From NCBI GenBank assembly GCA_002835545.1, contig PIZK01000016.1, positions 1 to 64,000 of the forward strand: a stretch of DNA of 64,000 bases. Reading direction: 5' to 3'. The stretch comes from Alteromonadales bacterium alter-6D02. Its GTDB lineage: Bacteria; Pseudomonadota; Gammaproteobacteria; Enterobacterales; Psychrobiaceae. This document shows positions 1-64,000 of this stretch, piece after piece. How positions within the stretch are numbered: position 1 is the first letter of the stretch; every line of letters begins with the position of its first letter. The translations under genes and the position numbers were made by a program. The notes beneath the pieces are model-generated. The model ran no database searches. It saw nothing but the letters and a program-made list of their open reading frames with translations, and was not told the DNA's origin.

Positions 1-1016
1 GGGGTTAATTGACCGCTTACTGTTATTCTTGCTGTTTCTTCTACTGACAGCCCTAATTCGATCAGGCGGCTTGCTCCCTCGCGCCTAAGGTCGTGATAAC
101 GTAGATCTGATATACCTAACCTTCTTCTTGTCGCTCGAAATCCAGCAGTGATTGACCTTGATTTGAAAGGAAATATTCGCTCATTCATTTTGGGTTGCCG
201 CAACAGTATTTCTAGTGACTCACCGAGTAGAGGTAAAACCGAGTGATTACCCATTGAGCCATTAGGGCTCTTTCTATCTCTCACTGTAATGGTGCGCTGT
301 GCTTCATTGATGTCATTCCACCTTAAATTACATACCTCACCAACTCGGCAACAAGTAAGTAGTGATATTAAAAAAATATCATGGTAGGGCATGATGCATG
401 CGTGATGTGATTCCTTCTTTTTGAGTGCCGTTAGTAACTGTTGGAGTTCATCGCCCTGTAATCTTCTTTCTCTTCTCGATGATCGAGCAATAAGTTTTAA
501 ATCATGTAAGGCAGGATAGGCTGCAATAACACTTCGGTCATCGACGTTGACATTAAACATAGATTTAGCTACACGCATTACTTTACGAAGACAGCTTATA
601 TCGACAGCTAGGGTTTGAGGGGATGGTCTTGATGCATTCTTTTGTCGTTCTAAACAGAAATCAACAATATCGGCAGAACTGATCCGAGTAACAAGAAGCT
701 GAGCTATCGACTGCTGCTGAATTTGCCTTAATGTATACACTGCTGTTCTTCCCATTGGTCTTTCCGATTTTTGCTTTCGATCAATATAAAGGGATATAAG
801 CTTGTCTAGCGTACAATCGATTAAATCAAAAGGCTCGTTGGAAAGGTTCTTTTCAACCTTATGAACCGTTTCTCTTGCCCACTTTGTGGCTGCTACCTTC
901 GAGTTAAATGTTTTTGACTTGGAAAATGTAACAATTCCTGCTTCTTTTACGCGAACACGCGCACAATAAACTGTTCCGTTCTTCCTTGTTCGTTTAGTAA
1001 TGGTATAATTCGCCAT
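1..1016 (-). CDS. Tyrosine recombinase (integrase), truncated by left window edge
   Basis: Translating the minus strand from the ATG at 1016 gives 338 codons without a stop, running off the left edge. The N-terminus (start MANYTITKRTRKNGTVYCAR) resembles the DNA-binding arm of phage-type integrases, followed by a SAM-like core-binding region (about residues 75-160) and a catalytic domain. Visible catalytic elements are the first arginine in CCRVGEVCNLRW, a lysine in RDRKSPNGS and the HDLRR box (HxxR). The second histidine/tryptophan position and the nucleophilic tyrosine should lie beyond the edge. It would catalyse site-specific insertion and excision of a mobile element. It sits 156 bp from dusA and is transcribed away from it, the usual place for the integrase of a dusA-targeting element. 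The frame is intact as far as visible. Confidence 0.88.
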   Translation of the reverse strand, partial: MANYTITKRTRKNGTVYCARVRVKEAGIVTFSKSKTFNSKVAATKWARETVHKVEKNLSNEPFDLIDCTLDKLISLYIDRKQKSERPMGRTAVYTLRQIQQQSIAQLLVTRISSADIVDFCLERQKNASRPSPQTLAVDISCLRKVMRVAKSMFNVNVDDRSVIAAYPALHDLKLIARSSRRERRLQGDELQQLLTALKKKESHHACIMPYHDIFLISLLTCCRVGEVCNLRWNDINEAQRTITVRDRKSPNGSMGNHSVLPLLGESLEILLRQPKMNERIFPFKSRSITAGFRATRRRLGISDLRYHDLRREGASRLIELGLSVEETARITVSGQLT

Positions 1017-1030
1017 CGTTGCGATCCTAG

Positions 1031-1067
1031 TTTTAGTTCCCCCGAAAGGGCGTTTTAGTTCCCCCGA
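1031..1067. repeat. 15-bp perfect direct repeat upstream of integrase
   Basis: The sequence TTTTAGTTCCCCCGA occurs at 1031-1045 and again at 1053-1067, a 22-bp centre-to-centre spacing, i.e. about two helical turns. It lies between the integrase start (1016) and dusA (1173), inside what should be the element end. Such iterated sites often bind the arm-binding domain of the integrase or an excisionase, but that role is inferred. Confidence 0.75.
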
Positions 1068-1172
1068 CGAGGTGGTTTTAGGCGAATTTGGCGCAAATCA
1101 AATATTAATAAGCTCGTAGATAAACCTTAGGGTGTTAAGCAAGTTAATGAATTACATGAGGTTTTAAATACA

Positions 1173-2144
1173 GTGACAACAAATATCCCAAACCATCGCA
1201 TTTCTATCGCTCCAATGCTTGATTGGACCGACCGTCATTACCGTTATATGGCGCGTTTAATCAGTCGTCATCAATTACTTTATACCGAGATGGTCACTAC
1301 GGGCGCTATTATTCATGGAAAGGGCGATTACCTGACTTATAATGAACAAGAACACCCGCTGGCATTGCAATTGGGTGGCAGTAACCCTGTTGATTTAGCC
1401 ATTTGTGCTAAGAAAGCACAAGACTACGGTTATGATGAAGTGAACCTCAATGTCGGTTGTCCGTCGGATCGTGTGCAAAACGGTCGTTTTGGCGCGTGTT
1501 TAATGGCAGAACCAGCGCTGGTGGCACAGGCGGTGACGGCAATGCGTGAGGTGGTCGATATTCCGGTTACGGTGAAACACCGTATCGGTATTGACGATCA
1601 AGACAGCTATCAATTTTTGACGGACTTTGTTGGTCAAGTTAGTGAAGCGGGTTGTGAAACCTTTATTGTCCATGCACGTAAAGCGTGGCTCAGTGGTCTT
1701 AGCCCAAAGCAAAACCGTGAAATTCCGCCACTAGATTACGAGCGTGTTTATCAGTTAAAGCGCGATTTTTCTGACTTAGTGATTTCAATTAATGGTGGTA
1801 TTACCGACCTTGAGCAAACCGCAAACCATTTACAACATGTCGATGGTGTGATGATTGGCCGTGAGGCGTATCAGAACCCATACATTATGTCGCAGGTCGA
1901 TGCGTTGTTCTTTGATGATCATGCTACGGTGTTAACACGCCATGAGGTGGTTGAGCACATGATGGGTTATATTGAGCAGCATCTATCGGCTGGTGGTCGT
2001 TTAAATCATATCTCTCGCCACATGCTCACCTTATTTATGTCAATTCCGGGGGCGAAGCAGTGGCGTCGCTACTTAAGTGAAAATGCGCATAAGCCCGGCG
2101 CAGACAATGAAGTGATTCGCCAAGCGCTTTCATTTGTCTCTTAA
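1173..2144 (+). CDS. dusA: tRNA-dihydrouridine synthase A
   Basis: This 323-aa FMN enzyme reduces uridines 20/20a in the tRNA D-loop. The family signature is clear: the N-terminal [15 protein letters not shown], the FMN-binding [10 protein letters not shown], the active-site loop [20 protein letters not shown] with the catalytic cysteine (about residue 96), and VKHRIGID. The start is a GTG at 1173 preceded by TGAGGT (1157-1162). The gene stands alone. Its 5' end adjoins a foreign integrase gene, so the upstream region and possibly the first dozen codons come from the inserted element, as is known for dusA-integrated islands. Length and the rest of the frame look normal, so the gene is probably functional. 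Confidence 0.95.
1211..1227. other. Candidate recombination core (att site) in dusA 5' end
   Basis: TCCAAT-gcttg-ATTGGA is a perfect 6-bp dyad around a 5-bp spacer, covering codons for the conserved PMLDWT stretch of DusA. Core sites of tyrosine recombinases are short inverted arms flanking a 5-8 bp overlap, and elements using dusA insert at its 5' end. The identification is an inference, since the other attachment site is outside the window. Confidence 0.4.
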
Positions 2145-2200
2145 TGATCTAGTGCAATGCAGTAGTAGGTCTTTATTGGTTTACTATTGATAAGCACATT

Positions 2201-2242
2201 GCAGTTAACAGAATGCAGTTAGCAGAATGCAGTGAGTAGATT
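2201..2242. repeat. Three tandem 14-bp repeats between dusA and the PspC gene
   Basis: GCAGTTAACAGAAT (2201-2214) is followed directly by GCAGTTAGCAGAAT (2215-2228, 13/14 identical) and a degenerate third copy GCAGTGAGTAGATT (2229-2242). It sits about 100 bp upstream of the sigma-54-like promoter. It could be slippage-derived or an upstream regulator site. No function can be assigned. Confidence 0.7.
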
Positions 2243-2343
2243 GGGCCAAGTTAAATTGGTTAAATAAACGAGGATGTGGTTTATTTAAGTAGCCAAGTTC
2301 GTTGTGCTGTTATTATCTAATTGAAATAATTGGTTTAATTAGT

Positions 2344-2359
2344 TGGCATGGAAGTTGTT
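2344..2359 (+). promoter_or_regulatory. Sigma-54-like promoter of the PspC-domain gene
   Basis: TGGCATG-GAAG-TTGTT matches the sigma-54 consensus TGGCACG-N4-TTGCW in layout and spacing, with changes in the -24 box (T for C) and in the -12 GC element (GT instead). The psp genes of enterobacteria are sigma-54 dependent, which fits the PspC-domain gene starting 82 bp downstream. No experimental support; a chance match is possible. Confidence 0.4.
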
Positions 2360-2377
2360 TATAAGTTAATAGCATCG

Positions 2378-2403
2378 CGTGTGATGGTTAAATTTATCAC
2401 ACG
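2378..2403 (+). promoter_or_regulatory. Hairpin in the 5' leader of the PspC gene
   Basis: CGTGTGAT (2378-2385) and ATCACACG (2396-2403) form a perfect 8-bp inverted repeat around a 10-base loop, between the putative promoter and the start codon at 2441. It could be a leader hairpin or a dyad operator. Confidence 0.45.
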
Positions 2404-2440
2404 ATAACCAATTTCATTTTATAAACTGCTTGAGGGTATT

Positions 2441-2647
2441 ATGAGCTTATTACATCGATTTCGTAAAGATACAACTAACGACTTAGCTGCTGGCGTGTGT
2501 GCGGGTATTGCTCGCGGCCTCAATATCGAACGAAAGTGGGTTAGAATTGCTGCGCTAGTTTGTTTATTATTAGCCCCGGTCTCAACGTCGATTATTTATA
2601 TTTTGGCTGCGGTGTTATTGCCGCCTAAAAGTACGTGGTTAGACTAA
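2441..2647 (+). CDS. PspC-domain small membrane protein
   Basis: This 68-aa protein is essentially one PspC domain: a basic N-terminus (LLHRFRKDTTNDLAAGVCAG), the GVCAGIA motif, and two hydrophobic stretches (about residues 34-44 and 48-60) ending with the family-typical LPPKSTWLD. PspC proteins sit in the inner membrane and sense or relay envelope stress; in E. coli PspC works with PspB to release PspA. No pspA, pspB or pspF is adjacent, so it is a stand-alone member and the symbol is not assigned. A sigma-54-like promoter and leader hairpin lie just upstream. It precedes the DUF2333 gene by 66 bp and may be co-transcribed with it. Confidence 0.85.
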   Translation: MSLLHRFRKDTTNDLAAGVCAGIARGLNIERKWVRIAALVCLLLAPVSTSIIYILAAVLLPPKSTWLD

Positions 2648-2713
2648 ATTAATAATTGCATTACATAACGGCGCATCATACGTGCCATCAATAACAAAGC
2701 TAAAGGAATAACA

Positions 2714-3700
2714 ATGATTACATTGAATAAGAAAGCCATCACTAGTGCACTTGCTGGTGTTGTGGTTGTTGGGGGGCTGTTGTCTGTTTGGTGGGATATT
2801 GAGCCGGATGTGATTGATGTCAATGCACTGTCGATTGAGCAAGCGGAAGTGCTAGGGGTGAAACCTGTGCCGGGCTTTGCAACGATGACCGCCGTTATCT
2901 CGGTAACTGATACGTTATTAACAAAGCCGGGTGGTTATTTAACTAATGATAAGATTTATCCGTCTGTATTAATGGATAACATGCCTGCGTTTGAGTTTGG
3001 CGCATTACAACAAATTCGTGATCTTGCCTTAGTATTACGTAGTGACTTTAGTCGCTCTCAATCGCAATCAGTTGAAGATGCTGATTTAGTGAAGGCGCAA
3101 CCAGCCCTTAACTTTGAAAATAATAGCTGGATTTTTCCAAGCACCGAGAGTGAATATAAGAAAGCGTTAAAGCATTTCGAGCTTTACCGTACTCGTCTTG
3201 CTAACCCATCGTCAAATGCACAGTTTTATGCCCGCGCCGATAATTTAACTGAATGGTTAAAAGAAGTTGAGAAGCGCTTGGGCAGTATTTCACAGCGTTT
3301 AAGCGCTAGTGTTGGTCAAGATCGCTTAAACACTGATTTAGCTGGCGATAGTGCTGCTGTTCAGTCAACTAAAGCGGCGAGTCATCAAGAAGTGAAAACC
3401 AGCTGGTTTAAGCTTGATGATGTGTTCTATGAAGCGCGTGGTACGAGCTGGGCGTTAATCCACTTCTTAAAAGCGGTGGAAATCGATTTTGCGCCAGTAC
3501 TTGAGAAGAAGAATGCATTAGTGAGTTTACGACAAATTATTCGTGAATTAGAGCAGACGCAAGAAACTGTGTGGAGCCCTATGGTATTAAACGGTAGTGG
3601 TTTTGGCATGATGGCAAATCACTCATTAGTGATGGCCAGTTATATCTCACGTGCTAATGCCGCAATAATCGACTTAAATAAGCTGTTAACACAAGGATAA
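2714..3700 (+). CDS. DUF2333 family membrane-anchored protein
   Basis: This 328-aa protein has one N-terminal transmembrane helix (about residues 10-27, ALAGVVVVGGLLSVWW) and a large, probably periplasmic, helical region. The overall pattern, including GYLTNDKIYPSVLMDNMPAFEFG near residue 75-95 and a C-terminal region ending in SRANAAIIDLNKLLTQG, matches the gammaproteobacterial DUF2333 family, whose function is not established. The start codon has an AAAGGAATAA ribosome site. It follows the PspC-domain gene by 66 bp on the same strand, which hints at a shared envelope role, but that is only positional evidence. Confidence 0.8.
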   Translation: MITLNKKAITSALAGVVVVGGLLSVWWDIEPDVIDVNALSIEQAEVLGVKPVPGFATMTAVISVTDTLLTKPGGYLTNDKIYPSVLMDNMPAFEFGALQQIRDLALVLRSDFSRSQSQSVEDADLVKAQPALNFENNSWIFPSTESEYKKALKHFELYRTRLANPSSNAQFYARADNLTEWLKEVEKRLGSISQRLSASVGQDRLNTDLAGDSAAVQSTKAASHQEVKTSWFKLDDVFYEARGTSWALIHFLKAVEIDFAPVLEKKNALVSLRQIIRELEQTQETVWSPMVLNGSGFGMMANHSLVMASYISRANAAIIDLNKLLTQG

Positions 3701-3791
3701 GCTGAAATATTTTGTATTAAATTCGCTTAACAATGGTTATCATGGCGTTAAAATTTAGTACAAATATCAGTGATAGACTCAAGGATAAGTA

Positions 3792-4544
3792 ATGATAAAT
3801 AAAAAAATTGCTCTGGCTGCTGCTGTAGCCGCTATGTTCGCAGTACCAGCTAAGGCAGATATGTTAGGTCTTTATGTGGGTGCACAAGGTTGGCAAAACG
3901 AAGCAAACGGTGGTTTTGCTGAAGAAGCTAACGTTTTAGATTTTTCATTTGAAGATAAAACCAATGCATCGTTTTACGCAAAGTTTGAACATCCATTACC
4001 ATTAATCCCAAATGTGCGCGCTCGTACAGGTAAATTAGAAGCTGATGGCCAAACACGATTAACTTCTAGCTTTACGTTTGATGGTAAAACTTATTCAACA
4101 GGTACTGATCTTGATACAACGTTAAACTTCACCAACAGTGATATTAGCTTGTACTGGGAATTATTAGATAATGACATCATCGGTTTTGATTTTGGTATTA
4201 CAGCAAAATACTTAAGCGGTGATTTTAATGTTGATGATGGCAGTGGTAACTTAAGTGTTGAAGATGCGTCGTTATGGATCCCAATGGGTTATTTAGCGGC
4301 TAAAGTACGTTTACCATTTGTTGGTGTTTATGCGTACGGTGATGCTAACTTAATTTCTTATGATGATAACTCAATCCATGATTACGAAGTGGGTGTAGGT
4401 TATGACATCATTGATAACCTAGCGGTTGATGTTGCAATCACTGCTGGTTATCGTGAAGTGAAAGTTGAGCTAAATGATGTTGATGATATCTACGCTAACC
4501 TAGACTTCTCTGGTTTCTTTGCTGGTATCGAAGTTCATTTCTAA
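3792..4544 (+). CDS. TIGR04219 family outer-membrane beta-barrel protein
   Basis: The 250-aa product starts with a classical signal peptide (cleavage after AKA at about residue 22) and consists of alternating amphipathic strands rich in aromatic residues, ending with a C-terminal phenylalanine (GIEVHF) as expected for BAM-inserted barrels. The opening ADMLGLYVGAQGWQ and the later SDISLYWELLDNDIIGFDFG match the TIGR04219 family of marine gammaproteobacteria. Function is unknown; a small porin or structural barrel is likely. It is a single-gene unit, followed 30 bp downstream by a strong terminator. Confidence 0.82.
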   Translation: MINKKIALAAAVAAMFAVPAKADMLGLYVGAQGWQNEANGGFAEEANVLDFSFEDKTNASFYAKFEHPLPLIPNVRARTGKLEADGQTRLTSSFTFDGKTYSTGTDLDTTLNFTNSDISLYWELLDNDIIGFDFGITAKYLSGDFNVDDGSGNLSVEDASLWIPMGYLAAKVRLPFVGVYAYGDANLISYDDNSIHDYEVGVGYDIIDNLAVDVAITAGYREVKVELNDVDDIYANLDFSGFFAGIEVHF

Positions 4545-4574
4545 TCACTAATTTAGAAAAAGCTATTCGTTTAT

Positions 4575-4606
4575 TAAGGGAGCTCTGACGCTCCCTTATT
4601 GTTTTT
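4575..4606 (+). terminator. Rho-independent terminator after the TIGR04219 gene
   Basis: The 9-bp stem TAAGGGAGC / GCTCCCTTA (4575-4583 and 4590-4598) with a 6-base loop is followed by TTGTTTTT. It separates the barrel gene from cysJ. Confidence 0.9.
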
Positions 4607-4750
4607 ATTAGCTATTTTTTAATCATTTCCTATTTCTTTTCTTTATATTCTTTAATGTTATAAAAAATCATTTTTTATTCTTTTAGGTTATCTGTGATGG
4701 GCGTATTATGGTCTCATTCGCAATTGGGCGTCGTGTCTCAGGTAACTAGA

Positions 4751-6538
4751 ATGCTAATACAACAATTAAATTCATTAAGTAGCCCGCTGTCACAACAGCA
4801 GGTTGATTCATTAAAGCAGTTAACGGCAACTATGTCGGCTGTAGAACTTTCATGGGTCAGCGGTTATCTCGCTGGCATTAGTCAAGGTGCAAGTGGAGCT
4901 GTTGCTGCTCCAGCTGAGCCTGCCGGTAAACTAACCGTTTTATTCGGTTCGCAAACAGGTAATGCTAAAGGCGTTGCCACTCAAGTGGCTGCGGCTGCTA
5001 AAGAGCAGGGGATCAATGTTGAATTGGTTTCTATGGCGAACTACAAAACGAAACAACTAAAAGCGGAAACGCATCTATTAGTTGTCGTTAGTACGAACGG
5101 TGAAGGCGAGCCGCCAGATGATGCAATTCAATTGCATGAGTTCTTAGGTGGTAAACGTGCGCCTAAATTAGATGGCTTAAGCTATTCTGTTTTAGGTCTA
5201 GGTGACACTAGCTATGAATTCTTCTGTCAAACGGCTATCGATTTTGATCAACGCTTAGCGGCGCTTGGTGCAAAATCAGTGGTTGAGCGTAAAGACTGTG
5301 ACGTTGATTATGATGATGACGTACTTGCGTGGCAAGAGCAGGCTTTAGCGGCGGTTAAAGAAACGTTATCTGCACAGCCAAGCGCTGCTGCTCCAGCATT
5401 TGGTGGCGCGGTTGCATCGGCTGAGTCACAATACACTAAGAAAAATCCTTATAAGGCCACTTTATTAGCTAGCCCTAAGATCACCGGCCGTGGTGCTAAC
5501 CGTGACGTTCGCCACATTGAGATCTCATTAGAAGACTCTGGCATTACGTACCAACCGGGTGATGCATTAGGTGTTTGGTTCGATAATGATCCAGCATTAG
5601 TCGCTGAATTAGTTGAGCTGTTAAGTCTAGACGCTGAACAATCAGTTGAGCTTAATGGTGAGCAAGTGTCATTAACACAAGCATTAGTTCAAGGGTATGA
5701 GTTAACTCAACTACACCCTGGTTTTGTTGCCGCTTATGGTGAAGCAACAGGTCAAGACGAATTAGTGAAGCTAGCTGAAGATAAAGCCACTGTTCGTGAC
5801 TTCATTGAAGATCGCCAAGTGATTGATGTAGTGCGTCAATACCCAGCAGCGATCAGCGTAGAAGCATTATTAGGTGCACTACGTAAACTGACCCCTCGTT
5901 TATACTCTATTGCGTCAGCGATGAGTGAAGTGGAAGAAGAAGTTCATCTAACGGTTGGTGTGGTTGAATACACAGCCTTTGATAAAGTGCATCAAGGTGC
6001 AGCATCAAGCTTCTTGGGTCATCGTTTAGAAGAAGACAGTGAAGTTCGTGTCTTTATCGAGCATAACGATAACTTCCGTCTACCAGCTGAAGATAAGCCA
6101 GTGATCATGGTTGGTCCAGGTACGGGTATCGCACCGTTTAGATCGTTCTTACAAGAGCGTGATAACCAAGATGCAAGTGGCGAAAGCTGGTTGTTCTTCG
6201 GTAACCAACACTTCACTGATGATTTCTTATACCAAACAGAGCTGCAAGACTTTAAAGAGCGTGGTGTATTAAATCGCATCGATCTTGCGTTCTCTCGTGA
6301 CCAAGAACATAAAGTGTATGTACAGCATCGCATTATTGAGCAAGGTAAAGACCTTTACCAGTGGCTAGAAAATGGCGCATCTCTATATATCTGTGGTGAT
6401 GGCAGCCAAATGGCTAAAGACGTTCACCAAGCTTTTGTTGACGTAATCGTTGAACATGGCAACAAAACTGAAGATCAAGCACAAGAATACTTAATAGCAT
6501 TACGCGACTCTAAGCGTTACCAGAAGGATGTTTACTAA
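4751..6538 (+). CDS. cysJ: Sulfite reductase (NADPH) flavoprotein alpha subunit
   Basis: CysJ carries electrons from NADPH through FAD and FMN to CysI for reduction of sulfite to sulfide. An N-terminal flavodoxin domain contains the FMN loop [12 protein letters not shown] (about residues 65-75), followed by the ferredoxin-reductase-like FAD and NADPH domains with RLYSIAS and [14 protein letters not shown], and the conserved C-terminal RYQKDVY. A longer frame opens at GTG 4694/ATG 4697, but alignment of [17 protein letters not shown] with the E. coli N-terminus favours ATG 4751, giving 595 aa (E. coli 599). The stop overlaps the cysI start (TAATG), so translation is probably coupled. Confidence 0.95.
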
Positions 6539-8226
6539 TGACTGATGTAAAATTACACGCTAACGAATACATAAAAGCGGATAGTAACCTTCTTCGTGGA
6601 ACGATTGATGAAGGCCTACAAAACAATATTACTGGCGCACTTTACGTTGATGATACGCAACTATCTAAATTCCACGGTTTCTACCAACAAGATGACCGCG
6701 ATTTACGTGCCGAGCGTCAAGCGCAAAAACTAGAACCGCTGCATAGCTTCATGCTACGTGCACGTGTTCCAGGTGGTGTATGTACACCAGAACAATGGTT
6801 AGATATTGATAAGATCGCTGGCGATCTAACAATGAACCAAAACATTCGTTTAACGACGCGTCAAACGTTCCAATACCACGGTATTTTAAAGCGTAACCTT
6901 AAGCCGTTAATTCAAGCGCTAGATGTGTCTTCGCTTGATTCTATCGCCGCTTGTGGTGATGTTAACCGTAACGTGATGTGTAACCCTAATCCAGTTGAGT
7001 CTGAGTTACACGCTGAAAGCTACGAATGGGCTAAGCAGTTATCTGAGCAATTATTACCGCGTACTAACGCCTATGCTGAAATCTGGTTAGACGGCGAAAA
7101 AGTAACGGGTAAAGAAGAAGAGCCAATGTATGGCGAAACTTACTTACCACGTAAATTCAAAATCGCTGTTGCTGTGCCTCCGCACAATGACGTCGATGTT
7201 TACACTAACTGTTTAGGTTTCATCGCTATTGCTGAAAAAGGCAAGTTAATCGGTTTTAACGTGACTGTTGGCGGCGGCATGGGTGCAACTCATGGCGATA
7301 AAGAAACATTCCCACGTTTAGCGGATGAGCTGGGTTTTGTTGCACTAGAAGATACGATTGAAGTAGCAAAAGCCGTTATCACCACTCAGCGTGACTGGGG
7401 TAACCGTGTTGAGCGTAAACTAGCACGTATCAAATACACTGTTCAGAAGCATGGTATTGATAAGTTCCGCGCTGAAGTCGCTGAGCGTTCTGGTGTGACA
7501 ATCAGTGAGCCAAAGAAAATTGAATTTACCACCCGTGGTGATCGCTTTGGTTGGGTTAAAGGTCTAGATAACAAATGGCACTTAACACTTTACATCGAGT
7601 GTGGTCGTATTAAAGACGTACCGGGTAAAGAAGTACAAACATGTTTCCGTGAAATCGCTAAAGTACACAAAGGTGACTTTAGAATGACATCGAACCAAAA
7701 CATGATTGTGGCCAATGTGGCGGAAGAAGACAAAGCTGAAATTGAAGCGTTAGCGCGTAAATACGGTGTCTTGGGCGAGCGTTTAACACCGCTACGTGAA
7801 CATTCAATTGCGTGTGTTTCACTGCCAACATGTGCATTAGGTATGGCTGAAGCTGAACGTTACTTCCCAGAATTTACTGATAAGGTTGACGTACTGTTAG
7901 CCAAACACGGTGTTGGTGACCAACCAATCGTCATGCGTATGACAGGTTGTCCAAACGGTTGTGCTCGTCCATACGCTGCTGAAATCGGCTTAGTTGGTAA
8001 AGGCCCTGGTCGTTACAACCTATACCTAGGCGCTGCATTTGATGGTACACGTATCAGCAAAATGGTCCTAGAGAACGGTAACGAAGAAGAAATTTTAGCC
8101 GACTTAGACGGTCGCTTTGAACGTTTCGCTAAAGAGCGTCAAGACGGTGAGTTCTTTGGTGACTTCTTAGTACGTACTGAAGAAGTTAAAGCGGTTCTTG
8201 CTAGCGCGAGTGACTTCCATGACTAA
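6538..8226 (+). CDS. cysI: Sulfite reductase (NADPH) hemoprotein beta subunit
   Basis: CysI is the siroheme/[4Fe-4S] subunit that performs the six-electron reduction of sulfite to sulfide in assimilatory sulfur metabolism. The 562-aa length matches the family. The cluster ligands are visible as CVSLPTC (about residue 430) and CPNGC (about residue 475). Siroheme/sulfite-binding arginine and lysine regions such as [14 protein letters not shown] and GDRFGWVKG are present. It overlaps cysJ by one base and cysH by 8 bases, forming a tight cysJIH operon. Confidence 0.97.
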
Positions 8227-8968
8227 ATTGCCACTAGAGACAGATTTTGTCGCACTGTTAGATGCTCCAAAATCCGATCAGCAGGCAGTATTAACTCAGG
8301 TTAATCAATATTTAACTGAGCTATCACCTGCAGAGCGGGTTGCATGGGCATTAGAAAACTTGCCAGGTACGCATGCGCTATCGTCAAGTTTTGGTATTCA
8401 GTCGGCGTTTATGCTGCATTTATTAAATGCACAAAAGCCTGATATTCCGGTGATTTTAACCGACACGGGCCACTTGTTTGAGCAAACGTATCAGTTTATT
8501 GATACCTTGACTACGCGCTTTAACTTAAACCTTAAAGTGTATCAAAGTGCGATGTCGCCAGCATGGCAGCAAGCGCGTTTTGGTAAAGAGTGGGAACAAG
8601 GCCTAGACGGTATCGAAGCCTATAATCAACGTAATAAAGTTGAGCCGATGCAACGTGCCCTTAAAGAGCTTAATGTTGGTACTTGGTATTCTGGTTTACG
8701 TAGCAGCCAAGCGTCTTCGCGAGAGGGGTTGCCGATTGTTGAGATTCGTGGCGATAAATATAAGTTTTTGCCAATTATCGATCAAAACAACAAGCAAGTG
8801 CATGAGTACTTAACAGAGTTTGATTTACCTTATCACCCATTATGGGAAGAGGGTTATGTCAGCTTAGGTGATGTACACACCACGCGTAAATTAGAGCCGG
8901 GGATGAGTGAGGAAGAAACTCGTTTCAATGGGCTTAAACGCGAGTGCGGATTGCACTTCGAGATTTAA
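8219..8968 (+). CDS. cysH: Phosphoadenylyl-sulfate (PAPS) reductase
   Basis: CysH reduces PAPS to sulfite and PAP with thioredoxin. The 249-aa product shows the PP-loop [14 protein letters not shown], the [10 protein letters not shown] motif, [10 protein letters not shown] and the C-terminal catalytic cysteine motif KRECGLHF. The two extra CC pairs of [4Fe-4S] APS reductases are absent, so PAPS is the expected substrate, consistent with cysC in the same window. The frame is open further upstream (8198), but the ATG at 8219 inside the cysI stop region is preferred because it is the usual coupled start and matches family length. Confidence 0.95.
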
Positions 8969-8991
8969 ACACCTTGTTTTGACATCAGAAT

Positions 8992-9022
8992 AAAAGGCCA
9001 ATAGAAATATTGGCCTTTTTTT
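8992..9022 (+). terminator. Terminator of cysJIH
   Basis: A perfect 12-bp stem AAAAGGCCAATA / TATTGGCCTTTT closes a GAAA tetraloop and continues into a T-run. It ends the cysJIH operon. Confidence 0.93.
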
Positions 9023-9137
9023 TACATTATTTAATCACCTGCATAAATTACAATAATTAGCGCAACATCTGCTACACTTTTTACATAAGTACGGTAATAG
9101 AAAATCGTTTGTTGAACACAAGGAATACGAATTACGG

Positions 9138-9974
9138 ATGCTTGAGTTATATGATTTTATAGTTAAAGCTAATCGGCTCTATACCCTGCCCGATATCTGC
9201 CTGAAACTGGACTCCTTGATAAAAGATCCGACAACATCTGCAGATGAGGTAGCGCGTTTGGTGAGTTTTGATCCTGCGTTATGTTTCCGCGTTTTGAAGT
9301 TAGCAAACAGTGCCTTATACAGTAAAAAGAGTAACATAACCTCCGTAGAACAAGCCGTGATTAAGATCGGTACCGACGAATTATATAATATCGCTTTATC
9401 TACCTCAGCCGCTTTAACTTTTAAAGGGGCTGGCGGTAAACGAGTTAATTTGCATGATTACTGGCTTCATAGCGTTTATTGTGCGATTCTTGCTAAAGAA
9501 ATACATAAATTACGCTTTCCGGGAACTAATAACTCGCTATTTGTTGCAGGGTTATTACACAATATCGGTTTACTAGTTGTATTAGAGCGCTTGCCATATT
9601 TTGTTGTTGGGTTAACTGATGTGGTCGGTAAAGAAAAAAAAGCACTGTTGTTTGAGAAAGAAACATTAGGTTTTTCTTTTTCTGATATTTCAAGTGGGCT
9701 GTTAAGCCACTGGGGAATTGGAGAGGAATTAGTGGAAACTATTCGTAACCAACATTTATTACATTGTAAATCAAATTATCTTGGGCATAGCCAATCGCTT
9801 AATCTTGCGATAAAGTTAGCCGATGAACTCGTTTTTGAGCCTGATATGCCTGCTGAAAAATTTATTACACCATCTATTATCGAGTTAAGTGGTTTGGATG
9901 AAGAGCAATTGATAACTATTATCGAAAAAACGACGGATAATGCGCAGTCGCTTTCGAAAGTGTTACAGGGATAG
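9138..9974 (+). CDS. HDOD-domain signalling protein
   Basis: The 278-aa protein is nearly all HDOD domain (an HD-related, usually non-hydrolytic output domain). It shows the typical LPDICLKLDSLIKD, VSFDPALCFRVLKLANSALY and SVEQAVIKIG stretches, then a helix with GLLHNIGLLV where hydrolytic relatives have HD. HDOD proteins act in signal transduction with response regulators or cyclic-nucleotide pathways; a substrate is not known here. It lies 9 bp before the REC-HD-GYP gene on the same strand, so the two very probably form one operon and signalling unit. Confidence 0.88.
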   Translation: MLELYDFIVKANRLYTLPDICLKLDSLIKDPTTSADEVARLVSFDPALCFRVLKLANSALYSKKSNITSVEQAVIKIGTDELYNIALSTSAALTFKGAGGKRVNLHDYWLHSVYCAILAKEIHKLRFPGTNNSLFVAGLLHNIGLLVVLERLPYFVVGLTDVVGKEKKALLFEKETLGFSFSDISSGLLSHWGIGEELVETIRNQHLLHCKSNYLGHSQSLNLAIKLADELVFEPDMPAEKFITPSIIELSGLDEEQLITIIEKTTDNAQSLSKVLQG

Positions 9975-9983
9975 GGGGTGAAT

Positions 9984-11513
9984 ATGAATGATATGTTTTT
10001 ATTCTCTGACGATAATGCAGTAGAAGCAAAACCTCAAAAAGCGCCTTGGCAAGTATTAGTTGTTGATGATGAGAAAGATGTTCATGCTGTTACCTCGTTA
10101 GCACTTGGCTCGTTTGAGTTTCACGGCCGCGAACTCGAGCTTCTCCATGCTTACAGCGCAAAAGAAGCTAAAGAAACGTTAAAGAACAATGCTGATATCG
10201 CCTTAATCCTACTTGATGTAGTGATGGAGACGGATCAAGCAGGGTTAGAGCTTGCCGCTTATATCCGTAAAGAGTTGAAAAACCATTCAGTACGTATCGT
10301 ATTACGTACCGGTCAACCAGGCCAAGCACCTGAGCATCAGGTTATTCGTGACTACGACATTAATGACTATAAAAATAAGACCGAGTTAACCTCAGCTAAG
10401 CTTTATACCATTCTTTATTCAAATTTACGTTCGTATAAAGATATTAATACTGTGTTACGAAGTAAGGCAGCACTTGAGCGTTTAATTATTGCCTCGCGTG
10501 GTATCTCGTCCATTCATGGCCTAAAAGCCTTTGTGAATTTAACACTCGCTCAATTAAGTGATTTGCTACATATCAGTGATGATAAAGCCTTTGGTAAAGA
10601 GTCTGACGCCTATTCATACCATAATGAAACCAAAGAAATTAAACATTTCTTATTTCAGGAATCGGAAGAGCTCGAAGAAGATGTCTCACTAGACTCTTTA
10701 CCAGAGGTTAAACGCGAATTAATTGAAGAAGCGACACGCACAAACGCTAATGTCTATCGAGAAAAAGATTTTGTGATGTTTTGCTCGGGTCAAAAAGTCA
10801 GTTTGATTTTTTATGGCAAAACTAAAAGCCGAATAAACAGTATTGACCGTAATATTCTTAATATATTCACTGAAAACTTAATTTCGATTATCGATAATAT
10901 CTATTTACATGAAGTAATTGATAATAGTCAAAAAGAGTTAATTTATCGTTTAGGTGAGGTGGTTGAATCTCGTTCAAATGAAACTGGGTATCACGTAAAG
11001 CGTGTTGCTTATTACTCTGCACTACTCGGTGAGTTAGTTGGTTTACCTGATGATGAAGTTGAGTTAATTAAGAGTGCTTCACCATTACATGATGTTGGCA
11101 AGATTGCGATTCCTGATGCGGTTTTAAATAAACCAGGTAAATTGGATGCCGATGAATGGGAAATTATGAAGACCCACGCATTGAAGGGTTATAATATTCT
11201 CAATGGTGCGGGTTTAGTTTTATTGGATGTTGCTGCTACCATTGCGTTAACTCACCACGAAAAATGGGATGGCAGTGGCTATCCACAAGGGCTAGCTAAA
11301 GAAGATATTCATCTTTACGGTCGCATCACAGCTATTGCAGATGTTTTTGACGCACTAGGGAGTGATCGTTGTTATAAGAAAGCCTGGGAGCTGGATCGCA
11401 TTCTCGAACTGTTTAAAGAGGAGCGTGGTAAACACTTTGACCCTCGGTTAATTGACTTACTGATGGATAACCTTGATAAGTTCTTAGAGATTCGAGACCG
11501 TTATAAAGATTAG
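9984..11513 (+). CDS. Response regulator with REC, DUF3369 and HD-GYP domains
   Basis: This 509-aa regulator has a REC domain (about residues 22-145) with phospho-acceptor aspartate in ALILLDVVME (about D78), a DUF3369 middle domain (about 155-310) and a C-terminal HD-GYP phosphodiesterase domain. The HD pair (LHDVGKIAIP, about 369) and GYP signature (HHEKWDGSGYP, about 432) are intact, so it probably hydrolyses cyclic di-GMP. A GTG two codons upstream (9978) is in frame, but its bases belong to the run AGGGGG that serves as ribosome site for ATG 9984. It is paired with the HDOD gene, and no histidine kinase is adjacent. Confidence 0.93.
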   Translation: MNDMFLFSDDNAVEAKPQKAPWQVLVVDDEKDVHAVTSLALGSFEFHGRELELLHAYSAKEAKETLKNNADIALILLDVVMETDQAGLELAAYIRKELKNHSVRIVLRTGQPGQAPEHQVIRDYDINDYKNKTELTSAKLYTILYSNLRSYKDINTVLRSKAALERLIIASRGISSIHGLKAFVNLTLAQLSDLLHISDDKAFGKESDAYSYHNETKEIKHFLFQESEELEEDVSLDSLPEVKRELIEEATRTNANVYREKDFVMFCSGQKVSLIFYGKTKSRINSIDRNILNIFTENLISIIDNIYLHEVIDNSQKELIYRLGEVVESRSNETGYHVKRVAYYSALLGELVGLPDDEVELIKSASPLHDVGKIAIPDAVLNKPGKLDADEWEIMKTHALKGYNILNGAGLVLLDVAATIALTHHEKWDGSGYPQGLAKEDIHLYGRITAIADVFDALGSDRCYKKAWELDRILELFKEERGKHFDPRLIDLLMDNLDKFLEIRDRYKD

Positions 11514-11542
11514 GTTGACTACCTAAGTCCCTTATTATAATT

Positions 11543-11575
11543 AACAAAGCCACTCTCATGGGAAGTGGCTTTGTT
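11543..11575 (+). terminator. Hairpin terminator after the HD-GYP gene
   Basis: The 12-bp stem AACAAAGCCACT / AGTGGCTTTGTT around a 9-base loop lies 30 bp after the stop. The following T-run is short, so termination may be partial. Confidence 0.7.
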
Positions 11576-11749
11576 GCTTACTGACCCGAGCAATATATTC
11601 CTCTCACCTTCATGACTGTATTCTTATTCTTAAAAGTTATAAAAACTAATTATCTATTATTTTAAGAAATAAGGTCGGGTGTGTATATTGATCATATTAA
11701 AAATATCAACTCAGTGTGCTTTTGCCACTGCTAAGATTGGGATAGTGTA

Positions 11750-12658
11750 ATGACTCAAGTAAACCTTACTCATTTACAGCAACTAGAAGCGGAAAGTATC
11801 CATATTATTCGTGAAGTTGCTGCTGAATTTGATAACCCGGTGATGCTTTACTCTGTAGGTAAAGACAGTGCCGTCATGCTTCACCTTGCGCGTAAAGCAT
11901 TCGCACCAGCAAAACTGCCGTTTCCTTTGCTACATGTTGACACTAACTGGAAGTTCCGCGAAATGATTGAATTTCGTGATGAACAAGCAAAAAAGCATGG
12001 CTTTGATCTGTTAGTTCATAAAAACCCTGAAGGGTTAGCAATGGATATGAATCCATTTACTTACGGTAGTGCTAAGCATACTGATGTAATGAAAACTGAA
12101 GGTTTAAAGCAAGCTTTAAACAAGTACGGTTTTGATGCCGCATTTGGTGGTGCACGTCGTGATGAAGAAAAGTCACGTGCTAAAGAGCGTGTTTACTCTT
12201 TCCGTGATAACCAGCATCGTTGGGATCCTAAGAACCAGCGTCCAGAGTTATGGCATACCTATAACGGTCAAGTGAACAAAGGTGAGAGCATTCGTGTTTT
12301 CCCATTATCTAACTGGACTGAACTTGATATTTGGCAATATATTTATCTAGAAAATATTGACATTGTTCCACTTTATTTTGCTGCTCCACGTCCTGTTGTT
12401 GAGCGCGATGGCGTTAAGATTATGGTCGATGATGACCGTATGCCAATTGAAGAAGGTGAAAAAGTTGAAAATGAAATGGTGCGTTTTAGAACGTTAGGCT
12501 GTTACCCGCTGACGGGCGCAATCGACTCTGAAGCCGATTCATTACCTAAAATTATCGAAGAAATGTTGCTTGCTCGTTCGTCTGAACGTCAAGGTCGCGT
12601 TATTGATAACGACTCATCTGGCTCAATGGAACTTAAAAAGCGTCAAGGTTATTTCTAG
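11750..12658 (+). CDS. cysD: Sulfate adenylyltransferase subunit 2
   Basis: CysD is the catalytic ATP sulfurylase subunit that makes APS from sulfate and ATP, driven by the GTPase CysN. The 302-aa product shows the PP-loop [18 protein letters not shown], the DTNWKFREM motif, [15 protein letters not shown] and the C-terminal [12 protein letters not shown], all standard for the family. It opens the cysD-cysN-permease-cysC-cysQ operon, with 9 bp to cysN. The 236-bp upstream region holds the previous terminator and AT-rich DNA that probably contains the operon promoter; a CysB site is expected but not recognised. Confidence 0.97.
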
Positions 12659-12667
12659 GAAGCACTC

Positions 12668-14092
12668 ATGAATAATGAAAATATTGCAGCACAAATTAAT
12701 GATATCGGGGTAGAGAGCTACCTTGAATTACAACAACATAAAAGCCTCTTACGCTTACTTACTTGTGGTAGCGTAGATGACGGTAAAAGTACGTTAATCG
12801 GTCGTCTATTACACGATAGCGCACAAATTTATGAAGATCAGTTAGCAGCACTTAAAAACGACAGTCAAAAAATGGGTACGACTGGTGAAGCAATCGATTT
12901 AGCTTTATTAGTGGACGGTTTAGTGGCTGAGCGTGAGCAAGGTATTACCATTGATGTTGCTTACCGTTATTTCTCAACGAATAAACGTAAGTTTATTATC
13001 GCTGATACGCCGGGACACGAGCAATACACACGTAACATGGCTACTGGTGCTTCTACTTGTGATTTAGCTGTTATCCTAATTGATGCACGTTACGGTGTGC
13101 AGGTGCAAACAAAGCGCCATAGCTTTATTGCTTCTTTATTAGGTATTAAACACTTTATCGTTGCGGTTAACAAAATGGATTTAGTTGATTTTGACGAAAC
13201 GGTTTATAACAACATTCGTGAAGATTACCTAGAGTTTGTTGGCGGTTTAGGGGAACGTGATATTCAATTCGTTCCAATGTCAGCACTTAACGGTGATAAC
13301 GTTGTAAATCGTAGTCAAGCAATGCCTTGGTACCAAGGTGAAACTATGCTTCATTTACTTGAAACGGTTAAAATTAACGACGATGTTGTTGATAACGGTG
13401 CTCGTTTACCTGTTCAATATGTTAACCGTCCTAACTTAGATTTCCGTGGTTTCTGTGGAACGTTAGCTTCTGGTACCGTTAATGTAGGCGATAACATTAC
13501 AGTATTACCATCAGGAAAAACGAGCTCAGTTAAATCAATCGTTACCTTCGAGGGTGAGCTACCATCGGCGTCACGAGGACAAGCAATTACGTTAACACTT
13601 AACGATGAAGTTGATGTTAGTCGTGGTGACATGTTAGTGACAGGCACTTTACCATTAGTGAGTCAGGCTGCTAAAGCTAAGCTTGTATGGATGGGTGAGA
13701 AGCCGCTTGAAATTAATCGTCAATACGATTTAAAAATTGCAAGTAAGAAAACTCAGGTGTCAATCGGTAGTATCGATCATTTAATCAATGTGAACACCTT
13801 AGTACACGAAGATGCATCAGAACTAGCGCTTAATGAAGTCGCTCAGGTTCAGTTAAACTTTGCTGAGAAGTTAGCATTTGATTTGTACAATGATGTTCGT
13901 GATACGGGTGGTTTTATCTTAATCGACCGTCTAACAAATGTGACAGTTGCAGCAGGTATGATTGAGCAATCTGTTGAAGCAGAAGCTACATCACATGAGT
14001 TTTCAGAGTTCGAATTAGAGTTTAACCAACTCGTTCGTAAGCATTTCCCACACTGGCAGGCACTAGATATTAGTGCGCTAAAAGGAAAGTAA
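12668..14092 (+). CDS. cysN: Sulfate adenylyltransferase subunit 1 (GTPase)
   Basis: CysN is the EF-Tu-like GTPase subunit of ATP sulfurylase. G1 [10 protein letters not shown] (about residue 33), G3 [11 protein letters not shown], and G4 NKMDLVD are intact, followed by two beta-barrel domains. At 474 aa it matches stand-alone CysN and lacks a fused APS kinase; the kinase is encoded separately as cysC three genes on. The start follows AGGAAGC. The stop is one base before the GTG start of the permease gene. Confidence 0.97.
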
Positions 14093-14093
14093 A

Positions 14094-15833
14094 GTGTTTA
14101 CTCAGTCAGCTGGTGTTATTTTAATGCTGACGGTGCTGGTCGGATTGTTAATTAGTAACAAAATCCGACCGGCCATTCTCTTTGTCAGTGCCATCGCATT
14201 AAGCTATATGTTAGATTGGATTAGCCTCGAAGATATGATGGCTAATTTTACCAACTCTTCTGTTCTAACATTAGTTCTACTTTTACTCGTCTCTGTTGCG
14301 ATGGAAAAAACCGATATTTTACAAACCATTGGACGGCAACTAAACCAAACTAGCTTTGTTTTGGTAATTGCTAAACTTGGTTTTTCTACGGCCTTTTTAT
14401 CATCTATTACCAATAACTCTGCCGTGGTTGCTTCCATGATTGGGGTACTTAAACGTAACCAATACCACTCTCCATCGAAGCTATTATTACCGCTATCGTA
14501 TGCCGCCATTTTAGGGGGGACTTTAACCCTGATTGGCACCTCAACCAATTTGATCGTTAACAGTTTTGTTGTTGATGCTGGGCTTGAACCCATAGGGTTC
14601 TTTGATTTTACAATTATTGGCTTAGTTGTCGTTGCCGCTGGTGTTGCTGTGTTAGCGCTTTTGGGTGGCCGGTTACCAGACCGGTTTAATAATCAGCCAA
14701 CAGAATTACCTTACCTGCTAGAAGCTGTTGTCAGTGACGATTCTGTCATGATTGGTAAAACGGTTGAGAAAAATCGTTTAAGAGCATTGCAGCGTCTTTA
14801 TTTAGTGGAGATTGAGCGAGGCGGAGAGTTGATTCGTCCTGTTTGCCCGCAAGAAGAACTTCAAGCGGGTGACCGCTTAATGTTTGCTGGTGATACCGAT
14901 AGCTTGCACTTGTTACAAGAAATGCAAGGCTTGGAATGGTTTGCCAAGTCACACCTTAAAGGTCAGGCGTTAATGGAAGTGATTGTTAGTCACTCGGCTT
15001 CAATTAAAGGAAAAACGCTAAAAGAGTGTGAATTTAGGCAGAACTTTGATGCTGCTGTTGTTGCTATTCGTCGTGGTCATGAACAACTTAGTGGTGGCCT
15101 AGGGCAAATAAAACTGCGTGCTGGCGACACGTTAATGTTAGTGCCAGGAAAGAACTTCCATCAGCACCGTAATATGGTGCGTGAGTTCGTCATGGTCTCA
15201 GAGTCTCGTGTTAGCGCTAAACTCGATGCTAAGCAATCTAAGTTTGTATTATTTAGTTTTCTTTCAGTGCTAGGACTCGCTCTCACGGGAACGGTTGATC
15301 TAACCAAGGGACTGTTATGTTTACTGGTCGGCTACTTATTTGCTGGTGTAATCTCCTTAGAGGAGCTCAAGCGACGCTTTCCTATTGAACTAACGCTTAT
15401 TGTCGGCTCGGCCTTAGGCCTTGCCAGTATCATGGTTGATAATGGGGTTGCAGAGATGTTAGGGCAGGGTTTATTAACCTTGTTCGGTGACTGGGGGATT
15501 TTAGGCGCGTTTATTGCGATCTATTTATTTACCTTATTACTTACGGAATTAATTACCAATAATGCCGCTGCTGCGCTGGCTTTTCCAATTGCCTATAGTT
15601 TAGCTGTTGGCTATGGTGTTGACCCCCGTCCTTTTATTATGGCGGTGATCTTCGGCGCTAGTGCGAGCTTTATATCCCCTTATGGCTATCAAACCAATCT
15701 AATGGTTTATAGTGCAGGTAATTACCACTTTAAAGATTATTTACGCATTGGTGTGCCATTGTCGTTAGTTTATTCTGCGATAGTGATTTATATGGTACCA
15801 ATGATTTTCCCTTTTTCTAAGGTTACATTTTAA
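14094..15833 (+). CDS. SLC13-family permease with RCK_C domains, probable sulfate importer
   Basis: The 579-aa protein has about 10-12 hydrophobic helices in two halves of a divalent-anion:Na+ symporter fold, with the repeated SITNNSAVV and ELITNNAAAALAFP motifs that bind anion and sodium in this family. A soluble insert of two TrkA-C (RCK_C) domains lies between the halves (about residues 205-370). Position between cysN and cysC, with a 1-bp gap to cysN, makes sulfate the likely substrate; SLC13 members also carry dicarboxylates, so substrate is inferred. It starts at GTG 14094 behind AAAGGAAAG. No ABC sulfate transporter is seen in the window, so this may be an important sulfate entry route. 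Confidence 0.9.
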   Translation: MFTQSAGVILMLTVLVGLLISNKIRPAILFVSAIALSYMLDWISLEDMMANFTNSSVLTLVLLLLVSVAMEKTDILQTIGRQLNQTSFVLVIAKLGFSTAFLSSITNNSAVVASMIGVLKRNQYHSPSKLLLPLSYAAILGGTLTLIGTSTNLIVNSFVVDAGLEPIGFFDFTIIGLVVVAAGVAVLALLGGRLPDRFNNQPTELPYLLEAVVSDDSVMIGKTVEKNRLRALQRLYLVEIERGGELIRPVCPQEELQAGDRLMFAGDTDSLHLLQEMQGLEWFAKSHLKGQALMEVIVSHSASIKGKTLKECEFRQNFDAAVVAIRRGHEQLSGGLGQIKLRAGDTLMLVPGKNFHQHRNMVREFVMVSESRVSAKLDAKQSKFVLFSFLSVLGLALTGTVDLTKGLLCLLVGYLFAGVISLEELKRRFPIELTLIVGSALGLASIMVDNGVAEMLGQGLLTLFGDWGILGAFIAIYLFTLLLTELITNNAAAALAFPIAYSLAVGYGVDPRPFIMAVIFGASASFISPYGYQTNLMVYSAGNYHFKDYLRIGVPLSLVYSAIVIYMVPMIFPFSKVTF

Positions 15834-15845
15834 AGAATTAATATT

Positions 15846-16445
15846 ATGAGTGATGAAAATATTGTTTGGCATCAACATGCTGTCGATAAAGCGCTTCGTG
15901 GTGAGCAAAAGCGTCAGAAACCTTGTGTCTTATGGTTCACTGGCCTAAGCGGTTCAGGTAAGTCGACAGTTGCTGGTGCATTAGAGCGTGTACTTTATGA
16001 AGCGGGTCAACATACTTACCTGCTTGATGGTGACAACGTACGTCATGGTTTATGTGGTGATTTAGGCTTCGATGATGCTGCGCGACAGGAAAATATTCGT
16101 CGTGTCGGTGAGGTGGCCAAATTAATGGCTGATGCGGGCCTTATTGTGCTAAGTGCATTTATTTCTCCTTTTACTCAAGAGCGTGAGCAAGTACGTGCAA
16201 TGCTTAACGAGGGTGAGTTTATTGAAGTTCATATCGCTACTTCATTAGCTGCATGTGAAGAGCGTGACCCAAAAGGGCTTTATAAAAAAGCGCGCGCTGG
16301 AGAGATTAAACACTTTACGGGCATTGACTCTGAATACCAAGCACCTAAGAACCCTGAAATTGTTATTCAAACAGAAGAGCAAACGCTAGAGCAAAGTGTC
16401 GAGCAATTAGTAAATTATCTTCGAGAGCAAGGTTATATTTCATGA
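15846..16445 (+). CDS. cysC: Adenylyl-sulfate (APS) kinase
   Basis: CysC phosphorylates APS to PAPS. The 199-aa product has the P-loop [11 protein letters not shown] (about residues 35-44), the DGDNVRHGL substrate motif, [10 protein letters not shown] and the [17 protein letters not shown] loop typical of APS kinases. It is the stand-alone form and complements the unfused cysN. It lies 12 bp after the permease and overlaps cysQ by 4 bases (ATGA). Confidence 0.97.
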
Positions 16446-17224
16446 GTGAGATAATCTTACAAGGTATTGTGGCAATCGCAGAACAAGCGGGTGAAGCGAT
16501 TATGACGTTTTACCGCCAAGGTGAAACACAAACGTGGACTAAAAAAGATGATAGCCCAATCACAGAGGCTGATTTAGCGGCCCATAAGGTTATTGTTGCC
16601 GGGTTAGCTGAGCTTACGCCTGAGATTCCCGTGCTATCAGAAGAGTCAGATAGCATTACTTGGCAGCAGCGTCAGCAATGGCAACGCTACTGGCTTGTAG
16701 ATCCGCTGGATGGGACTAAAGAGTTTATCAAACAGAACGGTGAGTTTACGGTCAACATTGCGTTGATAGAAAACAATCAACCGACAATGGCTGTAGTATA
16801 TGCACCAGCCCTGAATAAAACATACTATGCCAATAGCGAGCTTGGTTGTTTCTTCAAAGGGGAGTCTGGAGACGTAGAAAAACTTACATTGAATGAGCGT
16901 GAATTAAATAGCCCATTAAAAGTGGTTGGTAGTCGTTCACACCCAAGTCCTGAGTTGGCAGAGTTTATAGCGCAGTTTGAGCAAACTGAGACTGTGCCAA
17001 CAGGGAGTTCGTTAAAGTTTTGTCTCGTGGCTCAAGGGTTGGCCGATGTTTATCCGCGCTTTGGTCCAACGATGGAGTGGGACACTGGCGCAGGGCAATG
17101 TATCGCTCAATGTGCGGGAGCTGAAGTGTCAAAGTTTGACCGGCAACCTCTTGATTATAATACTAAAGACTCATTGTTAAATGAATACTTTATCGTATTT
17201 AACCCTAAATTGATCTGGCGCTAG
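16442..17224 (+). CDS. cysQ: 3'(2'),5'-bisphosphate nucleotidase
   Basis: CysQ removes the 3'-phosphate from PAP (the by-product of CysH) and PAPS, keeping flux through sulfate assimilation and preventing PAP toxicity. The 260-aa sequence is an inositol-monophosphatase-fold enzyme with metal ligands in [16 protein letters not shown] and EWDTGAGQC. It overlaps cysC by 4 bases and ends the operon. The start codon ATGAGTGAG is embedded in the cysC stop. Confidence 0.95.
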
Positions 17225-17305
17225 TATTTTCGTTGTATTATTTGAACTTACTCAGATTTTATGACTATACTCTTACTAATATTAAGTACTTAGTAAGGCT
17301 TGAAT

Positions 17306-18931
17306 TTGAACAAATTAACAATTGCGCAACGCATTTGGTCACTCACCATTGTTGCGGTATGCATCATTTTAGCGAAGCTTGCATTCGGGTTAGTCGATGT
17401 GAAGCATCAGTTAACGGAAGATTATAAACACCGACTATCTTCCGTTATTGATGTTGCCCATTCTATTGTTGCAACTCAGCATAGGTTAGTTACCGAAGGG
17501 AAGTTGTCTACTGAGCAAGCTCAAAAAAATGCCTTGAAAACAATTCAGGGTATGCGCTTTCAAGGCAATGAGTACTTCTGGGTCAACGATATGCAGCCAG
17601 TTATGCTTATGCATCCCATCAAACCCTCTTTAAATCAAAAACACCTAGGAAAACTAGAAGATCCTAATGGTAAGCAAATTTTCAATGAGTTTGTCAAAAC
17701 CGTTCAACAAAGCGGACAAGGCTACGTTGATTATTATTGGCCGCGCGCAGGCAGTGATACACCAGTACCCAAAATATCTTATGTGAAAGGCTTTCAGCCG
17801 TGGGGCTGGATAGTCGGCTCTGGCATATATGTTGATGATATTGAAGAGACCTATGCCGCGGAACGTAATCGCCAAGTTGTTGTTATTATTGTTGCGATTA
17901 TCGTACTTCTAGCCGCATCAATTTTTATTGGGCGCAGCATTATTATCCCACTGCAACAAGCAAAAGATGCAATGGATGATATCGCTCAGGGCGAGGGCGA
18001 CCTAACGGTTAAATTACAAGTTAATGGTGAAGATGAGTTAGCTGAGCTGTCTAGAAGCTTTAATACATTCGTTGAAAAGATACGTGTTGTAATTTCGAAA
18101 GTTAACGACTTTGGCGGTGAATTGAGTCATTCAAGTGCGGGTTTAACAGGAGTCGCGGCAAATTCGCGTTCGCAAATTGATCACTCGCAAAATGAGGTTG
18201 ATCAAGTGGCTACCGCAATTACTGAGCTTAGCTCTACCGTTAATGAAGTTGCTGGTAATGCCGATAACGCATCGCAAATTGTGCAGCAGGTTAACGATCA
18301 AGCTTCATCAGGCCAAGCTGAAGTGACGCGTTCTATTAATAGTATGCTTGAAGTGGCTAATGTTATTGAGCAAGCTTCAGATTCAGTCAATGAATTAGAA
18401 TCTAACGCGCAAAATATTGGTAATATTGTGGTAGTCATCAAGTCGATTGCTGAGCAAACAAATCTACTGGCTCTTAATGCCGCTATTGAGGCTGCGCGTG
18501 CTGGAGATCAAGGGCGAGGTTTTGCGGTCGTGGCTGATGAAGTCCGAGTACTAGCACAGCGAACTCAAGAGTCTACAACCGAGATAGAGCAGATGATTGA
18601 GAGCTTGCAATCAGGTAGTCAAAGTTTTGTTAATGTCATTGATAATGGCAAGTCGTTAGCTGAACGTGGCGTTGAGCAGTCACAAAAGTCGGGTGAAGCT
18701 TTTGAACACATTGCCGAGCAAATACAGCAGATTGTCGATATGAATGCGCAGGTCGCTGCTGCGACTCAAGAGCAACGTGTCGTTGTGGATGGTTTAAGTA
18801 ACAATGTAAATAGCATTCATGAAGCATTTGGTGCCAGCCTTAATGATTCGATCTCTATCGCGAGCTCTAGTCAGCAATTAGATGCTCTAGCGAATGAGTT
18901 ATCTGAATTACTTGCGCAATTTAAAACTTAA
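17306..18931 (+). CDS. Methyl-accepting chemotaxis protein with sCache_2 sensor
   Basis: The receptor has an N-terminal transmembrane helix (about residues 10-28), a periplasmic single-Cache domain (about 35-185, with the hallmark [17 protein letters not shown] and [14 protein letters not shown]), a second helix, a HAMP domain, and the long cytoplasmic coiled coil with the hairpin tip containing [19 protein letters not shown]. It should signal to CheA/CheW. No ATG fits; TTG at 17306 ([11 protein letters not shown], 541 aa) is placed 7 bp after TAAGG, while TTG 17300 is too close to that site. Neighbouring cys genes end 80 bp upstream, so it is probably independent. Ligand unknown; sCache_2 domains often bind small carboxylates. 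Confidence 0.92.
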
Positions 18932-18960
18932 CGGTTAAGTTGAGTTACAGAATGTATTCT

Positions 18961-18986
18961 AAAGCCCAGTTTGACTGGGCTTTTTT
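18961..18986 (+). terminator. Terminator of the chemoreceptor gene
   Basis: A 10-bp stem AAAGCCCAGT / ACTGGGCTTT with a 3-base loop is followed by a T-run, 29 bp after the stop. Confidence 0.93.
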
Positions 18987-19119
18987 CTGGGTAAAAAAAC
19001 TCTTTGTAATATCTTGATACGTATTTACTATCGCTTGATTCACTTTTCCACTCTAATATTAAAGTTAATGCGAGTGTTTTTTAGACAAGCCTTGCATTGA
19101 ATAATGATATGGAGGAGCT

Positions 19120-20280
19120 ATGATAAAGTGTCATTCCAGTATTATTTTTTTAGCATTGCTTCTATGTGGTTGTGCGCAACACTCGCAGCAATTAAAAGAA
19201 CCTAATAGGCAGCTTTTTCTTGATAACGCCTTCACTAAACCTGTCGGTATTCAACCAGCTTCTAAGGTCTTTTCATTATCAGGTGAGCAAAAGCTCTGGA
19301 TTCGAAGTCAAGTTCAATACGGTGCAAAAAAAACACTGACTACACAGTTAATTGATAACGTGTTAATGAAAGATTATCGCGCCTTTGATTATGATAATAG
19401 CTATACTAGAACGGCGAGTGAAACGCTGTCGATGAAGCAAGGGAATTGCTTATCGATGGTTATAATGACGGCCTCTATCGCCAAGTTTCTTGGTATTCCT
19501 TATCAACTTCAAGAGATTGCTTCTGCTCCATTATGGGATCGCAATGGCGGTTTATACCTAGTTAACGGTCACGTTAATATTAGGCTCAAAGAGCAACGCA
19601 TCAACCAAACTAATATCAGTTATAACTTAATCAATCGTGAGTACGTTACTGTAGACTTTCTTCCTAGCGCAACGAGAAGACATTTATCTCGAGAGGTGAT
19701 TAAAGAGCATAAATTGATTGCTATGTATTATGTCAATTTGGCCGCTGATGCCATGGTAGCGAAAGATTGGCGTCGAGCGTATTGGCTCATTAGGCAGTCG
19801 ATTGATAGCGACCCTAGCTTTAGCCCCGCGTGGAATAGTTTAGCCGTTATTTATCGTTACAATAACCAATTAGCTTTGGCGGAGAAAGTATACCGTTATG
19901 CAATGGTGTTAGCGCCGGAGAATATGAATGTTGTTGCTAATTATGCACTACTGTTAGAGTCACAGGGACGGTTTATTGAGCTCATTCCCTATCAAAAGCG
20001 TGTTGATTTAGCCAAATTAAAAAACCCTTATAGATATTTCGATCGTGCTGAAAATGCATATGAGCGGCAGCAATATCGCGAAGCCATTTCGCTATATAAA
20101 AAAGCGATTAAGCTTTCTAGTGACGTCGATAGGTTTTATTTTGGTTTATTCAAGAGTTACTATGCTTTAGGGCAAATAAGCAAAGCAAAGTATCAATTAA
20201 AGCAGGCACAGCAACGAAGTTTAACTTATGAGAATAGGCAGCGATATAACGCTAAGTTAGCACTGTTAACTAAGCGTTAG
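19120..20280 (+). CDS. Transglutaminase-like and TPR-repeat lipoprotein
   Basis: This 386-aa protein starts with a lipoprotein signal peptide (LLLCGC, acylated Cys at about residue 18). The first half has the layout of a transglutaminase-like cysteine-protease fold: Cys110 in KQGNCLSMV, His151 in VNGHVNIRL and Asp179 in YVTVDFLPS could form the catalytic triad. The second half (about residues 190-380) holds several TPR motifs (WRRAYWLIRQSIDSDPSF, LAEKVYRYAMVLAPEN, YREAISLYKKAIKLS). It is preceded by GGAGGAGC. A periplasmic or outer-membrane-facing peptidase/scaffold role is inferred; no specific function is recognised. The gene stands alone. Confidence 0.75.
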   Translation: MIKCHSSIIFLALLLCGCAQHSQQLKEPNRQLFLDNAFTKPVGIQPASKVFSLSGEQKLWIRSQVQYGAKKTLTTQLIDNVLMKDYRAFDYDNSYTRTASETLSMKQGNCLSMVIMTASIAKFLGIPYQLQEIASAPLWDRNGGLYLVNGHVNIRLKEQRINQTNISYNLINREYVTVDFLPSATRRHLSREVIKEHKLIAMYYVNLAADAMVAKDWRRAYWLIRQSIDSDPSFSPAWNSLAVIYRYNNQLALAEKVYRYAMVLAPENMNVVANYALLLESQGRFIELIPYQKRVDLAKLKNPYRYFDRAENAYERQQYREAISLYKKAIKLSSDVDRFYFGLFKSYYALGQISKAKYQLKQAQQRSLTYENRQRYNAKLALLTKR

Positions 20281-20284
20281 GGTA

Positions 20285-20310
20285 ACCACCATAGCGGATG
20301 CTATGGTGGT
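20285..20310. terminator. Bidirectional terminator between the TPR lipoprotein gene and ppaC
   Basis: The 11-bp perfect stem ACCACCATAGC / GCTATGGTGGT with a GGAT loop lies between convergent genes. It is flanked by AT-rich rather than strong T-runs, so it may serve both sides. Confidence 0.75.
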
Positions 20311-20321
20311 ATTTAAAACAG

Positions 20322-21242
20322 TTAAGCGAATGCTTTTTCCAATGGTGGTACAACTTGTTTCTTACGGCTTAAAACACCGTCTAGCCATACTTTTCCATCA
20401 ACAGTCGCTTTACCAAATGCTTTTTCAGCTAAACCGTCATCATCACCAACGATCAGTAACTCTGAACCTTCTTTCATGATGTCAGTTAATAGCAATAAGA
20501 CACTGTGCTGGCCTTCTTCTTGTTTAAGCAATGCAATTTCTGCTTCAAGATCTGCTTTCATTTCATCAAAGATTGATAGATCGATAACTTCAAGTTGACC
20601 GATACCAATTTTAGTCCCATTCATGTTGAAGTTTTTAAAGTCACGCATTACTAAATCACGCATTGGCGTGTTTAATACCGCTGATTTAACTTTAAACATG
20701 TCCATGCCTAATGTCTTGTAGTCTTCAATACCAGCAATTTCTGCTAATACTTCAACGCAACGAATGTCAGCTGTAGTACAAGTTGGTGATTTGAAAATTA
20801 CAGTGTCACTTAAGATTGCGCACAGCATCATGCCTGCGATCTCTTTTGGAATCTCAACATTATGGAAATCGTACATCATCTTGATGACTGTGTTACTACA
20901 ACCAACTGGGCGAATCCAACATTCTAGTGGTGTATCAGAAGTTAAATCACCTAATTTGTGGTGATCAACAATACCTAAGATAGTTGCTTGTGCAACGTCA
21001 TCTGGTGCTAAAGCAATATCAGAGTGGTCAACGATGTATAGGCTATCACCAGCGTAGCTTAGTTTTAACTCAGGCGCTTCAAAACCAAATTTATCTAAAA
21101 TAAACTGAGTTTCAGGTGACAGCTCACCTAAACGCGCAGGGATTACTTCTTCACCAATTTGATTCTTTAAGTAAGCAAGTGCGATTGCACCAACGATTGA
21201 GTCTGAATCAGGCACTTTGTGCCCAACAGCATAAACTGACAT
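20322..21242 (-). CDS. ppaC: Manganese-dependent inorganic pyrophosphatase
   Basis: This family II (DHH) pyrophosphatase hydrolyses PPi to two phosphates. The 306-aa sequence has the metal ligands in VGHKVPDSDS (residues 6-15), the DHH motif VDHHKLGD (about residue 97), and the C-terminal SRKKQVVPPL substrate-binding RKK. It is unrelated in fold to the family I enzyme Ppa. It is monocistronic and convergent with the TPR lipoprotein gene; the promoter should lie in the 111-bp gap toward fbp. Confidence 0.95.
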   Translation of the reverse strand: MSVYAVGHKVPDSDSIVGAIALAYLKNQIGEEVIPARLGELSPETQFILDKFGFEAPELKLSYAGDSLYIVDHSDIALAPDDVAQATILGIVDHHKLGDLTSDTPLECWIRPVGCSNTVIKMMYDFHNVEIPKEIAGMMLCAILSDTVIFKSPTCTTADIRCVEVLAEIAGIEDYKTLGMDMFKVKSAVLNTPMRDLVMRDFKNFNMNGTKIGIGQLEVIDLSIFDEMKADLEAEIALLKQEEGQHSVLLLLTDIMKEGSELLIVGDDDGLAEKAFGKATVDGKVWLDGVLSRKKQVVPPLEKAFA

Positions 21243-21353
21243 ATAAACCTCTAAATAGATGGACGGTTAGCTAAAAATTTGGCGTATTTTATCTTCTCGA
21301 TAGAAAAATGCTATTGGATTTTTAGCTAGCGTCGACAATAGTCTAACTTTTAT

Positions 21354-22322
21354 TTATTTATGATAACTTAAACAAGTATTCACTTCATTTTTTGAACCAA
21401 GAATAACAGCAACACGCTGATGGATTTCTTGTGGTTGTATTTCCATGATGCGCTCATAACCCGTAGATGAAACCCCGCCAGCTTGCTCAACTAAGAAGCT
21501 CATTGGGTTTGCTTCATACATTAAACGTAGTTTGTATGGTTTTTCAGGGTTTTTGTTATCGGTAGGGTAAGTAAAAATACCGCCACGTGTTAAAACACGA
21601 TGAACATCACCTACCATGGCTGCAATCCAGCGCATATTGAAATTTTTATCACGCGAACCTGTATCACCGGCTAATAAATCAGCGATATAGTTTTGCATGC
21701 TAGGCTCCCAAAAGCGTTGATTTGACATATTAATGGCAAATTCTTGGGTATCTTCACTAATACTCATTCGCTCGTTGGTTAGTAAGAACTCGCCAATAGT
21801 ATTATCTAGCGTATAAAGACGGACACCATCACCTGTCGTTAACGCTAATTGCGTTGACGGACCGTATAGGACATAACCTGCCGCGACTTGATCTGTGCCT
21901 GGTTGTAAGAACATTTCTTCGGTTGCACCTGTTGCTCCTTCAGGTACTTCCATAATAGAAAAAATCGTTCCGACAAGGCTATTAATATCAATGTTTGATG
22001 AGCCATCAAGAGGATCAAAACACACTAAATAGCGACCGCTCTCAGAGCCGACGACGATAGAGTCTTCTTCTTCTGAAGCGATTGCACGTACGAGGCCTGA
22101 TTCTAGTAAAACATCTTTAATCAGTTGATTAGAGATAACATCAAGTTTCTTTTGAGTTTCACCTTGAATGTTTTCATCTAAAGTTGAACCAAGAATTCCA
22201 GCTAGTTCTCCTTGATGAAGACGAAATGAGATCTCTTTACAAGCAGCCATGAGGGTGTTGAGCAGAGAGATTAATTCTAAATCGACGTTGTCGTCACGAA
22301 GTACTGGTACAAAGCGTTGCAT
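21354..22322 (-). CDS. fbp: Fructose-1,6-bisphosphatase class I
   Basis: This gluconeogenic enzyme hydrolyses fructose-1,6-bisphosphate to fructose-6-phosphate. The 322-aa product shows the metal-binding SEEEDS and [13 protein letters not shown] motifs, and [21 protein letters not shown] and [20 protein letters not shown] typical of class I. It is transcribed alone. A LacI-type palindrome 77 bp upstream of the start could be an operator (see separate entry). Confidence 0.96.
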
Positions 22323-22398
22323 GTAAAAATCCTAAATCATGTTTAACGTTAGGGCGTGATTACCTCAGCTAGGTTCACCCTGAGTCTTTAAATTTGTT

Positions 22399-22410
22399 TA
22401 AAGCGCTTTA
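22399..22410. promoter_or_regulatory. LacI/GalR-type palindromic operator candidate upstream of fbp
   Basis: TAAAGCGCTTTA is a perfect 12-bp palindrome with the central CG and flanking AA/TT typical of LacI-family operators. It is 77 bp upstream of the fbp start codon. A related GTTAAAGCGCGTTAA lies about 40 bp further upstream. Binding factor unknown. Confidence 0.45.
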
Positions 22411-22668
22411 CCATCGTTTAATCGAGTAAACGTATTTTTATTTATTTGGTTAAAGCGCGTTAAAAATATCTTGTTATTTCATACCTCAATTATGCGTGAT
22501 GGATCACGAAATTGATGCTTTGCTATGATAACGTAATCTGCATTAAAAGTGGATGACTAGTTACGTTTAATCAATAGTTCTTTAGGTTAGTCTGTCTGTG
22601 TTTTTTTAAGGTGAATTTTTAAAGCAAGGAGGGGGATCGGTGATGCCAATTGTATGGCAAGTGGTGAG

Positions 22669-22712
22669 AAAAGCATTGTGATTACCTTTAGTGTGATAAT
22701 GACAATGCTTTT
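22669..22712 (-). terminator. Inverted repeat downstream of the SieB-like gene
   Basis: AAAAGCATTGT (22669-22679) and ACAATGCTTTT (22702-22712) form an 11-bp perfect stem with a 22-base loop, 24 bp past the SieB-like stop codon. On the minus strand the 3' arm ends in GCTTTTCTC, so it may be a weak terminator. Confidence 0.45.
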
Positions 22713-22736
22713 GTCGTGTGCGGGCGTTTAAGGAAA

Positions 22737-23342
22737 CTAAGCGCTACGGCGTAGTTCACTTAACGGTGGTAAATAGTTTGGTCGTGCTAACTTTAAGTAA
22801 GTAATATCGTCAAGACTGGGTTTACCTTGTGGAAGTTTTAGTCTTGCCTTGGTTAAGTAAGGACGAGCAATATGAGAAATCATTAACTCAACTTCATGTT
22901 CACCTTCTTCGGTTGTACGTGTTGTCGCATAATAGTCGACGGCGATTAAGATGCCTGAACTTAGTAAACTTTTTACATCAGCTTCATTTTTTGGCAGCCA
23001 GAGTGATGTTTGACGCTGTAGGTAAAATTCACGCAAAACAGCACGTTCGCCACTCGCTAAAACTCTGACGCGATTCTGAATATCTTCACTAAGTTGAGAT
23101 TGCTTTTGTTTTTCACGCAAAGATTTACTGATACTCATCACCAAATCAATGCCTAAATAACTTGCACTGATAATAAAGAACATACCGACAAAGTGGGCTG
23201 AATTGTTCAATAAGTTGGTTAGTTTGAGCGACTCTACGACTGATGCTGGCATAAATAAGATTAACGCACAGCTAATAGCAACCCACAGCATTGATTGAAA
23301 AAGGTAATGAGAGGTTAGTTTTTCTGAGTCATCTTTCCACAT
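22737..23342 (-). CDS. SieB-like (superinfection exclusion B family) membrane protein
   Basis: The 201-aa product has two N-terminal transmembrane segments (about residues 14-32 and 48-68), a short basic coiled stretch, and a C-terminal soluble region with GERAVLREFYLQRQTSLWLP and DVKSLLSSGILIAV. This architecture resembles the SieB family, first known from lambdoid phages where it aborts growth of superinfecting phage; chromosomal relatives have no defined role. Assignment is from memory of the family pattern, so moderate. It stands alone, and no phage genes adjoin it. Other possibility: an uncharacterised two-TM inner-membrane protein. Confidence 0.45.
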   Translation of the reverse strand: MWKDDSEKLTSHYLFQSMLWVAISCALILFMPASVVESLKLTNLLNNSAHFVGMFFIISASYLGIDLVMSISKSLREKQKQSQLSEDIQNRVRVLASGERAVLREFYLQRQTSLWLPKNEADVKSLLSSGILIAVDYYATTRTTEEGEHEVELMISHIARPYLTKARLKLPQGKPSLDDITYLKLARPNYLPPLSELRRSA

Positions 23343-23684
23343 AAGTTACTCCTAGTGACAAATAAATGTCATGTATGGTTTCTAGTTGTAATAAAGCAAT
23401 AACCATACCTAGATTTATCAATGAACTAAAAAAGTTGAAGCTACTACCCGGCTGGGTACTTAAAGGAAGGTGAAATTCCTCGTCGTTATTTGGTCTTTTT
23501 TGCTAACAATTGGTTTTTAATAAAATCCGACTAGCGAGGGATGTTATTTTTATTGTTTAAAATCATTGCTTTATTATTTTTATGAAACTTGGCATTTAAT
23601 TGGCATTTATAGCGTTAACATCAGATGCAACAGTATTTTATTTTAGAGTTTAGTTGCAATTTAATTACCGCATTAGGATAAGAA
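23343..23684. other. 342-bp intergenic region with divergent promoters
   Basis: The region separates divergent genes. It contains a small hairpin TACCC-GGCT-GGGTA (23445-23458), several T-rich runs and a tandem 10-bp repeat at 23589-23609 near the plus-strand gene. No small gene is convincing. Confidence 0.6.
23589..23609 (+). promoter_or_regulatory. Tandem TTGGCATTTA boxes with 11-bp spacing
   Basis: TTGGCATTTA is repeated at 23589-23598 and 23600-23609. An 11-bp period places both on the same helix face, as in binding sites of OmpR/PhoB-type response regulators. It lies about 76 bp upstream of the DUF4097-like gene. Regulator not identified. Confidence 0.45.
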
Positions 23685-24329
23685 ATGAAAAATATAAATA
23701 AAAAATCGACTACAGCAGCTTCTATGATCGCACTAGTATCGTGTTTAGCAGTGTCAAATGTTGCTAAAGCAGCGAACGAGCATGTACTACAACAGGATGT
23801 TTCAGCGCAAGGTGTGACGCAATTTGAACTTGATGCCCATGTAGGTACGGTAAAAGTTTCATCATCTGCTGACGATAAGATTCATATTTACGTTAAAGTA
23901 TCTGAAAAAGATGGCTGGGGTGTTTTTAAGAGTTCGCCGAAAGATGCCAAGTTAACCGTCAATAACAACCATGGAAAATTGTCAGTATCTCTTAATGATG
24001 ACGATTATGGTGAGGAATGGCACATTCAAATTCCACAATTAGAGACCCTAGATGTTGATTTGGGTGTCGGTGAAATGACGGTTAAAGATATTTCAGCAAA
24101 CTTACAACTTGATGTTGGTGTTGGTGAGGTTAAAGTTTATAGCGACGTTAATTCGTTCGGTGTCGCTAATGTTGAGGCTGGTGTAGGTGCTGCTCAAGTC
24201 AAAGCTAGCAGTGGTACAAAAGATGCCAATCGTGCCATGGTCAGTGAAGAAGTGGTCTGGCGTGGTACTGGCCAATACAAAATGGACGTTGAAGTCGGTG
24301 TTGGTGATGCATCAATTACCTTAGACTAA
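23685..24329 (+). CDS. Exported DUF4097-like beta-repeat protein
   Basis: The 214-aa protein has a signal peptide (cleavage after AKA, about residue 29) and a C-terminal body of short alternating beta strands with repeated VGVGE-type turns (LGVGEM, VGVGEVKV, AGVGAAQV, VGVGDASI), typical of the DUF4097/putative-adhesin beta-solenoid fold. It contains the pattern FELDAHVGTVKV near its start and ends at SITLD. No catalytic residues are evident. It is a single-gene unit with a strong terminator, and tandem regulator-like boxes lie upstream. A cell-envelope or stress-related role is possible but not shown. Confidence 0.65.
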   Translation: MKNINKKSTTAASMIALVSCLAVSNVAKAANEHVLQQDVSAQGVTQFELDAHVGTVKVSSSADDKIHIYVKVSEKDGWGVFKSSPKDAKLTVNNNHGKLSVSLNDDDYGEEWHIQIPQLETLDVDLGVGEMTVKDISANLQLDVGVGEVKVYSDVNSFGVANVEAGVGAAQVKASSGTKDANRAMVSEEVVWRGTGQYKMDVEVGVGDASITLD

Positions 24330-24651
24330 TAAAATATCTGCTTACCTTTTTTATTCATTATTTCGCTTAATCTCTCTTGACTGAATATTGGCTGGTTCAA
24401 TATTCAGTCTTTTTTGTTATTAATTTGATTAATAATAAACCCTCAAATCATTTTTATTGTGAATGATTAATATTTGCATGACAAATGCAGGCTTTAATGC
24501 TTTTTCTTGTTTTCCTTAAATTACAATGCCTTAAGCTTGTTTTGTCCCTGTTGAACTGTCCTTTGATAGACTGATTGCTAAGTCGCTTTTGTTGACTTAA
24601 CAGTGTTATATTTTTGTTATCTATTATTTATTAAGTATTTGCGAGGCAAAG
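24330..24651. other. 322-bp intergenic region before glcB
   Basis: It holds the terminator of the upstream gene and about 230 bp of AT-rich DNA that must contain the glcB promoter. No recognisable small gene, RNA or operator is seen. Confidence 0.6.
24380..24415 (+). terminator. Terminator after the DUF4097-like gene
   Basis: An 11-bp stem ACTGAATATTG / CAATATTCAGT with a 7-base loop is followed by CTTTTTTG. Confidence 0.92.
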
Positions 24652-26814
24652 ATGACACAACGAGTAACTAGCGGTGGATTACAGGTAGCACAAAAGTTAT
24701 TTGATTTCATCAACCAACAGGCGTTGCCACAAACGGGTATTGCTCAAGATCACTTCTGGGCGTCTTTTGAAAAAATTATTAATGAATTTGCCCCGCGCAA
24801 TAAAGCACTTTTAGCTAAGCGTGATGATATTCAGCAAAAAATCGATACATGGCATAAGAATAATCAGTATGATTTTGCAAATTACAAAGCGTTCCTACAA
24901 GAGATTGATTACCTCCTACCGCCGTGTGAAGATTTTAAAGTAACCACATCGAATGTGGACCCTGAAATGGCAACAATGGCTGGACCACAACTTGTTGTGC
25001 CAGTGATGAATTCTCGTTTTGCACTCAATGCTGCTAATGCGCGTTGGGGATCGTTATATGATGGTCTATACGGCACAGATGCTATTAGTGAAGAAGACGG
25101 GGCGAGTAAAACAGCACAGTATAACCCTGTTCGAGGTAATAAAGTTATCGCTGAAGGTCGTGATTTCTTAAATGCTGCTGTTGCGCTAGCAAGCGGTACA
25201 CATACTGGTTCTAAAGCTTATACTGTAGTTAATGGTCAGTTGCAGGTTGAGCTTGAAAATGGTGATACAGCAGGTCTACAAGATCCTTCACAATTTATTG
25301 GTTTTACTGGTAACTCATCACAACCTCAATCAATACTATTAAAAAACAATGGCCTGCATATCGACGTGCAAATTGATCCAAGCAGCGATATTGGTCAAGC
25401 TGATAGTGCTGGTGTTAGCGATATCGTCTTAGAATCTGCATTAACAACTATTATGGATTGTGAAGACTCAATAGCTGCTGTTGATGCCGATGACAAAGTG
25501 GTTGTCTACAGTAATTGGCTAGGTCTAATGAAAGGTGACTTGCAAGAAGAGTTAACCAAAGGCGGCAAAACAATTACTCGTAAATTAAACGAAGATCGTC
25601 ATTACACCGCGGCTAACGGTTCAGCGTTAAGCTTAAAAGGTCGTAGTTTAATGTTTGTTCGTAACGTTGGTCATTTAATGACAAATGAAGCGATTTTAGA
25701 CAGTGAAGGCAATGAAGTACCAGAAGGTATTTTAGATGGTGTAATTACATCACTTATCTCACTGCATGATGTGAAAGGTAATGGTAAATTCAGCAACACC
25801 ACTACAGGCTCTGTTTATATTGTTAAGCCAAAAATGCACGGCCCTGAAGAAGTGGCTTTTGCTGATGATTTATTCAATGCCATTGAAGATGCTTACTCTC
25901 TAGAACGTCATACTATTAAAATGGGCATCATGGATGAAGAGCGTCGCACGACAGTTAACTTGAAGCAATGTATTAAAGCAGCTCAAGGTCGTGTGGTATT
26001 TATCAATACTGGCTTCTTAGACCGTACTGGTGATGAAATTCATACCTCAATGGAAGCGGGACCAATGATTCGTAAAGGTGATATGAAGGCGGCAGCTTGG
26101 ATTGGCGCTTATGAAAACTGGAACGTTGATATGGGCTTAGCATGTGGATTAAGCGGCAAGGCGCAAATTGGTAAAGGAATGTGGGCAATCCCAGATCAAA
26201 TGGCCAACATGCTAGAAGCTAAAGTTGCTCACCCATTATCTGGTGCTAACACGGCTTGGGTTCCATCGCCAACAGCAGCGACATTACACGCAATGCACTA
26301 CCATCAAGTCGATGTATTTGCTCGTCAGCAAGAGCTTGCTCAACGTGAACTGGCAAACATCGATGACATCTTATCAATTCCAGTGGCGCAAAACCCAAAT
26401 TGGTCAGATGAAGAGGTTCAACAAGAGCTTGATAATAATGCACAGGGTATCCTAGGGTACGTTGTTCGTTGGGTTGATGCGGGTATTGGTTGTTCAAAAG
26501 TACCTGATATTAACAACGTTGGCTTAATGGAAGATCGTGCAACACTGCGTATATCTTCACAGCATATCGCTAACTGGTTACATCATGATATTTGCTCAGC
26601 AGATCAAGTGATGGCAACAATGAAGAAGATGGCCGCTGTTGTTGATGGTCAAAATGCTTCTGACCCAACATACCAGCCAATGGCCACTGACTTCGCAGCG
26701 AGCATCGCATTCCAAGCTGCCTGTGAATTAGTGTTTGAAGGTTGTGCACAACCAAGCGGTTATACAGAGCCGGTATTACATCGCCGTCGTATAGAGCTTA
26801 AAGCATCGCTATAA
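24652..26814 (+). CDS. glcB: Malate synthase G
   Basis: Malate synthase condenses glyoxylate with acetyl-CoA to malate. The 720-aa length and sequence ([95 protein letters not shown]) are those of the monomeric G isoform, as opposed to the shorter isoform A. The active-site Arg-Glu-Asp set and the conserved DCEDS region are intact. No isocitrate lyase is adjacent. The ribosome site is GCGAGGC before ATG 24652. A strong terminator follows. Confidence 0.97.
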
Positions 26815-26840
26815 TTGCGTGTTGAACTCATAATCGAATC

Positions 26841-26870
26841 AAGCCACCTTTTACAAGGTGGCTTTTTTTT
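26841..26870 (+). terminator. Terminator of glcB
   Basis: A 10-bp stem AAGCCACCTT / AAGGTGGCTT with a TTAC loop is followed by eight T. Confidence 0.95.
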
Positions 26871-26902
26871 GCCTGTATGGTTATTGCTTATCTTCAAGCG
26901 AG

Positions 26903-26926
26903 AACCTGAAAAAACATTTTCAGGTT
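26903..26926. repeat. Perfect hairpin upstream of gph
   Basis: AACCTGAAAA (26903-26912) and TTTTCAGGTT (26917-26926) form a perfect 10-bp inverted repeat around AACA. It is not followed by a T-run on the plus strand. It may be a dyad operator or an RNA hairpin ahead of the short frame at 26944. Confidence 0.55.
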
Positions 26927-26943
26927 GACGTTGTTGAGTCGCC

Positions 26944-27051
26944 ATGCAAGAGAAGCGTCATCTCGGTTTTGTTATTACAGTATTTTTATTAATTACCTTA
27001 TTCCATATTGATTTATTTAGCCTGAGCAGACTCTGGATGACAGTGATATAA
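26944..27051 (+). CDS. Possible 35-aa single-helix membrane protein (small ORF)
   Basis: ATG 26944 opens 35 codons encoding a basic N-terminus (MQEKRHLG), a continuous hydrophobic helix (FVITVFLLITLFHIDLF) and a short tail ending at TAA 27051. Charge distribution and length are those of known small inner-membrane proteins. The ribosome site is weak (TTGAG), and no homologue is recognised. It lies between glcB and gph. It could also be chance in an AT-rich gap. Confidence 0.25.
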   Translation: MQEKRHLGFVITVFLLITLFHIDLFSLSRLWMTVI

Positions 27052-27081
27052 TCAGTAAAATTTTTTCTTCGAGATAAACCA

Positions 27082-27780
27082 TTGAACTTTAAAAATAAGC
27101 AGGTCGTGATCTTTGATTTAGATGGCACATTAGTTGATAGTGCCCCTGATTTAGCCAACGCTATTAATCACATGTTGGTTGAATTAGGTCGGGTTCCCTT
27201 TAATCAAGACACTATTCATGGTTGGGTTGGTAATGGTGCGCAGGTACTGACAGAGCGTGCGTTAAGTGGCAACCAAGTTATTGATCCAAACTTATCGCCT
27301 GAGCTTACTGCTGATGCATTAGCAATATTCTTATCTGCGTACCGCGCGAATGTCTGCGTTGATAGTCAATTATATGCTGGCGTTAAAACGACAATGGCGA
27401 CCTTGGCGAAACGTGGTTATCGGCTAGCGATAGTGACCAACAAACCAGTAGAATTTGTCGCGCCTATCCTTAAGGCGTTAGGGCTTAATGGTGTATTTGA
27501 TATTGTGTTGGGTGGTGATAGTTTAGCCCTGAAAAAACCAGATCCGTTACCGCTTAGCCATGTGTGTCAAGCACTTGGGGTTACGGTGGAAGAGTGTGTG
27601 ATGGTTGGCGATTCAAAAAACGATATCGTTGCCGCAAAAGCGGCGGGTATGGAGTCCGTTGGTTTAACGTATGGTTATAATTATGGTGAAGATATTGCCA
27701 TTTATCAGCCGGAACTTGTACTTAGTGACTTTTCTGAGTTACTAAACGCTCTTCCACACCTTGCTGTTAAAAAGAGTTAA
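27082..27780 (+). CDS. gph: Phosphoglycolate phosphatase
   Basis: This HAD-superfamily enzyme removes phosphate from 2-phosphoglycolate, a product of DNA 3'-end repair. The 232-aa sequence has motif I FDLDGTLVDSAPDL, motif II VTNKP, motif III lysine in LKKPDPLPL and motif IV MVGDSKNDIVAAKAAG. The start is TTG 27082 (MNFKNKQVVIFDLDG), since no ATG precedes motif I in frame. It is followed 2 bp later by the DUF2956 gene. Close HAD paralogues with other substrates cannot be fully excluded. Confidence 0.9.
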   Translation: MNFKNKQVVIFDLDGTLVDSAPDLANAINHMLVELGRVPFNQDTIHGWVGNGAQVLTERALSGNQVIDPNLSPELTADALAIFLSAYRANVCVDSQLYAGVKTTMATLAKRGYRLAIVTNKPVEFVAPILKALGLNGVFDIVLGGDSLALKKPDPLPLSHVCQALGVTVEECVMVGDSKNDIVAAKAAGMESVGLTYGYNYGEDIAIYQPELVLSDFSELLNALPHLAVKKS

Positions 27781-27782
27781 AT

Positions 27783-28121
27783 ATGCCCAAGAGTAAGCAA
27801 GATATTTCAGAGACCGTTCAGCAAGAGTCCTTAGCTGTTGCCAAGGCAACGCAAAAGAAAGGACAGACCAAAGAACAGACCAAGCTAATTGCAGCTGGTA
27901 TTGAAAAAGGTATTGCGCAATATAAGAAACAGCATAAAGCTAAATTACGTGAGCAAGATAAGCAACGTAAAAAGACGATTAAACAACGCCAAGCGAGTTC
28001 CGATGATGTGGAGGTAGTAACTGACGATCAGGGCAGAGCGTCTTCGAATCACGCGTTACCATGGATATTGTTAGTGTTGTCGTGGTTGGGTTTTGGCGCT
28101 TATTTGTTTTTTGTAAGGTAG
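27783..28121 (+). CDS. DUF2956 family protein
   Basis: The 112-aa protein is highly charged, with Lys/Gln-rich helices ([20 protein letters not shown], then [17 protein letters not shown]) and a C-terminal hydrophobic anchor ([20 protein letters not shown]). It matches the DUF2956 family of marine gammaproteobacteria; function unknown. The anchor topology suggests a tail-anchored inner-membrane protein with a cytoplasmic basic domain. It is translationally close to gph (2 bp) and followed by cobQ after 8 bp. Confidence 0.75.
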
Positions 28122-28129
28122 GGCAGGTA

Positions 28130-29680
28130 ATGGCTATTACATTAATGGTTCAAGGAACCACGTCAGATGCTGGAAAGTCAACTTTAGTGTGTGGTTTAGC
28201 GCGCGCGTTTAAACGTCAAGGGCTAAACGTTGCGCCTTTTAAACCGCAAAATATGGCACTAAATAGCGCGGTAACTATTGATGGTGGCGAAATTGGCCGT
28301 GCGCAAGCATTACAAGCTCAGGCTTGTGGCTTAGAGCCTATTACCGATTTTAATCCGGTGCTATTAAAGCCTAGTACAGACATCGGTTGCCAAGTGATTA
28401 TCAATGGTAAGGTTGCGGCGCAATTGAGCGCCGTTAATTATCATAACTATAAACCAACGGCGATGAAGGCAGTGTTAGCGGCGCATCAGCGTTTAGAGCA
28501 AGGCTTCGATATGGTGGTGGTCGAAGGTGCGGGGAGTCCTGCGGAAATTAATCTTCGCGATCGTGATATTGCCAACATGGGCTTTGCTGAAGAGGTCGAT
28601 TGCCCAGTGATTATTGTTGCTGATATTGATCGAGGCGGCGTGTTTGCTCACCTAACAGGAACGCTTGCTTGTTTAAGCCAAAGTGAACAAGACCGAGTGA
28701 TCGGTTTTGTCATTAACCGTTTTCGCGGAGATCGCTCGTTGCTTACTTCAGGTAATGATTGGCTAGAGGAGCAAACTGGTAAACCGGTGTTGGCTGTTCT
28801 TCCGTATCTACAGGGGCTGTATTTAGATAGTGAAGATAGTGTTGCTACTGAGCAGCACAGTGAGAATCCCAAACTTAAAGTGGTGGTTCCTGTTTACCCT
28901 AGAATTAGTAATCACAACGACCTTGATGCTATGCGTGCGCACCCTCAGCTTGATGTTGAGTTAATAGGCCCGCAGCTGCAATCAAATACCGAGCAAGGTC
29001 AAGCTAGCACACTTAATCAGCCTAAACCCGCCGCCGACTTAATTGTGTTGATGGGGTCGAAGAATACTCAAGCCGATTTGCAATGGCTTAAAGAGCAAGG
29101 TTGGGATAGCCATATCGCCAAGCATTTACGTTATGGTGGCAAAATTTTAGCCATTTGTGGTGGTTTGCAAATGTTAGGGCAGTTGATTGATGATCCTGAT
29201 GCAATAGAATCTCCTGCTGCCAAACGTAGTCAAGGGTTTGGTTATTTACCTATTAATACAGTGTTGACTAAAGATAAAGAGCTTACCCTAAAGCAAGGCC
29301 AATTAAGGCTACCCGGTCAAGAAGCCGTAGCAATTCAAGGGTACGAAATTCATGCGGGAGTGAGTCTGATTACAGAGCTGCAACCTATCACTCAAGTCGT
29401 GTTTGAAGAGAATGACGTAACCACCAAAGAACATGCGTTTGGCGCGGGTTGCTTATCTTCTGATGGTCAAATTTTTGCTAGTTATTGGCATGGCTTGATG
29501 GATACGCCTGAGGCGCTTAACGCTATCTTAACTTGGGCTGGTGATGGCGAAAGTTTTGATAGTATTGATTATCAAGTGTTGCGAGAGCAAAGTATTGACG
29601 CCTTAGCAGATAGTGTTGAGCAAGAATTTGATTGGACTCGTTATCAACAGGCAATGAATAAGTTTAATCAGCAACGTTGA
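28130..29680 (+). CDS. cobQ: Cobyric acid synthase (glutamine-hydrolysing)
   Basis: CobQ/CbiP amidates side chains b, d, e and g of adenosylcobyrinic acid a,c-diamide using glutamine and ATP, giving cobyric acid. The N-terminal DTBS-like ATPase has [21 protein letters not shown] and [10 protein letters not shown]; the C-terminal class I amidotransferase has the catalytic cysteine in [10 protein letters not shown] and histidine in [12 protein letters not shown] longer frame starts at 28061 inside the DUF2956 gene, but ATG 28130 (MAITLMVQG), preceded by AGGTAGGGCAGG, fits family length (516 aa). No other cobalamin genes are in the window. Confidence 0.94.
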
Positions 29681-29697
29681 TTGACTGAGAGGGCACG

Positions 29698-30918
29698 GTG
29701 AACAAGACGCATCTATTAGAACAAGTCGATTACTTAGTGATTGGTGCAGGCATTCTTGGCGCTGCAACGGCGATGACTCTTTTGCAGCGCTACCCTCATC
29801 GCAGCGTCGCGATCGTAGAAAAAGAGTCTGGTGGTGCAGCTCACCAAACCGGACGAAATTCGGGGGTGATTCACGCGGGTGTTTATTACCAGCCAGGTAG
29901 TCTTAAGGCGCAGTTTTGTCAGCAAGGAGCGGAAGCTACGAAGGCCTTTTGTCTTGAGCATGAAATCCCTTTTGAACAATGTGGTAAGCTCATTGTTGCG
30001 ACTAGTCCGCTTGAATATGAGCGACTGCAACAACTGATTATTCGCGCTCAAGAGCATCAATTGGATGTTGAGGTAATAAGTCAGCAACGGTTACAACAGT
30101 TAGAGCCCAATATCGCTGGTATTGGTGCATTGTTAGTTAAAGACACGGCAATTGTCGATTATAAACAAGTGACCCGTCGGATGCTTGATAAAGTTGTGGC
30201 CGCGGGTGGTCAGGTGTTATTTGAGCATCAAGTAAATGCCATTGATACCTGCAATGCAGGTATTGAAGTGACAACCAGTTATGGTGTTGTAGCAGCTAAA
30301 ACACTCATTAGCTGCGCTGGCATCATGAGCGATCGCATCGTTAGCCTGTTGGGTCTTGAGCCTGAGTTTGAAATGATCCCATTTCGTGGTGAGTATTTCT
30401 TATTGCCTGAGCGGCACAATCAAATCGTCAAGCACTTAATTTACCCAGTACCAGACCCGTCACTTCCTTTTTTGGGCGTTCACTTAACCAAAATGATTGA
30501 TGGTACGGTGACCGTGGGGCCTAATGCAGTGCTGGCTCCTGGGCGAGAAAGTTATCGCCATGGGCAAGTTAATTGGCAGGATTGCCGCGAATTACTGACA
30601 AGTAAAGGGCTGCGCAAAGTGGTGTTTAAACACTTTAAAGCGAGTGTCAGTGAGTTTAAAAACAGTGTATTTAAACAAGGCTATTTGCACCAAGTCAGAA
30701 AGTATTGCCCACAATTACGCACTAGCGACTTATTACCTTACCGTGCGGGTATCCGTGCTCAAGCAATCACTAAACAGGGGCAATTAATCGATGATTTCTT
30801 GTTTGTTAAACAACCTAATTGTTTAATTGTTGCTAATGCTCCATCACCTGCCGCCACTTCAGCGATACCTATTGCACAGTATATTGTTGAACAATTACAC
30901 CTTGCTGATGAAGATTAA
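29698..30918 (+). CDS. lhgO: L-2-hydroxyglutarate oxidase
   Basis: LhgO is an FAD-dependent, membrane-associated oxidase that converts L-2-hydroxyglutarate to 2-oxoglutarate. The 406-aa product has the dinucleotide-binding LVIGAGILGAATAMTL, the GRNSGVIHAGVYYQPGSLKA segment characteristic of the LhgO/DAO family, and a C-terminal FAD-contacting NAPSPAATSAIPIAQYI. The start is GTG 29698 behind GAGAGGGCAC, 17 bp after cobQ. The gene may be co-transcribed with gph-DUF2956-cobQ. Confidence 0.92.
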   Translation: MNKTHLLEQVDYLVIGAGILGAATAMTLLQRYPHRSVAIVEKESGGAAHQTGRNSGVIHAGVYYQPGSLKAQFCQQGAEATKAFCLEHEIPFEQCGKLIVATSPLEYERLQQLIIRAQEHQLDVEVISQQRLQQLEPNIAGIGALLVKDTAIVDYKQVTRRMLDKVVAAGGQVLFEHQVNAIDTCNAGIEVTTSYGVVAAKTLISCAGIMSDRIVSLLGLEPEFEMIPFRGEYFLLPERHNQIVKHLIYPVPDPSLPFLGVHLTKMIDGTVTVGPNAVLAPGRESYRHGQVNWQDCRELLTSKGLRKVVFKHFKASVSEFKNSVFKQGYLHQVRKYCPQLRTSDLLPYRAGIRAQAITKQGQLIDDFLFVKQPNCLIVANAPSPAATSAIPIAQYIVEQLHLADED

Positions 30919-31037
30919 ACCTACCACAGTAATTGAGATATTTTTAGTAATACTACGTCAGTAAGTATTCAATCATAAATGCTTTATATTGAATGGTTTA
31001 GTTTGTTATCGGCATGGTTTTGAAATAATTAGAAACA

Positions 31038-31061
31038 GTTTAAACGGGCCCGTGCTCTAGA
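31038..31061. other. GC-rich patch GTTTAAACGGGCCC...TCTAGA in the receptor promoter region
   Basis: Within AT-rich intergenic DNA, GTTTAAAC (31038-31045) directly abuts GGGCCC (31046-31051) and TCTAGA follows at 31056-31061, then a run of six G. The patch is compositionally unlike its surroundings. It may be an operator or leader element of the TonB-dependent receptor; it also resembles a restriction polylinker, probably by chance. Confidence 0.4.
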
Positions 31062-31103
31062 GGGGGGACGATATATTGATATACTCACTCTTTTTCTTAG
31101 GTT

Positions 31104-33191
31104 GTGAAAATAATAACAATGACAACACAAACCATTTCACGCGCGCTGACTTTAAGTTTATGCCTGAGCGTCCCCTTCATGGCTGTTGCAAATCAGCCAA
31201 CCAATTCGGTTGAAGCTGAGGAGTCGCTAAGTAACTCAAATTATCCAGCAAACTTTTTTACTCAATATCAGCCACAAAATGCCTTTGATATGGTTGAGCG
31301 CTTACCTGGCTTTAGCTTCGATGGCGGTAGTTCAGCTCGAGGCTTTGGCGGTAATGCGGGTAATGTATTAATTGATGGAGCTCGCCCGACATCGAAGTCA
31401 GGTGGTTTAAGTGGAGCATTAAAGCGTATTCCAGCAGAGCAAGTTGAACGTATTGACATTATCCGTGGTGGTGTTGGTGCTGGTGAAGCCTCTGGACAAA
31501 CTGTCGTTGCCAATATTGTGAAACGCAAAAATGTGACCTCGGGAACATGGGCGTTTAAAACTCGCCGCGCGCCAGATGGTACCACTAAGCCTAATATTGA
31601 AGCCGCGATTAGTACTCACTTAGGTGAGTGGGAGTCGATGTTTGATATCGATTTGGGGTTTGGCCCGGGTTACCGTACCAATTTAATTACCAAGCGTGAC
31701 GCTGATGATGTTGTTACCGACCAAACGACAGAAACAATGGATAGCCTAGGTCGCTTTACCTTTTCTAACGCTCAATTAGCCAGAGAATTTGACCAAGGTC
31801 ACTTAACGCTAAATGGTCGACTCGGTACTGATAAATGGACGGGGGATTTTAAACGACTTCATTATGATGGCGTTGTGACTGACCCTGCTGATGTTTCAAG
31901 TGAATGGGAACTTGCTATCGTCAACCGCTACACTGTCATGGAGCTTGGCGCTAACTGGGCGCAGGAGTTTGAGCAATGGAAATGGCGCAGCTTAGGGTTA
32001 TTCCAAGTTGAGGAGCGAGAAAATAATAGTGCTGACCAAGACCGTGAAGGTGGAATCATTACTAATTATGGTGACTTTAAGCGTGAGCGAACTAAGAAAG
32101 AATTTATCGTACGTAATACCTTCGCTTATAACGGGTCTAATGCTTTTAAACCCGAATACGGTATAGAGCTTGCAAAAAACAGTCTAGAAACGCAGTTAGA
32201 TAAGACGGAGAACGGGCAATTACAAAGTTTGACCAATGCTAATGTCACCGTAGAAGAGATTAGGGGTGAGCTCTTTGCAAGTTTTAGCTATGCCCAAAGT
32301 GATGCCCTTACCTTAGAAGGGGGATTAACGGCTGAATTCTCAACGATTGAAGTCACAGGGGAAGATCCTAAAGAGCAAAATTTTAGTTTTATAAAACCTC
32401 GTTTGTCTGCTAGTTATGAATTGAACCCTAGTGTGCGCCTGTCTCTTACGGCAGAACATGTCGTTGGACAGTTGAACTTTGACGATTTTGCAGCCAGTAC
32501 TTCTTCAGAAGATGATCGAGATGTTTCTGGAAACTCTGCTTTAGTGCCCGATCAAAGCAGTGATTTAACTGCTGTGTTTGATTGGAGTTTTAGTGAGAAG
32601 GGTAGCTTGAAATTAGAAGCGTTTCATTATTGGCAAGATGATGTTTACGAAGAAATTGAGTTTGCTTCTTCTACCGAAGAAGAGCGAGTTTATGGTTTAG
32701 GCAATGCAGGTAAAGCCAGAGTGTGGGGGGTTAAGGCTGACCTTAACTTACCTATTGATGCTGTTTTGAAAAATGGTTTAGTTGAGTTGAGCTATGACTA
32801 TCAAGATTCTAAATTCTATGATGAGATTATTGCTAATCACCGCCCTGTGAGTGATTACGTTCCAAATAATCTACGAATTAAATTTAGACAAGATATAACT
32901 GAACAACAATGGGCTTGGGGTGGCGAGTTTTACCGTCGCTTTACCAATAAAGACTACTTGGTGGATCAAGTATCAACCTTTAAAGGTAATGATCGTTTAC
33001 GCATTTTTGCTGAAACAACTTATTTTGATGGATTGAAGATTCAATTAGAAATGCATCAAGCTAATGTAGGTAAGTTTACCCGTATCAGAAATTTTTATGA
33101 GGGGACACGTAACGGCGAATACACAGGTTATGAGGTGTCACAGCGTCGTCGTGAACCTGAATATAAACTATCAGTTTGGGGTACGTTCTAA
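31104..33191 (+). CDS. TonB-dependent outer-membrane receptor
   Basis: The 695-aa protein has a signal peptide (cleavage after AVA, about residue 29), a plug domain (about 50-150, with NVLIDGARPTSKSGGLSGAL and ERIDIIRGGVGAGEASGQTV), and a beta-barrel ending in aromatic KLSVWGTF. TonB-dependent receptors import siderophores, cobalamin, carbohydrates or peptides; the substrate is not evident. A canonical TonB box is not clear. The start is either GTG 31104 or ATG 31119; both leave the signal peptide intact. The gene is monocistronic with its own terminator. Confidence 0.88.
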   Translation: MKIITMTTQTISRALTLSLCLSVPFMAVANQPTNSVEAEESLSNSNYPANFFTQYQPQNAFDMVERLPGFSFDGGSSARGFGGNAGNVLIDGARPTSKSGGLSGALKRIPAEQVERIDIIRGGVGAGEASGQTVVANIVKRKNVTSGTWAFKTRRAPDGTTKPNIEAAISTHLGEWESMFDIDLGFGPGYRTNLITKRDADDVVTDQTTETMDSLGRFTFSNAQLAREFDQGHLTLNGRLGTDKWTGDFKRLHYDGVVTDPADVSSEWELAIVNRYTVMELGANWAQEFEQWKWRSLGLFQVEERENNSADQDREGGIITNYGDFKRERTKKEFIVRNTFAYNGSNAFKPEYGIELAKNSLETQLDKTENGQLQSLTNANVTVEEIRGELFASFSYAQSDALTLEGGLTAEFSTIEVTGEDPKEQNFSFIKPRLSASYELNPSVRLSLTAEHVVGQLNFDDFAASTSSEDDRDVSGNSALVPDQSSDLTAVFDWSFSEKGSLKLEAFHYWQDDVYEEIEFASSTEEERVYGLGNAGKARVWGVKADLNLPIDAVLKNGLVELSYDYQDSKFYDEIIANHRPVSDYVPNNLRIKFRQDITEQQWAWGGEFYRRFTNKDYLVDQVSTFKGNDRLRIFAETTYFDGLKIQLEMHQANVGKFTRIRNFYEGTRNGEYTGYEVSQRRREPEYKLSVWGTF

Positions 33192-33227
33192 ACTTTGTAG
33201 CTTGAGTTCAAACATCTCAAGATGTAT

Positions 33228-33257
33228 AGCCGCTAGTCATCTATTAGCGGCTTTTTT
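33228..33257 (+). terminator. Terminator of the TonB-dependent receptor gene
   Basis: The stem AGCCGCTA / TAGCGGCT (8 bp, 9-base loop) is followed by a T-run, 36 bp after the stop. Confidence 0.9.
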
Positions 33258-33483
33258 GTGCCCTTTTTAAATCAGGGCTGTGTACAAAGCATACTCTTTT
33301 GGGTGGGGGAGCTGTCACAGACTCTTATAGTCTAGACGATAAACTGGTTAGATTACTCGACATTGAGTTGGAAAGTATCTATAGTGCCGCACTTCACTCG
33401 GTGCCGCTCTTTATTTATACACTTTAGCTTGCGCTCGTTACCTCAATATTTAAGCGATTTGATACGCTTTTAGGAACACTTCT

Positions 33484-35088
33484 TTGATTACTTCTGCAAA
33501 CATTACCATGCAATTTGGCGCTGAGCCGTTATTTGAAAATATTTCTGCACAATTTGGTCACGGCAATCGCTATGGACTTATTGGCGCTAATGGGTGTGGT
33601 AAATCAACCTTTATGAAAATCCTCAGTGGTGAATTAATGCCAACAGCGGGAAACGTCTCTATTACCCCGGGTAATAAAGTAGGTATCTTGAGTCAAAACC
33701 AATTCGCCTTTGAAGAGTATAGTGTGGTTGATACGGTGATTATGGGCGATGCTGAGTTATGGAAAATCAAAGAAGAGCGCGATCGTATTTATGCCATGGC
33801 AGAGATGTCGGAAGAAGATGGAATGCGCGTAGCTGAGTTAGAAAGTGTTTTTGCCGAAATGGATGGTTACAGCGCAGAAAGCAGGGCTGGCGATATCTTA
33901 TTAGAGGCAGGCATCGAAGAGGAATTTCATTTTGGCTTGATGAAGCAAGTCGCCCCAGGTTGGAAAGTTCGAGTGCTATTAGCACAGGCGTTATTTGCTA
34001 ACCCTGACATTTTATTGTTAGATGAACCGACCAATAACTTGGATATCCATACGATTAACTGGTTGGCTGAAGTGTTAAACCAGCGTAAATCGACCATGAT
34101 TATTATCTCTCATGATCGCCACTTCTTAAATTCAGTATGTACGCATATGGCTGACATTGATTATGGTGAGCTACGTATTTATCCGGGTAACTATGAATAT
34201 TTCATGGAAGCGTCGAGCCTTATTCGTGAGCAGTTATTAGCTGAAAATGCTAAGAAAAGTGAAGAAATTGATGAGCTACAGGCTTTTGTAAATCGCTTCG
34301 GAGCCAATGCATCAAAAGCTAAACAGGCAAGCTCTCGCGCGAAGAAAATGGATAAGATTAAACTTGATGAGGTTAAAGCATCAAGTCGAATCTCACCATC
34401 ATTGAGCTTTAAAGAAAGCAAAACTTTACACCGCCAAGCATTAATCCTTGAAGAACTATCCCATGGCTTTGACGGGGAAGTGTTATTCCAAAATGGAGAC
34501 TTAATTCTTGAAGCGGGCGCTAAGCTTGCGATCATTGGAGAAAACGGTGTCGGTAAAACCACCTTCTTACGATGTTTAGTTCAAGAGTTAGAAGCTAATC
34601 ACGGTGTCGTTAAGTGGTCCGAAAATGCGCAAATTGGTTACTGTCCTCAAGACAGCAGTCATGAGTTCGATAATGACTTAAACTTGTTTGATTGGATGTC
34701 GCAATGGCGTACGCCAAAACATAATGATTTGATGGTTCGTGCCATGCTTGGCCGTTTATTATTTACCGCTGATGACGCGAACAAAAAAGCAAAAAACTGT
34801 TCTGGTGGCGAGAAGAATCGTCTATTGTTTGGCAAATTAATGATGCAAGATATCAATGTGCTGATTATGGATGAACCAACAAACCACATGGACATGGAAG
34901 CGATTGAGTCTTTAAATGTGGCACTGAAGGCTTACGATGGTACATTAATTTTTGTTAGTCATGATCGCGAGTTTGTTTCTTCGTTGGCCACGGGAATTAT
35001 TGAAGTGAAAGATCAACAGATCATTAATTTCAAAGGAACCTATGATGAATACTTGGCGGATCGCAACAAAAGTCGACGCGTAGCTTAA
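33484..35088 (+). CDS. ybiT: ABC-F family ATPase YbiT
   Basis: This 534-aa ABC-F protein has two nucleotide-binding domains and no membrane segment. The first has Walker [11 protein letters not shown] and Walker [12 protein letters not shown]; the second has [17 protein letters not shown] signature and [11 protein letters not shown]. An inter-domain linker (about residues 245-320) is rich in charged residues. ABC-F proteins act on the ribosome exit/peptidyl-transferase region. The sequence aligns along its length with E. coli YbiT ([36 protein letters not shown]). The start is TTG 33484 with AGGAA upstream. Confidence 0.93.
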
Positions 35089-35102
35089 CCCTTCCTATCA
35101 TC

Positions 35103-35130
35103 GAGGTAGCCTAAATCCACAGGTTACCTC
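35103..35130. terminator. Hairpin between convergent ybiT and the lytic transglycosylase gene
   Basis: GAGGTAGCCT (35103-35112) pairs with AGGTTACCTC (35121-35130), 10 bp with one G-U, loop of 8. It lacks a T-run, but its position between convergent genes suggests a shared terminator. Confidence 0.55.
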
Positions 35131-35191
35131 TGCTTAACCCCTCCACTTCCTCGCATTTCCACTTAACTATTTCTGCTTCAAACATTGTGCC

Positions 35192-35818
35192 TTACTGCGA
35201 ATTATTTGCTAAAGCATAGCGCTGATACAAAATATTGACTCGCTTAACATAGTGCTGCGTTTCTTTAAACGGAGGAATACCGTGGTATTTTCTAACGTTT
35301 GAAGCGCCAGCGTTATATGCTGCGATGGCTAAACTGATATCACCATTAAACTGAATTAATAAGCTGGCAAGGTATTGTGTGCCTGCGGTGATGTTTTGGC
35401 TTATTTCAAAAGCGTTAGTAACCCCTAGTTCCTTTGCGGTTTCAGGCATTAACTGCATCAAACCTTGAGCTCCGACACGAGAAACAGCTTGCGGCTTAAA
35501 TGCTGACTCTGCGTGGACCACTGCCTGAATCAATGCAATGTCGAGTTTGTTTTTAGCACTCGCTTGTTGGATGTGTTGTTTAAACTTGTCAGGAAAAAGC
35601 GGTGTATTATGCCAGTTAACAGAGGAGTTAACCTGACAGGCATAACAGTCATATTTAAGTAACTTAAATCGATGATGTGCAGGCTTAGTATCTGTAAATA
35701 CCACGCTACCATCGGCTTTAGTGTATTGATAAACGCGTTGCTCTTTAGCCTCGATATTTATGGTTAATACGCTAATAAGGGTCGCAAAAAAAAGTTTGAC
35801 CCGAACATACCTAAGCAT
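35192..35818 (-). CDS. SLT-type lytic transglycosylase with DUF4124-like N-terminus
   Basis: The 208-aa exported protein has a signal peptide (about residues 1-24), an N-terminal DUF4124-like beta segment (VYQYTKADGSVVFTDTKP) and a lysozyme-like SLT domain. The catalytic glutamate is in AVVHAESAFKPQAVS, followed by GAQGLMQLMPETA and IAAYNAGASNVRKYHG, all characteristic. It would cleave murein glycan strands to 1,6-anhydro products. Its start ATG overlaps the end of the upstream 103-aa membrane-protein gene by 8 bp, so the two are co-translated. Confidence 0.92.
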   Translation of the reverse strand: MLRYVRVKLFFATLISVLTINIEAKEQRVYQYTKADGSVVFTDTKPAHHRFKLLKYDCYACQVNSSVNWHNTPLFPDKFKQHIQQASAKNKLDIALIQAVVHAESAFKPQAVSRVGAQGLMQLMPETAKELGVTNAFEISQNITAGTQYLASLLIQFNGDISLAIAAYNAGASNVRKYHGIPPFKETQHYVKRVNILYQRYALANNSQ

Positions 35819-36122
35819 TCATTGCTCTAATGGCTTTAACAAAGTACCCAACCAACAACGCGATTAATACCCCGTAAAGTGTACTCAGGCCTGCCGCTAG
35901 TAAAAAGGTTTGCAGCGGAATTGAAGCCGTCACGCCTTCAGGGGCCATCTCAAGTAAATTATCTTGAAATAAGAAAAGACAAAATACACTTGAAAAGACC
36001 GTTATTGTTGTCGCAATGGCTGTTGCCTTAAAAAATTCATTAGGCATTTTGTAATGAATTACAGCAGCGCAAATGACTGAAAGTAGAGCTAAGAAATAGG
36101 GGATTAAAATAAGCAAAATCAA
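35811..36122 (-). CDS. Small three-helix membrane protein, unknown function
   Basis: The 103-aa product consists of three hydrophobic helices (about residues 2-22, 30-52 and 68-96) joined by short loops, with a basic C-terminus (VKAIRAMNA). No family is recognised. It is encoded immediately upstream of, and overlapping by 8 bp, the lytic transglycosylase gene, suggesting a linked role at the cell envelope; that is a positional inference. Confidence 0.6.
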   Translation of the reverse strand: MILLILIPYFLALLSVICAAVIHYKMPNEFFKATAIATTITVFSSVFCLFLFQDNLLEMAPEGVTASIPLQTFLLAAGLSTLYGVLIALLVGYFVKAIRAMNA

Positions 36123-36334
36123 ACGCCAAGTTAAAAATTATGACTTGAGTATAACGTAATGGAGCCGCGATAAATACTGTTAAACGAGCAACTTAAGTCG
36201 AGAAGAGCGCTTTAATTAAAAGCGGTGATAAATGAGTAAAAAGCTAGACGCGCTAAACCTTGTCGTGATTTTGACGCACAACAAGGCTTATCGTTGCTGC
36301 TAAGGGGGAGATATTACTTAGGCCCACGTTAAGG

Positions 36335-36994
36335 TTAATTCGGTATTCTAACCTTAGACGCCTTGCGATACATATACCAAGTAAGCCAGAGTGTTAGGGT
36401 TAAGCCAATGGCTGTGTAAATTGCAGGTTGTGGGTTTTCCACGGTGCTAATTGAGCCCGCGTAACTGGCGATGATAATGTAGGGCAGAGAACTAATACTC
36501 CAAGCTAGGATAAAGGTTTTGAATGGCATTTTGGTTAACCCTGCTAAGCACGCCGTTGCTTCCGGTAAAATGGGTATTGCACGAGAGAGTAATACCATCG
36601 AGAAACCATGACGTTTAAAGGTGTCGATTGCCTCATTACGATCATTTTCCTTTTTCATTAATAGCCTAAATACCCTTTGCCCATACTTATGACTTAAAAA
36701 ATAGCCGCAGGTTGCAGCGCCGAACATTCCTAGAGAGACAAAAAAAACCGCTAAGCTATGGCCTAAGAAGTAGCCTGCTAAAAGAGTAACGGTCAAGGTA
36801 GGAATGGCTATAAATAAATCTGCAAATAAAAATAGGGTGATTAAGATACCGACATAAAGCAGGTTAAGCTCCCCTACGTATGCAAACCAGCTTTCTATCT
36901 GCTCTGCGGTGAGCACACCGCTGAATTTAATCACTGCAAATGTTGCAGAGAAAAACAGAAAAATAACTAATAATAACTTGATAAATGATTTCAT
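36335..36994 (-). CDS. TVP38/TMEM64 (VTT-domain) family membrane protein
   Basis: The 219-aa integral membrane protein has about five or six helices and the VTT/SNARE-associated core: FADLFIAIPTLTVTLLAGYFLG, a glycine-rich GMFGAATCGYFLSHKYGQRV segment and LLSRAIPILPEATACLAGLTKM. The family includes DedA relatives and lipid scramblase-like proteins; a role in lipid or polyprenyl-phosphate movement is known for some members only. It is the last gene of the SDR-DUF2141-TVP38 operon (12 bp after the DUF2141 gene). Confidence 0.85.
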   Translation of the reverse strand: MKSFIKLLLVIFLFFSATFAVIKFSGVLTAEQIESWFAYVGELNLLYVGILITLFLFADLFIAIPTLTVTLLAGYFLGHSLAVFFVSLGMFGAATCGYFLSHKYGQRVFRLLMKKENDRNEAIDTFKRHGFSMVLLSRAIPILPEATACLAGLTKMPFKTFILAWSISSLPYIIIASYAGSISTVENPQPAIYTAIGLTLTLWLTWYMYRKASKVRIPN

Positions 36995-37006
36995 AGCATC
37001 GAGTCC

Positions 37007-37501
37007 TTATGGATATACAACGGCGATGAATAAGCCTTTTTGATATTGAGCTTTACTCACTTTTGAATTTTTATAGTTTGGTGGGCCTGTGAGCGTGACT
37101 TTTTGTTGATTGGTAAAACCGAGCCCATCTTTTGGCCAAATCCCTGTCCAGTTCTTGGTGACTTTTGTATCTTCATTCTCATCATGGAGCACTTTCACTG
37201 CTATTTCCTCTAAGGTCTGCTCAAAGCTGAATAACAGTTCTGAGCTCTCTGCTTTGTGCGTTTGAATCGATAACGCTTTACTATGCACTTTAGGAAATCC
37301 ATCTTGTGAGAAGAGCATGACCATAATATTGCCACCGCGATCTTTGTCTATGTTAGTGACTTTTACCGTAAAAGTAGGAGTGGAGTGAGATTGTGCGTTA
37401 ACGGTGTTTGTTTGCATCAGACTAGTTCCAATAATTAAAGGGGCGATGAGAGAGAGCAATAACGAATTTTTTTTGTTTTCATCAGAGTGGAGGTTAAGCA
37501 T
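37007..37501 (-). CDS. DUF2141 family exported protein
   Basis: The 164-aa protein has an N-terminal signal/anchor helix (about residues 13-33, cleavage near VNAQS) and a beta-rich domain with TVKVTNIDKDRGGNIMVMLF, AVKVLHDENEDTKVTKNW and GLGFTNQQ, which are the conserved blocks of DUF2141. Function is unknown; members occur beside lipid or carotenoid-type genes. It overlaps the SDR gene by 8 bp and precedes the TVP38 gene by 12 bp. Confidence 0.8.
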   Translation of the reverse strand: MLNLHSDENKKNSLLLSLIAPLIIGTSLMQTNTVNAQSHSTPTFTVKVTNIDKDRGGNIMVMLFSQDGFPKVHSKALSIQTHKAESSELLFSFEQTLEEIAVKVLHDENEDTKVTKNWTGIWPKDGLGFTNQQKVTLTGPPNYKNSKVSKAQYQKGLFIAVVYP

Positions 37502-38225
37502 TTTTTAAAATCCTTCTGCCGATGAATGGAGCAAACTGCATCAGGTATTTTAGTAAAGTGACTTTACCGATGTAGTTATCTAGCACATTGCGTTTTATAC
37601 CACTAATGATTCTATCTGCTGCGACTGACGCTGATATTTTCCCATGGCCTCGACCGTAGGTCATTTGTGTATCAACGACTGGGAGAAATGCTTGGTAGAC
37701 CTCAATGTTAGTGCTGCTCAGCTGATAGCGTAACGACTGGCTGAAAATATTGAGTGCTCCTTTTGTGCCACAATAAATAGCAGAATGAGTTTTCGGGGTT
37801 AACGCTAACCCTGAATTTATATTAATAATTGCAGTTGAGCTCTGTTGGGTCATTGTGGGTAGCAACAGATAGCACAAGCTGCAAATACTGGTGAAATTAA
37901 GATTGATTTCGCGAGCGATAGTGTCATAACAAAAAGCCACATCGGTTAGTTTGGGCGTATATTGAACCGCCGCATTATTAATGAGAACATCAATCGTGGG
38001 ATAAGTATTGTTAAGGTATTCACCAATGGCTTTCACCTCGGTGAGATTAGATAAGTCTGCTTGATAGGTCGTGATGTGTTCGAACTCTAGCTTGAGTGAT
38101 TGCAATTTTTTTATATCTTTTCCAATGACAATAAGAGCATTGTCCTTGGAGAGTTTTTTTACCAGTTGATAGCCAATCCCTGAAGTACCACCGGTGATAA
38201 CTATCTTTTTGTTCTTTAGAAACAT
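37494..38225 (-). CDS. Short-chain dehydrogenase/reductase
   Basis: The 243-aa classical SDR has the cofactor motif VITGGTSGIGYQL (residues 10-22), LINNAAVQY, the catalytic serine in ININSGLA and the YCGTKGA (YxxxK) motif. The C-terminus (LKYLMQFAPFIGRRILKN) is hydrophobic and basic, suggesting membrane association, as in DltE-type SDRs. It heads the operon with DUF2141 and TVP38 genes and is divergent from a Crp/Fnr-type regulator 90 bp away. Substrate unknown; a lipid substrate is plausible from its partners. Confidence 0.88.
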   Translation of the reverse strand: MFLKNKKIVITGGTSGIGYQLVKKLSKDNALIVIGKDIKKLQSLKLEFEHITTYQADLSNLTEVKAIGEYLNNTYPTIDVLINNAAVQYTPKLTDVAFCYDTIAREINLNFTSICSLCYLLLPTMTQQSSTAIININSGLALTPKTHSAIYCGTKGALNIFSQSLRYQLSSTNIEVYQAFLPVVDTQMTYGRGHGKISASVAADRIISGIKRNVLDNYIGKVTLLKYLMQFAPFIGRRILKNA

Positions 38226-38238
38226 ATTTTTACCTTAA

Positions 38239-38319
38239 TCAATGGTTATTGAGTGCTTACGGCTGTAATGATCGTTAAACTCTCCCTTATGCGCATTAAC
38301 TTAAGATAATAACCAATGA
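38239..38319. promoter_or_regulatory. Inverted 12-bp boxes flanking the SDR/Crp-type divergent promoter
   Basis: TCAATGGTTATT (38239-38250) and AATAACCAATGA (38308-38319) are inverted copies with one mismatch, at opposite ends of the 90-bp divergent promoter region. The second copy overlaps the regulator start codon. This arrangement would let one factor, possibly the Crp-type protein itself, control both sides. Confidence 0.5.
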
Positions 38320-38852
38320 CTTTTCATCAATTACTCAAAGAGCAAGGCACCTTTATCACCCTTGAGAAAGGCGCTTATTTATTCAAGCAAGGGGAGCTCA
38401 ATCGGTCGCTGTATTTTGTTCAGTCGGGGTTATTGAAGGGCTTTTATATTTCTGAAAACGGGGCGGAGTCGGTTAAATCTTTCATTCTTGCCAATGATGT
38501 TATTGGTAACCTGACTGCGCTTGTTGATAATCAAGTGTGTACTTTCAATGTCATCGCTTTACAAGAGGTTAGTTTAATCGCTCTGCCTTATGACACATTA
38601 ATAACACAGACAAAACTTGATCATGGGTTAGCGTCTGGGGTGATTGAGTTATTGATGAAGTTAGCAATAAAAAAAGAACGACGCGAGTATGAGTTTTTGT
38701 GTCTTAGCCCTGAGCAAAGGTACCTTAAACTCATTGAGCAGTCCGAATTACTCATGACACAGGTAACGCAAATAGATATAGCTGGCTATCTTGGCATTAC
38801 TCCTGTTTCTTTAAGTCGGATCAAGAAGCGTATAGAGCAGGGCCAACAGTAA
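38316..38852 (+). CDS. Crp/Fnr-family transcriptional regulator
   Basis: The 178-aa protein has a cyclic-nucleotide-binding-like beta-barrel (about residues 15-105; GAYLFKQGELNRSLYFVQSGLLKGFY) and a C-terminal helix-turn-helix (about 150-175; VTQIDIAGYLGITPVSLSRIKKRI). The cAMP phosphate-binding cassette residues of Crp and the cysteines of Fnr are not apparent, so the ligand is unknown. It is divergent to the SDR-DUF2141-TVP38 operon and is the obvious candidate for its regulator. The ribosome site is weak. A strong hairpin terminator follows. Confidence 0.88.
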   Translation: MTFHQLLKEQGTFITLEKGAYLFKQGELNRSLYFVQSGLLKGFYISENGAESVKSFILANDVIGNLTALVDNQVCTFNVIALQEVSLIALPYDTLITQTKLDHGLASGVIELLMKLAIKKERREYEFLCLSPEQRYLKLIEQSELLMTQVTQIDIAGYLGITPVSLSRIKKRIEQGQQ

Positions 38853-38854
38853 TA

Positions 38855-38888
38855 AAAAAAGCCTAGCTCGCTGAGTGAGCTAGGCTTT
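38855..38888. terminator. Bidirectional terminator between the Crp-type and DUF885 genes
   Basis: GCCTAGCTC / GAGCTAGGC (38861-38869 and 38877-38885) forms a 9-bp stem with a 7-base loop. Seven A precede it and CTTT follows, so it can end the minus-strand DUF885 transcript strongly and the plus-strand one weakly. Confidence 0.88.
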
Positions 38889-38906
38889 GGTTATGATCGT
38901 GAATGA

Positions 38907-40685
38907 CTATTTATTTAGCATTAGCTCACGAATGTATTTCACTGGTGAACTGCCGTAGCTTAAGAACTCATCGTGGAATGCTTTAACGCTGTAATCTTTG
39001 CCTTGTTTAGCTTTATAGTCAGTACGCAGATCATAAATATCGCGATAGCCTGAGTAGTAGCTCGTTAGCTGTACTTGAGATAAAGTAGCGCGGTTCCATT
39101 TACCTTCCGCTTCAGCTTGTTGTTGGAATGCGCCATCCATCATTAAGCTTAAACCTTGCTCTTTACTGATGTTTTTATTATGAATTTCATAATCTAAAAT
39201 GGTGTTAGTGATAACACGCAGATTCCATTTGTAATACATTAACCACAGCTCAGGTTCAAAATCACCGTAGCCTTCTTCAAGCATCATACGCTCACTGTAT
39301 ACCGCCCAACCTTCAATCATTGCGCCATTACCAAATAAGCTTTTAACTAAGCTTGGTGACATGTTGGCGTACACTAATTGGGTATAATGACCCGGAACCG
39401 CTTCATGAATATTTAATACTTGAAGTACCCAGTGGTTGTATTCACGTAAGTAACTCTCAGCTTGCTCTTCCGTCATGTTATCAAGCGGAGTTACGTTGTA
39501 ATAAGTGTTAGCTTTTTTATCGTATGGACCTGGTGCACTGATTGATGCACCTGCAAAGCCACGCATGTAGCTTGGTGTTTCACGAACTACTAATGGTTTC
39601 TCTTTATCTAAAGTGATTAAGTTTTTGTCATTAACAAAGGCTTCAAGCTCAGGGATCTGTTGGCGAATGTCGCTAACAAAGTCTTCCCGTTTAACGTGCT
39701 TAACCGATAGTTTTTCAATTAACTGGCTAATGAGTTGCTGTCGGTTTTGTGGTTTCGCTTGGTTTGGAAAGTAAGTTGGCCATAACTTATGAGCTAAGGT
39801 CTCCATCTCAGCTAAGACACGTTGTTTATCATCAACTGCTTTGTTATACAGCTGCTTTGCTGTTAAGTTTGATTGAATGTCTAAGGCAAATTTTTGTTGG
39901 TATAACTCACTACCAATACGGAAGTCACGCGCACCATTTTCTTCAAGATCGGCTTGTAGCTTTTCAAGCCAGTCGATGTGTTTAGTGATGGTCGTGCGGG
40001 CGGCTAATACACGCTCTTTAAACTGTGCTTTTTGCTCATGACTTAGTTGTGATTGTTGTGCTTGCTCGATTAAGTCATCAGAGAACACGCCTAATGCACC
40101 TTGGTTTTGCATAACCGCTAGTTTAGTGTGCTCAAGGGTTGGGTTGCTAATGTTTTCACGAGCGGCTTTATAGTAGTCATCAACAGACGTTAAACGAGTG
40201 AGAACAGAGCTTAAGCGCTGCTCGAGAGGAGCATAATCCCCATTAATAACTTGAGCGAAACCACCTGCAACATTATATTGCGACGGTTGCCATTGCCACG
40301 ATTTGAAAGTGCTTACTTCCCATTCTGATGAGTCAAGTAAGTTTTCAATCAATGTTAAATCGATGCGGCTACTGTCTGATAATTTTGACTGGTCGATCTT
40401 TGATAATAGTTTGCGTTGTGCAGCAACAAAGGCCAAGGTTTTTTGGCGAGATAAGTCATTAGGGATCACTAACTGGTCATCATACTTATGATAGCCGCTA
40501 TATAGGGCCCAAGTTGGTGAAAGTTGCCATAAGGCCTCAATAAATTGTGTTGAAAAGAGCTGTGCTTGCTGTTCTGCTGATACTTGTTGTACCGCTTCAA
40601 CAGCCTTTGGTGTGTGCTGACATGCCGTCAGAGTAATTGAGCCAAGGGCGATTGCTACTGCCGCACTGATAACTTTTTTATTCAT
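38907..40685 (-). CDS. DUF885 family lipoprotein, putative metallopeptidase
   Basis: The 592-aa protein has a lipoprotein signal (ITLTACQH, acylated Cys at about residue 22) and the DUF885 fold, a large all-helical metallopeptidase-like architecture. The zinc-binding motif HEAVPGHYTQ (HExxxGH) is intact, followed by MIEGWAVYSERMMLEEGYGD supplying the distal glutamate region. Members are thought to be M3/M32-like peptidases, but few have known substrates. It lies 68 bp downstream of the arsenic-cluster glycosyltransferase on the same strand and may be separately transcribed. Confidence 0.85.
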   Translation of the reverse strand: MNKKVISAAVAIALGSITLTACQHTPKAVEAVQQVSAEQQAQLFSTQFIEALWQLSPTWALYSGYHKYDDQLVIPNDLSRQKTLAFVAAQRKLLSKIDQSKLSDSSRIDLTLIENLLDSSEWEVSTFKSWQWQPSQYNVAGGFAQVINGDYAPLEQRLSSVLTRLTSVDDYYKAARENISNPTLEHTKLAVMQNQGALGVFSDDLIEQAQQSQLSHEQKAQFKERVLAARTTITKHIDWLEKLQADLEENGARDFRIGSELYQQKFALDIQSNLTAKQLYNKAVDDKQRVLAEMETLAHKLWPTYFPNQAKPQNRQQLISQLIEKLSVKHVKREDFVSDIRQQIPELEAFVNDKNLITLDKEKPLVVRETPSYMRGFAGASISAPGPYDKKANTYYNVTPLDNMTEEQAESYLREYNHWVLQVLNIHEAVPGHYTQLVYANMSPSLVKSLFGNGAMIEGWAVYSERMMLEEGYGDFEPELWLMYYKWNLRVITNTILDYEIHNKNISKEQGLSLMMDGAFQQQAEAEGKWNRATLSQVQLTSYYSGYRDIYDLRTDYKAKQGKDYSVKAFHDEFLSYGSSPVKYIRELMLNK

Positions 40686-40753
40686 AATATTCTCAAAGCT
40701 TATTAATTTAGCGAAAAGTCTAGTGCTGGCGCTTACGGATTACAAGCGAATAA

Positions 40754-41479
40754 TTATTTACTCTGTAACAATCGATGTGCAAGAAGCTTTTTGAAATGGG
40801 GCCAAGCTTGTTTCGGCCACAGTATTTGATAGCGCCAACTTAAGTTGAGCCAGCCATATTGTTGATATTTACGAGCGCTGGTGGCAAGTGGGCTGCCAAG
40901 AGGGTAGCATTTTACGTGCTGTAATTTAGCTTGCCATACCAACAAGTGATCTTCACCAAAAGGCGCCGTTATATCGTAACAACCGAGTTGTTTAAATAGT
41001 TTATGCTCGATAGCAAAACCTTGATCGCCAAATGGAATCCCTAGCCAATTGGAGCGAAGTTTTGCTCCCCACTCGTTGAGTGTCAACCACTTTGATGCTT
41101 TATCGTAAAAGTATAAATCAAAATAAAACAATCCTTGGTTTGCTGATGGGCGCTTTATCGCGTTCAATAAGGCGTCAATGTTATGTTGGGTCAAGCGTGA
41201 GTCTGCGTGTAAAAACCACAAGTATGGGTTATTGGCTGCGAGAGCTCCTGCATTTAATTGCTGTGCCCGCCCTTGAACACTGCGAATCAGTTTTATCGTC
41301 AATCGTGGGAAACGCTCAATGATAGGGTGTATATCAATGTCGTGTCCCTTGGCTATCACGAAAATGACCTCAGTGGCCTGGGGCAGTAAAGCAAAGTCAT
41401 GACAGAGCTGTTGCCATTGAGTTTCATCAGGAGCAATTGGGATAATAATGGCAAGCAATTTGGTTGTAAACACGGTCAA
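40754..41479 (-). CDS. TIGR04283-like GT-A glycosyltransferase (arsenosugar-type)
   Basis: The 241-aa family 2 glycosyltransferase shows LLAIIIPIAPDE at the N-terminus, a PTLTIK/VQGRAQQLNAGALAA region, the metal-binding DxD-like LHADSRL (about residue 90) and IPFGDQGFAIEH and FGEDHLLVWQ acceptor motifs that characterise TIGR04283. That family is named for its recurrent link to arsenosugar biosynthesis genes. It is the last gene of the minus-strand arsenic cluster, starting 5 bp after the phosphorylase stop. The start is TTG 41479, or a nearby GTG/TTG. Predicted to transfer a sugar or a related group; the reaction is inferred. Confidence 0.82.
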   Translation of the reverse strand: MTVFTTKLLAIIIPIAPDETQWQQLCHDFALLPQATEVIFVIAKGHDIDIHPIIERFPRLTIKLIRSVQGRAQQLNAGALAANNPYLWFLHADSRLTQHNIDALLNAIKRPSANQGLFYFDLYFYDKASKWLTLNEWGAKLRSNWLGIPFGDQGFAIEHKLFKQLGCYDITAPFGEDHLLVWQAKLQHVKCYPLGSPLATSARKYQQYGWLNLSWRYQILWPKQAWPHFKKLLAHRLLQSK

Positions 41480-41484
41480 TATTA

Positions 41485-42333
41485 TTAACGTTGCAGCACT
41501 TCAAGTAGCTCTTGGTGCTGTGGCGTTCTTGCTGCTTCAGGCGTTAAGATGGCATTGTCTAAGCTATGGCGGCATGGGCAGTCTATTTCAGACTGATGTG
41601 TTAACAAGTATTGCTTTAAGACTTCTTTAGCACGCTCTAAGCTGGAACCGTAACGACTAATAACTTGTTCAACGGTGACATGCAGCGCGGGGTCGTCTTG
41701 CCAGCTATCATAATCTGTCGCGATAGCTAGGGTGGTGTAACAAAGTTGGGCCTCAGCGGCTAAAAAGACTTCGGGCACATTGGTCATCCCGACTAAGTCG
41801 GCCTGCATTGCATTCTTAAAGAATAAACTCTCAGCCTGAGTTCCTAATCGTGGACCGTCAACACAGACGTAAGTTTTATCACGGTGGATAGTTTGTTGCT
41901 GCTGGTGAGCGACTTCGGCAATGCCATCTGCCAGGCGCTGACAGGTCGGCTGCGCTGTTGATATATGAGCTGCTAAGCCATGACCGAAAAACGTTTTGTC
42001 ACGTGGACTTTTAATAAAGTCGATGTATTGATTTGGTAGTGATAAATCACCTGGTTCAATTTCTTGTTGCAGAGAGCCTGTAGCCGAAATACCGATTACT
42101 TGTGTTGCACCTAACTGCTTTAAGCTCCAGATATTGGCCCGGTAGTTTACTTCGTGAGGTAATAACTGATGATGTTCCCCGTGACGGGGAAGAAATAAGA
42201 TATTACTCCCATTAAACGTACCTTCGATGATATCTGCTGACGGATCACCAAAAGGGGTTGTCATGTGATGTGTGGATGTGATGCTAAGGCCATCGAGTTG
42301 ATAAATGCCTGTACCACCGATAATAGCTAACAT
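41485..42333 (-). CDS. MTA-phosphorylase-family nucleoside phosphorylase in the arsenic cluster
   Basis: The 282-aa protein belongs to the S-methyl-5'-thioadenosine/thioinosine phosphorylase family: LAIIGGTGIYQ, FLPRHGEHH (phosphate site), LGATQVIGISATGSL, GPRLGTQAE, VGMTNVPEVFLAAEAQLCY and IATDYDSW are all present. The family cleaves 5'-modified nucleosides with phosphate to base plus ribose-1-phosphate. Its place between the radical SAM enzyme and the TIGR04283 glycosyltransferase suggests the natural substrate is an arsenic-bearing 5'-deoxyadenosine rather than, or as well as, MTA; this is inference. It is separated by 123 bp from the radical SAM gene. Confidence 0.88.
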   Translation of the reverse strand: MLAIIGGTGIYQLDGLSITSTHHMTTPFGDPSADIIEGTFNGSNILFLPRHGEHHQLLPHEVNYRANIWSLKQLGATQVIGISATGSLQQEIEPGDLSLPNQYIDFIKSPRDKTFFGHGLAAHISTAQPTCQRLADGIAEVAHQQQQTIHRDKTYVCVDGPRLGTQAESLFFKNAMQADLVGMTNVPEVFLAAEAQLCYTTLAIATDYDSWQDDPALHVTVEQVISRYGSSLERAKEVLKQYLLTHQSEIDCPCRHSLDNAILTPEAARTPQHQELLEVLQR

Positions 42334-42456
42334 ATGCTTTCCTTGTTATGACGTCTGCCGTCAGTGTTGATTATTACAGTGAAAGTTTGGTCGGGAATCT
42401 CGTGATTCACTGTTTTATTTTATCTTGCACCTGATGGTAGCAATCAAGTTGTTGTA

Positions 42457-43383
42457 TTAACGCTCGCTACATGAACTGCCGTATGCAAAGCAGCTATAAC
42501 ACCGATGATGCTTCATGCTGATACGTTGTTGTTGCGCTATCACTAAGTCTTGACCTAGCCCATATTCTTTATCATCGTCGACGAGGGTACAAGCGTATAC
42601 TTGCATTTCACCTTGATATTTAATCACCATTTTTGAACTATGGCACATAAACTGACTTCGACTTTTTTCATTTTGATAATGGGTCATACAGTGCTCACTG
42701 ATATGTGGCACGTGCGGTAATGAACCCGGTGTGAGGAAGTCAGGGAAGGCAACAATATGAAGATCTTGGGGCAACCCATTTAATTGAAATAATTGCCTAA
42801 AACCCTGTTCAATCTTGGCTTGGTTTTCATCTTTTTCCATATGCCTAGCTATGGAAACATGAAAGCCTGCCTGATGGAGCGCTATTAAGCCCGACAGAGC
42901 TTTTGCAAAGTTACCTTCTCCACGGTGGGCGTCATGCGCAGTGGGGTCTAAATGGTCAAAACTAACCCTTAATGATATAGGGTGAGGGTTATCACTTAAT
43001 GCCCTTAACGACTCAAAGCGCTTAATCAGTGGCTCCGTTCCATTGGTTAATACTAATACGGGGCAATGCTGTGAGGCGTAGTCGATCATTTTGATAATAT
43101 CTTTGACTAGAAAGGGTTCGCCTCCAGTAAAAGAAAACTGCTCAACCCCCATGCTGATTGCTTGGTCGATAAAAGGCTTTGCCTCTTCAAACTTGGGGGC
43201 TGCTAAGCGTTTATCGCTAGGACTTGAACCCTCTAAACAAAAATCACAGGCTAAATTACAGCGGGTGCCAGTGTGAAACCACAGCTCTTTTAATTTTCCG
43301 GGCTGTATATAGCCACGCGGTTCATTAGCGGGCGTGGTATACCATTCCTGTGACTTGTCGGTCATCTTGATAATTGCTGTCAT
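42457..43383 (-). CDS. Radical SAM enzyme of the arsenic-methylation cluster
   Basis: From ATG 43383 this is 308 aa. The radical SAM [4Fe-4S] motif is Cys42-x3-Cys46-x2-Cys49 (RCNLACDFC), followed by the SAM-binding GGEP (FSFTGGEPFL). The C-terminal 80 residues carry six cysteines (CMTHY, FMCHS, YACTL, then CYSCFAYGSSC), suggesting a SPASM/twitch-like auxiliary cluster. The frame also opens at 43401, but the ATG at 43383 has a perfect AGGAGG overlapping the arsM stop. It lies 8 bp after arsM. In arsenosugar pathways ArsS adds the 5'-deoxyadenosyl group to dimethylarsenic; this enzyme could do that, though its domain layout differs from the ArsS I know, so the role is inferred. Confidence 0.8.
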   Translation of the reverse strand: MTAIIKMTDKSQEWYTTPANEPRGYIQPGKLKELWFHTGTRCNLACDFCLEGSSPSDKRLAAPKFEEAKPFIDQAISMGVEQFSFTGGEPFLVKDIIKMIDYASQHCPVLVLTNGTEPLIKRFESLRALSDNPHPISLRVSFDHLDPTAHDAHRGEGNFAKALSGLIALHQAGFHVSIARHMEKDENQAKIEQGFRQLFQLNGLPQDLHIVAFPDFLTPGSLPHVPHISEHCMTHYQNEKSRSQFMCHSSKMVIKYQGEMQVYACTLVDDDKEYGLGQDLVIAQQQRISMKHHRCYSCFAYGSSCSER

Positions 43384-43391
43384 AGATCCTC

Positions 43392-44468
43392 CTAACAACA
43401 ACCGCCACCACCGCTATTTACTGCGCTGCTTTGGTCAAAGGGTAAGCTTGTACCGCAATCGGCATAGATTCCATAGTGGGTATCGAAGTTACCGATAAAG
43501 GTAAAGTGTGGGGCAAAGCGGGTGTCATGGAGCATACGCCAGGTATTTCCACATACTGGGAACACTTTACCTGTTTCAATATGATGATGTTTATCTAGGG
43601 TAAATGCATGAGGGTGGTGCTCAATAGTTCCTTGATAAATTACTGCTTGGCCATAATCTTCACAGTGACTTTCTAATTCAGGGAGTTTAAATAGGCGGTA
43701 AGTAGCAGAATAAAAGTCAATATGCTTTATTTTTTCTTGTAGCATTGGGTTATCAACTGTGATTGGACGATCCTCAACCAAGCGTGGGTCGGTAAAGCCT
43801 GCCGCTTTAGCGAGATTAATGAAATCGTTCCAATATAAAGCGCCGCTTAAGCATTCGCCATAAAGAAGAGGATCATCGACTAGGTCTTTTTGAACGCGTT
43901 TATTGGCATAAACGTCACTAAAATATAATTCACCACCGGGCTTTAATAAGTCAAATGCGTGCTTTAAAACAGCAGCCTTGTCTGAACATAGATTGATGAC
44001 GCAATTTGAGACAATCACATCAAAACTATTTGGCGCTAAATCTAATAGATCGAGTTGCTCTAAATAGCCTTTTTTAAATTGAGTGTTTGGTTGTTGGTAT
44101 CCAAATTTTTGTTGATGATACTCAATGTGACGGTTAGCGACGTCAAGTTGTTCGTCCGTCATGTCTACGCCGATCACTTCCCCTTGTTCACCGACGAGTT
44201 GGGCAAGAGCGTAACAATCGCGGCCCGAACCACTGCCTAAGTCAAGAATGCGTGTGCCAAGAAGTTGCTCAGGGCTAACGAGGCCACAACCATAATATCG
44301 CATCATGACTTCATCATGAATGTTACTTAAGATGGGTTTGAGGTACTGCGGCATTGCATCATCGGTACAACAGGCATTCGTTTGCAAATCATGGGAACCT
44401 TGCAATGTTTGACCGTAATATTGTTGTACTTGTTCGTTTTGCGCTGTCGCGGCTGAAGCTTTGCTCAT
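43392..44468 (-). CDS. arsM: Arsenite S-adenosylmethionine methyltransferase
   Basis: The 358-aa product is ArsM: SAM-binding ILDLGSGSGRDCYAL (about residues 74-88) and cysteines in the family positions, Cys61 (RYYGCGLVSP), Cys156 (VSNCVINLC) and Cys206 (YGECLSGALYW), with the second and third 50 residues apart as in characterised ArsM. Cys33-Cys34 (NACCTDD) corresponds to the N-terminal cysteine pair. It methylates As(III) stepwise to mono- and dimethyl species. The chain ends in a GGGGCC tail, a possible metal(loid)-binding element. It lies 10 bp after the TIGR04282 gene and 8 bp before the radical SAM gene, in one operon. No arsR or arsB is adjacent. Confidence 0.92.
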   Translation of the reverse strand: MSKASAATAQNEQVQQYYGQTLQGSHDLQTNACCTDDAMPQYLKPILSNIHDEVMMRYYGCGLVSPEQLLGTRILDLGSGSGRDCYALAQLVGEQGEVIGVDMTDEQLDVANRHIEYHQQKFGYQQPNTQFKKGYLEQLDLLDLAPNSFDVIVSNCVINLCSDKAAVLKHAFDLLKPGGELYFSDVYANKRVQKDLVDDPLLYGECLSGALYWNDFINLAKAAGFTDPRLVEDRPITVDNPMLQEKIKHIDFYSATYRLFKLPELESHCEDYGQAVIYQGTIEHHPHAFTLDKHHHIETGKVFPVCGNTWRMLHDTRFAPHFTFIGNFDTHYGIYADCGTSLPFDQSSAVNSGGGGCC

Positions 44469-44478
44469 ATATAGATGC

Positions 44479-45153
44479 TCAATGGTTAAAGTGGTTAAGG
44501 AATGAGATTAGTTGTTGCGCAAGGACTTGTCTTGCAGGGCGTTTATCATCGACTAGCTTAGCCCTTAATTGTTGCAAATCAATGAGTGTATCTACATCTG
44601 ATGTTACATCGCCTTGAGCCACAGACAATTGATTGGTTTGGCATAAACGTGCTAGTGCACTGCCTAGTTGTGCTGTACTCCAAGGTAATAGTTGCATATC
44701 AGGCCAAGGAACACGATTAGCCATTAAGGTGACACCGCCATCGATTGCTGGGGTGAGTGCTATGTCATGTTTTATTAACAATCTTGCTGCTTGAAGATAG
44801 TGTTCTGGCATTAAACTTGGCGCATCACTTCCCATATAAATTAGCTGCTGGTGGCCTTGCTGTCTTAGTTGCTGGTCGAGTTGATTGATCCGCTCACCTA
44901 AATTTCCTGCAGGTTGTGCAACAATGGTAACGGAACGGCTTAATAAGCTTTGTGCCCATAGATTATCTTGTTGGCTTGCCGGGGAGATGATGACATGCCC
45001 AGGCCATTGCTCTAAATCTTCCAGTGCACAGCGTAAAAATAGTTCGGCAAATACCAATGCTTGCTCTGCGCCAATCGATGATGCAAGGCGTTGTTTGCCA
45101 TGGTGTAAGGCAGGCTTTTTACAAAGTAACACTAAACTGGGTAATGGAGACAT
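44479..45153 (-). CDS. TIGR04282-like GT-A family protein (arsenosugar-type)
   Basis: The 224-aa protein has the DUF2064/TIGR04282 layout: LVLLCKKPALHHGKQRLA at the start (nucleotide-sugar binding), a central YMGSDAPSLMPEHY (DxD-like, about residue 110) and DGGVTLMANRVPW, ending in a SDVDTLIDLQQL element. The family is a GT-A fold related to glycosyltransferase 2 and cofC/mobA-type nucleotidyltransferases and is named for its link to arsenosugar loci. It is the first gene of the arsenic cluster and is 10 bp before arsM. Enzymatic role unproven. Confidence 0.82.
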   Translation of the reverse strand: MSPLPSLVLLCKKPALHHGKQRLASSIGAEQALVFAELFLRCALEDLEQWPGHVIISPASQQDNLWAQSLLSRSVTIVAQPAGNLGERINQLDQQLRQQGHQQLIYMGSDAPSLMPEHYLQAARLLIKHDIALTPAIDGGVTLMANRVPWPDMQLLPWSTAQLGSALARLCQTNQLSVAQGDVTSDVDTLIDLQQLRAKLVDDKRPARQVLAQQLISFLNHFNH

Positions 45154-45282
45154 GGGAACACTCTTTGCTGCACAATGCTGTTTCTAAAATATTCTTTATA
45201 TTACATTATAAAAAATAACGAAATTTTAGCTAGAAGTTATAGTTTATATAGACCTTATTTAGTGTAAAAAATTTCACTTTAA

Positions 45283-45963
45283 TTATAAAAAGGCAATAAA
45301 CCAAGCAAACAACGGAGCAAGTATAGCGGTCATTACACCGCAAATAACTAATGCTAATGAACTAAATGCGCCTTGGGTTTGACCCGCTTCGATTGCCTTA
45401 GCTGTTCCAATGGCATGTGCACTGCATCCCATCGCAACCCCTTGCGCTTGTTTATTGGTGATATTAAATAACTTTAGAATCTGAAAACCGAAAACTGCAC
45501 CCACTAAGCCAACGAATATCACTACCGCAGCGCTTAAAGAGGCAATGCCACCTACTTGATTAGCTATTGCCATAGCGATAGGGCTAGTAACTGATTTAGG
45601 GAGTAATGATAATAACAACTGTAAATCGTTCGTCATTAACCATGCGGTGGCTGTGCCACTGATCAATGCCATAAAAACACCAACGCTGCAGCTAAGGAAT
45701 ATGGCAAATTTTTGTGCTTTGATTTGCTGCAACTGCAGAAAGAGAGGAATAGCTAATGCGACGACTGCTGGCTCTAATAATGCAATAAATAGTGTATTGG
45801 CTTGAGCGTAATCTTGATAATCTAAGGGTGTAACGCTAAATAGAGTAATGAAAGTAACAATACTCCACAATAGTGGATTGGCCAAAGGGTGATTGAATGA
45901 TGCCAAAAGCCATTTGCACCCTAAGAAGACGATAACAGTGGCTAATAGATAGCTATAGATCAT
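45283..45963 (-). CDS. lrgB: LrgB/CidB family membrane protein
   Basis: The 226-aa protein has about six or seven transmembrane helices and the LrgB blocks LLPKSVTSPIAMAIANQVGG and GVAMGCSAHAIGTAKAIEAG, the latter highly conserved. LrgAB/CidAB proteins are holin-like or small-metabolite transporters (a relative in plastids exports glycolate). It overlaps lrgA by 11 bp. The arsenic cluster begins 130 bp downstream on the same strand. Confidence 0.92.
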   Translation of the reverse strand: MIYSYLLATVIVFLGCKWLLASFNHPLANPLLWSIVTFITLFSVTPLDYQDYAQANTLFIALLEPAVVALAIPLFLQLQQIKAQKFAIFLSCSVGVFMALISGTATAWLMTNDLQLLLSLLPKSVTSPIAMAIANQVGGIASLSAAVVIFVGLVGAVFGFQILKLFNITNKQAQGVAMGCSAHAIGTAKAIEAGQTQGAFSSLALVICGVMTAILAPLFAWFIAFL

Positions 45964-46336
45964 TATGGTTTCCTTTTATTAGGTATTGGTAGAGTTTTCC
46001 AACACAAATAAGGACAATAAAGGTACTCACTAAGCTGCTTATTACGATAACAGGCCAATGATTCGACAAAAGTTGTAGGTGTTCTAGTAACCCTACACCA
46101 ACAGGAACAAAAAAAAGTGTGATGTAGCTCAATAGGAGATTTGTGCTTGGTTGCACCAGTTTTAGTGGGATTATGCGTAAACTTAAACAAGTAAATAGTA
46201 ATAATAATCCCCAAATACTGCCCGGTATTGGAAGACCGGTGAGTTGGTTAAGTGCCTTTCCTAGAAAGAGAAATGTTAGAATTACAGCAATGCTTCTGCT
46301 GAAATGGATTAACGTTTTAAAGGCATTAGACCACAT
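45953..46336 (-). CDS. lrgA: LrgA/CidA family membrane protein
   Basis: The 127-aa protein has four hydrophobic helices and the family motif GLPIPGSIWGLLLLF plus LFFVPVGVGLLEHL. It is the small partner of LrgB; the pair is thought to form a membrane channel or transporter linked to murein hydrolase control or carboxylate export. It is the first gene of the lrgAB unit, and the promoter should be in the 245-bp gap toward tkt. Confidence 0.9.
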   Translation of the reverse strand: MWSNAFKTLIHFSRSIAVILTFLFLGKALNQLTGLPIPGSIWGLLLLFTCLSLRIIPLKLVQPSTNLLLSYITLFFVPVGVGLLEHLQLLSNHWPVIVISSLVSTFIVLICVGKLYQYLIKGNHNDL

Positions 46337-46474
46337 GCTGATTCACGAATAATTGTTAGAAAAATAGGTGATACTGTATTACTTAATGTTTGCTTTTCAT
46401 AGCTTTGCTGATGCTTTTTTACTCGCATTGGTGGTTATTGATTAAGCTATTAGCTAAAGGTCTATGAAATTTTA

Positions 46475-46505
46475 CACAAACACCTCCAGTTTACCCCAGT
46501 TTGTG
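46475..46505. promoter_or_regulatory. Inverted repeat and hairpin upstream of tkt
   Basis: CACAAAC (46475-46481) and GTTTGTG (46499-46505) are inverted with a 17-base spacer. A compact hairpin CGCTG-TGTTT-CAGCG follows at 46516-46530. Both precede the tkt start (46582) and could lie in its promoter or leader. Function unknown. Confidence 0.35.
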
Positions 46506-46581
46506 ATTGTAAAAACGCTGTGTTTCAGCGACAATATGCGCATAAAAATTATTCCCTAAATACCTAGTCGTAGGAGTTTGT

Positions 46582-48576
46582 ATGCCATCACGTAAAGAGT
46601 TAGCTAATGCTATTCGCGCATTGAGTATGGATGCTGTTCAGCAAGCCAACTCAGGTCACCCAGGAGCGCCTATGGGCATGGCTGATATCGCCGAAGTTTT
46701 ATGGCGTGATTTTCTAAAGCACAACCCAGCAAATCCAGAATGGGCTGATCGTGACCGTTTTATTTTATCAAATGGCCATGGTTCAATGTTGCTTTATTCT
46801 CTACTCCACTTATCAGGTTATGACTTACCAATTGAAGAGTTGAAAAACTTCCGTCAAATGGGGTCTAAAACTCCAGGCCATCCAGAGTATGGTTATGCGC
46901 CAGGTGTTGAAACAACTACTGGTCCATTAGGCCAAGGTATCACCAATGCAGTTGGTATGGCGATGGCGGAGAAAACGTTAGGCGCACAATTTAACCGTGA
47001 AGGTCATGACGTTGTTGATCATTACACCTATTCATTCTTAGGTGATGGTTGTTTAATGGAAGGTATCTCTCATGAAGCGTGTTCATTAGCCGGTACGTTA
47101 GGCTTAGGCAAACTGGTTGCATTTTGGGATGATAACGGGATCTCAATCGATGGTGAAGTGGAAGGTTGGTTCACTGACGATACAGTTAAACGTTTTGAGT
47201 CTTACGGTTGGCACGTTATTGCTGATGTCGATGGCCATGATAGCGCACAAATTAAAGCGGCGATTGAAGCGGCTCAACTTGATACTAAGCGTCCGACACT
47301 AATCTGTTGTAAAACAACGATTGGTTACGGTTCACCAAATAAAGGTGGCAGCCATGATTGTCACGGTGCTCCATTAGGTGCTGAAGAAATTGCAGCTGCA
47401 CGTGAGTTTTTAAACTGGTCTCACGCTCCTTTTGAAATTCCTACTGACATCAGTAATGAGTGGAATGGTCGTGAGCAAGGTGCTGCAGATGAATCGTCTT
47501 GGAACGATAAGTTTACTGCTTATCAAGCGGCTTACCCTGAATTAGCAGCTGAATTACAGCGTCGTTTATCGGGTGACTTACCAGTGAACTGGGAAGAAAC
47601 AATGGATAGCTATATTAGCGAACTTCAAGCTAATCAAGGTAACATTGCATCACGTAAAGCATCACAAAATACATTAAACAAGTTTGGCCCACTGTTACCA
47701 GAATTACTAGGTGGTAGTGCTGATTTAGCACCATCAAACTTAACCATGTGGTCTGGTTCTCAAGCGGTTACAGCTGAAGATGCAAGTGGTAACTACGTTC
47801 ATTACGGTGTACGCGAGTTCGGTATGTCTGCGATTATGAACGGTATGGCACTGCACGGAGGCTTTAAGCCATACGGTGCAACGTTCCTAATGTTTATGGA
47901 ATATGCTCGTAATGCGCTACGTATGGCAGCATTAATGCAACAGCCTGCAATTTTCGTGTACACGCATGATTCAATCGGTTTAGGTGAAGATGGTCCAACC
48001 CATCAACCAGTTGAGCAAATCGCTTCACTACGCTTAACGCCAAACATGTCAACGTGGCGTCCGTGTGATGAAGTTGAATCAGCAATTGCATGGCGTCATG
48101 CAGTTGAACGTACTGATGGCCCAACATCATTGATTTTCTCTCGTCAGAACTTACCAGGTCAAGCACGTAACGAGCAACAAGTGAAAGATGCTGCACGTGG
48201 TGGTTATGTGTTACTTGATTGCGAAGGGCAACCGCAGGTTATCTTAATCGCTACAGGCTCTGAAGTTGCTCTAGCTATGGATGCTGCTAGCGAGTTAACT
48301 AACCAAGGGACTAAGGTGCGTGTTGTATCTATGCCTGCAACTGATGTGTTTGATGCTCAAGACGCGGCTTATAAAGAGTCGGTATTACCAGCAGCGGTCA
48401 CAGCACGTGTTGCGGTTGAAGCAGGCATTGCCGATTACTGGTATAAGTATGTTGGGCTTGGCGGTAAAGTCGTCGGGATGACCACCTTCGGTGAGTCGGC
48501 GCCAGCCGGGGAGCTTTTCAAGCACTTCGGCTTCACTACTGACAACGTTGTCAATGTAGCGAAATCAATAGTATAA
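46582..48576 (+). CDS. tkt: Transketolase
   Basis: Transketolase moves C2 units between sugar phosphates in the pentose-phosphate pathway using thiamine diphosphate. The 664-aa product has the ThDP motif [20 protein letters not shown]...WDDN, an early [13 protein letters not shown] histidine region, [18 protein letters not shown] and the phosphate-binding [10 protein letters not shown]. It starts the tkt-epd-pgk-fba central-carbon run and is followed by a hairpin terminator before epd. Confidence 0.97.
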
Positions 48577-48580
48577 CTCC

Positions 48581-48610
48581 TAAGGCCGCTTGCAAGCGGC
48601 CTTACTTTTT
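48581..48610 (+). terminator. Terminator-like hairpin between tkt and epd
   Basis: A perfect 10-bp stem TAAGGCCGCT / AGCGGCCTTA with a TGCA loop is followed by CTTTTT, 4 bp after the tkt stop and 12 bp before the epd start. It should reduce read-through into epd-pgk-fba. Confidence 0.88.
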
Positions 48611-48621
48611 ATGGTGGATTC

Positions 48622-49638
48622 ATGTCGAAGTTAAGAGTCGCAATAAATGGATATGGCCGCATTGGCCGCAGCATTTTACGCGCCTTATATGAAGGTCAGT
48701 ACAATAAAGAAATTGAAGTGGTAGCAATCAATGAATTAGCAGAGCCAACAGCGATGGCACATCTAACTCAGTTCGATAGTACCCACGGTCGCTTTCAGTT
48801 TCCGGTGAGTGTTGACAACCAAACCTTGATCGTGGCTGATGACCGCATCAGGTTATTTAATGTAGCTAAACCAAGCGACTTACCTTGGGCTAAGCTAGGT
48901 ATTGATATTGTTCTGGAATGTAGTGGCGTCTTTTCTAGCCGTGATGATGCAAATGCACATATTAATGCGGGAGCGAAAAAGGTGTTGTTTAGTCAGCCAG
49001 CGGCACCAGATGTTGATAAAACAGTGATCTTTGGTGTGAATGAGAAGCTGCTGAGTAAAGACGATTTGATTGTGTCTAATGGATCGTGTACCACCAATTG
49101 TGTTGTACCTGTGATTGAAGCATTACATCGCCACTACACAATTAAGGGCGGTACTATTACCACGATTCATTCATCAATGAACGATCAACAAGTGATTGAC
49201 GCTTATCATAGTGACTTGCGACGTACGCGCGCAGCAAGTCAGTCGATCATCCCCGTTGACACAAAATTAGCTCAAGGTGTTGAGCGGATTCTGCCGAGCC
49301 TAAAAGGCAAGATGGAAGCAATTTCTGTTCGTGTGCCAACAGTTAATGTCACCGCAATGGATTTAAGCGTTAGCGTTGAACACCGCGTTGATATCGATAC
49401 CATCAATCGAATGTTAAAAAATGAAGCCAACAATGGCTTAGGCCAAGTACTTGATTATACCGAGATGCCGTTAGTGTCATGTGATTTTAATCATGATCCG
49501 CACTCCAGTATTGTTGATGGCACTCAGACCCGTGTTAGTGATGGTCACCTAGTAAAATTATTACTGTGGTGTGATAACGAATGGGGTTTTGCAAACAGAA
49601 TGTTAGATACCAGCTTGGCGATGAGCCGAGCGGTTTAA
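48622..49638 (+). CDS. epd: D-erythrose-4-phosphate dehydrogenase
   Basis: Epd oxidises erythrose-4-phosphate to 4-phosphoerythronate, the first step of pyridoxal phosphate (DXP-dependent) synthesis. The 338-aa GAPDH-like sequence has the NAD motif [16 protein letters not shown], the active-site [12 protein letters not shown], and the Epd-typical [22 protein letters not shown] where GAPDH has a different loop. Location before pgk, as in other gammaproteobacteria, supports Epd over GapA. The ribosome site is GGTGG. It lies behind a terminator-like hairpin. Confidence 0.93.
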
Positions 49639-49673
49639 TTTTTATTAATTTAGATAATTTAAAAGGATAGTCA

Positions 49674-50855
49674 ATGTCTGTGATCAAAATGACGGATTTA
49701 TCATTAAGCAACCAACGTGTGCTAATTCGTGAAGATCTAAATGTACCTGTAAAGGATGGCAAGGTAACCTCTGATGCACGCTTACGTGCGGCGTTACCAA
49801 CAATTAAACTGGCTTTAGAGCAAGGCGCTGCTGTGATGGTTATGTCACATTTAGGTCGTCCGACTGAAGGTGAGTTTGATAGTGCTTATTCATTACAACC
49901 TGTAGTTGACTACCTTAATGACGCTCTAGACGTTAATGTTCGTTTAGTTTCTGATTACCTTAACGGTGTAGAAGTGGCGGCGGGTGAATTAGTTGTTTTT
50001 GAAAATGTTCGCTTTAATCAAGGCGAAAAGAAAAATGATGATGCATTAGCACAAAAGCTAGCTGCGTTATGTGATGTTTATGTCATGGACGCCTTTGGTA
50101 CTGCCCATCGCGCGCAAGCATCAACACACGGTGTTGCTAAGTATGCTCCTGTGGCGTGTGCAGGCCCATTATTATCAGGTGAGCTTTCTGCGCTATCAAA
50201 AGCACTGGATAATCCTGCGCGCCCAATGGTTGCTATCGTTGGTGGCTCAAAGGTATCAACAAAACTTACTGTTTTAGAAAGTCTTTCTACGGTTGTTGAT
50301 CAGCTGGTTGTCGGTGGTGGTATTGCTAACACCTTTATTGCAGCAGCGGATCATCAAGTAGGTAAATCATTGTATGAGGCAGACTTGATTGCTGATGCTA
50401 AGCAGCTCACAGCTAATGCCCAAGCTAATAACGGCGATATTCCAGTACCAACCGATGTTGTTGTGGCAACTGAGTTTGCAGAAACTGCAACTGCTACACT
50501 TAAGCCAGTAACTGAAGTTAATGATAACGAAATGATTTTCGATATCGGTCCTGACTCAGCGGCAGCGCTAGCAAGTATTTTAGAAAATGCCGGTACTATC
50601 GTATGGAATGGCCCAGTTGGTGTATTTGAGTTTGATCAATTTGGTGCAGGCACTGAAGCAATTGCTCGTGCCATTGCAAAATCAAAAGCTTTCTCAATTG
50701 CTGGTGGTGGTGACACATTAGCTGCGGTTGATAAATACGGTATTGCTGATGATGTATCTTATATCTCAACAGGTGGTGGTGCATTTTTAGAATTCTTAGA
50801 AGGTAAGAAGTTACCAGCGGTTGAAATCTTAGAGCAACGAGCGGCTAAAGATTAA
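49674..50855 (+). CDS. pgk: Phosphoglycerate kinase
   Basis: Pgk transfers phosphate between 1,3-bisphosphoglycerate and ADP in glycolysis. The 393-aa product has [42 protein letters not shown], and the nucleotide-binding GGSKVSTKL and GGGDTLAA motifs. It follows epd by 35 bp with an AAAAGGATAG ribosome site and precedes fba by 169 bp. Confidence 0.97.
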
Positions 50856-50893
50856 TCTAAAGTTGACTAGATTCAACTAACTATCATCGATAA

Positions 50894-50940
50894 GCTGATG
50901 TACATCACTCGTAGTAAGTATGACATCAGCGACAATTGTT
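50894..50940. promoter_or_regulatory. Inverted repeat between pgk and fba
   Basis: GCTGATGT (50894-50901) and ACATCAGC (50933-50940) are perfect inverted 8-mers with a 31-base spacer in the pgk-fba gap, upstream of a T-rich segment. It may be a regulatory hairpin or operator for fba. Function unknown. Confidence 0.35.
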
Positions 50941-51024
50941 TTTCGGGGAGCAGGATTTTTTTAATTATCCTACTCTTTAATTTTAGGGCACTTTTTAGCC
51001 CACAATAGTGACAGGAACAAAACA

Positions 51025-52089
51025 ATGGCTTTAATTTCATTGCGTCAACTTTTAGATCATGCAGCTGAGCACAGCTACGGGATCCCAGCGTTTAACGTCA
51101 ATAACCTAGAGCAAATGCGTGCCATTATGGAAGCGGCCGATCGTACGGATAGCCCAGTAATTGTGCAAGCGTCTGCTGGTGCGCGCAAATACGCAGGTGC
51201 TCCGTTTTTAAAAGCGTTAATGAATGCTGCAATTGAAGAATTCCCACATATCCCTGTGTGTATTCATCAAGACCATGGTACGTCACCTGACGTATGTCAA
51301 CGTTCAATTCAATTAGGCTTTTCATCAGTAATGATGGATGGCTCATTAAAAGCAGACGGTAAAACACCTTCTGATTATGATTACAATGTTGATGTAACTA
51401 AGCGTACTGTAGACTTCTCTCATGCTTGTGGTGTGTCTGTAGAAGGTGAAATCGGCTGTCTAGGCTCATTAGAAACAGGCATGGCTGGTGAAGAAGATGG
51501 TGTTGGTGCTGAAGGTATCTTGAGTCATGATCAAATGCTAACAAGCCCGGATGAAGCGGCAAGCTTTGTTAAAGCGACTAATTGTGATGCATTAGCTATT
51601 GCTATTGGTACATCACACGGTGCTTATAAGTTTACCCGTAAACCAACGGGTGATATTTTAGCGATTGATCGTATCAAAGAGATTCATGCACGTATCCCTA
51701 ACACTCATTTAGTTATGCATGGTTCATCATCTGTGCCACAAGAGTGGTTAGCTGTAATCAATGAGTTTGGTGGAGAGATTCCAGAAACTTACGGTGTCCC
51801 TGTAGAAGAGATTGTTAAAGGGATTAAGTTTGGTGTGCGTAAAGTTAACATCGACACAGATTTACGCTTAGCTTCAACGGGGGCTATCCGTCGCTTTATG
51901 GCGCAAAACCCTTCAGAATTTGATCCGCGTAAATATTTCTCTGTAGCTCAAAAGGCAATGGAAGATATTTGTGTTGATCGTTACGAAGCTTTTGGTTGTG
52001 TTGGTATGGCAAGCAAGATTCAACCATTAACACTGGAACAAATGTTCCAACGCTACCTAACCGGTGAGTTAGACGCTAAAGTACTGTAA
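51025..52089 (+). CDS. fba: Class II fructose-bisphosphate aldolase
   Basis: This zinc aldolase interconverts fructose-1,6-bisphosphate with DHAP and glyceraldehyde-3-phosphate. The 354-aa product shows the metal ligands in [11 protein letters not shown] and [38 protein letters not shown] and [14 protein letters not shown]. It is the calvin-cycle-like class IIB length (354 aa). It is the last of the tkt-epd-pgk-fba run and has its own terminator. Confidence 0.96.
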
Positions 52090-52148
52090 TTGGTTGAACA
52101 ACCATTGGGCTAAAGTGGCTTAATTTGAAGTCAATTTAGCTCTTGCAT

Positions 52149-52175
52149 AAAAAGGCACGAAAAGTGCCTTTTTTT
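52149..52175 (+). terminator. Terminator of fba
   Basis: The stem AAAAAGGCAC / GTGCCTTTTT with a GAAAA loop runs into a long T-tract, 60 bp after the stop. Confidence 0.93.
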
Positions 52176-52335
52176 TCGCCTTAAATATGAACCTTTGCTT
52201 AACCATTCATGGTTCAAAAAAAAATCATTCAAATTAACTATTTTTACTAAATTTAGGTTGGATTTTTAGAAAAACTGGGTATGATGACGCCGATTTCGTC
52301 ATATTATTGACGCCTAATAAACTAAGGAAACTATT

Positions 52336-53166
52336 ATGGAAATGATTCAGCAGTGGTACAGCGACCACTCTAATACAATTATTAACTACGCGATCGCTTT
52401 TGCGGTAGCTGTTGTTATTTACTGGGTTGGTTCAAAGATTGCTAACGTTATCAGTAAAGGCATTGGCAAACTAATGGAAAAGCGCAAGCTAGACCCAATT
52501 ATTGTTAGCTTTGTACAAAGTTTATCTTACGGTTTAATGATGGCGTTTGTGATCATCGCTGCATTAAGTCAGTTAGGTGTTCAAACTGCTTCATTTATCG
52601 CTATTATTGGTGCGGCTGGTTTAGCGGTTGGTCTTGCGCTACAAGGTTCGTTATCAAACTTTGCAGCTGGTGTATTAATCATTGCATTCCGTCCATTCAA
52701 ATCAGGTGACTTCATTGAAGCGGCTGGTGAGTCAGGTATTGTTGAATCAATTAAATTATTCTCAACTATTATTCGCAGTGTTGATAACAAAGAAATTATC
52801 TTACCTAACTCTGCGATTGTTGGTTCGGCGATTATTAACTATTCTGCGCGTGAAACTCGACGTGTGGATATCGTTGTTGGTGTTAGCTACGACGCAGACA
52901 TTAAACATGCAAAGCAAGTATTAACTGAAATTGTTGCTGCGCATAAATTAGTGTTAAAAGATGAAGAAGCAACTATTGCAGTCTCAGAACTCGCTGATAG
53001 CTCAGTGAACTTTGTCGTACGTCCTTGGGCTAAAACAGAAGATTACTGGACAGTATACTTTGACTTAATGGAAACGATTAAGATCCGTTTAGACGAAGAA
53101 AATATTGGTATTCCTTACCCACAAATGGATGTTCATATCCAAAACCAAGCGAACGCGGAAAAGTAA
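52336..53166 (+). CDS. mscS: Small-conductance mechanosensitive channel
   Basis: The 276-aa protein is an MscS-type channel: three N-terminal transmembrane helices (TM3 contains GAAGLAVGLALQGSLSNFAA, the pore-lining glycine/alanine helix) followed by the cytoplasmic vestibule (FRPFKSGDFIEAAGESG) and the C-terminal IPYPQMDVHI. It opens under membrane tension to relieve hypo-osmotic shock. It matches E. coli MscS in length and motifs. The DUF481 gene starts 2 bp after its stop. Confidence 0.95.
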   Translation: MEMIQQWYSDHSNTIINYAIAFAVAVVIYWVGSKIANVISKGIGKLMEKRKLDPIIVSFVQSLSYGLMMAFVIIAALSQLGVQTASFIAIIGAAGLAVGLALQGSLSNFAAGVLIIAFRPFKSGDFIEAAGESGIVESIKLFSTIIRSVDNKEIILPNSAIVGSAIINYSARETRRVDIVVGVSYDADIKHAKQVLTEIVAAHKLVLKDEEATIAVSELADSSVNFVVRPWAKTEDYWTVYFDLMETIKIRLDEENIGIPYPQMDVHIQNQANAEK

Positions 53167-53167
53167 C

Positions 53168-53881
53168 ATGAAAACATTATTATCTAGCGTAGCGTTAGCT
53201 GCTGTTGTCGCGATGCCTGTTATGGCTGAAGAGCGAAGCTGGCAAGCAACCGCTGAGCTTGGCGGTACGATGACAACCGGTAACACTGAAACATCAACGT
53301 TAAAAGCTAAGGTTGATGCGACGCACACACTGGCGGAATGGAATAACAACTACTACGCAGACATTCTTTACAGCGAAGATGCTGAAAAGAAAACGGCGTC
53401 GCGTTGGAAGTTGGGCGCGAAAGGTTCGTACATTATCGATGAAACGAGCAGTATGTTCATTTTAGGTGAACATGAGCAAGATAAGTTTAGCGACTACGAT
53501 TCAGTGTCTAGTTTAGCTGGCGGTTACAGCAAGCGTTTATTTAAAACAGACACATCATTGCTTGATGGTGATATCGGTCCGGGTATTAAATACTTTGACG
53601 TTAATGGTGGCGATTCGGAACAGGTAGGTATTGTTCACTTAGGTTTATCGTATGAAAATACGTTATCAGAAACGTCTAAGTTCACTCAAATTCTTGTTAG
53701 TGATGTTGCACTAGAAAGCGATAAGTCGACATTGTCTCGCTCAGAGACTGCAATTACCGCAAACATCTTAGGCGAGCTTGCAATGAAAGTTGGATTGACT
53801 ATTCGTCATGACAACAATGCGAGTGAAGATAAGAAAAGTGTTGATACTGAGACCACAATTACGCTACTTTACACTTTCTAG
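53168..53881 (+). CDS. DUF481 family outer-membrane protein
   Basis: The 237-aa product has a signal peptide (cleavage after VMA, about residue 19) and a DUF481 beta-barrel-like body with ELGGTMTTGNTETSTLKAK, the hallmark SARxTGNTxT-type strand, and aromatic C-terminus LLYTF. The frame is open from 53105, but ATG 53168 is preferred as it starts the signal peptide. It begins 1 bp after the mscS stop, so it is probably co-translated with it. Family function is unproven (possible salt- or stress-induced outer-membrane protein). A paralogue follows. Confidence 0.85.
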   Translation: MKTLLSSVALAAVVAMPVMAEERSWQATAELGGTMTTGNTETSTLKAKVDATHTLAEWNNNYYADILYSEDAEKKTASRWKLGAKGSYIIDETSSMFILGEHEQDKFSDYDSVSSLAGGYSKRLFKTDTSLLDGDIGPGIKYFDVNGGDSEQVGIVHLGLSYENTLSETSKFTQILVSDVALESDKSTLSRSETAITANILGELAMKVGLTIRHDNNASEDKKSVDTETTITLLYTF

Positions 53882-53907
53882 TTTCATCAAGTATCGTATA
53901 TAATATA

Positions 53908-53939
53908 AACGCTAGCTGTGAGGCTAGCGTTTTTTTTTA
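53908..53939 (+). terminator. Terminator of mscS-DUF481
   Basis: AACGCTAGC / GCTAGCGTT, a 9-bp stem with a TGTGAG loop, is followed by nine T. It lies 27 bp past the first DUF481 stop. Confidence 0.93.
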
Positions 53940-53960
53940 TTTGAGGAAAGAGTTTACCTA

Positions 53961-54737
53961 ATGAAACGAGTTGTACTGTTTTTCGCGGCACCGATAACAG
54001 CGTTTTATTCACCAGTTTCTTTTGCTGAGAGCAAATTGGTTAAAAGCCAATATGTCGAGTCGGCTTTTGAAATTGAATCTAGTGACACAGATAAAGAGTG
54101 GGAGCTTGCGGCTGAAGTCGGCGGAAGTTTTACTACAGGTAATACTAAAACAAAGTCATTTAAGGCCAAACTAAAGGGCAGCCTTGGTTATGAATATGGT
54201 CGGATTACATATATCGCTCAATCTTATCGTAAGAAAGATAATGATGAAGTGAGTGCAAATCGTTGGAAAATCAGTTTAAAAAATAACTTACACTTCTCCG
54301 AGCATGCCAGTTCATTTGCGATTGCTGAATATGAGAAAGACCAATTTGCAGAACATAACTCAATCTCCTTATTTGCGGCAGGTTACACCCAACGGTTATA
54401 CGATAATGAGTACATCCGATGGGATGCTGATATTGGTCCTGGTTATAATTTAAAAAAATTTGATGATCGTGATGAAAGCCAGCGTATTGCTCATATTGGC
54501 ACTAATTTAAAAGTTAAATTTAGTGATCAATCTGAGTTTAGCCAAAAGGTTGTCGCTGACTTAGCTCTTGATCAAGATGCATCTGACATTATTCGCTCTG
54601 AAAGTGCATTAAGCACTAGCATTTTAGAAAATTTAAAAATGAAGTTAGCATTTGCTTTGAGGCGAGATAGTTTGCCTGGGGAAGGTAAAGAGAAAACGGA
54701 TACAGAAACATCCGTCAGCTTGGTTTTTATTTTTTAA
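53961..54737 (+). CDS. Second DUF481 family outer-membrane protein
   Basis: The 258-aa protein is a divergent paralogue of the preceding gene: EVGGSFTTGNTKTKSFKAKLK, SANRWKISLKN, YEKDQFAEHNSISLFAAGYTQRLY and the C-terminal TDTETSVSLVFIF align strand by strand. A signal peptide is present (cleavage near SFAES, about residue 24), followed by about 20 extra residues before the barrel. It lies behind a terminator but only 79 bp from its paralogue, consistent with tandem duplication. No function known. Confidence 0.82.
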   Translation: MKRVVLFFAAPITAFYSPVSFAESKLVKSQYVESAFEIESSDTDKEWELAAEVGGSFTTGNTKTKSFKAKLKGSLGYEYGRITYIAQSYRKKDNDEVSANRWKISLKNNLHFSEHASSFAIAEYEKDQFAEHNSISLFAAGYTQRLYDNEYIRWDADIGPGYNLKKFDDRDESQRIAHIGTNLKVKFSDQSEFSQKVVADLALDQDASDIIRSESALSTSILENLKMKLAFALRRDSLPGEGKEKTDTETSVSLVFIF

Positions 54738-54765
54738 CGATTATAGAAGTATATAGATACAAATT

Positions 54766-54794
54766 AAAAGGCCATAACACTGTTATGGCCTTTT
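54766..54794. terminator. Bidirectional terminator between the second DUF481 and RND genes
   Basis: A 14-bp palindromic stem AAAAGGCCATAACA / TGTTATGGCCTTTT surrounds a single C, so the hairpin loop uses central bases. Its A- and T-ends allow termination in both directions between convergent genes. Confidence 0.9.
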
Positions 54795-54813
54795 GCTTGG
54801 TTACTTGTCTATA

Positions 54814-57800
54814 TTAGCTTTGCAACGGCTTTGGATTATCACGGTAGATATTAGTGAACCGCCTCATGTGGCGTCTCATATCCGAGCCAATGACATACAG
54901 AGACGGCACTAAGAACAGGGTGATCACTGTTGAGAATAAAATACCAAAAGCGATGGAAGCGGCCATTGGGATTAAAATCTGTGCCTGTAAACTCGTTTCA
55001 CTCATGATCGGGATTAAACCAAAGAAGGTTGTTAATGAAGTCAAGATAATCGCTCTAAAGCGGCTACAACCTGCATCGACCACGGATTCTTTAATCGAAT
55101 GTCCCGCAGCACGTGCTTGATTAACATAATCAACCATGACGAGTGAATCATTCACCACGACCCCGATGAGAGCCACGATGCCAAAGAGTGATAATAGGCT
55201 CAGTGATAAGCCCATAATAAAGTGGCCAAAAATCGCCCCGATCACGCCGAACGGAATGACCGACATAATAATGATTGGCTGACTGTATGATTTTAGCGGA
55301 ATTGCCATCAAGGCATAGATAGCAAATAAGGCAAAGAATGCGCCCTTGGCTAAGCCCCAGACCGCTTCACCTTCTTCTTTCGCCTCTCCACTTAACTCAG
55401 AGCTCACATCAGGGTATTTGTTCAATAACTTCGGGATGTATTCTTTCTCTATATCACGGGTAACTTTACCTGGCTCGACTTTGTCTTTATTGACATTAGC
55501 GGTTACCGTAACAGAACGTTTACCATCGACGCGGGTAATGTTTGATAACCCTTCTCCTAACTCAATCGTTGCCACAGACGAGAAAGGGACTTCAGTACCG
55601 TTGCTAGTACGGATACGCATTTGCTCAAGGTGACCGATAGTGCGACGATCTTCTAATGGGTAACGAACCATTACTTTGATTTCTTCGGTGCCGCGTAAAA
55701 TACGTTGCGCCTCAAAGCCGTAAAAACTCCAGCGAACCTGTTGGGCTAAATCTGATAGCGAAATCCCCAAGGCCTCAGCACTAGGTTTTATTGCCAGTTT
55801 AATTTCCTGACGACCCGACGATGCTGAGTCAGCAATATCAACTAAGCCTTCATATTCAGACAATGTTGCTTTCAGCTCTTTTGTTGCAGCATTTAATGAC
55901 TCAAGATTTTTTCCTGTTAGCTTAAAGGCTATCGGATCACCACCACCCACACCGGTTGAGGCATTCATTGTTAATTTTTTTACTCCGGGTAATTCTGGAA
56001 TATTGTCACGCCAAGCGTCTGCTATCTCTACACCATTAATTTCTCGATCTTCCCCTTTTTTAAGCTCAGCGAAAATGAAAATGTTGGTTTGAGAGTTCAT
56101 GCTGACAAAGCTATGTTGTACGACATCATCACCATAGACTGATAATAGCTGTTGGTTGGTCTTGTATAGTGCATTCTCAATTTTTTGCGCCGTTGCTTTG
56201 GTGGTCTCTTCGGCAGTTGACTCTGTCATGTCAATATTTACTTGAATGAAGTCACTTGGAATATCTGGGAAGAAAACCCAACGAACTAAACCACCGCCCA
56301 GCAATGAACCGCAGACAAATAACAAACCGATGAAGCCAGCTAATACACTGTATCTAAAGTGGATAGCTCGTTGCAGTGTCGGGCGATAAAGGTTCTTGAT
56401 AAAGTATTTTAATCCTTTATCAAACTTACCGCGGAATCGTTCAAGTACATTGGCCTTGTGTCCCGGTTTAGGGACTTTCATGTTCGCTAAATGCGAAGGC
56501 AAAATTAGCTTTGATTCCACTAAGGAGAACAGTAGACAAAGAATAACCACGTAGCCAATTGACTCGGTGAAAGCGCTCATTGGCCCTTCAACAAGCACCA
56601 TTGGTATAAAGGCTGCGATAGTGGTTAAAACACCAAAGGTTGCAGGCATAGCGACGCGCTGCGCTCCTGTCACGACATTATCAAGGCTTTGGCCATTCTT
56701 TTCTATTTCACTATAAGCGCTCTCCCCAATGACGATGGCATCGTCGACGACGATTCCCAATACCATAATAAAAGCAAATAAGGTGATCATATTAATTGAT
56801 AGGCCGAACATTCCTGTTGGCATAAATAATAATGTGCCAAGGAAACATACCGGTAGTCCCATCATTACCCAAAAGGCTAGGCGAATACGCATAAAGAGAG
56901 CAAGAATCAGAAAGACCAATAGCGCCCCTGAAAACATATTACTTAGCATTAAGTCGAGGCGACCTTGCAAGTAATAAGCAATATTACCCCAGATATCGAG
57001 TTTAATTTGAGTTGGTAATTCAAGTTTCTTTTCATCAATGTAACGATTTACTTGCTCTGAAATGTTGAGTGAGCTTTGATCGCCTACACTGAACACTTCA
57101 ACCATGACTACTTCTTGGCCGTTAAAGCGGGTGTAATTTAGTCCTTCGGTAAAGCCATCATTGATGGATGCAATATCATCTAAGTAGACACGAGAACCAT
57201 CAGCATTGGTTTTTACTACGATGTTGGAAAACTCGGTACCTGTATAGGCTTGCCCCTTAGTTCTTAATAATATATTTCCGTCGTGGGCCTTAATAGAACC
57301 GCCGGGTAAGTCAATCGAAGAGCGCTGAACCGCTTGTGCCACTTGTGCGAAAGTTAGACCGTATTCTTGAAGTTTGAATTCAGTGACTTCAATAGCGATT
57401 TCGTATTGTGGTACACCAATAACATCAGCTCGGGTGACGCCTGGTAAATTGGTGATTTCCTCACGAATATCTTTGGCGAGCTCTTTCATTTCATGTAAGG
57501 CGAGATCACCATATACCGATACATATAAGATGTTTTCTTGGGGTTTTACACGGTAGATATTTGGCTTTTCGATGCTTTGTGGGAAGGTTGAGATGGCGTC
57601 TATCAGTAGTTTAACTTCATCAAGAACCTTATCGGCATCGTAACTAGTCTCGACTTCAATTTGAACTCGCCCAGCGCCTTCAGCAGCAATTGTCGTAACT
57701 TCTTTAATGCCCTCAACTTCTTTTATAGCTTCTTCGATTTTGATATTTATCCCTTCCTCAATCTCTTGAGGAGCAGCGCCTGGATAGGCCACGTTAATCG

Positions 57801-57948
57801 AAATAATATTGAGTTCAAAGCTTGGAAAAATCTTTTTATTGATGGTCATTGCGGTGAGTAAACCGCCGACTAAAATACAGATCATTAATAAATTGGCTGC
57901 GACGCTATTACGAGCAAACCAAGAAATTATCCCTTTTTTAGGATCCAT
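54814..57948 (-). CDS. RND-family efflux permease
   Basis: The 1044-aa inner-membrane protein has the RND layout: N-terminal helix, large periplasmic loop, a helix block (about 335-540), a second periplasmic loop and a C-terminal helix block. Proton-relay aspartates are in GIVVDDAIVIGE (TM4), and VVVNDSLVMVDYVNQ marks the second half. The sequence is nearer the AcrB/MexB-like group of general efflux pumps (start MDPKKGIISWFARNSVAANLL) than to metal-efflux CusA. It overlaps the adaptor gene by one base (TAATG). No outer-membrane TolC partner is adjacent. Substrate unknown. Confidence 0.93.
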   Translation of the reverse strand: MDPKKGIISWFARNSVAANLLMICILVGGLLTAMTINKKIFPSFELNIISINVAYPGAAPQEIEEGINIKIEEAIKEVEGIKEVTTIAAEGAGRVQIEVETSYDADKVLDEVKLLIDAISTFPQSIEKPNIYRVKPQENILYVSVYGDLALHEMKELAKDIREEITNLPGVTRADVIGVPQYEIAIEVTEFKLQEYGLTFAQVAQAVQRSSIDLPGGSIKAHDGNILLRTKGQAYTGTEFSNIVVKTNADGSRVYLDDIASINDGFTEGLNYTRFNGQEVVMVEVFSVGDQSSLNISEQVNRYIDEKKLELPTQIKLDIWGNIAYYLQGRLDLMLSNMFSGALLVFLILALFMRIRLAFWVMMGLPVCFLGTLLFMPTGMFGLSINMITLFAFIMVLGIVVDDAIVIGESAYSEIEKNGQSLDNVVTGAQRVAMPATFGVLTTIAAFIPMVLVEGPMSAFTESIGYVVILCLLFSLVESKLILPSHLANMKVPKPGHKANVLERFRGKFDKGLKYFIKNLYRPTLQRAIHFRYSVLAGFIGLLFVCGSLLGGGLVRWVFFPDIPSDFIQVNIDMTESTAEETTKATAQKIENALYKTNQQLLSVYGDDVVQHSFVSMNSQTNIFIFAELKKGEDREINGVEIADAWRDNIPELPGVKKLTMNASTGVGGGDPIAFKLTGKNLESLNAATKELKATLSEYEGLVDIADSASSGRQEIKLAIKPSAEALGISLSDLAQQVRWSFYGFEAQRILRGTEEIKVMVRYPLEDRRTIGHLEQMRIRTSNGTEVPFSSVATIELGEGLSNITRVDGKRSVTVTANVNKDKVEPGKVTRDIEKEYIPKLLNKYPDVSSELSGEAKEEGEAVWGLAKGAFFALFAIYALMAIPLKSYSQPIIIMSVIPFGVIGAIFGHFIMGLSLSLLSLFGIVALIGVVVNDSLVMVDYVNQARAAGHSIKESVVDAGCSRFRAIILTSLTTFFGLIPIMSETSLQAQILIPMAASIAFGILFSTVITLFLVPSLYVIGSDMRRHMRRFTNIYRDNPKPLQS

Positions 57949-59132
57949 TACTGCGCTCCTGTCTGGGCTAATTGCTCTTCGTTATCTGCTTCTTCAATCG
58001 CAGCATCTGTGCTTAAGCGAACAGGCATACCGTCATAGAGGTGTTCGATTTTAGTGACGGCAATTAAGTCACCTTGGTTTAAGCCTGCAGAAATATAAAC
58101 ATTATTTTTATCGCGTTTATACAGTGTCACAGGGCGCTCACGTAAAATATTATCGCTGTCGATGATTGATACTTTGCCATCGCGGTATAGGTAACTTGGA
58201 ATAACTGCAATATTCTTTAACACTTGGCTTTGCATTTGGGCCTTCAAGAATGTACCAAATTTAAGCTTGGGTTGTTGTTGATAAGGGTTTTCTACTTCAG
58301 CGACTAGGTGAACCATGCGAGAGTCTTCATCGATAACACCTTCATCGCGGATAAGCTTTGCTGACCATTTAATAATTTTCCCACGCTCTTCACGGTGTAA
58401 AGTAATGGTCTGTGTTTCGCTGTTTTGTACTAGGTAGGCGTAATCTTCATTACTCACAGGCAAACGTATTTCACCGTGATTGATTGACGAAATACTACCA
58501 AGTCCTGCGCCTGTAGTGATGAATTGACCAAGGTCGATTTGACGTTGGTTTATTAAAGCATCATAAGGGGCAACGACTTTTGTTCGCTCAAGATTGCGTT
58601 CAGCGCGAGCTAATAACGCTTCAGCAGAACGAACATTAGCTTGCTCACGCGCAAGTTGTGGTTTTCTTAAGCCAAGCTCTGGTGGCAAAATAGATTTTTC
58701 TTGTTTCCACTCTACTTCGGCCACTTTACCGCGCGCAATTTCTTCTTGCAATGCCGCTTGTGCTCTCACTAAGTTTGCTTGTGCTTCGATCAATGCCGCT
58801 TGGTAATCACTTGGGTCGATTTGGGCTAATACTGTGCCTTTTTTGGCAATACCACCACTGGCAAAACGCTCAGAAACGGAAATAATGCGACCACTTACTT
58901 CGGCAATAATTTGTGTTTGATGCTTAGGACGAAGTACGCCGTATGAGTTTAAAGATAATGGTTGGTCTTTTAACTCGACTGTGTAGGTATCAATTAACGG
59001 TGCTTTAACCTCTTGCTCTTTCTTTTCTGGTTGTTGTTTCATGCTGCTAATTGCGCCAGCGACAATAACAAAAAATAGTAAAATGAGTACGGGGATTAAC
59101 ACACGTAAAATACGTTTTGTGCGAGAAGGCAT
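57948..59132 (-). CDS. RND efflux periplasmic adaptor (membrane fusion protein)
   Basis: The 394-aa adaptor has an N-terminal signal-anchor (about residues 8-27), a lipoyl-like half-motif (IIAEVSGRIISVSERFASGG), an alpha-helical hairpin (about 110-180; YQAALIEAQANLVRAQAALQEE), and beta-barrel and membrane-proximal domains. It bridges the RND pump to a TolC-type channel. It is the first gene of the two-gene efflux operon and overlaps the permease start. No regulator gene is divergent; 245 bp separate it from srmB. Confidence 0.92.
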   Translation of the reverse strand: MPSRTKRILRVLIPVLILLFFVIVAGAISSMKQQPEKKEQEVKAPLIDTYTVELKDQPLSLNSYGVLRPKHQTQIIAEVSGRIISVSERFASGGIAKKGTVLAQIDPSDYQAALIEAQANLVRAQAALQEEIARGKVAEVEWKQEKSILPPELGLRKPQLAREQANVRSAEALLARAERNLERTKVVAPYDALINQRQIDLGQFITTGAGLGSISSINHGEIRLPVSNEDYAYLVQNSETQTITLHREERGKIIKWSAKLIRDEGVIDEDSRMVHLVAEVENPYQQQPKLKFGTFLKAQMQSQVLKNIAVIPSYLYRDGKVSIIDSDNILRERPVTLYKRDKNNVYISAGLNQGDLIAVTKIEHLYDGMPVRLSTDAAIEEADNEEQLAQTGAQ

Positions 59133-59318
59133 ACCTGTTCCTTGGGGAAATAAATTAACAGGCGATAAAATAACAGATGAGATGTAAATACACTATGGGA
59201 AAAGATAAAACTTTGTATCAAAAGTGTAAAAAGGTATGTACGTTTGGGCCATGTCTAGGTGTTTGAAAGTGTGACGCCAAGAAGCTGTAATGCGTTTAGT
59301 GTTGGGGGCTTGTTGACA

Positions 59319-59354
59319 AAAAATCCAGTGACCGAATCGGTGCACTGGATTTTT
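59319..59354 (-). terminator. Terminator of srmB
   Basis: A perfect stem AAAAATCCAGTG / CACTGGATTTTT (59319-59330 and 59343-59354) encloses an inner ACCG-AAT-CGGT hairpin. It is about 24 bp past the srmB stop. Confidence 0.9.
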
Positions 59355-59377
59355 CTCAAATAAACACGATTAGAAAC

Positions 59378-60643
59378 TTAAGACTTCTTTTGTTTCTTTT
59401 TAACTTTCTTTAGTTGTTTCTTTGCTTTCGCTTTTTTCTGTGCCGTTGTTAGTTTCACTTTTTTCTTCTTTGATACTACGCGTGCTTCTTTATTTTTAGC
59501 GCGAAGGCCATCAATAGAACGGCGACGAATACGTTGGTCAGTATACCGTTCTATCTTACCTAACACTTTAACGTCATGTGCCTCAACAAGTGAAATAGCA
59601 ATACCTTTTTTACCTGCACGACCGGTACGACCGATACGGTGAAGGTAAACGTCACTAGTGTAAGGTAAGTCATAGTTAATGACGTGTGTAATATCATCGA
59701 TATCCAAACCACGAGCAGCAACATCGGTAGCAACTAAGATATTTAGTTCACCTGTCTTAAAACGTTCTAACGACAAGTTACGTTTATCTTGTGCCATCTT
59801 GCCTTGGAGGTAACACACTTGAATATCTAAACTTTGCAATTTAGCAACAAGCTCTGCTAAACGTTCACGCGTTTTAACGAATACAATGGTACGCTCAAGC
59901 TCTTTAGAATTAAGTAAATGAGCTAATAATTGTTGTTTGTGCTCGATGTTGTCAGCTAAGTGAACCCATTGCACTATTTTTGCACTTTCTTTACGTGATG
60001 GGTTTGCATCAACGCGAATTGGGTCTTTTAAAACCGTAGCAACGAAGCGCTCTAAGCCTTTGCCTTCTAGCGTGGCTGAGTAAAGCATCGTTTGTAAACG
60101 CCAGCGAGCCTCATCGGCAACGCGCTCCATTTCATTGATGAATCCCATATCAAGCATACGGTCAGCTTCATCCATGATTAAGAATTCGATGCTGCGCATA
60201 TCAAGCTGTTCAGAATCGATAAACTCCATTAAGCGCCCAGGTGTTGCGACTAAAACGTCAGAGTTTTTCTCGAGCATTTCTTCGTGTAGATCGTAATCAA
60301 TACCGCCAGTGATACAGATTGGGTGCAGTGCTGTAAATTCTGTTAGGGCAAGGGCATATTCATGAACTTGGTTAGCTAACTCTCGCGTTGGTGTGATGAT
60401 TAACACTCGTGGAGGTCCTGGTTTAACACGCGGAAAATCAATTAGATGCTGTAATGCGGGTAATAGGAACGCGGCAGTTTTACCCGTCCCTGTTGGTGCG
60501 CAGCCAAGAATATCACGTTGATCCATTGCCGCTGGAATAGCTTCTCGTTGGATCGTGGTAGGGGCTTGATAGCCCATTTTTGCTAACGCTTGATCAAGAG
60601 ATGGATCTAAGTCTAATTCTTCAAAGCTCATGGTGTTTTGCAT
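59378..60643 (-). CDS. srmB: ATP-dependent RNA helicase SrmB
   Basis: The 421-aa DEAD-box helicase assists large-subunit ribosome assembly. Motifs in order: Q motif region GYQAPTTIQREAIP, Walker A APTGTGKTAAFLLPA, PTRELA, DEAD in IMDEADRMLDMGF, SAT in LYSATLEG, and the C-terminal HRIGRTGRAGKKGIAI. It aligns with E. coli SrmB including the sequence HQWYYRADDLEHK-type region (here VQWVHLADNIEHK). A lysine-rich C-terminal tail (KKKKVKLTTAQKKAKAKKQL) probably binds rRNA. Distinguished from RhlE/DeaD by these motifs. Confidence 0.92.
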   Translation of the reverse strand: MQNTMSFEELDLDPSLDQALAKMGYQAPTTIQREAIPAAMDQRDILGCAPTGTGKTAAFLLPALQHLIDFPRVKPGPPRVLIITPTRELANQVHEYALALTEFTALHPICITGGIDYDLHEEMLEKNSDVLVATPGRLMEFIDSEQLDMRSIEFLIMDEADRMLDMGFINEMERVADEARWRLQTMLYSATLEGKGLERFVATVLKDPIRVDANPSRKESAKIVQWVHLADNIEHKQQLLAHLLNSKELERTIVFVKTRERLAELVAKLQSLDIQVCYLQGKMAQDKRNLSLERFKTGELNILVATDVAARGLDIDDITHVINYDLPYTSDVYLHRIGRTGRAGKKGIAISLVEAHDVKVLGKIERYTDQRIRRRSIDGLRAKNKEARVVSKKKKVKLTTAQKKAKAKKQLKKVKKKQKKS

Positions 60644-60741
60644 TCCTAAAAATAATTGGCTGTATTATACCTAGATTACAGCGACTTTTTGGATAAAAAT
60701 TGTTTTATGTGTGGTTTATCGAATTAAGCGTTGCGATTTGC

Positions 60742-61260
60742 TTAATCGAGTTGAGCAACTTCTTCAAGTACTTGCGCTAACCACTCGTTGATTCGTTCTT
60801 CACTGAGATCAAATTGGCACTCATCGTCAAGCGCTAAGCCAACAAAGTGGCTACGATCTTGTGTTAGCGCTTTCGACTCGTTAAATTCATAGCCAGTGTT
60901 TGGCCAGTAACCAACGATTTGCGGTCCTAAAGGCAAGATCTTATCATGTAAAAGACCCATCGCATCAACAAACCAGTCTGTATAACCTTCTTGGTCACCT
61001 TGGCCGTAAAGTGCGACCACTTTATCGTTAAGGTTAAACTGGTCAATATCATCCCATAATGCTTCCCAGTCTTCTTGCAACTCGCCATAGTCCCAAGTGG
61101 AAATGCCAAGAATTACGATATCGTATTGAGTAATCGGTGCTAGGCCAGAGTCTTTAATGTTATAAATATCGACAAGCTCTTCACCTAAAAATGCTTGCAT
61201 TTTTTCTGCGGTCATTTCGCTATAGCAAGTGGTGGAACCATAAAATAAACCGATTTTCAT
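60742..61260 (-). CDS. fldB: Flavodoxin FldB
   Basis: The 172-aa flavodoxin carries FMN and is a low-potential electron carrier. The FMN phosphate-binding loop is GLFYGSTTCYSEMTAEKM, and the aromatic loops GISTWDYGELQEDW and LYGQGDQEGYTDWFVDAM flank the isoalloxazine ring. The T-x-T-x-x-T loop variant (STTCYSE) matches FldB rather than FldA. It stands 148 bp downstream of dxs in the same direction. Dxs/IspG/IspH need reduced flavodoxin, but co-function here is only suggestive. Confidence 0.9.
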   Translation of the reverse strand: MKIGLFYGSTTCYSEMTAEKMQAFLGEELVDIYNIKDSGLAPITQYDIVILGISTWDYGELQEDWEALWDDIDQFNLNDKVVALYGQGDQEGYTDWFVDAMGLLHDKILPLGPQIVGYWPNTGYEFNESKALTQDRSHFVGLALDDECQFDLSEERINEWLAQVLEEVAQLD

Positions 61261-61408
61261 TATTAACTATCCAAGTGGGGCTAAAAGGTCAGTTTAGCAA
61301 AGTTTAGGTATTGCTAGGAAAGACAATTTTAGTGATTGCTTAAAAATGTAGAGTTGGAACAAATAAAGCAAGCTACACCAGGGAAGCTTGCTTGATAAGG
61401 TAGGGGGA

Positions 61409-63292
61409 TTAACCTAGTTTAAGGTAAGCTTCAATTTGCTCTATCACCCCTGTAGCGTCAAGCTTTAACATGGCTTGTTGCTGTGCTTGAGTACCTTGGC
61501 AGACAAAGTGATCAGGCAAACCGAGATTTAGTACTGGTGTAGCTAAACGTTGATTCATGATGTATTGACTAATTGTACTTCCTGCACCGCCAATTATTGC
61601 ATTTTCTTCGAGTGTCACAATAACGTCATGGCTTTTGGCTATATCTAGAACGAGTTCTTGATCAAATGGCTTAATGAAGCGCATGTCAACAACGGTCGCA
61701 TCAAAAACTTCAGCCGCCTCTAGTGCGTGGGGGAGTAAAGTGCCATAGTTCAAAATAGCGACTTTGTTATTACCTAGCGCAACACTTGATTGACGTTTTA
61801 CTACGGCCTTACCTAGTGCTAATTGCTCCATCTTTTTATCGGTTTCAACCCCGGTTGCACCGCCGCGTGGATAGCGAACAGCAGCAGGACCTTGATAATG
61901 ATAACCAGTGTAAAGCATTTGACGACATTCGTTTTCATCACTAGGTGCCATAATAACCATATTTGGAATACAGTTAAGATAACTTAGGTCAAAAGCACCT
62001 TGGTGGGTTTCACCGTCAGCGCCGACTAAACCGCCTCGGTCGATAGCAAAGAGTACATCAAGGTTTGGAATGGCAACATCGTGAATAAGCTGATCATAGC
62101 CACGTTGTAAAAATGTTGAATAGATGGCTACGACCGGTTTTAATTTATCACATGCCATGCCAGCGCCTAACGTCACTGCGTGCTGCTCAGCTATCGCAGC
62201 ATCGAAATACTGATCAGGAAATTTCTGAGAAAACTCAACCATGCCAGAGCCTTCACGCATTGCAGGAGTAATTCCCATTAGGCGCTTGTCCGTTAGCGCC
62301 ATATCGCATAGCCATTGGCCGAAGACTTTTGAAAAGGTTACTGCACCGCCACCACTTGGGAGAGATGTAGTTTCAGGGTCAAATTTAGGCACGCCGTGAT
62401 AACCAATCGGATCTTGTTCGGCTGGTTTATAGCCTTTCCCTTTTTTTGTCATGACATGAAGGATTTGTGGTCCCTTCAGGCCACGCATGTTTTTGAGCGT
62501 TTCTACTAATCCATTAACGTCATGGCCATCTAGTGGGCCGATGTAGTTAAAACCGAACTCTTCAAATAACGTACCGGGAACAACCATCCCTTTGAGGTGT
62601 TCTTCAGAACGTCTTGCTAGCTCTTTAATACTTGGTACACCTGAAAGCAGTTTTTTTCCGCCTTCACGAATCGATGTATATAGTTCACCAGTTAGAATTT
62701 TTGCTAAGTGGTTATTTAATGCACCAACGTTTTCTGAAATTGACATCTCATTATCGTTTAGCACTATTAGCATGTCTTTATCAAGAGAGCCTGCGTGGTT
62801 TAATGCCTCAAACGCCATACCACCAGTAATTGCACCATCACCAATAATGGCCACCGTCTTTCGGCCTTGCCCTTCTTTTTCAGCAGCAATCGCCATGCCC
62901 AACGCAGCACTGATCGAGGTGCCAGAATGACCTACTGTAAAGGTATCATATTCACTTTCATTACGGTTTGGAAAAGGGTGCAGACCGTCTTTTTGACGGA
63001 TAGTATGCATTTGTTCCCGACGACCAGTTAAAATTTTATGTGGGTAAGCTTGATGGCCTACATCCCAGATAACTCGGTCAACTGGGGTGTTATAAACATA
63101 ATGTAAGGCAACAGTGAGTTCAACGGTTCCTAAGCCTGAAGCTAGGTGGCCACTTGAGCGACTAACTGATTTTAATAAATAGCTACGGAGCTGGTTGCTT
63201 AGTTCAGTCAAGTTACTTTGTGGAACGAGTCGAAGTTCCTCAGGCGTATTGGCTAAGGCTAAAAGGGGAAATTGTGAAATATCTACGCTCAT
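61409..63292 (-). CDS. dxs: 1-deoxy-D-xylulose-5-phosphate synthase
   Basis: Dxs condenses pyruvate and glyceraldehyde-3-phosphate with thiamine diphosphate, the first step of the MEP isoprenoid pathway; DXP also feeds thiamine and pyridoxal synthesis. The 627-aa product has the ThDP motif [19 protein letters not shown]...NDN, an N-terminal [18 protein letters not shown], the DHxxxPH histidine region [15 protein letters not shown] and [13 protein letters not shown]. It starts 14 bp after the ispA stop, forming ispA-dxs. Confidence 0.97.
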
Positions 63293-63306
63293 ATCGCTCT
63301 TATTAT

Positions 63307-64000
63307 TTATAGTTGACGTGCAATTATGTATTGCGAAAATTCTTTTAGAAGCTGGTAATCATATGGCAATTGCTCTAATGCTTCTATTGCTTGAGCGATT
63401 AATCGCTGTGCTTTACTTTTGGCCTCTTCAAGCCCTAACAATGCTGGATAAGTACTTTTATTCGCTGCTAAATCCGAACCTTGAGGTTTACCCAAGGTAG
63501 CAGTATCGCCAATAATATCCAAAATGTCATCGTGAACTTGAAAAGCTAAGCCAATATTTTGTGAGAATGTGGCTAACAACTCGCGTGTTTCTTTTGGTGC
63601 GTTAGCTGCAATTGCGCCCAATTCTACCGCGGCACAAATTAATGCTCCAGTTTTATGACGATGTATTTGTTCAAGTTGTAATAGCGAAATGCCATTATCG
63701 TTGTCTGTTGCGGCAATATCTAATGCTTGCCCACCACACATTCCTTGATAACCACTAGCTTTAGCTAGAACCTTTACCATATCAACTTGCTGTTGAGGTT
63801 GGTAATTAGACGTTGTAAGTAATTCAAATGCCAAGGTTTGTAAGGCATCTCCGGCAAGTATAGCCGTTGCTTCATCAAATTGAATATGGCAAGTTGGTCG
63901 TCCTCGGCGCAATGAGTCATCATCCATCGCGGGTAAATCATCATGAATTAGAGAGTAGGCATGAATTGCTTCGATACTACCAGCTATAGGATCTAGCTCG
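63307..64000 (-). CDS. ispA: Farnesyl/geranyl diphosphate synthase, truncated by right window edge
   Basis: The reading frame runs from 64000 (off the edge) to 63307. The first aspartate-rich motif [17 protein letters not shown] and the second motif [10 protein letters not shown] (about 100 residues later) identify a short-chain trans-prenyltransferase, IspA. It makes farnesyl diphosphate from DMAPP and IPP. Only the C-terminal part, about 230 residues, is visible; the start codon and probably xseB lie outside. An internal ATG at 63927 is not the start. It is immediately upstream of dxs, as in many gammaproteobacteria. Confidence 0.95.

Follow-up and report, generated by a model that had tools for sequence, protein, structure and literature searches.

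The locus raises the question of what a phosphorylase does in an operon that also encodes an ArsM-type methyltransferase, a radical SAM protein and two putative sugar-handling proteins. ArsM and ArsS account for arsenic methylation and adenosylation. In the literature searched, as far as the accessible parts of the papers go, the conversion of the adenosyl-arsenical into the arsenosugar has no enzyme assigned to it; the accessible part of one review goes no further than proposing an adenosyl nucleosidase, for a single algal arsenolipid (PMC10456119). The operon lies in a window of 64,000 nucleotides (contig PIZK01000016.1 of Alteromonadales bacterium alter-6D02); as judged from sequence comparison, its probable role is the conversion of toxic arsenic to arsenic-bearing ribose sugars.

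Operon layout, methyltransferase and arsC remnant

Five ORFs of this marine bacterium occupy the minus strand at 40754-45153 (Table 1), and ORF calling and family scans confirm the presence and positions of the one-strand gene set described in the first-pass annotation. The intergenic gaps, from the TIGR04282-like to the TIGR04283-like gene, are 10, 8, 123, and 5 bp; the first two agree with the spacing of 8-10 bp given earlier for the first three genes. The radical SAM ORF has an ATG start at its 43383 end and a longer TTG start at 43401, and the TIGR04283-like ORF (40754-41479) has a TTG start. Of 23 related loci compared, 11 have genes for the TIGR04282-like protein, ArsM, the radical SAM protein, and the MTAP-type phosphorylase side by side, which argues against a chance grouping. 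This 23-locus table drops L055 and L056 (duplicates of L010 and L009) and lacks the radical SAM gene of L053 (genome G202), which was hidden by non-overlap ORF picking although a separate search detects it (36%), and contig ends cut several stretches (L010, L012, L041, and L048). Four of the loci (L012, L013, L014, and L052) have ArsM and the radical SAM protein without the phosphorylase or either sugar gene.

Table 1. Features of the operon, in positions of the window
Feature	Position	Strand	Basis
TIGR04282-like protein (DUF2064), 224 aa; probable nucleotidyltransferase	44479..45153	-	116.3 bits, PF09837, 3cgx, model and fold search
ArsM-type arsenite methyltransferase, 358 aa	43392..44468	-	family scans, alignment of Cys33, 61, 156, 206
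Radical SAM protein, 308 aa; remote ArsS relative	42457..43383	-	family scans, profile alignments, fold search
arsC remnant (C-terminal end of a thioredoxin-type arsenate reductase; rest deleted)	42380..42454	-	tblastn
Nucleoside phosphorylase of MTAP type (282 aa), member of the arsenic-linked clade; GPRLGT, adenine-type TDYD	41485..42333	-	family scans, motif, tree
TIGR04283-like family 2 glycosyltransferase, 241 aa	40754..41479	-	164.5 bits, PF00535

The best solved relative of the window ArsM is 5evj (5e-101). Cys33 aligns with Cys44 of CmArsM, one of the four conserved cysteines of that enzyme. Cys61, Cys156, and Cys206 align with Cys72, Cys174, and Cys224, which are conserved cysteines according to the accessible part of the source (PMC12608789), and all four positions are thus occupied. 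The protein scores below both the arsenosugar-type model NF038099 (94.7 bits, cut-off 400) and the arsinothricin ArsM model NF040538 (139.2 bits, cut-off 500).

The 123-bp gap between the radical SAM and phosphorylase genes holds a remnant of arsC, and at this place 11 of the 23 related loci have an open arsC with both Cys motifs present. Two of 11 ArsC queries matched the gap at E values of at most 1, i.e., those of L009 (42490-42383, E = 1.3e-4, 53% identity) and L010 (42454-42380, E = 0.002). A stop interrupts the matching frame, and the score of 32.7 bits compares with at most 18.9 bits in 60 shuffles of the stretch. The operon evidently once included an arsenate reductase gene, since lost in the window. 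Since arsenate is reduced in vitro by purine nucleoside phosphorylase, according to the accessible part of one paper (PMC12608789), and the window is without an intact arsC, the phosphorylase could be thought to stand in for the lost gene by nucleoside arsenolysis to an easily reduced ribose-1-arsenate. However, of the 13 loci that have the phosphorylase, 11 retain arsC, so that the enzyme is not an arsC substitute, and the sugar-handling genes and the arsS-adjacent copies would be left unexplained, which makes this role extremely improbable.

The radical SAM protein

The radical SAM protein is above the cut-off of PF04055 (67 bits) and far below that of TIGR04167 for ArsS (51 bits, cut-off 300). 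The earlier assignment to the ArsS type is therefore replaced by one to a separate, remotely homologous subfamily, and the gene name arsS was set aside. A protein over the ArsS cut-off is found in none of the 20 genomes carrying the window-type radical SAM gene, versus 134 of 274 across the class, a weak sign of mutual exclusion because 16 of the 20 belong to one order, whose three members in the class sample also have no ArsS. The CX3CX2C motif lies at residues 42-49 and is invariant in 19 aligned sequences, and the C-terminal part contains Cys232, Cys247, Cys265, Cys295, Cys298, and Cys305. The C-terminal HRCYSCFAYGSSC aligns with DHCYGCTAGQGSSC of ArsS (comparison motif C...C...HCYxC...SSC) in permissive or global profile alignment alone, and the confident alignment covers 177 columns. 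A fold search with the model returned only generic radical SAM enzymes (SkfB, BlsE, MoaA, SuiB, and viperin). The PDB copy used yielded no ArsS structure when searched by sequence with one ArsS as the query. A VTT/FAD-oxidoreductase neighbour (57-71% identity) is common to 4 of the 23 radical SAM loci and to ArsS loci. The protein is, by homology, a distant relative of ArsS and not a curated ArsS.

In a plasmid search, pHP-187 of Marinobacter adhaerens HP15 was found to carry only a two-piece stretch of the window-type radical SAM gene, and the flanking 9 kb on each side contain no arsM-like ORF. A distant relative (34%) in Roseomonas haemaphysalidis adjoins a phosphonate-type transporter.

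It is highly improbable that the operon acts on a substrate other than arsenic, such as another metalloid. The Roseomonas transporter would suit such a substrate, as would the arsenosugar names of TIGR04282 and TIGR04283, which presumably derive from genome context; the four conserved cysteines of ArsM and the arsC genes of the related loci speak against it. An ArsL-like reaction is distinctly unlikely as well. In that case arsenic would receive the 3-amino-3-carboxypropyl group from SAM, as in arsinothricin formation, leaving the phosphorylase to recycle the by-product MTA, for which an MTAP is suited, and arsM adjoins a radical SAM gene in arsQML too, according to the accessible part of its description (PMC8552651). 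By the same description, however, BgArsL is a protein of 428 aa whose Cys motif occupies residues 194-201, compared with 308 aa and 42-49 here; moreover, the ArsM is far under the arsinothricin-ArsM cut-off (about 139 bits against 500), the two sugar genes would have no role, and canonical ArsS is accompanied by the same phosphorylase clade.

The phosphorylase clade and its distribution

The window phosphorylase passes the MTAP model TIGR01694 by a narrow margin (278 bits, cut-off 274.85), and this cut-off is not specific, as six of eight scanned thioinosine phosphorylases pass it too. It remains below the S-methyl-5'-thioinosine phosphorylase model NF006599 (208.1 bits, cut-off 223), for which the ArsS-adjacent copy in L157 scores exactly 223 and the copies in L156 and L205 score 210.6 and 216.3. 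The first-pass label of a nucleoside phosphorylase is corrected to the MTAP type. MTAP substrates are 5'-deoxy-5'-substituted adenosines, so this assignment is a better match to the proposed arsenonucleoside than a general nucleoside phosphorylase would be. The adenine-type TDYD motif is kept. At the position of GPRFS[ST] in MTAP, the window protein has GPRLGT and lacks the Phe-Ser pair, which we take from the roles of human MTAP active-site residues to belong to the base/sugar-binding loop. One alignment behind this comparison was limited to matches with at least 200 aligned columns. In a separate motif count over 84 loci, some genes having been entered twice, GPRLG[ST] occurs in 17, which represent 15 distinct genes and are without exception arsenic-linked; other motifs occur in 65, and two are unreadable (L070 and L072, the latter a contig-cut arsenic-linked copy). 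GPRLET was found in 24 loci, and all eight scanned GPRLET copies pass the thioinosine phosphorylase model.

In a tree built without L162, L115, and the rows that carry an unlinked label, the 15 arsenic-linked phosphorylases form one clade apart from 33 housekeeping genes (support 100/99); its sister group is unsure because long branches meet there (L200 with the arsenic-linked clade). The clade includes genes adjoining canonical ArsS in G108 and G225 (same family), where the match ends of phosphorylase and ArsS are 36 and 32 bp apart, and a gene on plasmid p1 of Cupriavidus sp. KK10 that lies 3.6 kb from arsS, with arsM also present. This clade is the strongest evidence, at the level of sequence, for the proposed arsenic-sugar route.

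In the order-wide survey, 13 genomes have a phosphorylase with an identity of 52% or more, and nine of them belong to one genus; all 13 are among the 16 radical SAM carriers, against none of 378 others, in counts that, like those of loci, ignore relatedness. We rely on these 13 copies since the broader MTAP-like count (16 of 16 carriers versus 5 of 378) is weakened by thioinosine-type matches. The raw MTAP presence across the class (123 of 134 ArsS genomes versus 71 of 140 others) was likewise set aside, as many unlinked gammaproteobacterial matches are thioinosine phosphorylases. A phosphorylase of the window type (at least 50% identity) is present in just 2 of the 134 ArsS genomes, and the majority of ArsS carriers must therefore rely on another solution. 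In seven radical SAM carriers (G288, G294, G310, G133, G140, G202, and G221), all MTAP-like genes are of other types, and the stretches examined show none of these genes close to the radical SAM gene. NCBIfam models class the copies of G288, G294, and G310 as thioinosine phosphorylases. The phylum survey gave no further arsenic-type phosphorylase; beyond G000 and G139, the matches listed have at most 44% identity.

Within the operon, the phosphorylase gene follows the radical SAM gene, and MTA phosphorylase cleaves 5'-deoxyadenosine, as does MtnN, according to the accessible part of one source (PMC8102628). The phosphorylase might therefore only clear inhibitory 5'-deoxyadenosine formed by the radical SAM enzyme, or recycle adenine, the arsenic product not being its substrate. 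MtnN, however, is already present in 12 of the 20 radical SAM genomes, although nine of the 12 are of one genus and independent cases are few. A linked phosphorylase is kept in 11 of these 12 and in two of the eight without MtnN (Fisher 0.004), a comparison in which the same genus dominates and some MtnN-less genomes are incomplete drafts (G221, 82%); the retention argues against by-product disposal. The clade also accompanies ArsS and has its own motif, and adenosylation of arsenic in the arsenosugar pathway is reported as a radical SAM reaction in the accessible part of another paper (PMC12159101). Simple clearance is thus unlikely.

Proposed pathway and comparison with known systems

Both sugar proteins are under their curated cut-offs (TIGR04282-like, 116.3 bits against 134; TIGR04283-like, 164.5 against 182). 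The model of the TIGR04282-like protein (pLDDT 96.5) matches the nucleotidyltransferases 3-phosphoglycerate guanylyltransferase, Rv2983, and CMP-Kdo synthetase. In place of the glycosyltransferase named in the first-pass annotation, a nucleotidyltransferase fold is predicted, and the protein more likely activates a sugar phosphate than transfers a sugar.

The operon may accordingly be read, with somewhat better than even chances, as making an arsenic-bearing ribose by methylation, adenosylation, phosphorolysis, activation, and glycosyl transfer. Arsenite, from arsenate, would be converted by ArsM to dimethylated species, and the ArsS-like radical SAM protein would put the 5'-deoxyadenosyl group of SAM on the arsenic to give 5'-deoxy-5'-dimethylarsino-adenosine. 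The phosphorylase would exchange adenine for phosphate and yield 5-deoxy-5-dimethylarsinoyl-alpha-ribose-1-phosphate, the product of MTAP-type phosphorolysis having the alpha configuration. The TIGR04282-like protein would convert this phosphate to a nucleotide sugar, from which the TIGR04283-like glycosyltransferase, GT2 enzymes being inverting, would form a beta-riboside on an acceptor, for example glycerol or a lipid. The arsenosugars known from microalgae are 5-dimethylarsinoyl-beta-D-ribofuranosides, as given in the accessible part of the source (PMC10456119).

Gene content, homology, co-conservation, and the shared phosphorylase clade are observed, and from them we infer every chemical step. 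The link to arsenic comes from the ArsM cysteines, the arsC genes of related loci, and the window remnant. The clade, motif, order-wide co-occurrence, and MtnN pattern of the phosphorylase support the pathway, as do the absence of ArsS from the 20 radical SAM genomes, the VTT/FAD neighbour, the TIGR04282-like fold, and the beta-ribofuranoside form of the microalgal compounds. It is weakened by the scores of the radical SAM and sugar proteins, the rarity of the phosphorylase among ArsS genomes, the seven carriers with other MTAP-like genes only, and the four loci without phosphorylase and sugar genes. The scheme of methylation, deoxyadenosylation, phosphorolysis, and elaboration put forward earlier remains the best-supported reading, with the radical SAM, phosphorylase, and TIGR04282-like labels corrected.

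Seven loci contain polyprenyl-phosphate-type GT2 and GT87 genes, six of them also a synthase-like GT2, and none of the seven contains a TIGR04283-like gene; neighbour families were scanned on one representative each. It is conceivable, though unlikely, that a dedicated arsenonucleoside phosphorylase family partners two radical SAM lineages and that these extended clusters build arsenic-ribose into a polyprenyl-linked envelope glycan, not a small glycoside.

The phosphorylase is a candidate for the adenine-stripping step of arsenic metabolism, which becomes testable, as one clade with two radical SAM types defines the gene, substrate, and product that an assay would address. Compared with hydrolysis, phosphorolysis would keep the sugar activated and link it to nucleotide-sugar chemistry. 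Among the matches listed, from a search mostly outside the subscription literature, no phosphorylase is published in arsenosugar biosynthesis. The data also suggest that marine gammaproteobacteria have a second route, one that does without canonical ArsS.

The algal-type ArsM proteins (5evj and CmArsM, 4fr0) match the window copy over nearly the full length and have the four cysteines in common with it, whereas the window copy lies in a bacterial operon. The arsQML operon of Burkholderia gladioli, in the accessible part of its description (PMC8552651), likewise has arsM adjoining a radical SAM gene, but differs in the length and Cys position of the latter; the window adds the sugar genes and phosphorylase and has no permease gene directly flanking the operon. 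Canonical arsenosugar-type loci (e.g., L139) have the same proposed reaction order, arsM, a remotely homologous radical SAM gene, both sugar-gene types, the VTT/FAD neighbour at some loci, and, in three ArsS-bearing records, the same phosphorylase clade. On the other hand, the window radical SAM protein is of a different subfamily, not found with ArsS in its 20 genomes; the window ArsM is 29-32% identical to the full-length ArsM there (except 63% in L147); and the window operon has a dedicated phosphorylase, with an arsenate reductase in related loci as well. The window phosphorylase resembles MtnP/MTAP in its TIGR01694 score and TDYD motif, with at most 44% identity to housekeeping members, while its type differs in having GPRLG[ST] instead of GP[RQ]FS[ST], one extra residue ahead of the 5'-pocket region, and a separate arsenic-linked clade that often occurs in MtnN-bearing hosts.

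Gene order in the operon and related loci

The five genes are arranged in a single row (see the table below), with intergenic gaps of 10, 8, 123, and 5 bp in transcription order. Of the five window proteins, only the phosphorylase passes a curated NCBIfam cutoff for the families given here (278 bits for TIGR01694; cutoff, 274.85), and this model is also passed by thioinosine phosphorylases. Scores under the cutoff were obtained for the TIGR04282-like protein (116.3 bits; cutoff, 134), the TIGR04283-like protein (164.5 bits for TIGR04283; cutoff, 182), ArsM (94.7 bits for the arsenosugar ArsM model NF038099; cutoff, 400), and the radical SAM protein (51 bits for the ArsS model TIGR04167; cutoff, 300). 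Solved arsenite methyltransferases match the window ArsM over nearly its full length (5evj, 5e-101), and the four Cys residues of CmArsM align with its Cys33, Cys61, Cys156, and Cys206. The VTT-domain membrane protein encoded approximately 4 kb from the operon weakly resembles (30%) a VTT protein of genome G221 whose gene is close to the radical SAM gene there.

Coordinates of the operon and flanking genes in the window
Feature	Position	Strand	Place in the row
TIGR04282-like gene	44479-45153	minus	first
arsM	43392-44468	minus	second
Radical SAM gene	42457-43383	minus	third
MTAP-type phosphorylase gene	41485-42333	minus	fourth
TIGR04283-like gene	40754-41479	minus	last
LrgA/LrgB-type gene pair	45283-46336		directly upstream of the operon
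VTT-domain membrane protein gene	36335-36994		

Among 23 related loci, the radical SAM gene is accompanied by ArsM in 19, a TIGR04282-like gene is present in 16, and a TIGR04283-like gene (27 to 54% identity) in 9. The arsenic-type phosphorylase occurs in 13 loci, 12 of them with the window's radical SAM type; in L050 (genome G662), it lies beside TIGR04283-like, TIGR04282-like, and distant radical SAM genes. Eleven loci contain a gene for a thioredoxin-type arsenate reductase (ArsC), one representative of which scores 145.7 bits for TIGR02691, under the cutoff of 174.3; the CTGN[SA]CRS and C-x6-C motifs are found in every copy. Wherever present, arsC sits between the radical SAM and phosphorylase genes. 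The 123-bp gap at this position in the window matches the end of ArsC with 2 of 11 ArsC queries (E values of 1.3e-4 and 0.002; 32.7 bits versus at most 18.9 in 60 shuffles), so arsC has been deleted from the window operon. A search of the host's own genome with this ArsC gave a single weak match (3.4e-6, 33%).

Other arrangements were also observed. L147 (G210, from 3918) combines a canonical ArsS with an ArsM of the window type (63% identity) approximately 2.6 kb away, and a VTT/FAD-oxidoreductase fusion lies in the interval. In L207 (Roseomonas haemaphysalidis p546-1), the gene for a relative of the radical SAM protein (34%) shares its row with TIGR04282 and DUF547 genes, one more radical SAM gene, and an ABC transporter of the phosphonate type. 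L206 (Marinobacter adhaerens HP15 pHP-187, about 90109-90988) has an unannotated window-type radical SAM stretch in two pieces (52%), near which no arsM-like ORF was found.

The arsenic-linked phosphorylase

The host genome contains three PNP_UDP_1 genes, one of which is a clear MtnN. The 14 aligned arsenic-linked phosphorylases share GPRLG[ST], retain TD[YF]D, the acidic pair of the adenine type, and carry one additional residue ahead of the 5'-pocket region. In other copies, the motif is either GPRLET or the adenosine-type GP[RQ]FS[ST] and close variants of it; NCBIfam models identify all 8 scanned GPRLET copies as thioinosine phosphorylases and both scanned GPQFSS copies as thioadenosine phosphorylases.

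In the order, a copy with at least 52% identity is present in 13 genomes (9 from one genus), each of which is one of the 16 carriers of the radical SAM gene. The next best copies in the class, both from one family, directly adjoin canonical ArsS (G225, 54%; G108, 52%). A further copy (56%) is found on plasmid p1 of Cupriavidus sp. KK10, a named betaproteobacterium well suited to tests, in a region (977902-994747) that also holds phosphate-permease-like, arsM, peroxidase-like, arsS (465.7 bits), FAD oxidoreductase, and VTT genes; this copy starts 3.6 kb after arsS, with a single ORF on the opposite strand in between, and a second radical SAM gene and a DUF547 gene come next. In the tree, 15 arsenic-linked phosphorylase genes form one clade (100/99), and the ArsS-linked copies fall at two places inside it, so the phosphorylase seems to have changed its radical SAM partner during evolution; only partial support (96/66 and 87/58) is obtained for the branch splitting the Cupriavidus copy from the other two. 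Such a change is expected if the phosphorylase acts on the shared product. The arsenic-type phosphorylase is absent from 7 of 20 radical SAM carriers, and a copy with at least 50% identity is absent from 132 of the 134 class genomes with ArsS.

The phosphorylase might merely dispose of 5'-deoxyadenosine, a by-product of the radical SAM enzyme, which is described as being cleaved by MTAP and, in vitro, by MtnN (PMC8102628). MtnN is above the cutoff in 12 of the 20 radical SAM genomes, yet the linked phosphorylase is still present in 11 of these 12, versus 2 of the 8 without MtnN (Fisher, 0.004). Because one genus accounts for 9 of the 12 and some of the 8 genomes lacking MtnN are incomplete drafts, this comparison leans toward the ribose-1-phosphate product being needed, and against simple disposal, without amounting to proof.

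Proposed sugar activation and transfer

The predicted structure of the TIGR04282-like protein (pLDDT, 96.5) is closest in a fold search to 3cgx, a putative nucleotide-diphospho-sugar transferase, followed by MM2497, 3-phospho-D-glycerate guanylyltransferase, Rv2983, and CMP-Kdo synthetases. Judging from this model, the protein would carry out the nucleotide activation of the arsenic-bearing ribose-1-phosphate. In seven extended loci (L038, L039, L041 to L044, and L049), GT2 and GT87 genes replace the TIGR04283-like gene; a representative GT2 resembles AglJ and dolichyl-phosphate hexose transferase, and six of the seven additionally have a synthase-like GT2 gene. Since both transferase types occur together in no locus within the stretches compared, their acceptors may differ. 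In some extended clusters, the TIGR04282-like gene is preceded by genes of the synthase-like GT2, DUF547, and FAD/ferredoxin types.

Relation of the radical SAM protein to ArsS

The radical SAM family is present in 6 of 274 class genomes and 16 of 394 order genomes, each count including one distant member (G202 and G662; 34 to 36% identity). ArsS is above the cutoff in 134 of the 274 class genomes and in none of the 20 genomes with the window-type protein, 16 of which come from one order. Within the class, ArsS is found in 0 of 6 carriers versus 134 of 268 others (Fisher p, 0.03, ignoring relatedness), and in none of the three order members of this sample. The neighbors of ArsS-family genes in G110 and G227 include DoxX, DUF2063, and the gene for a RiPP enzyme of the MbnB/TglH/ChrH type (families assigned by a scan of the G110 locus, L165), and no MTAP match was found in either genome; the ArsS fold may be put to another use here. 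In G143 and G256, ArsS adjoins FIST-domain and endonuclease III-like genes (scanned in the G143 locus, L167), likewise with no MTAP match in these genomes.

The predicted structure of the radical SAM protein (pLDDT, 87.5) matches generic radical SAM enzymes in a fold search, and CX3CX2C and several C-terminal Cys residues are kept across its relatives (n = 19). When the family profile is compared with that of 15 ArsS sequences, a probability of 98.5 over 177 columns is obtained. In the full-length match, which appears with permissive and global profile settings only, HRCYSCFAYGSSC aligns with the ArsS motif DHCYGCTAGQGSSC, a C-terminal correspondence that is no more than suggestive.
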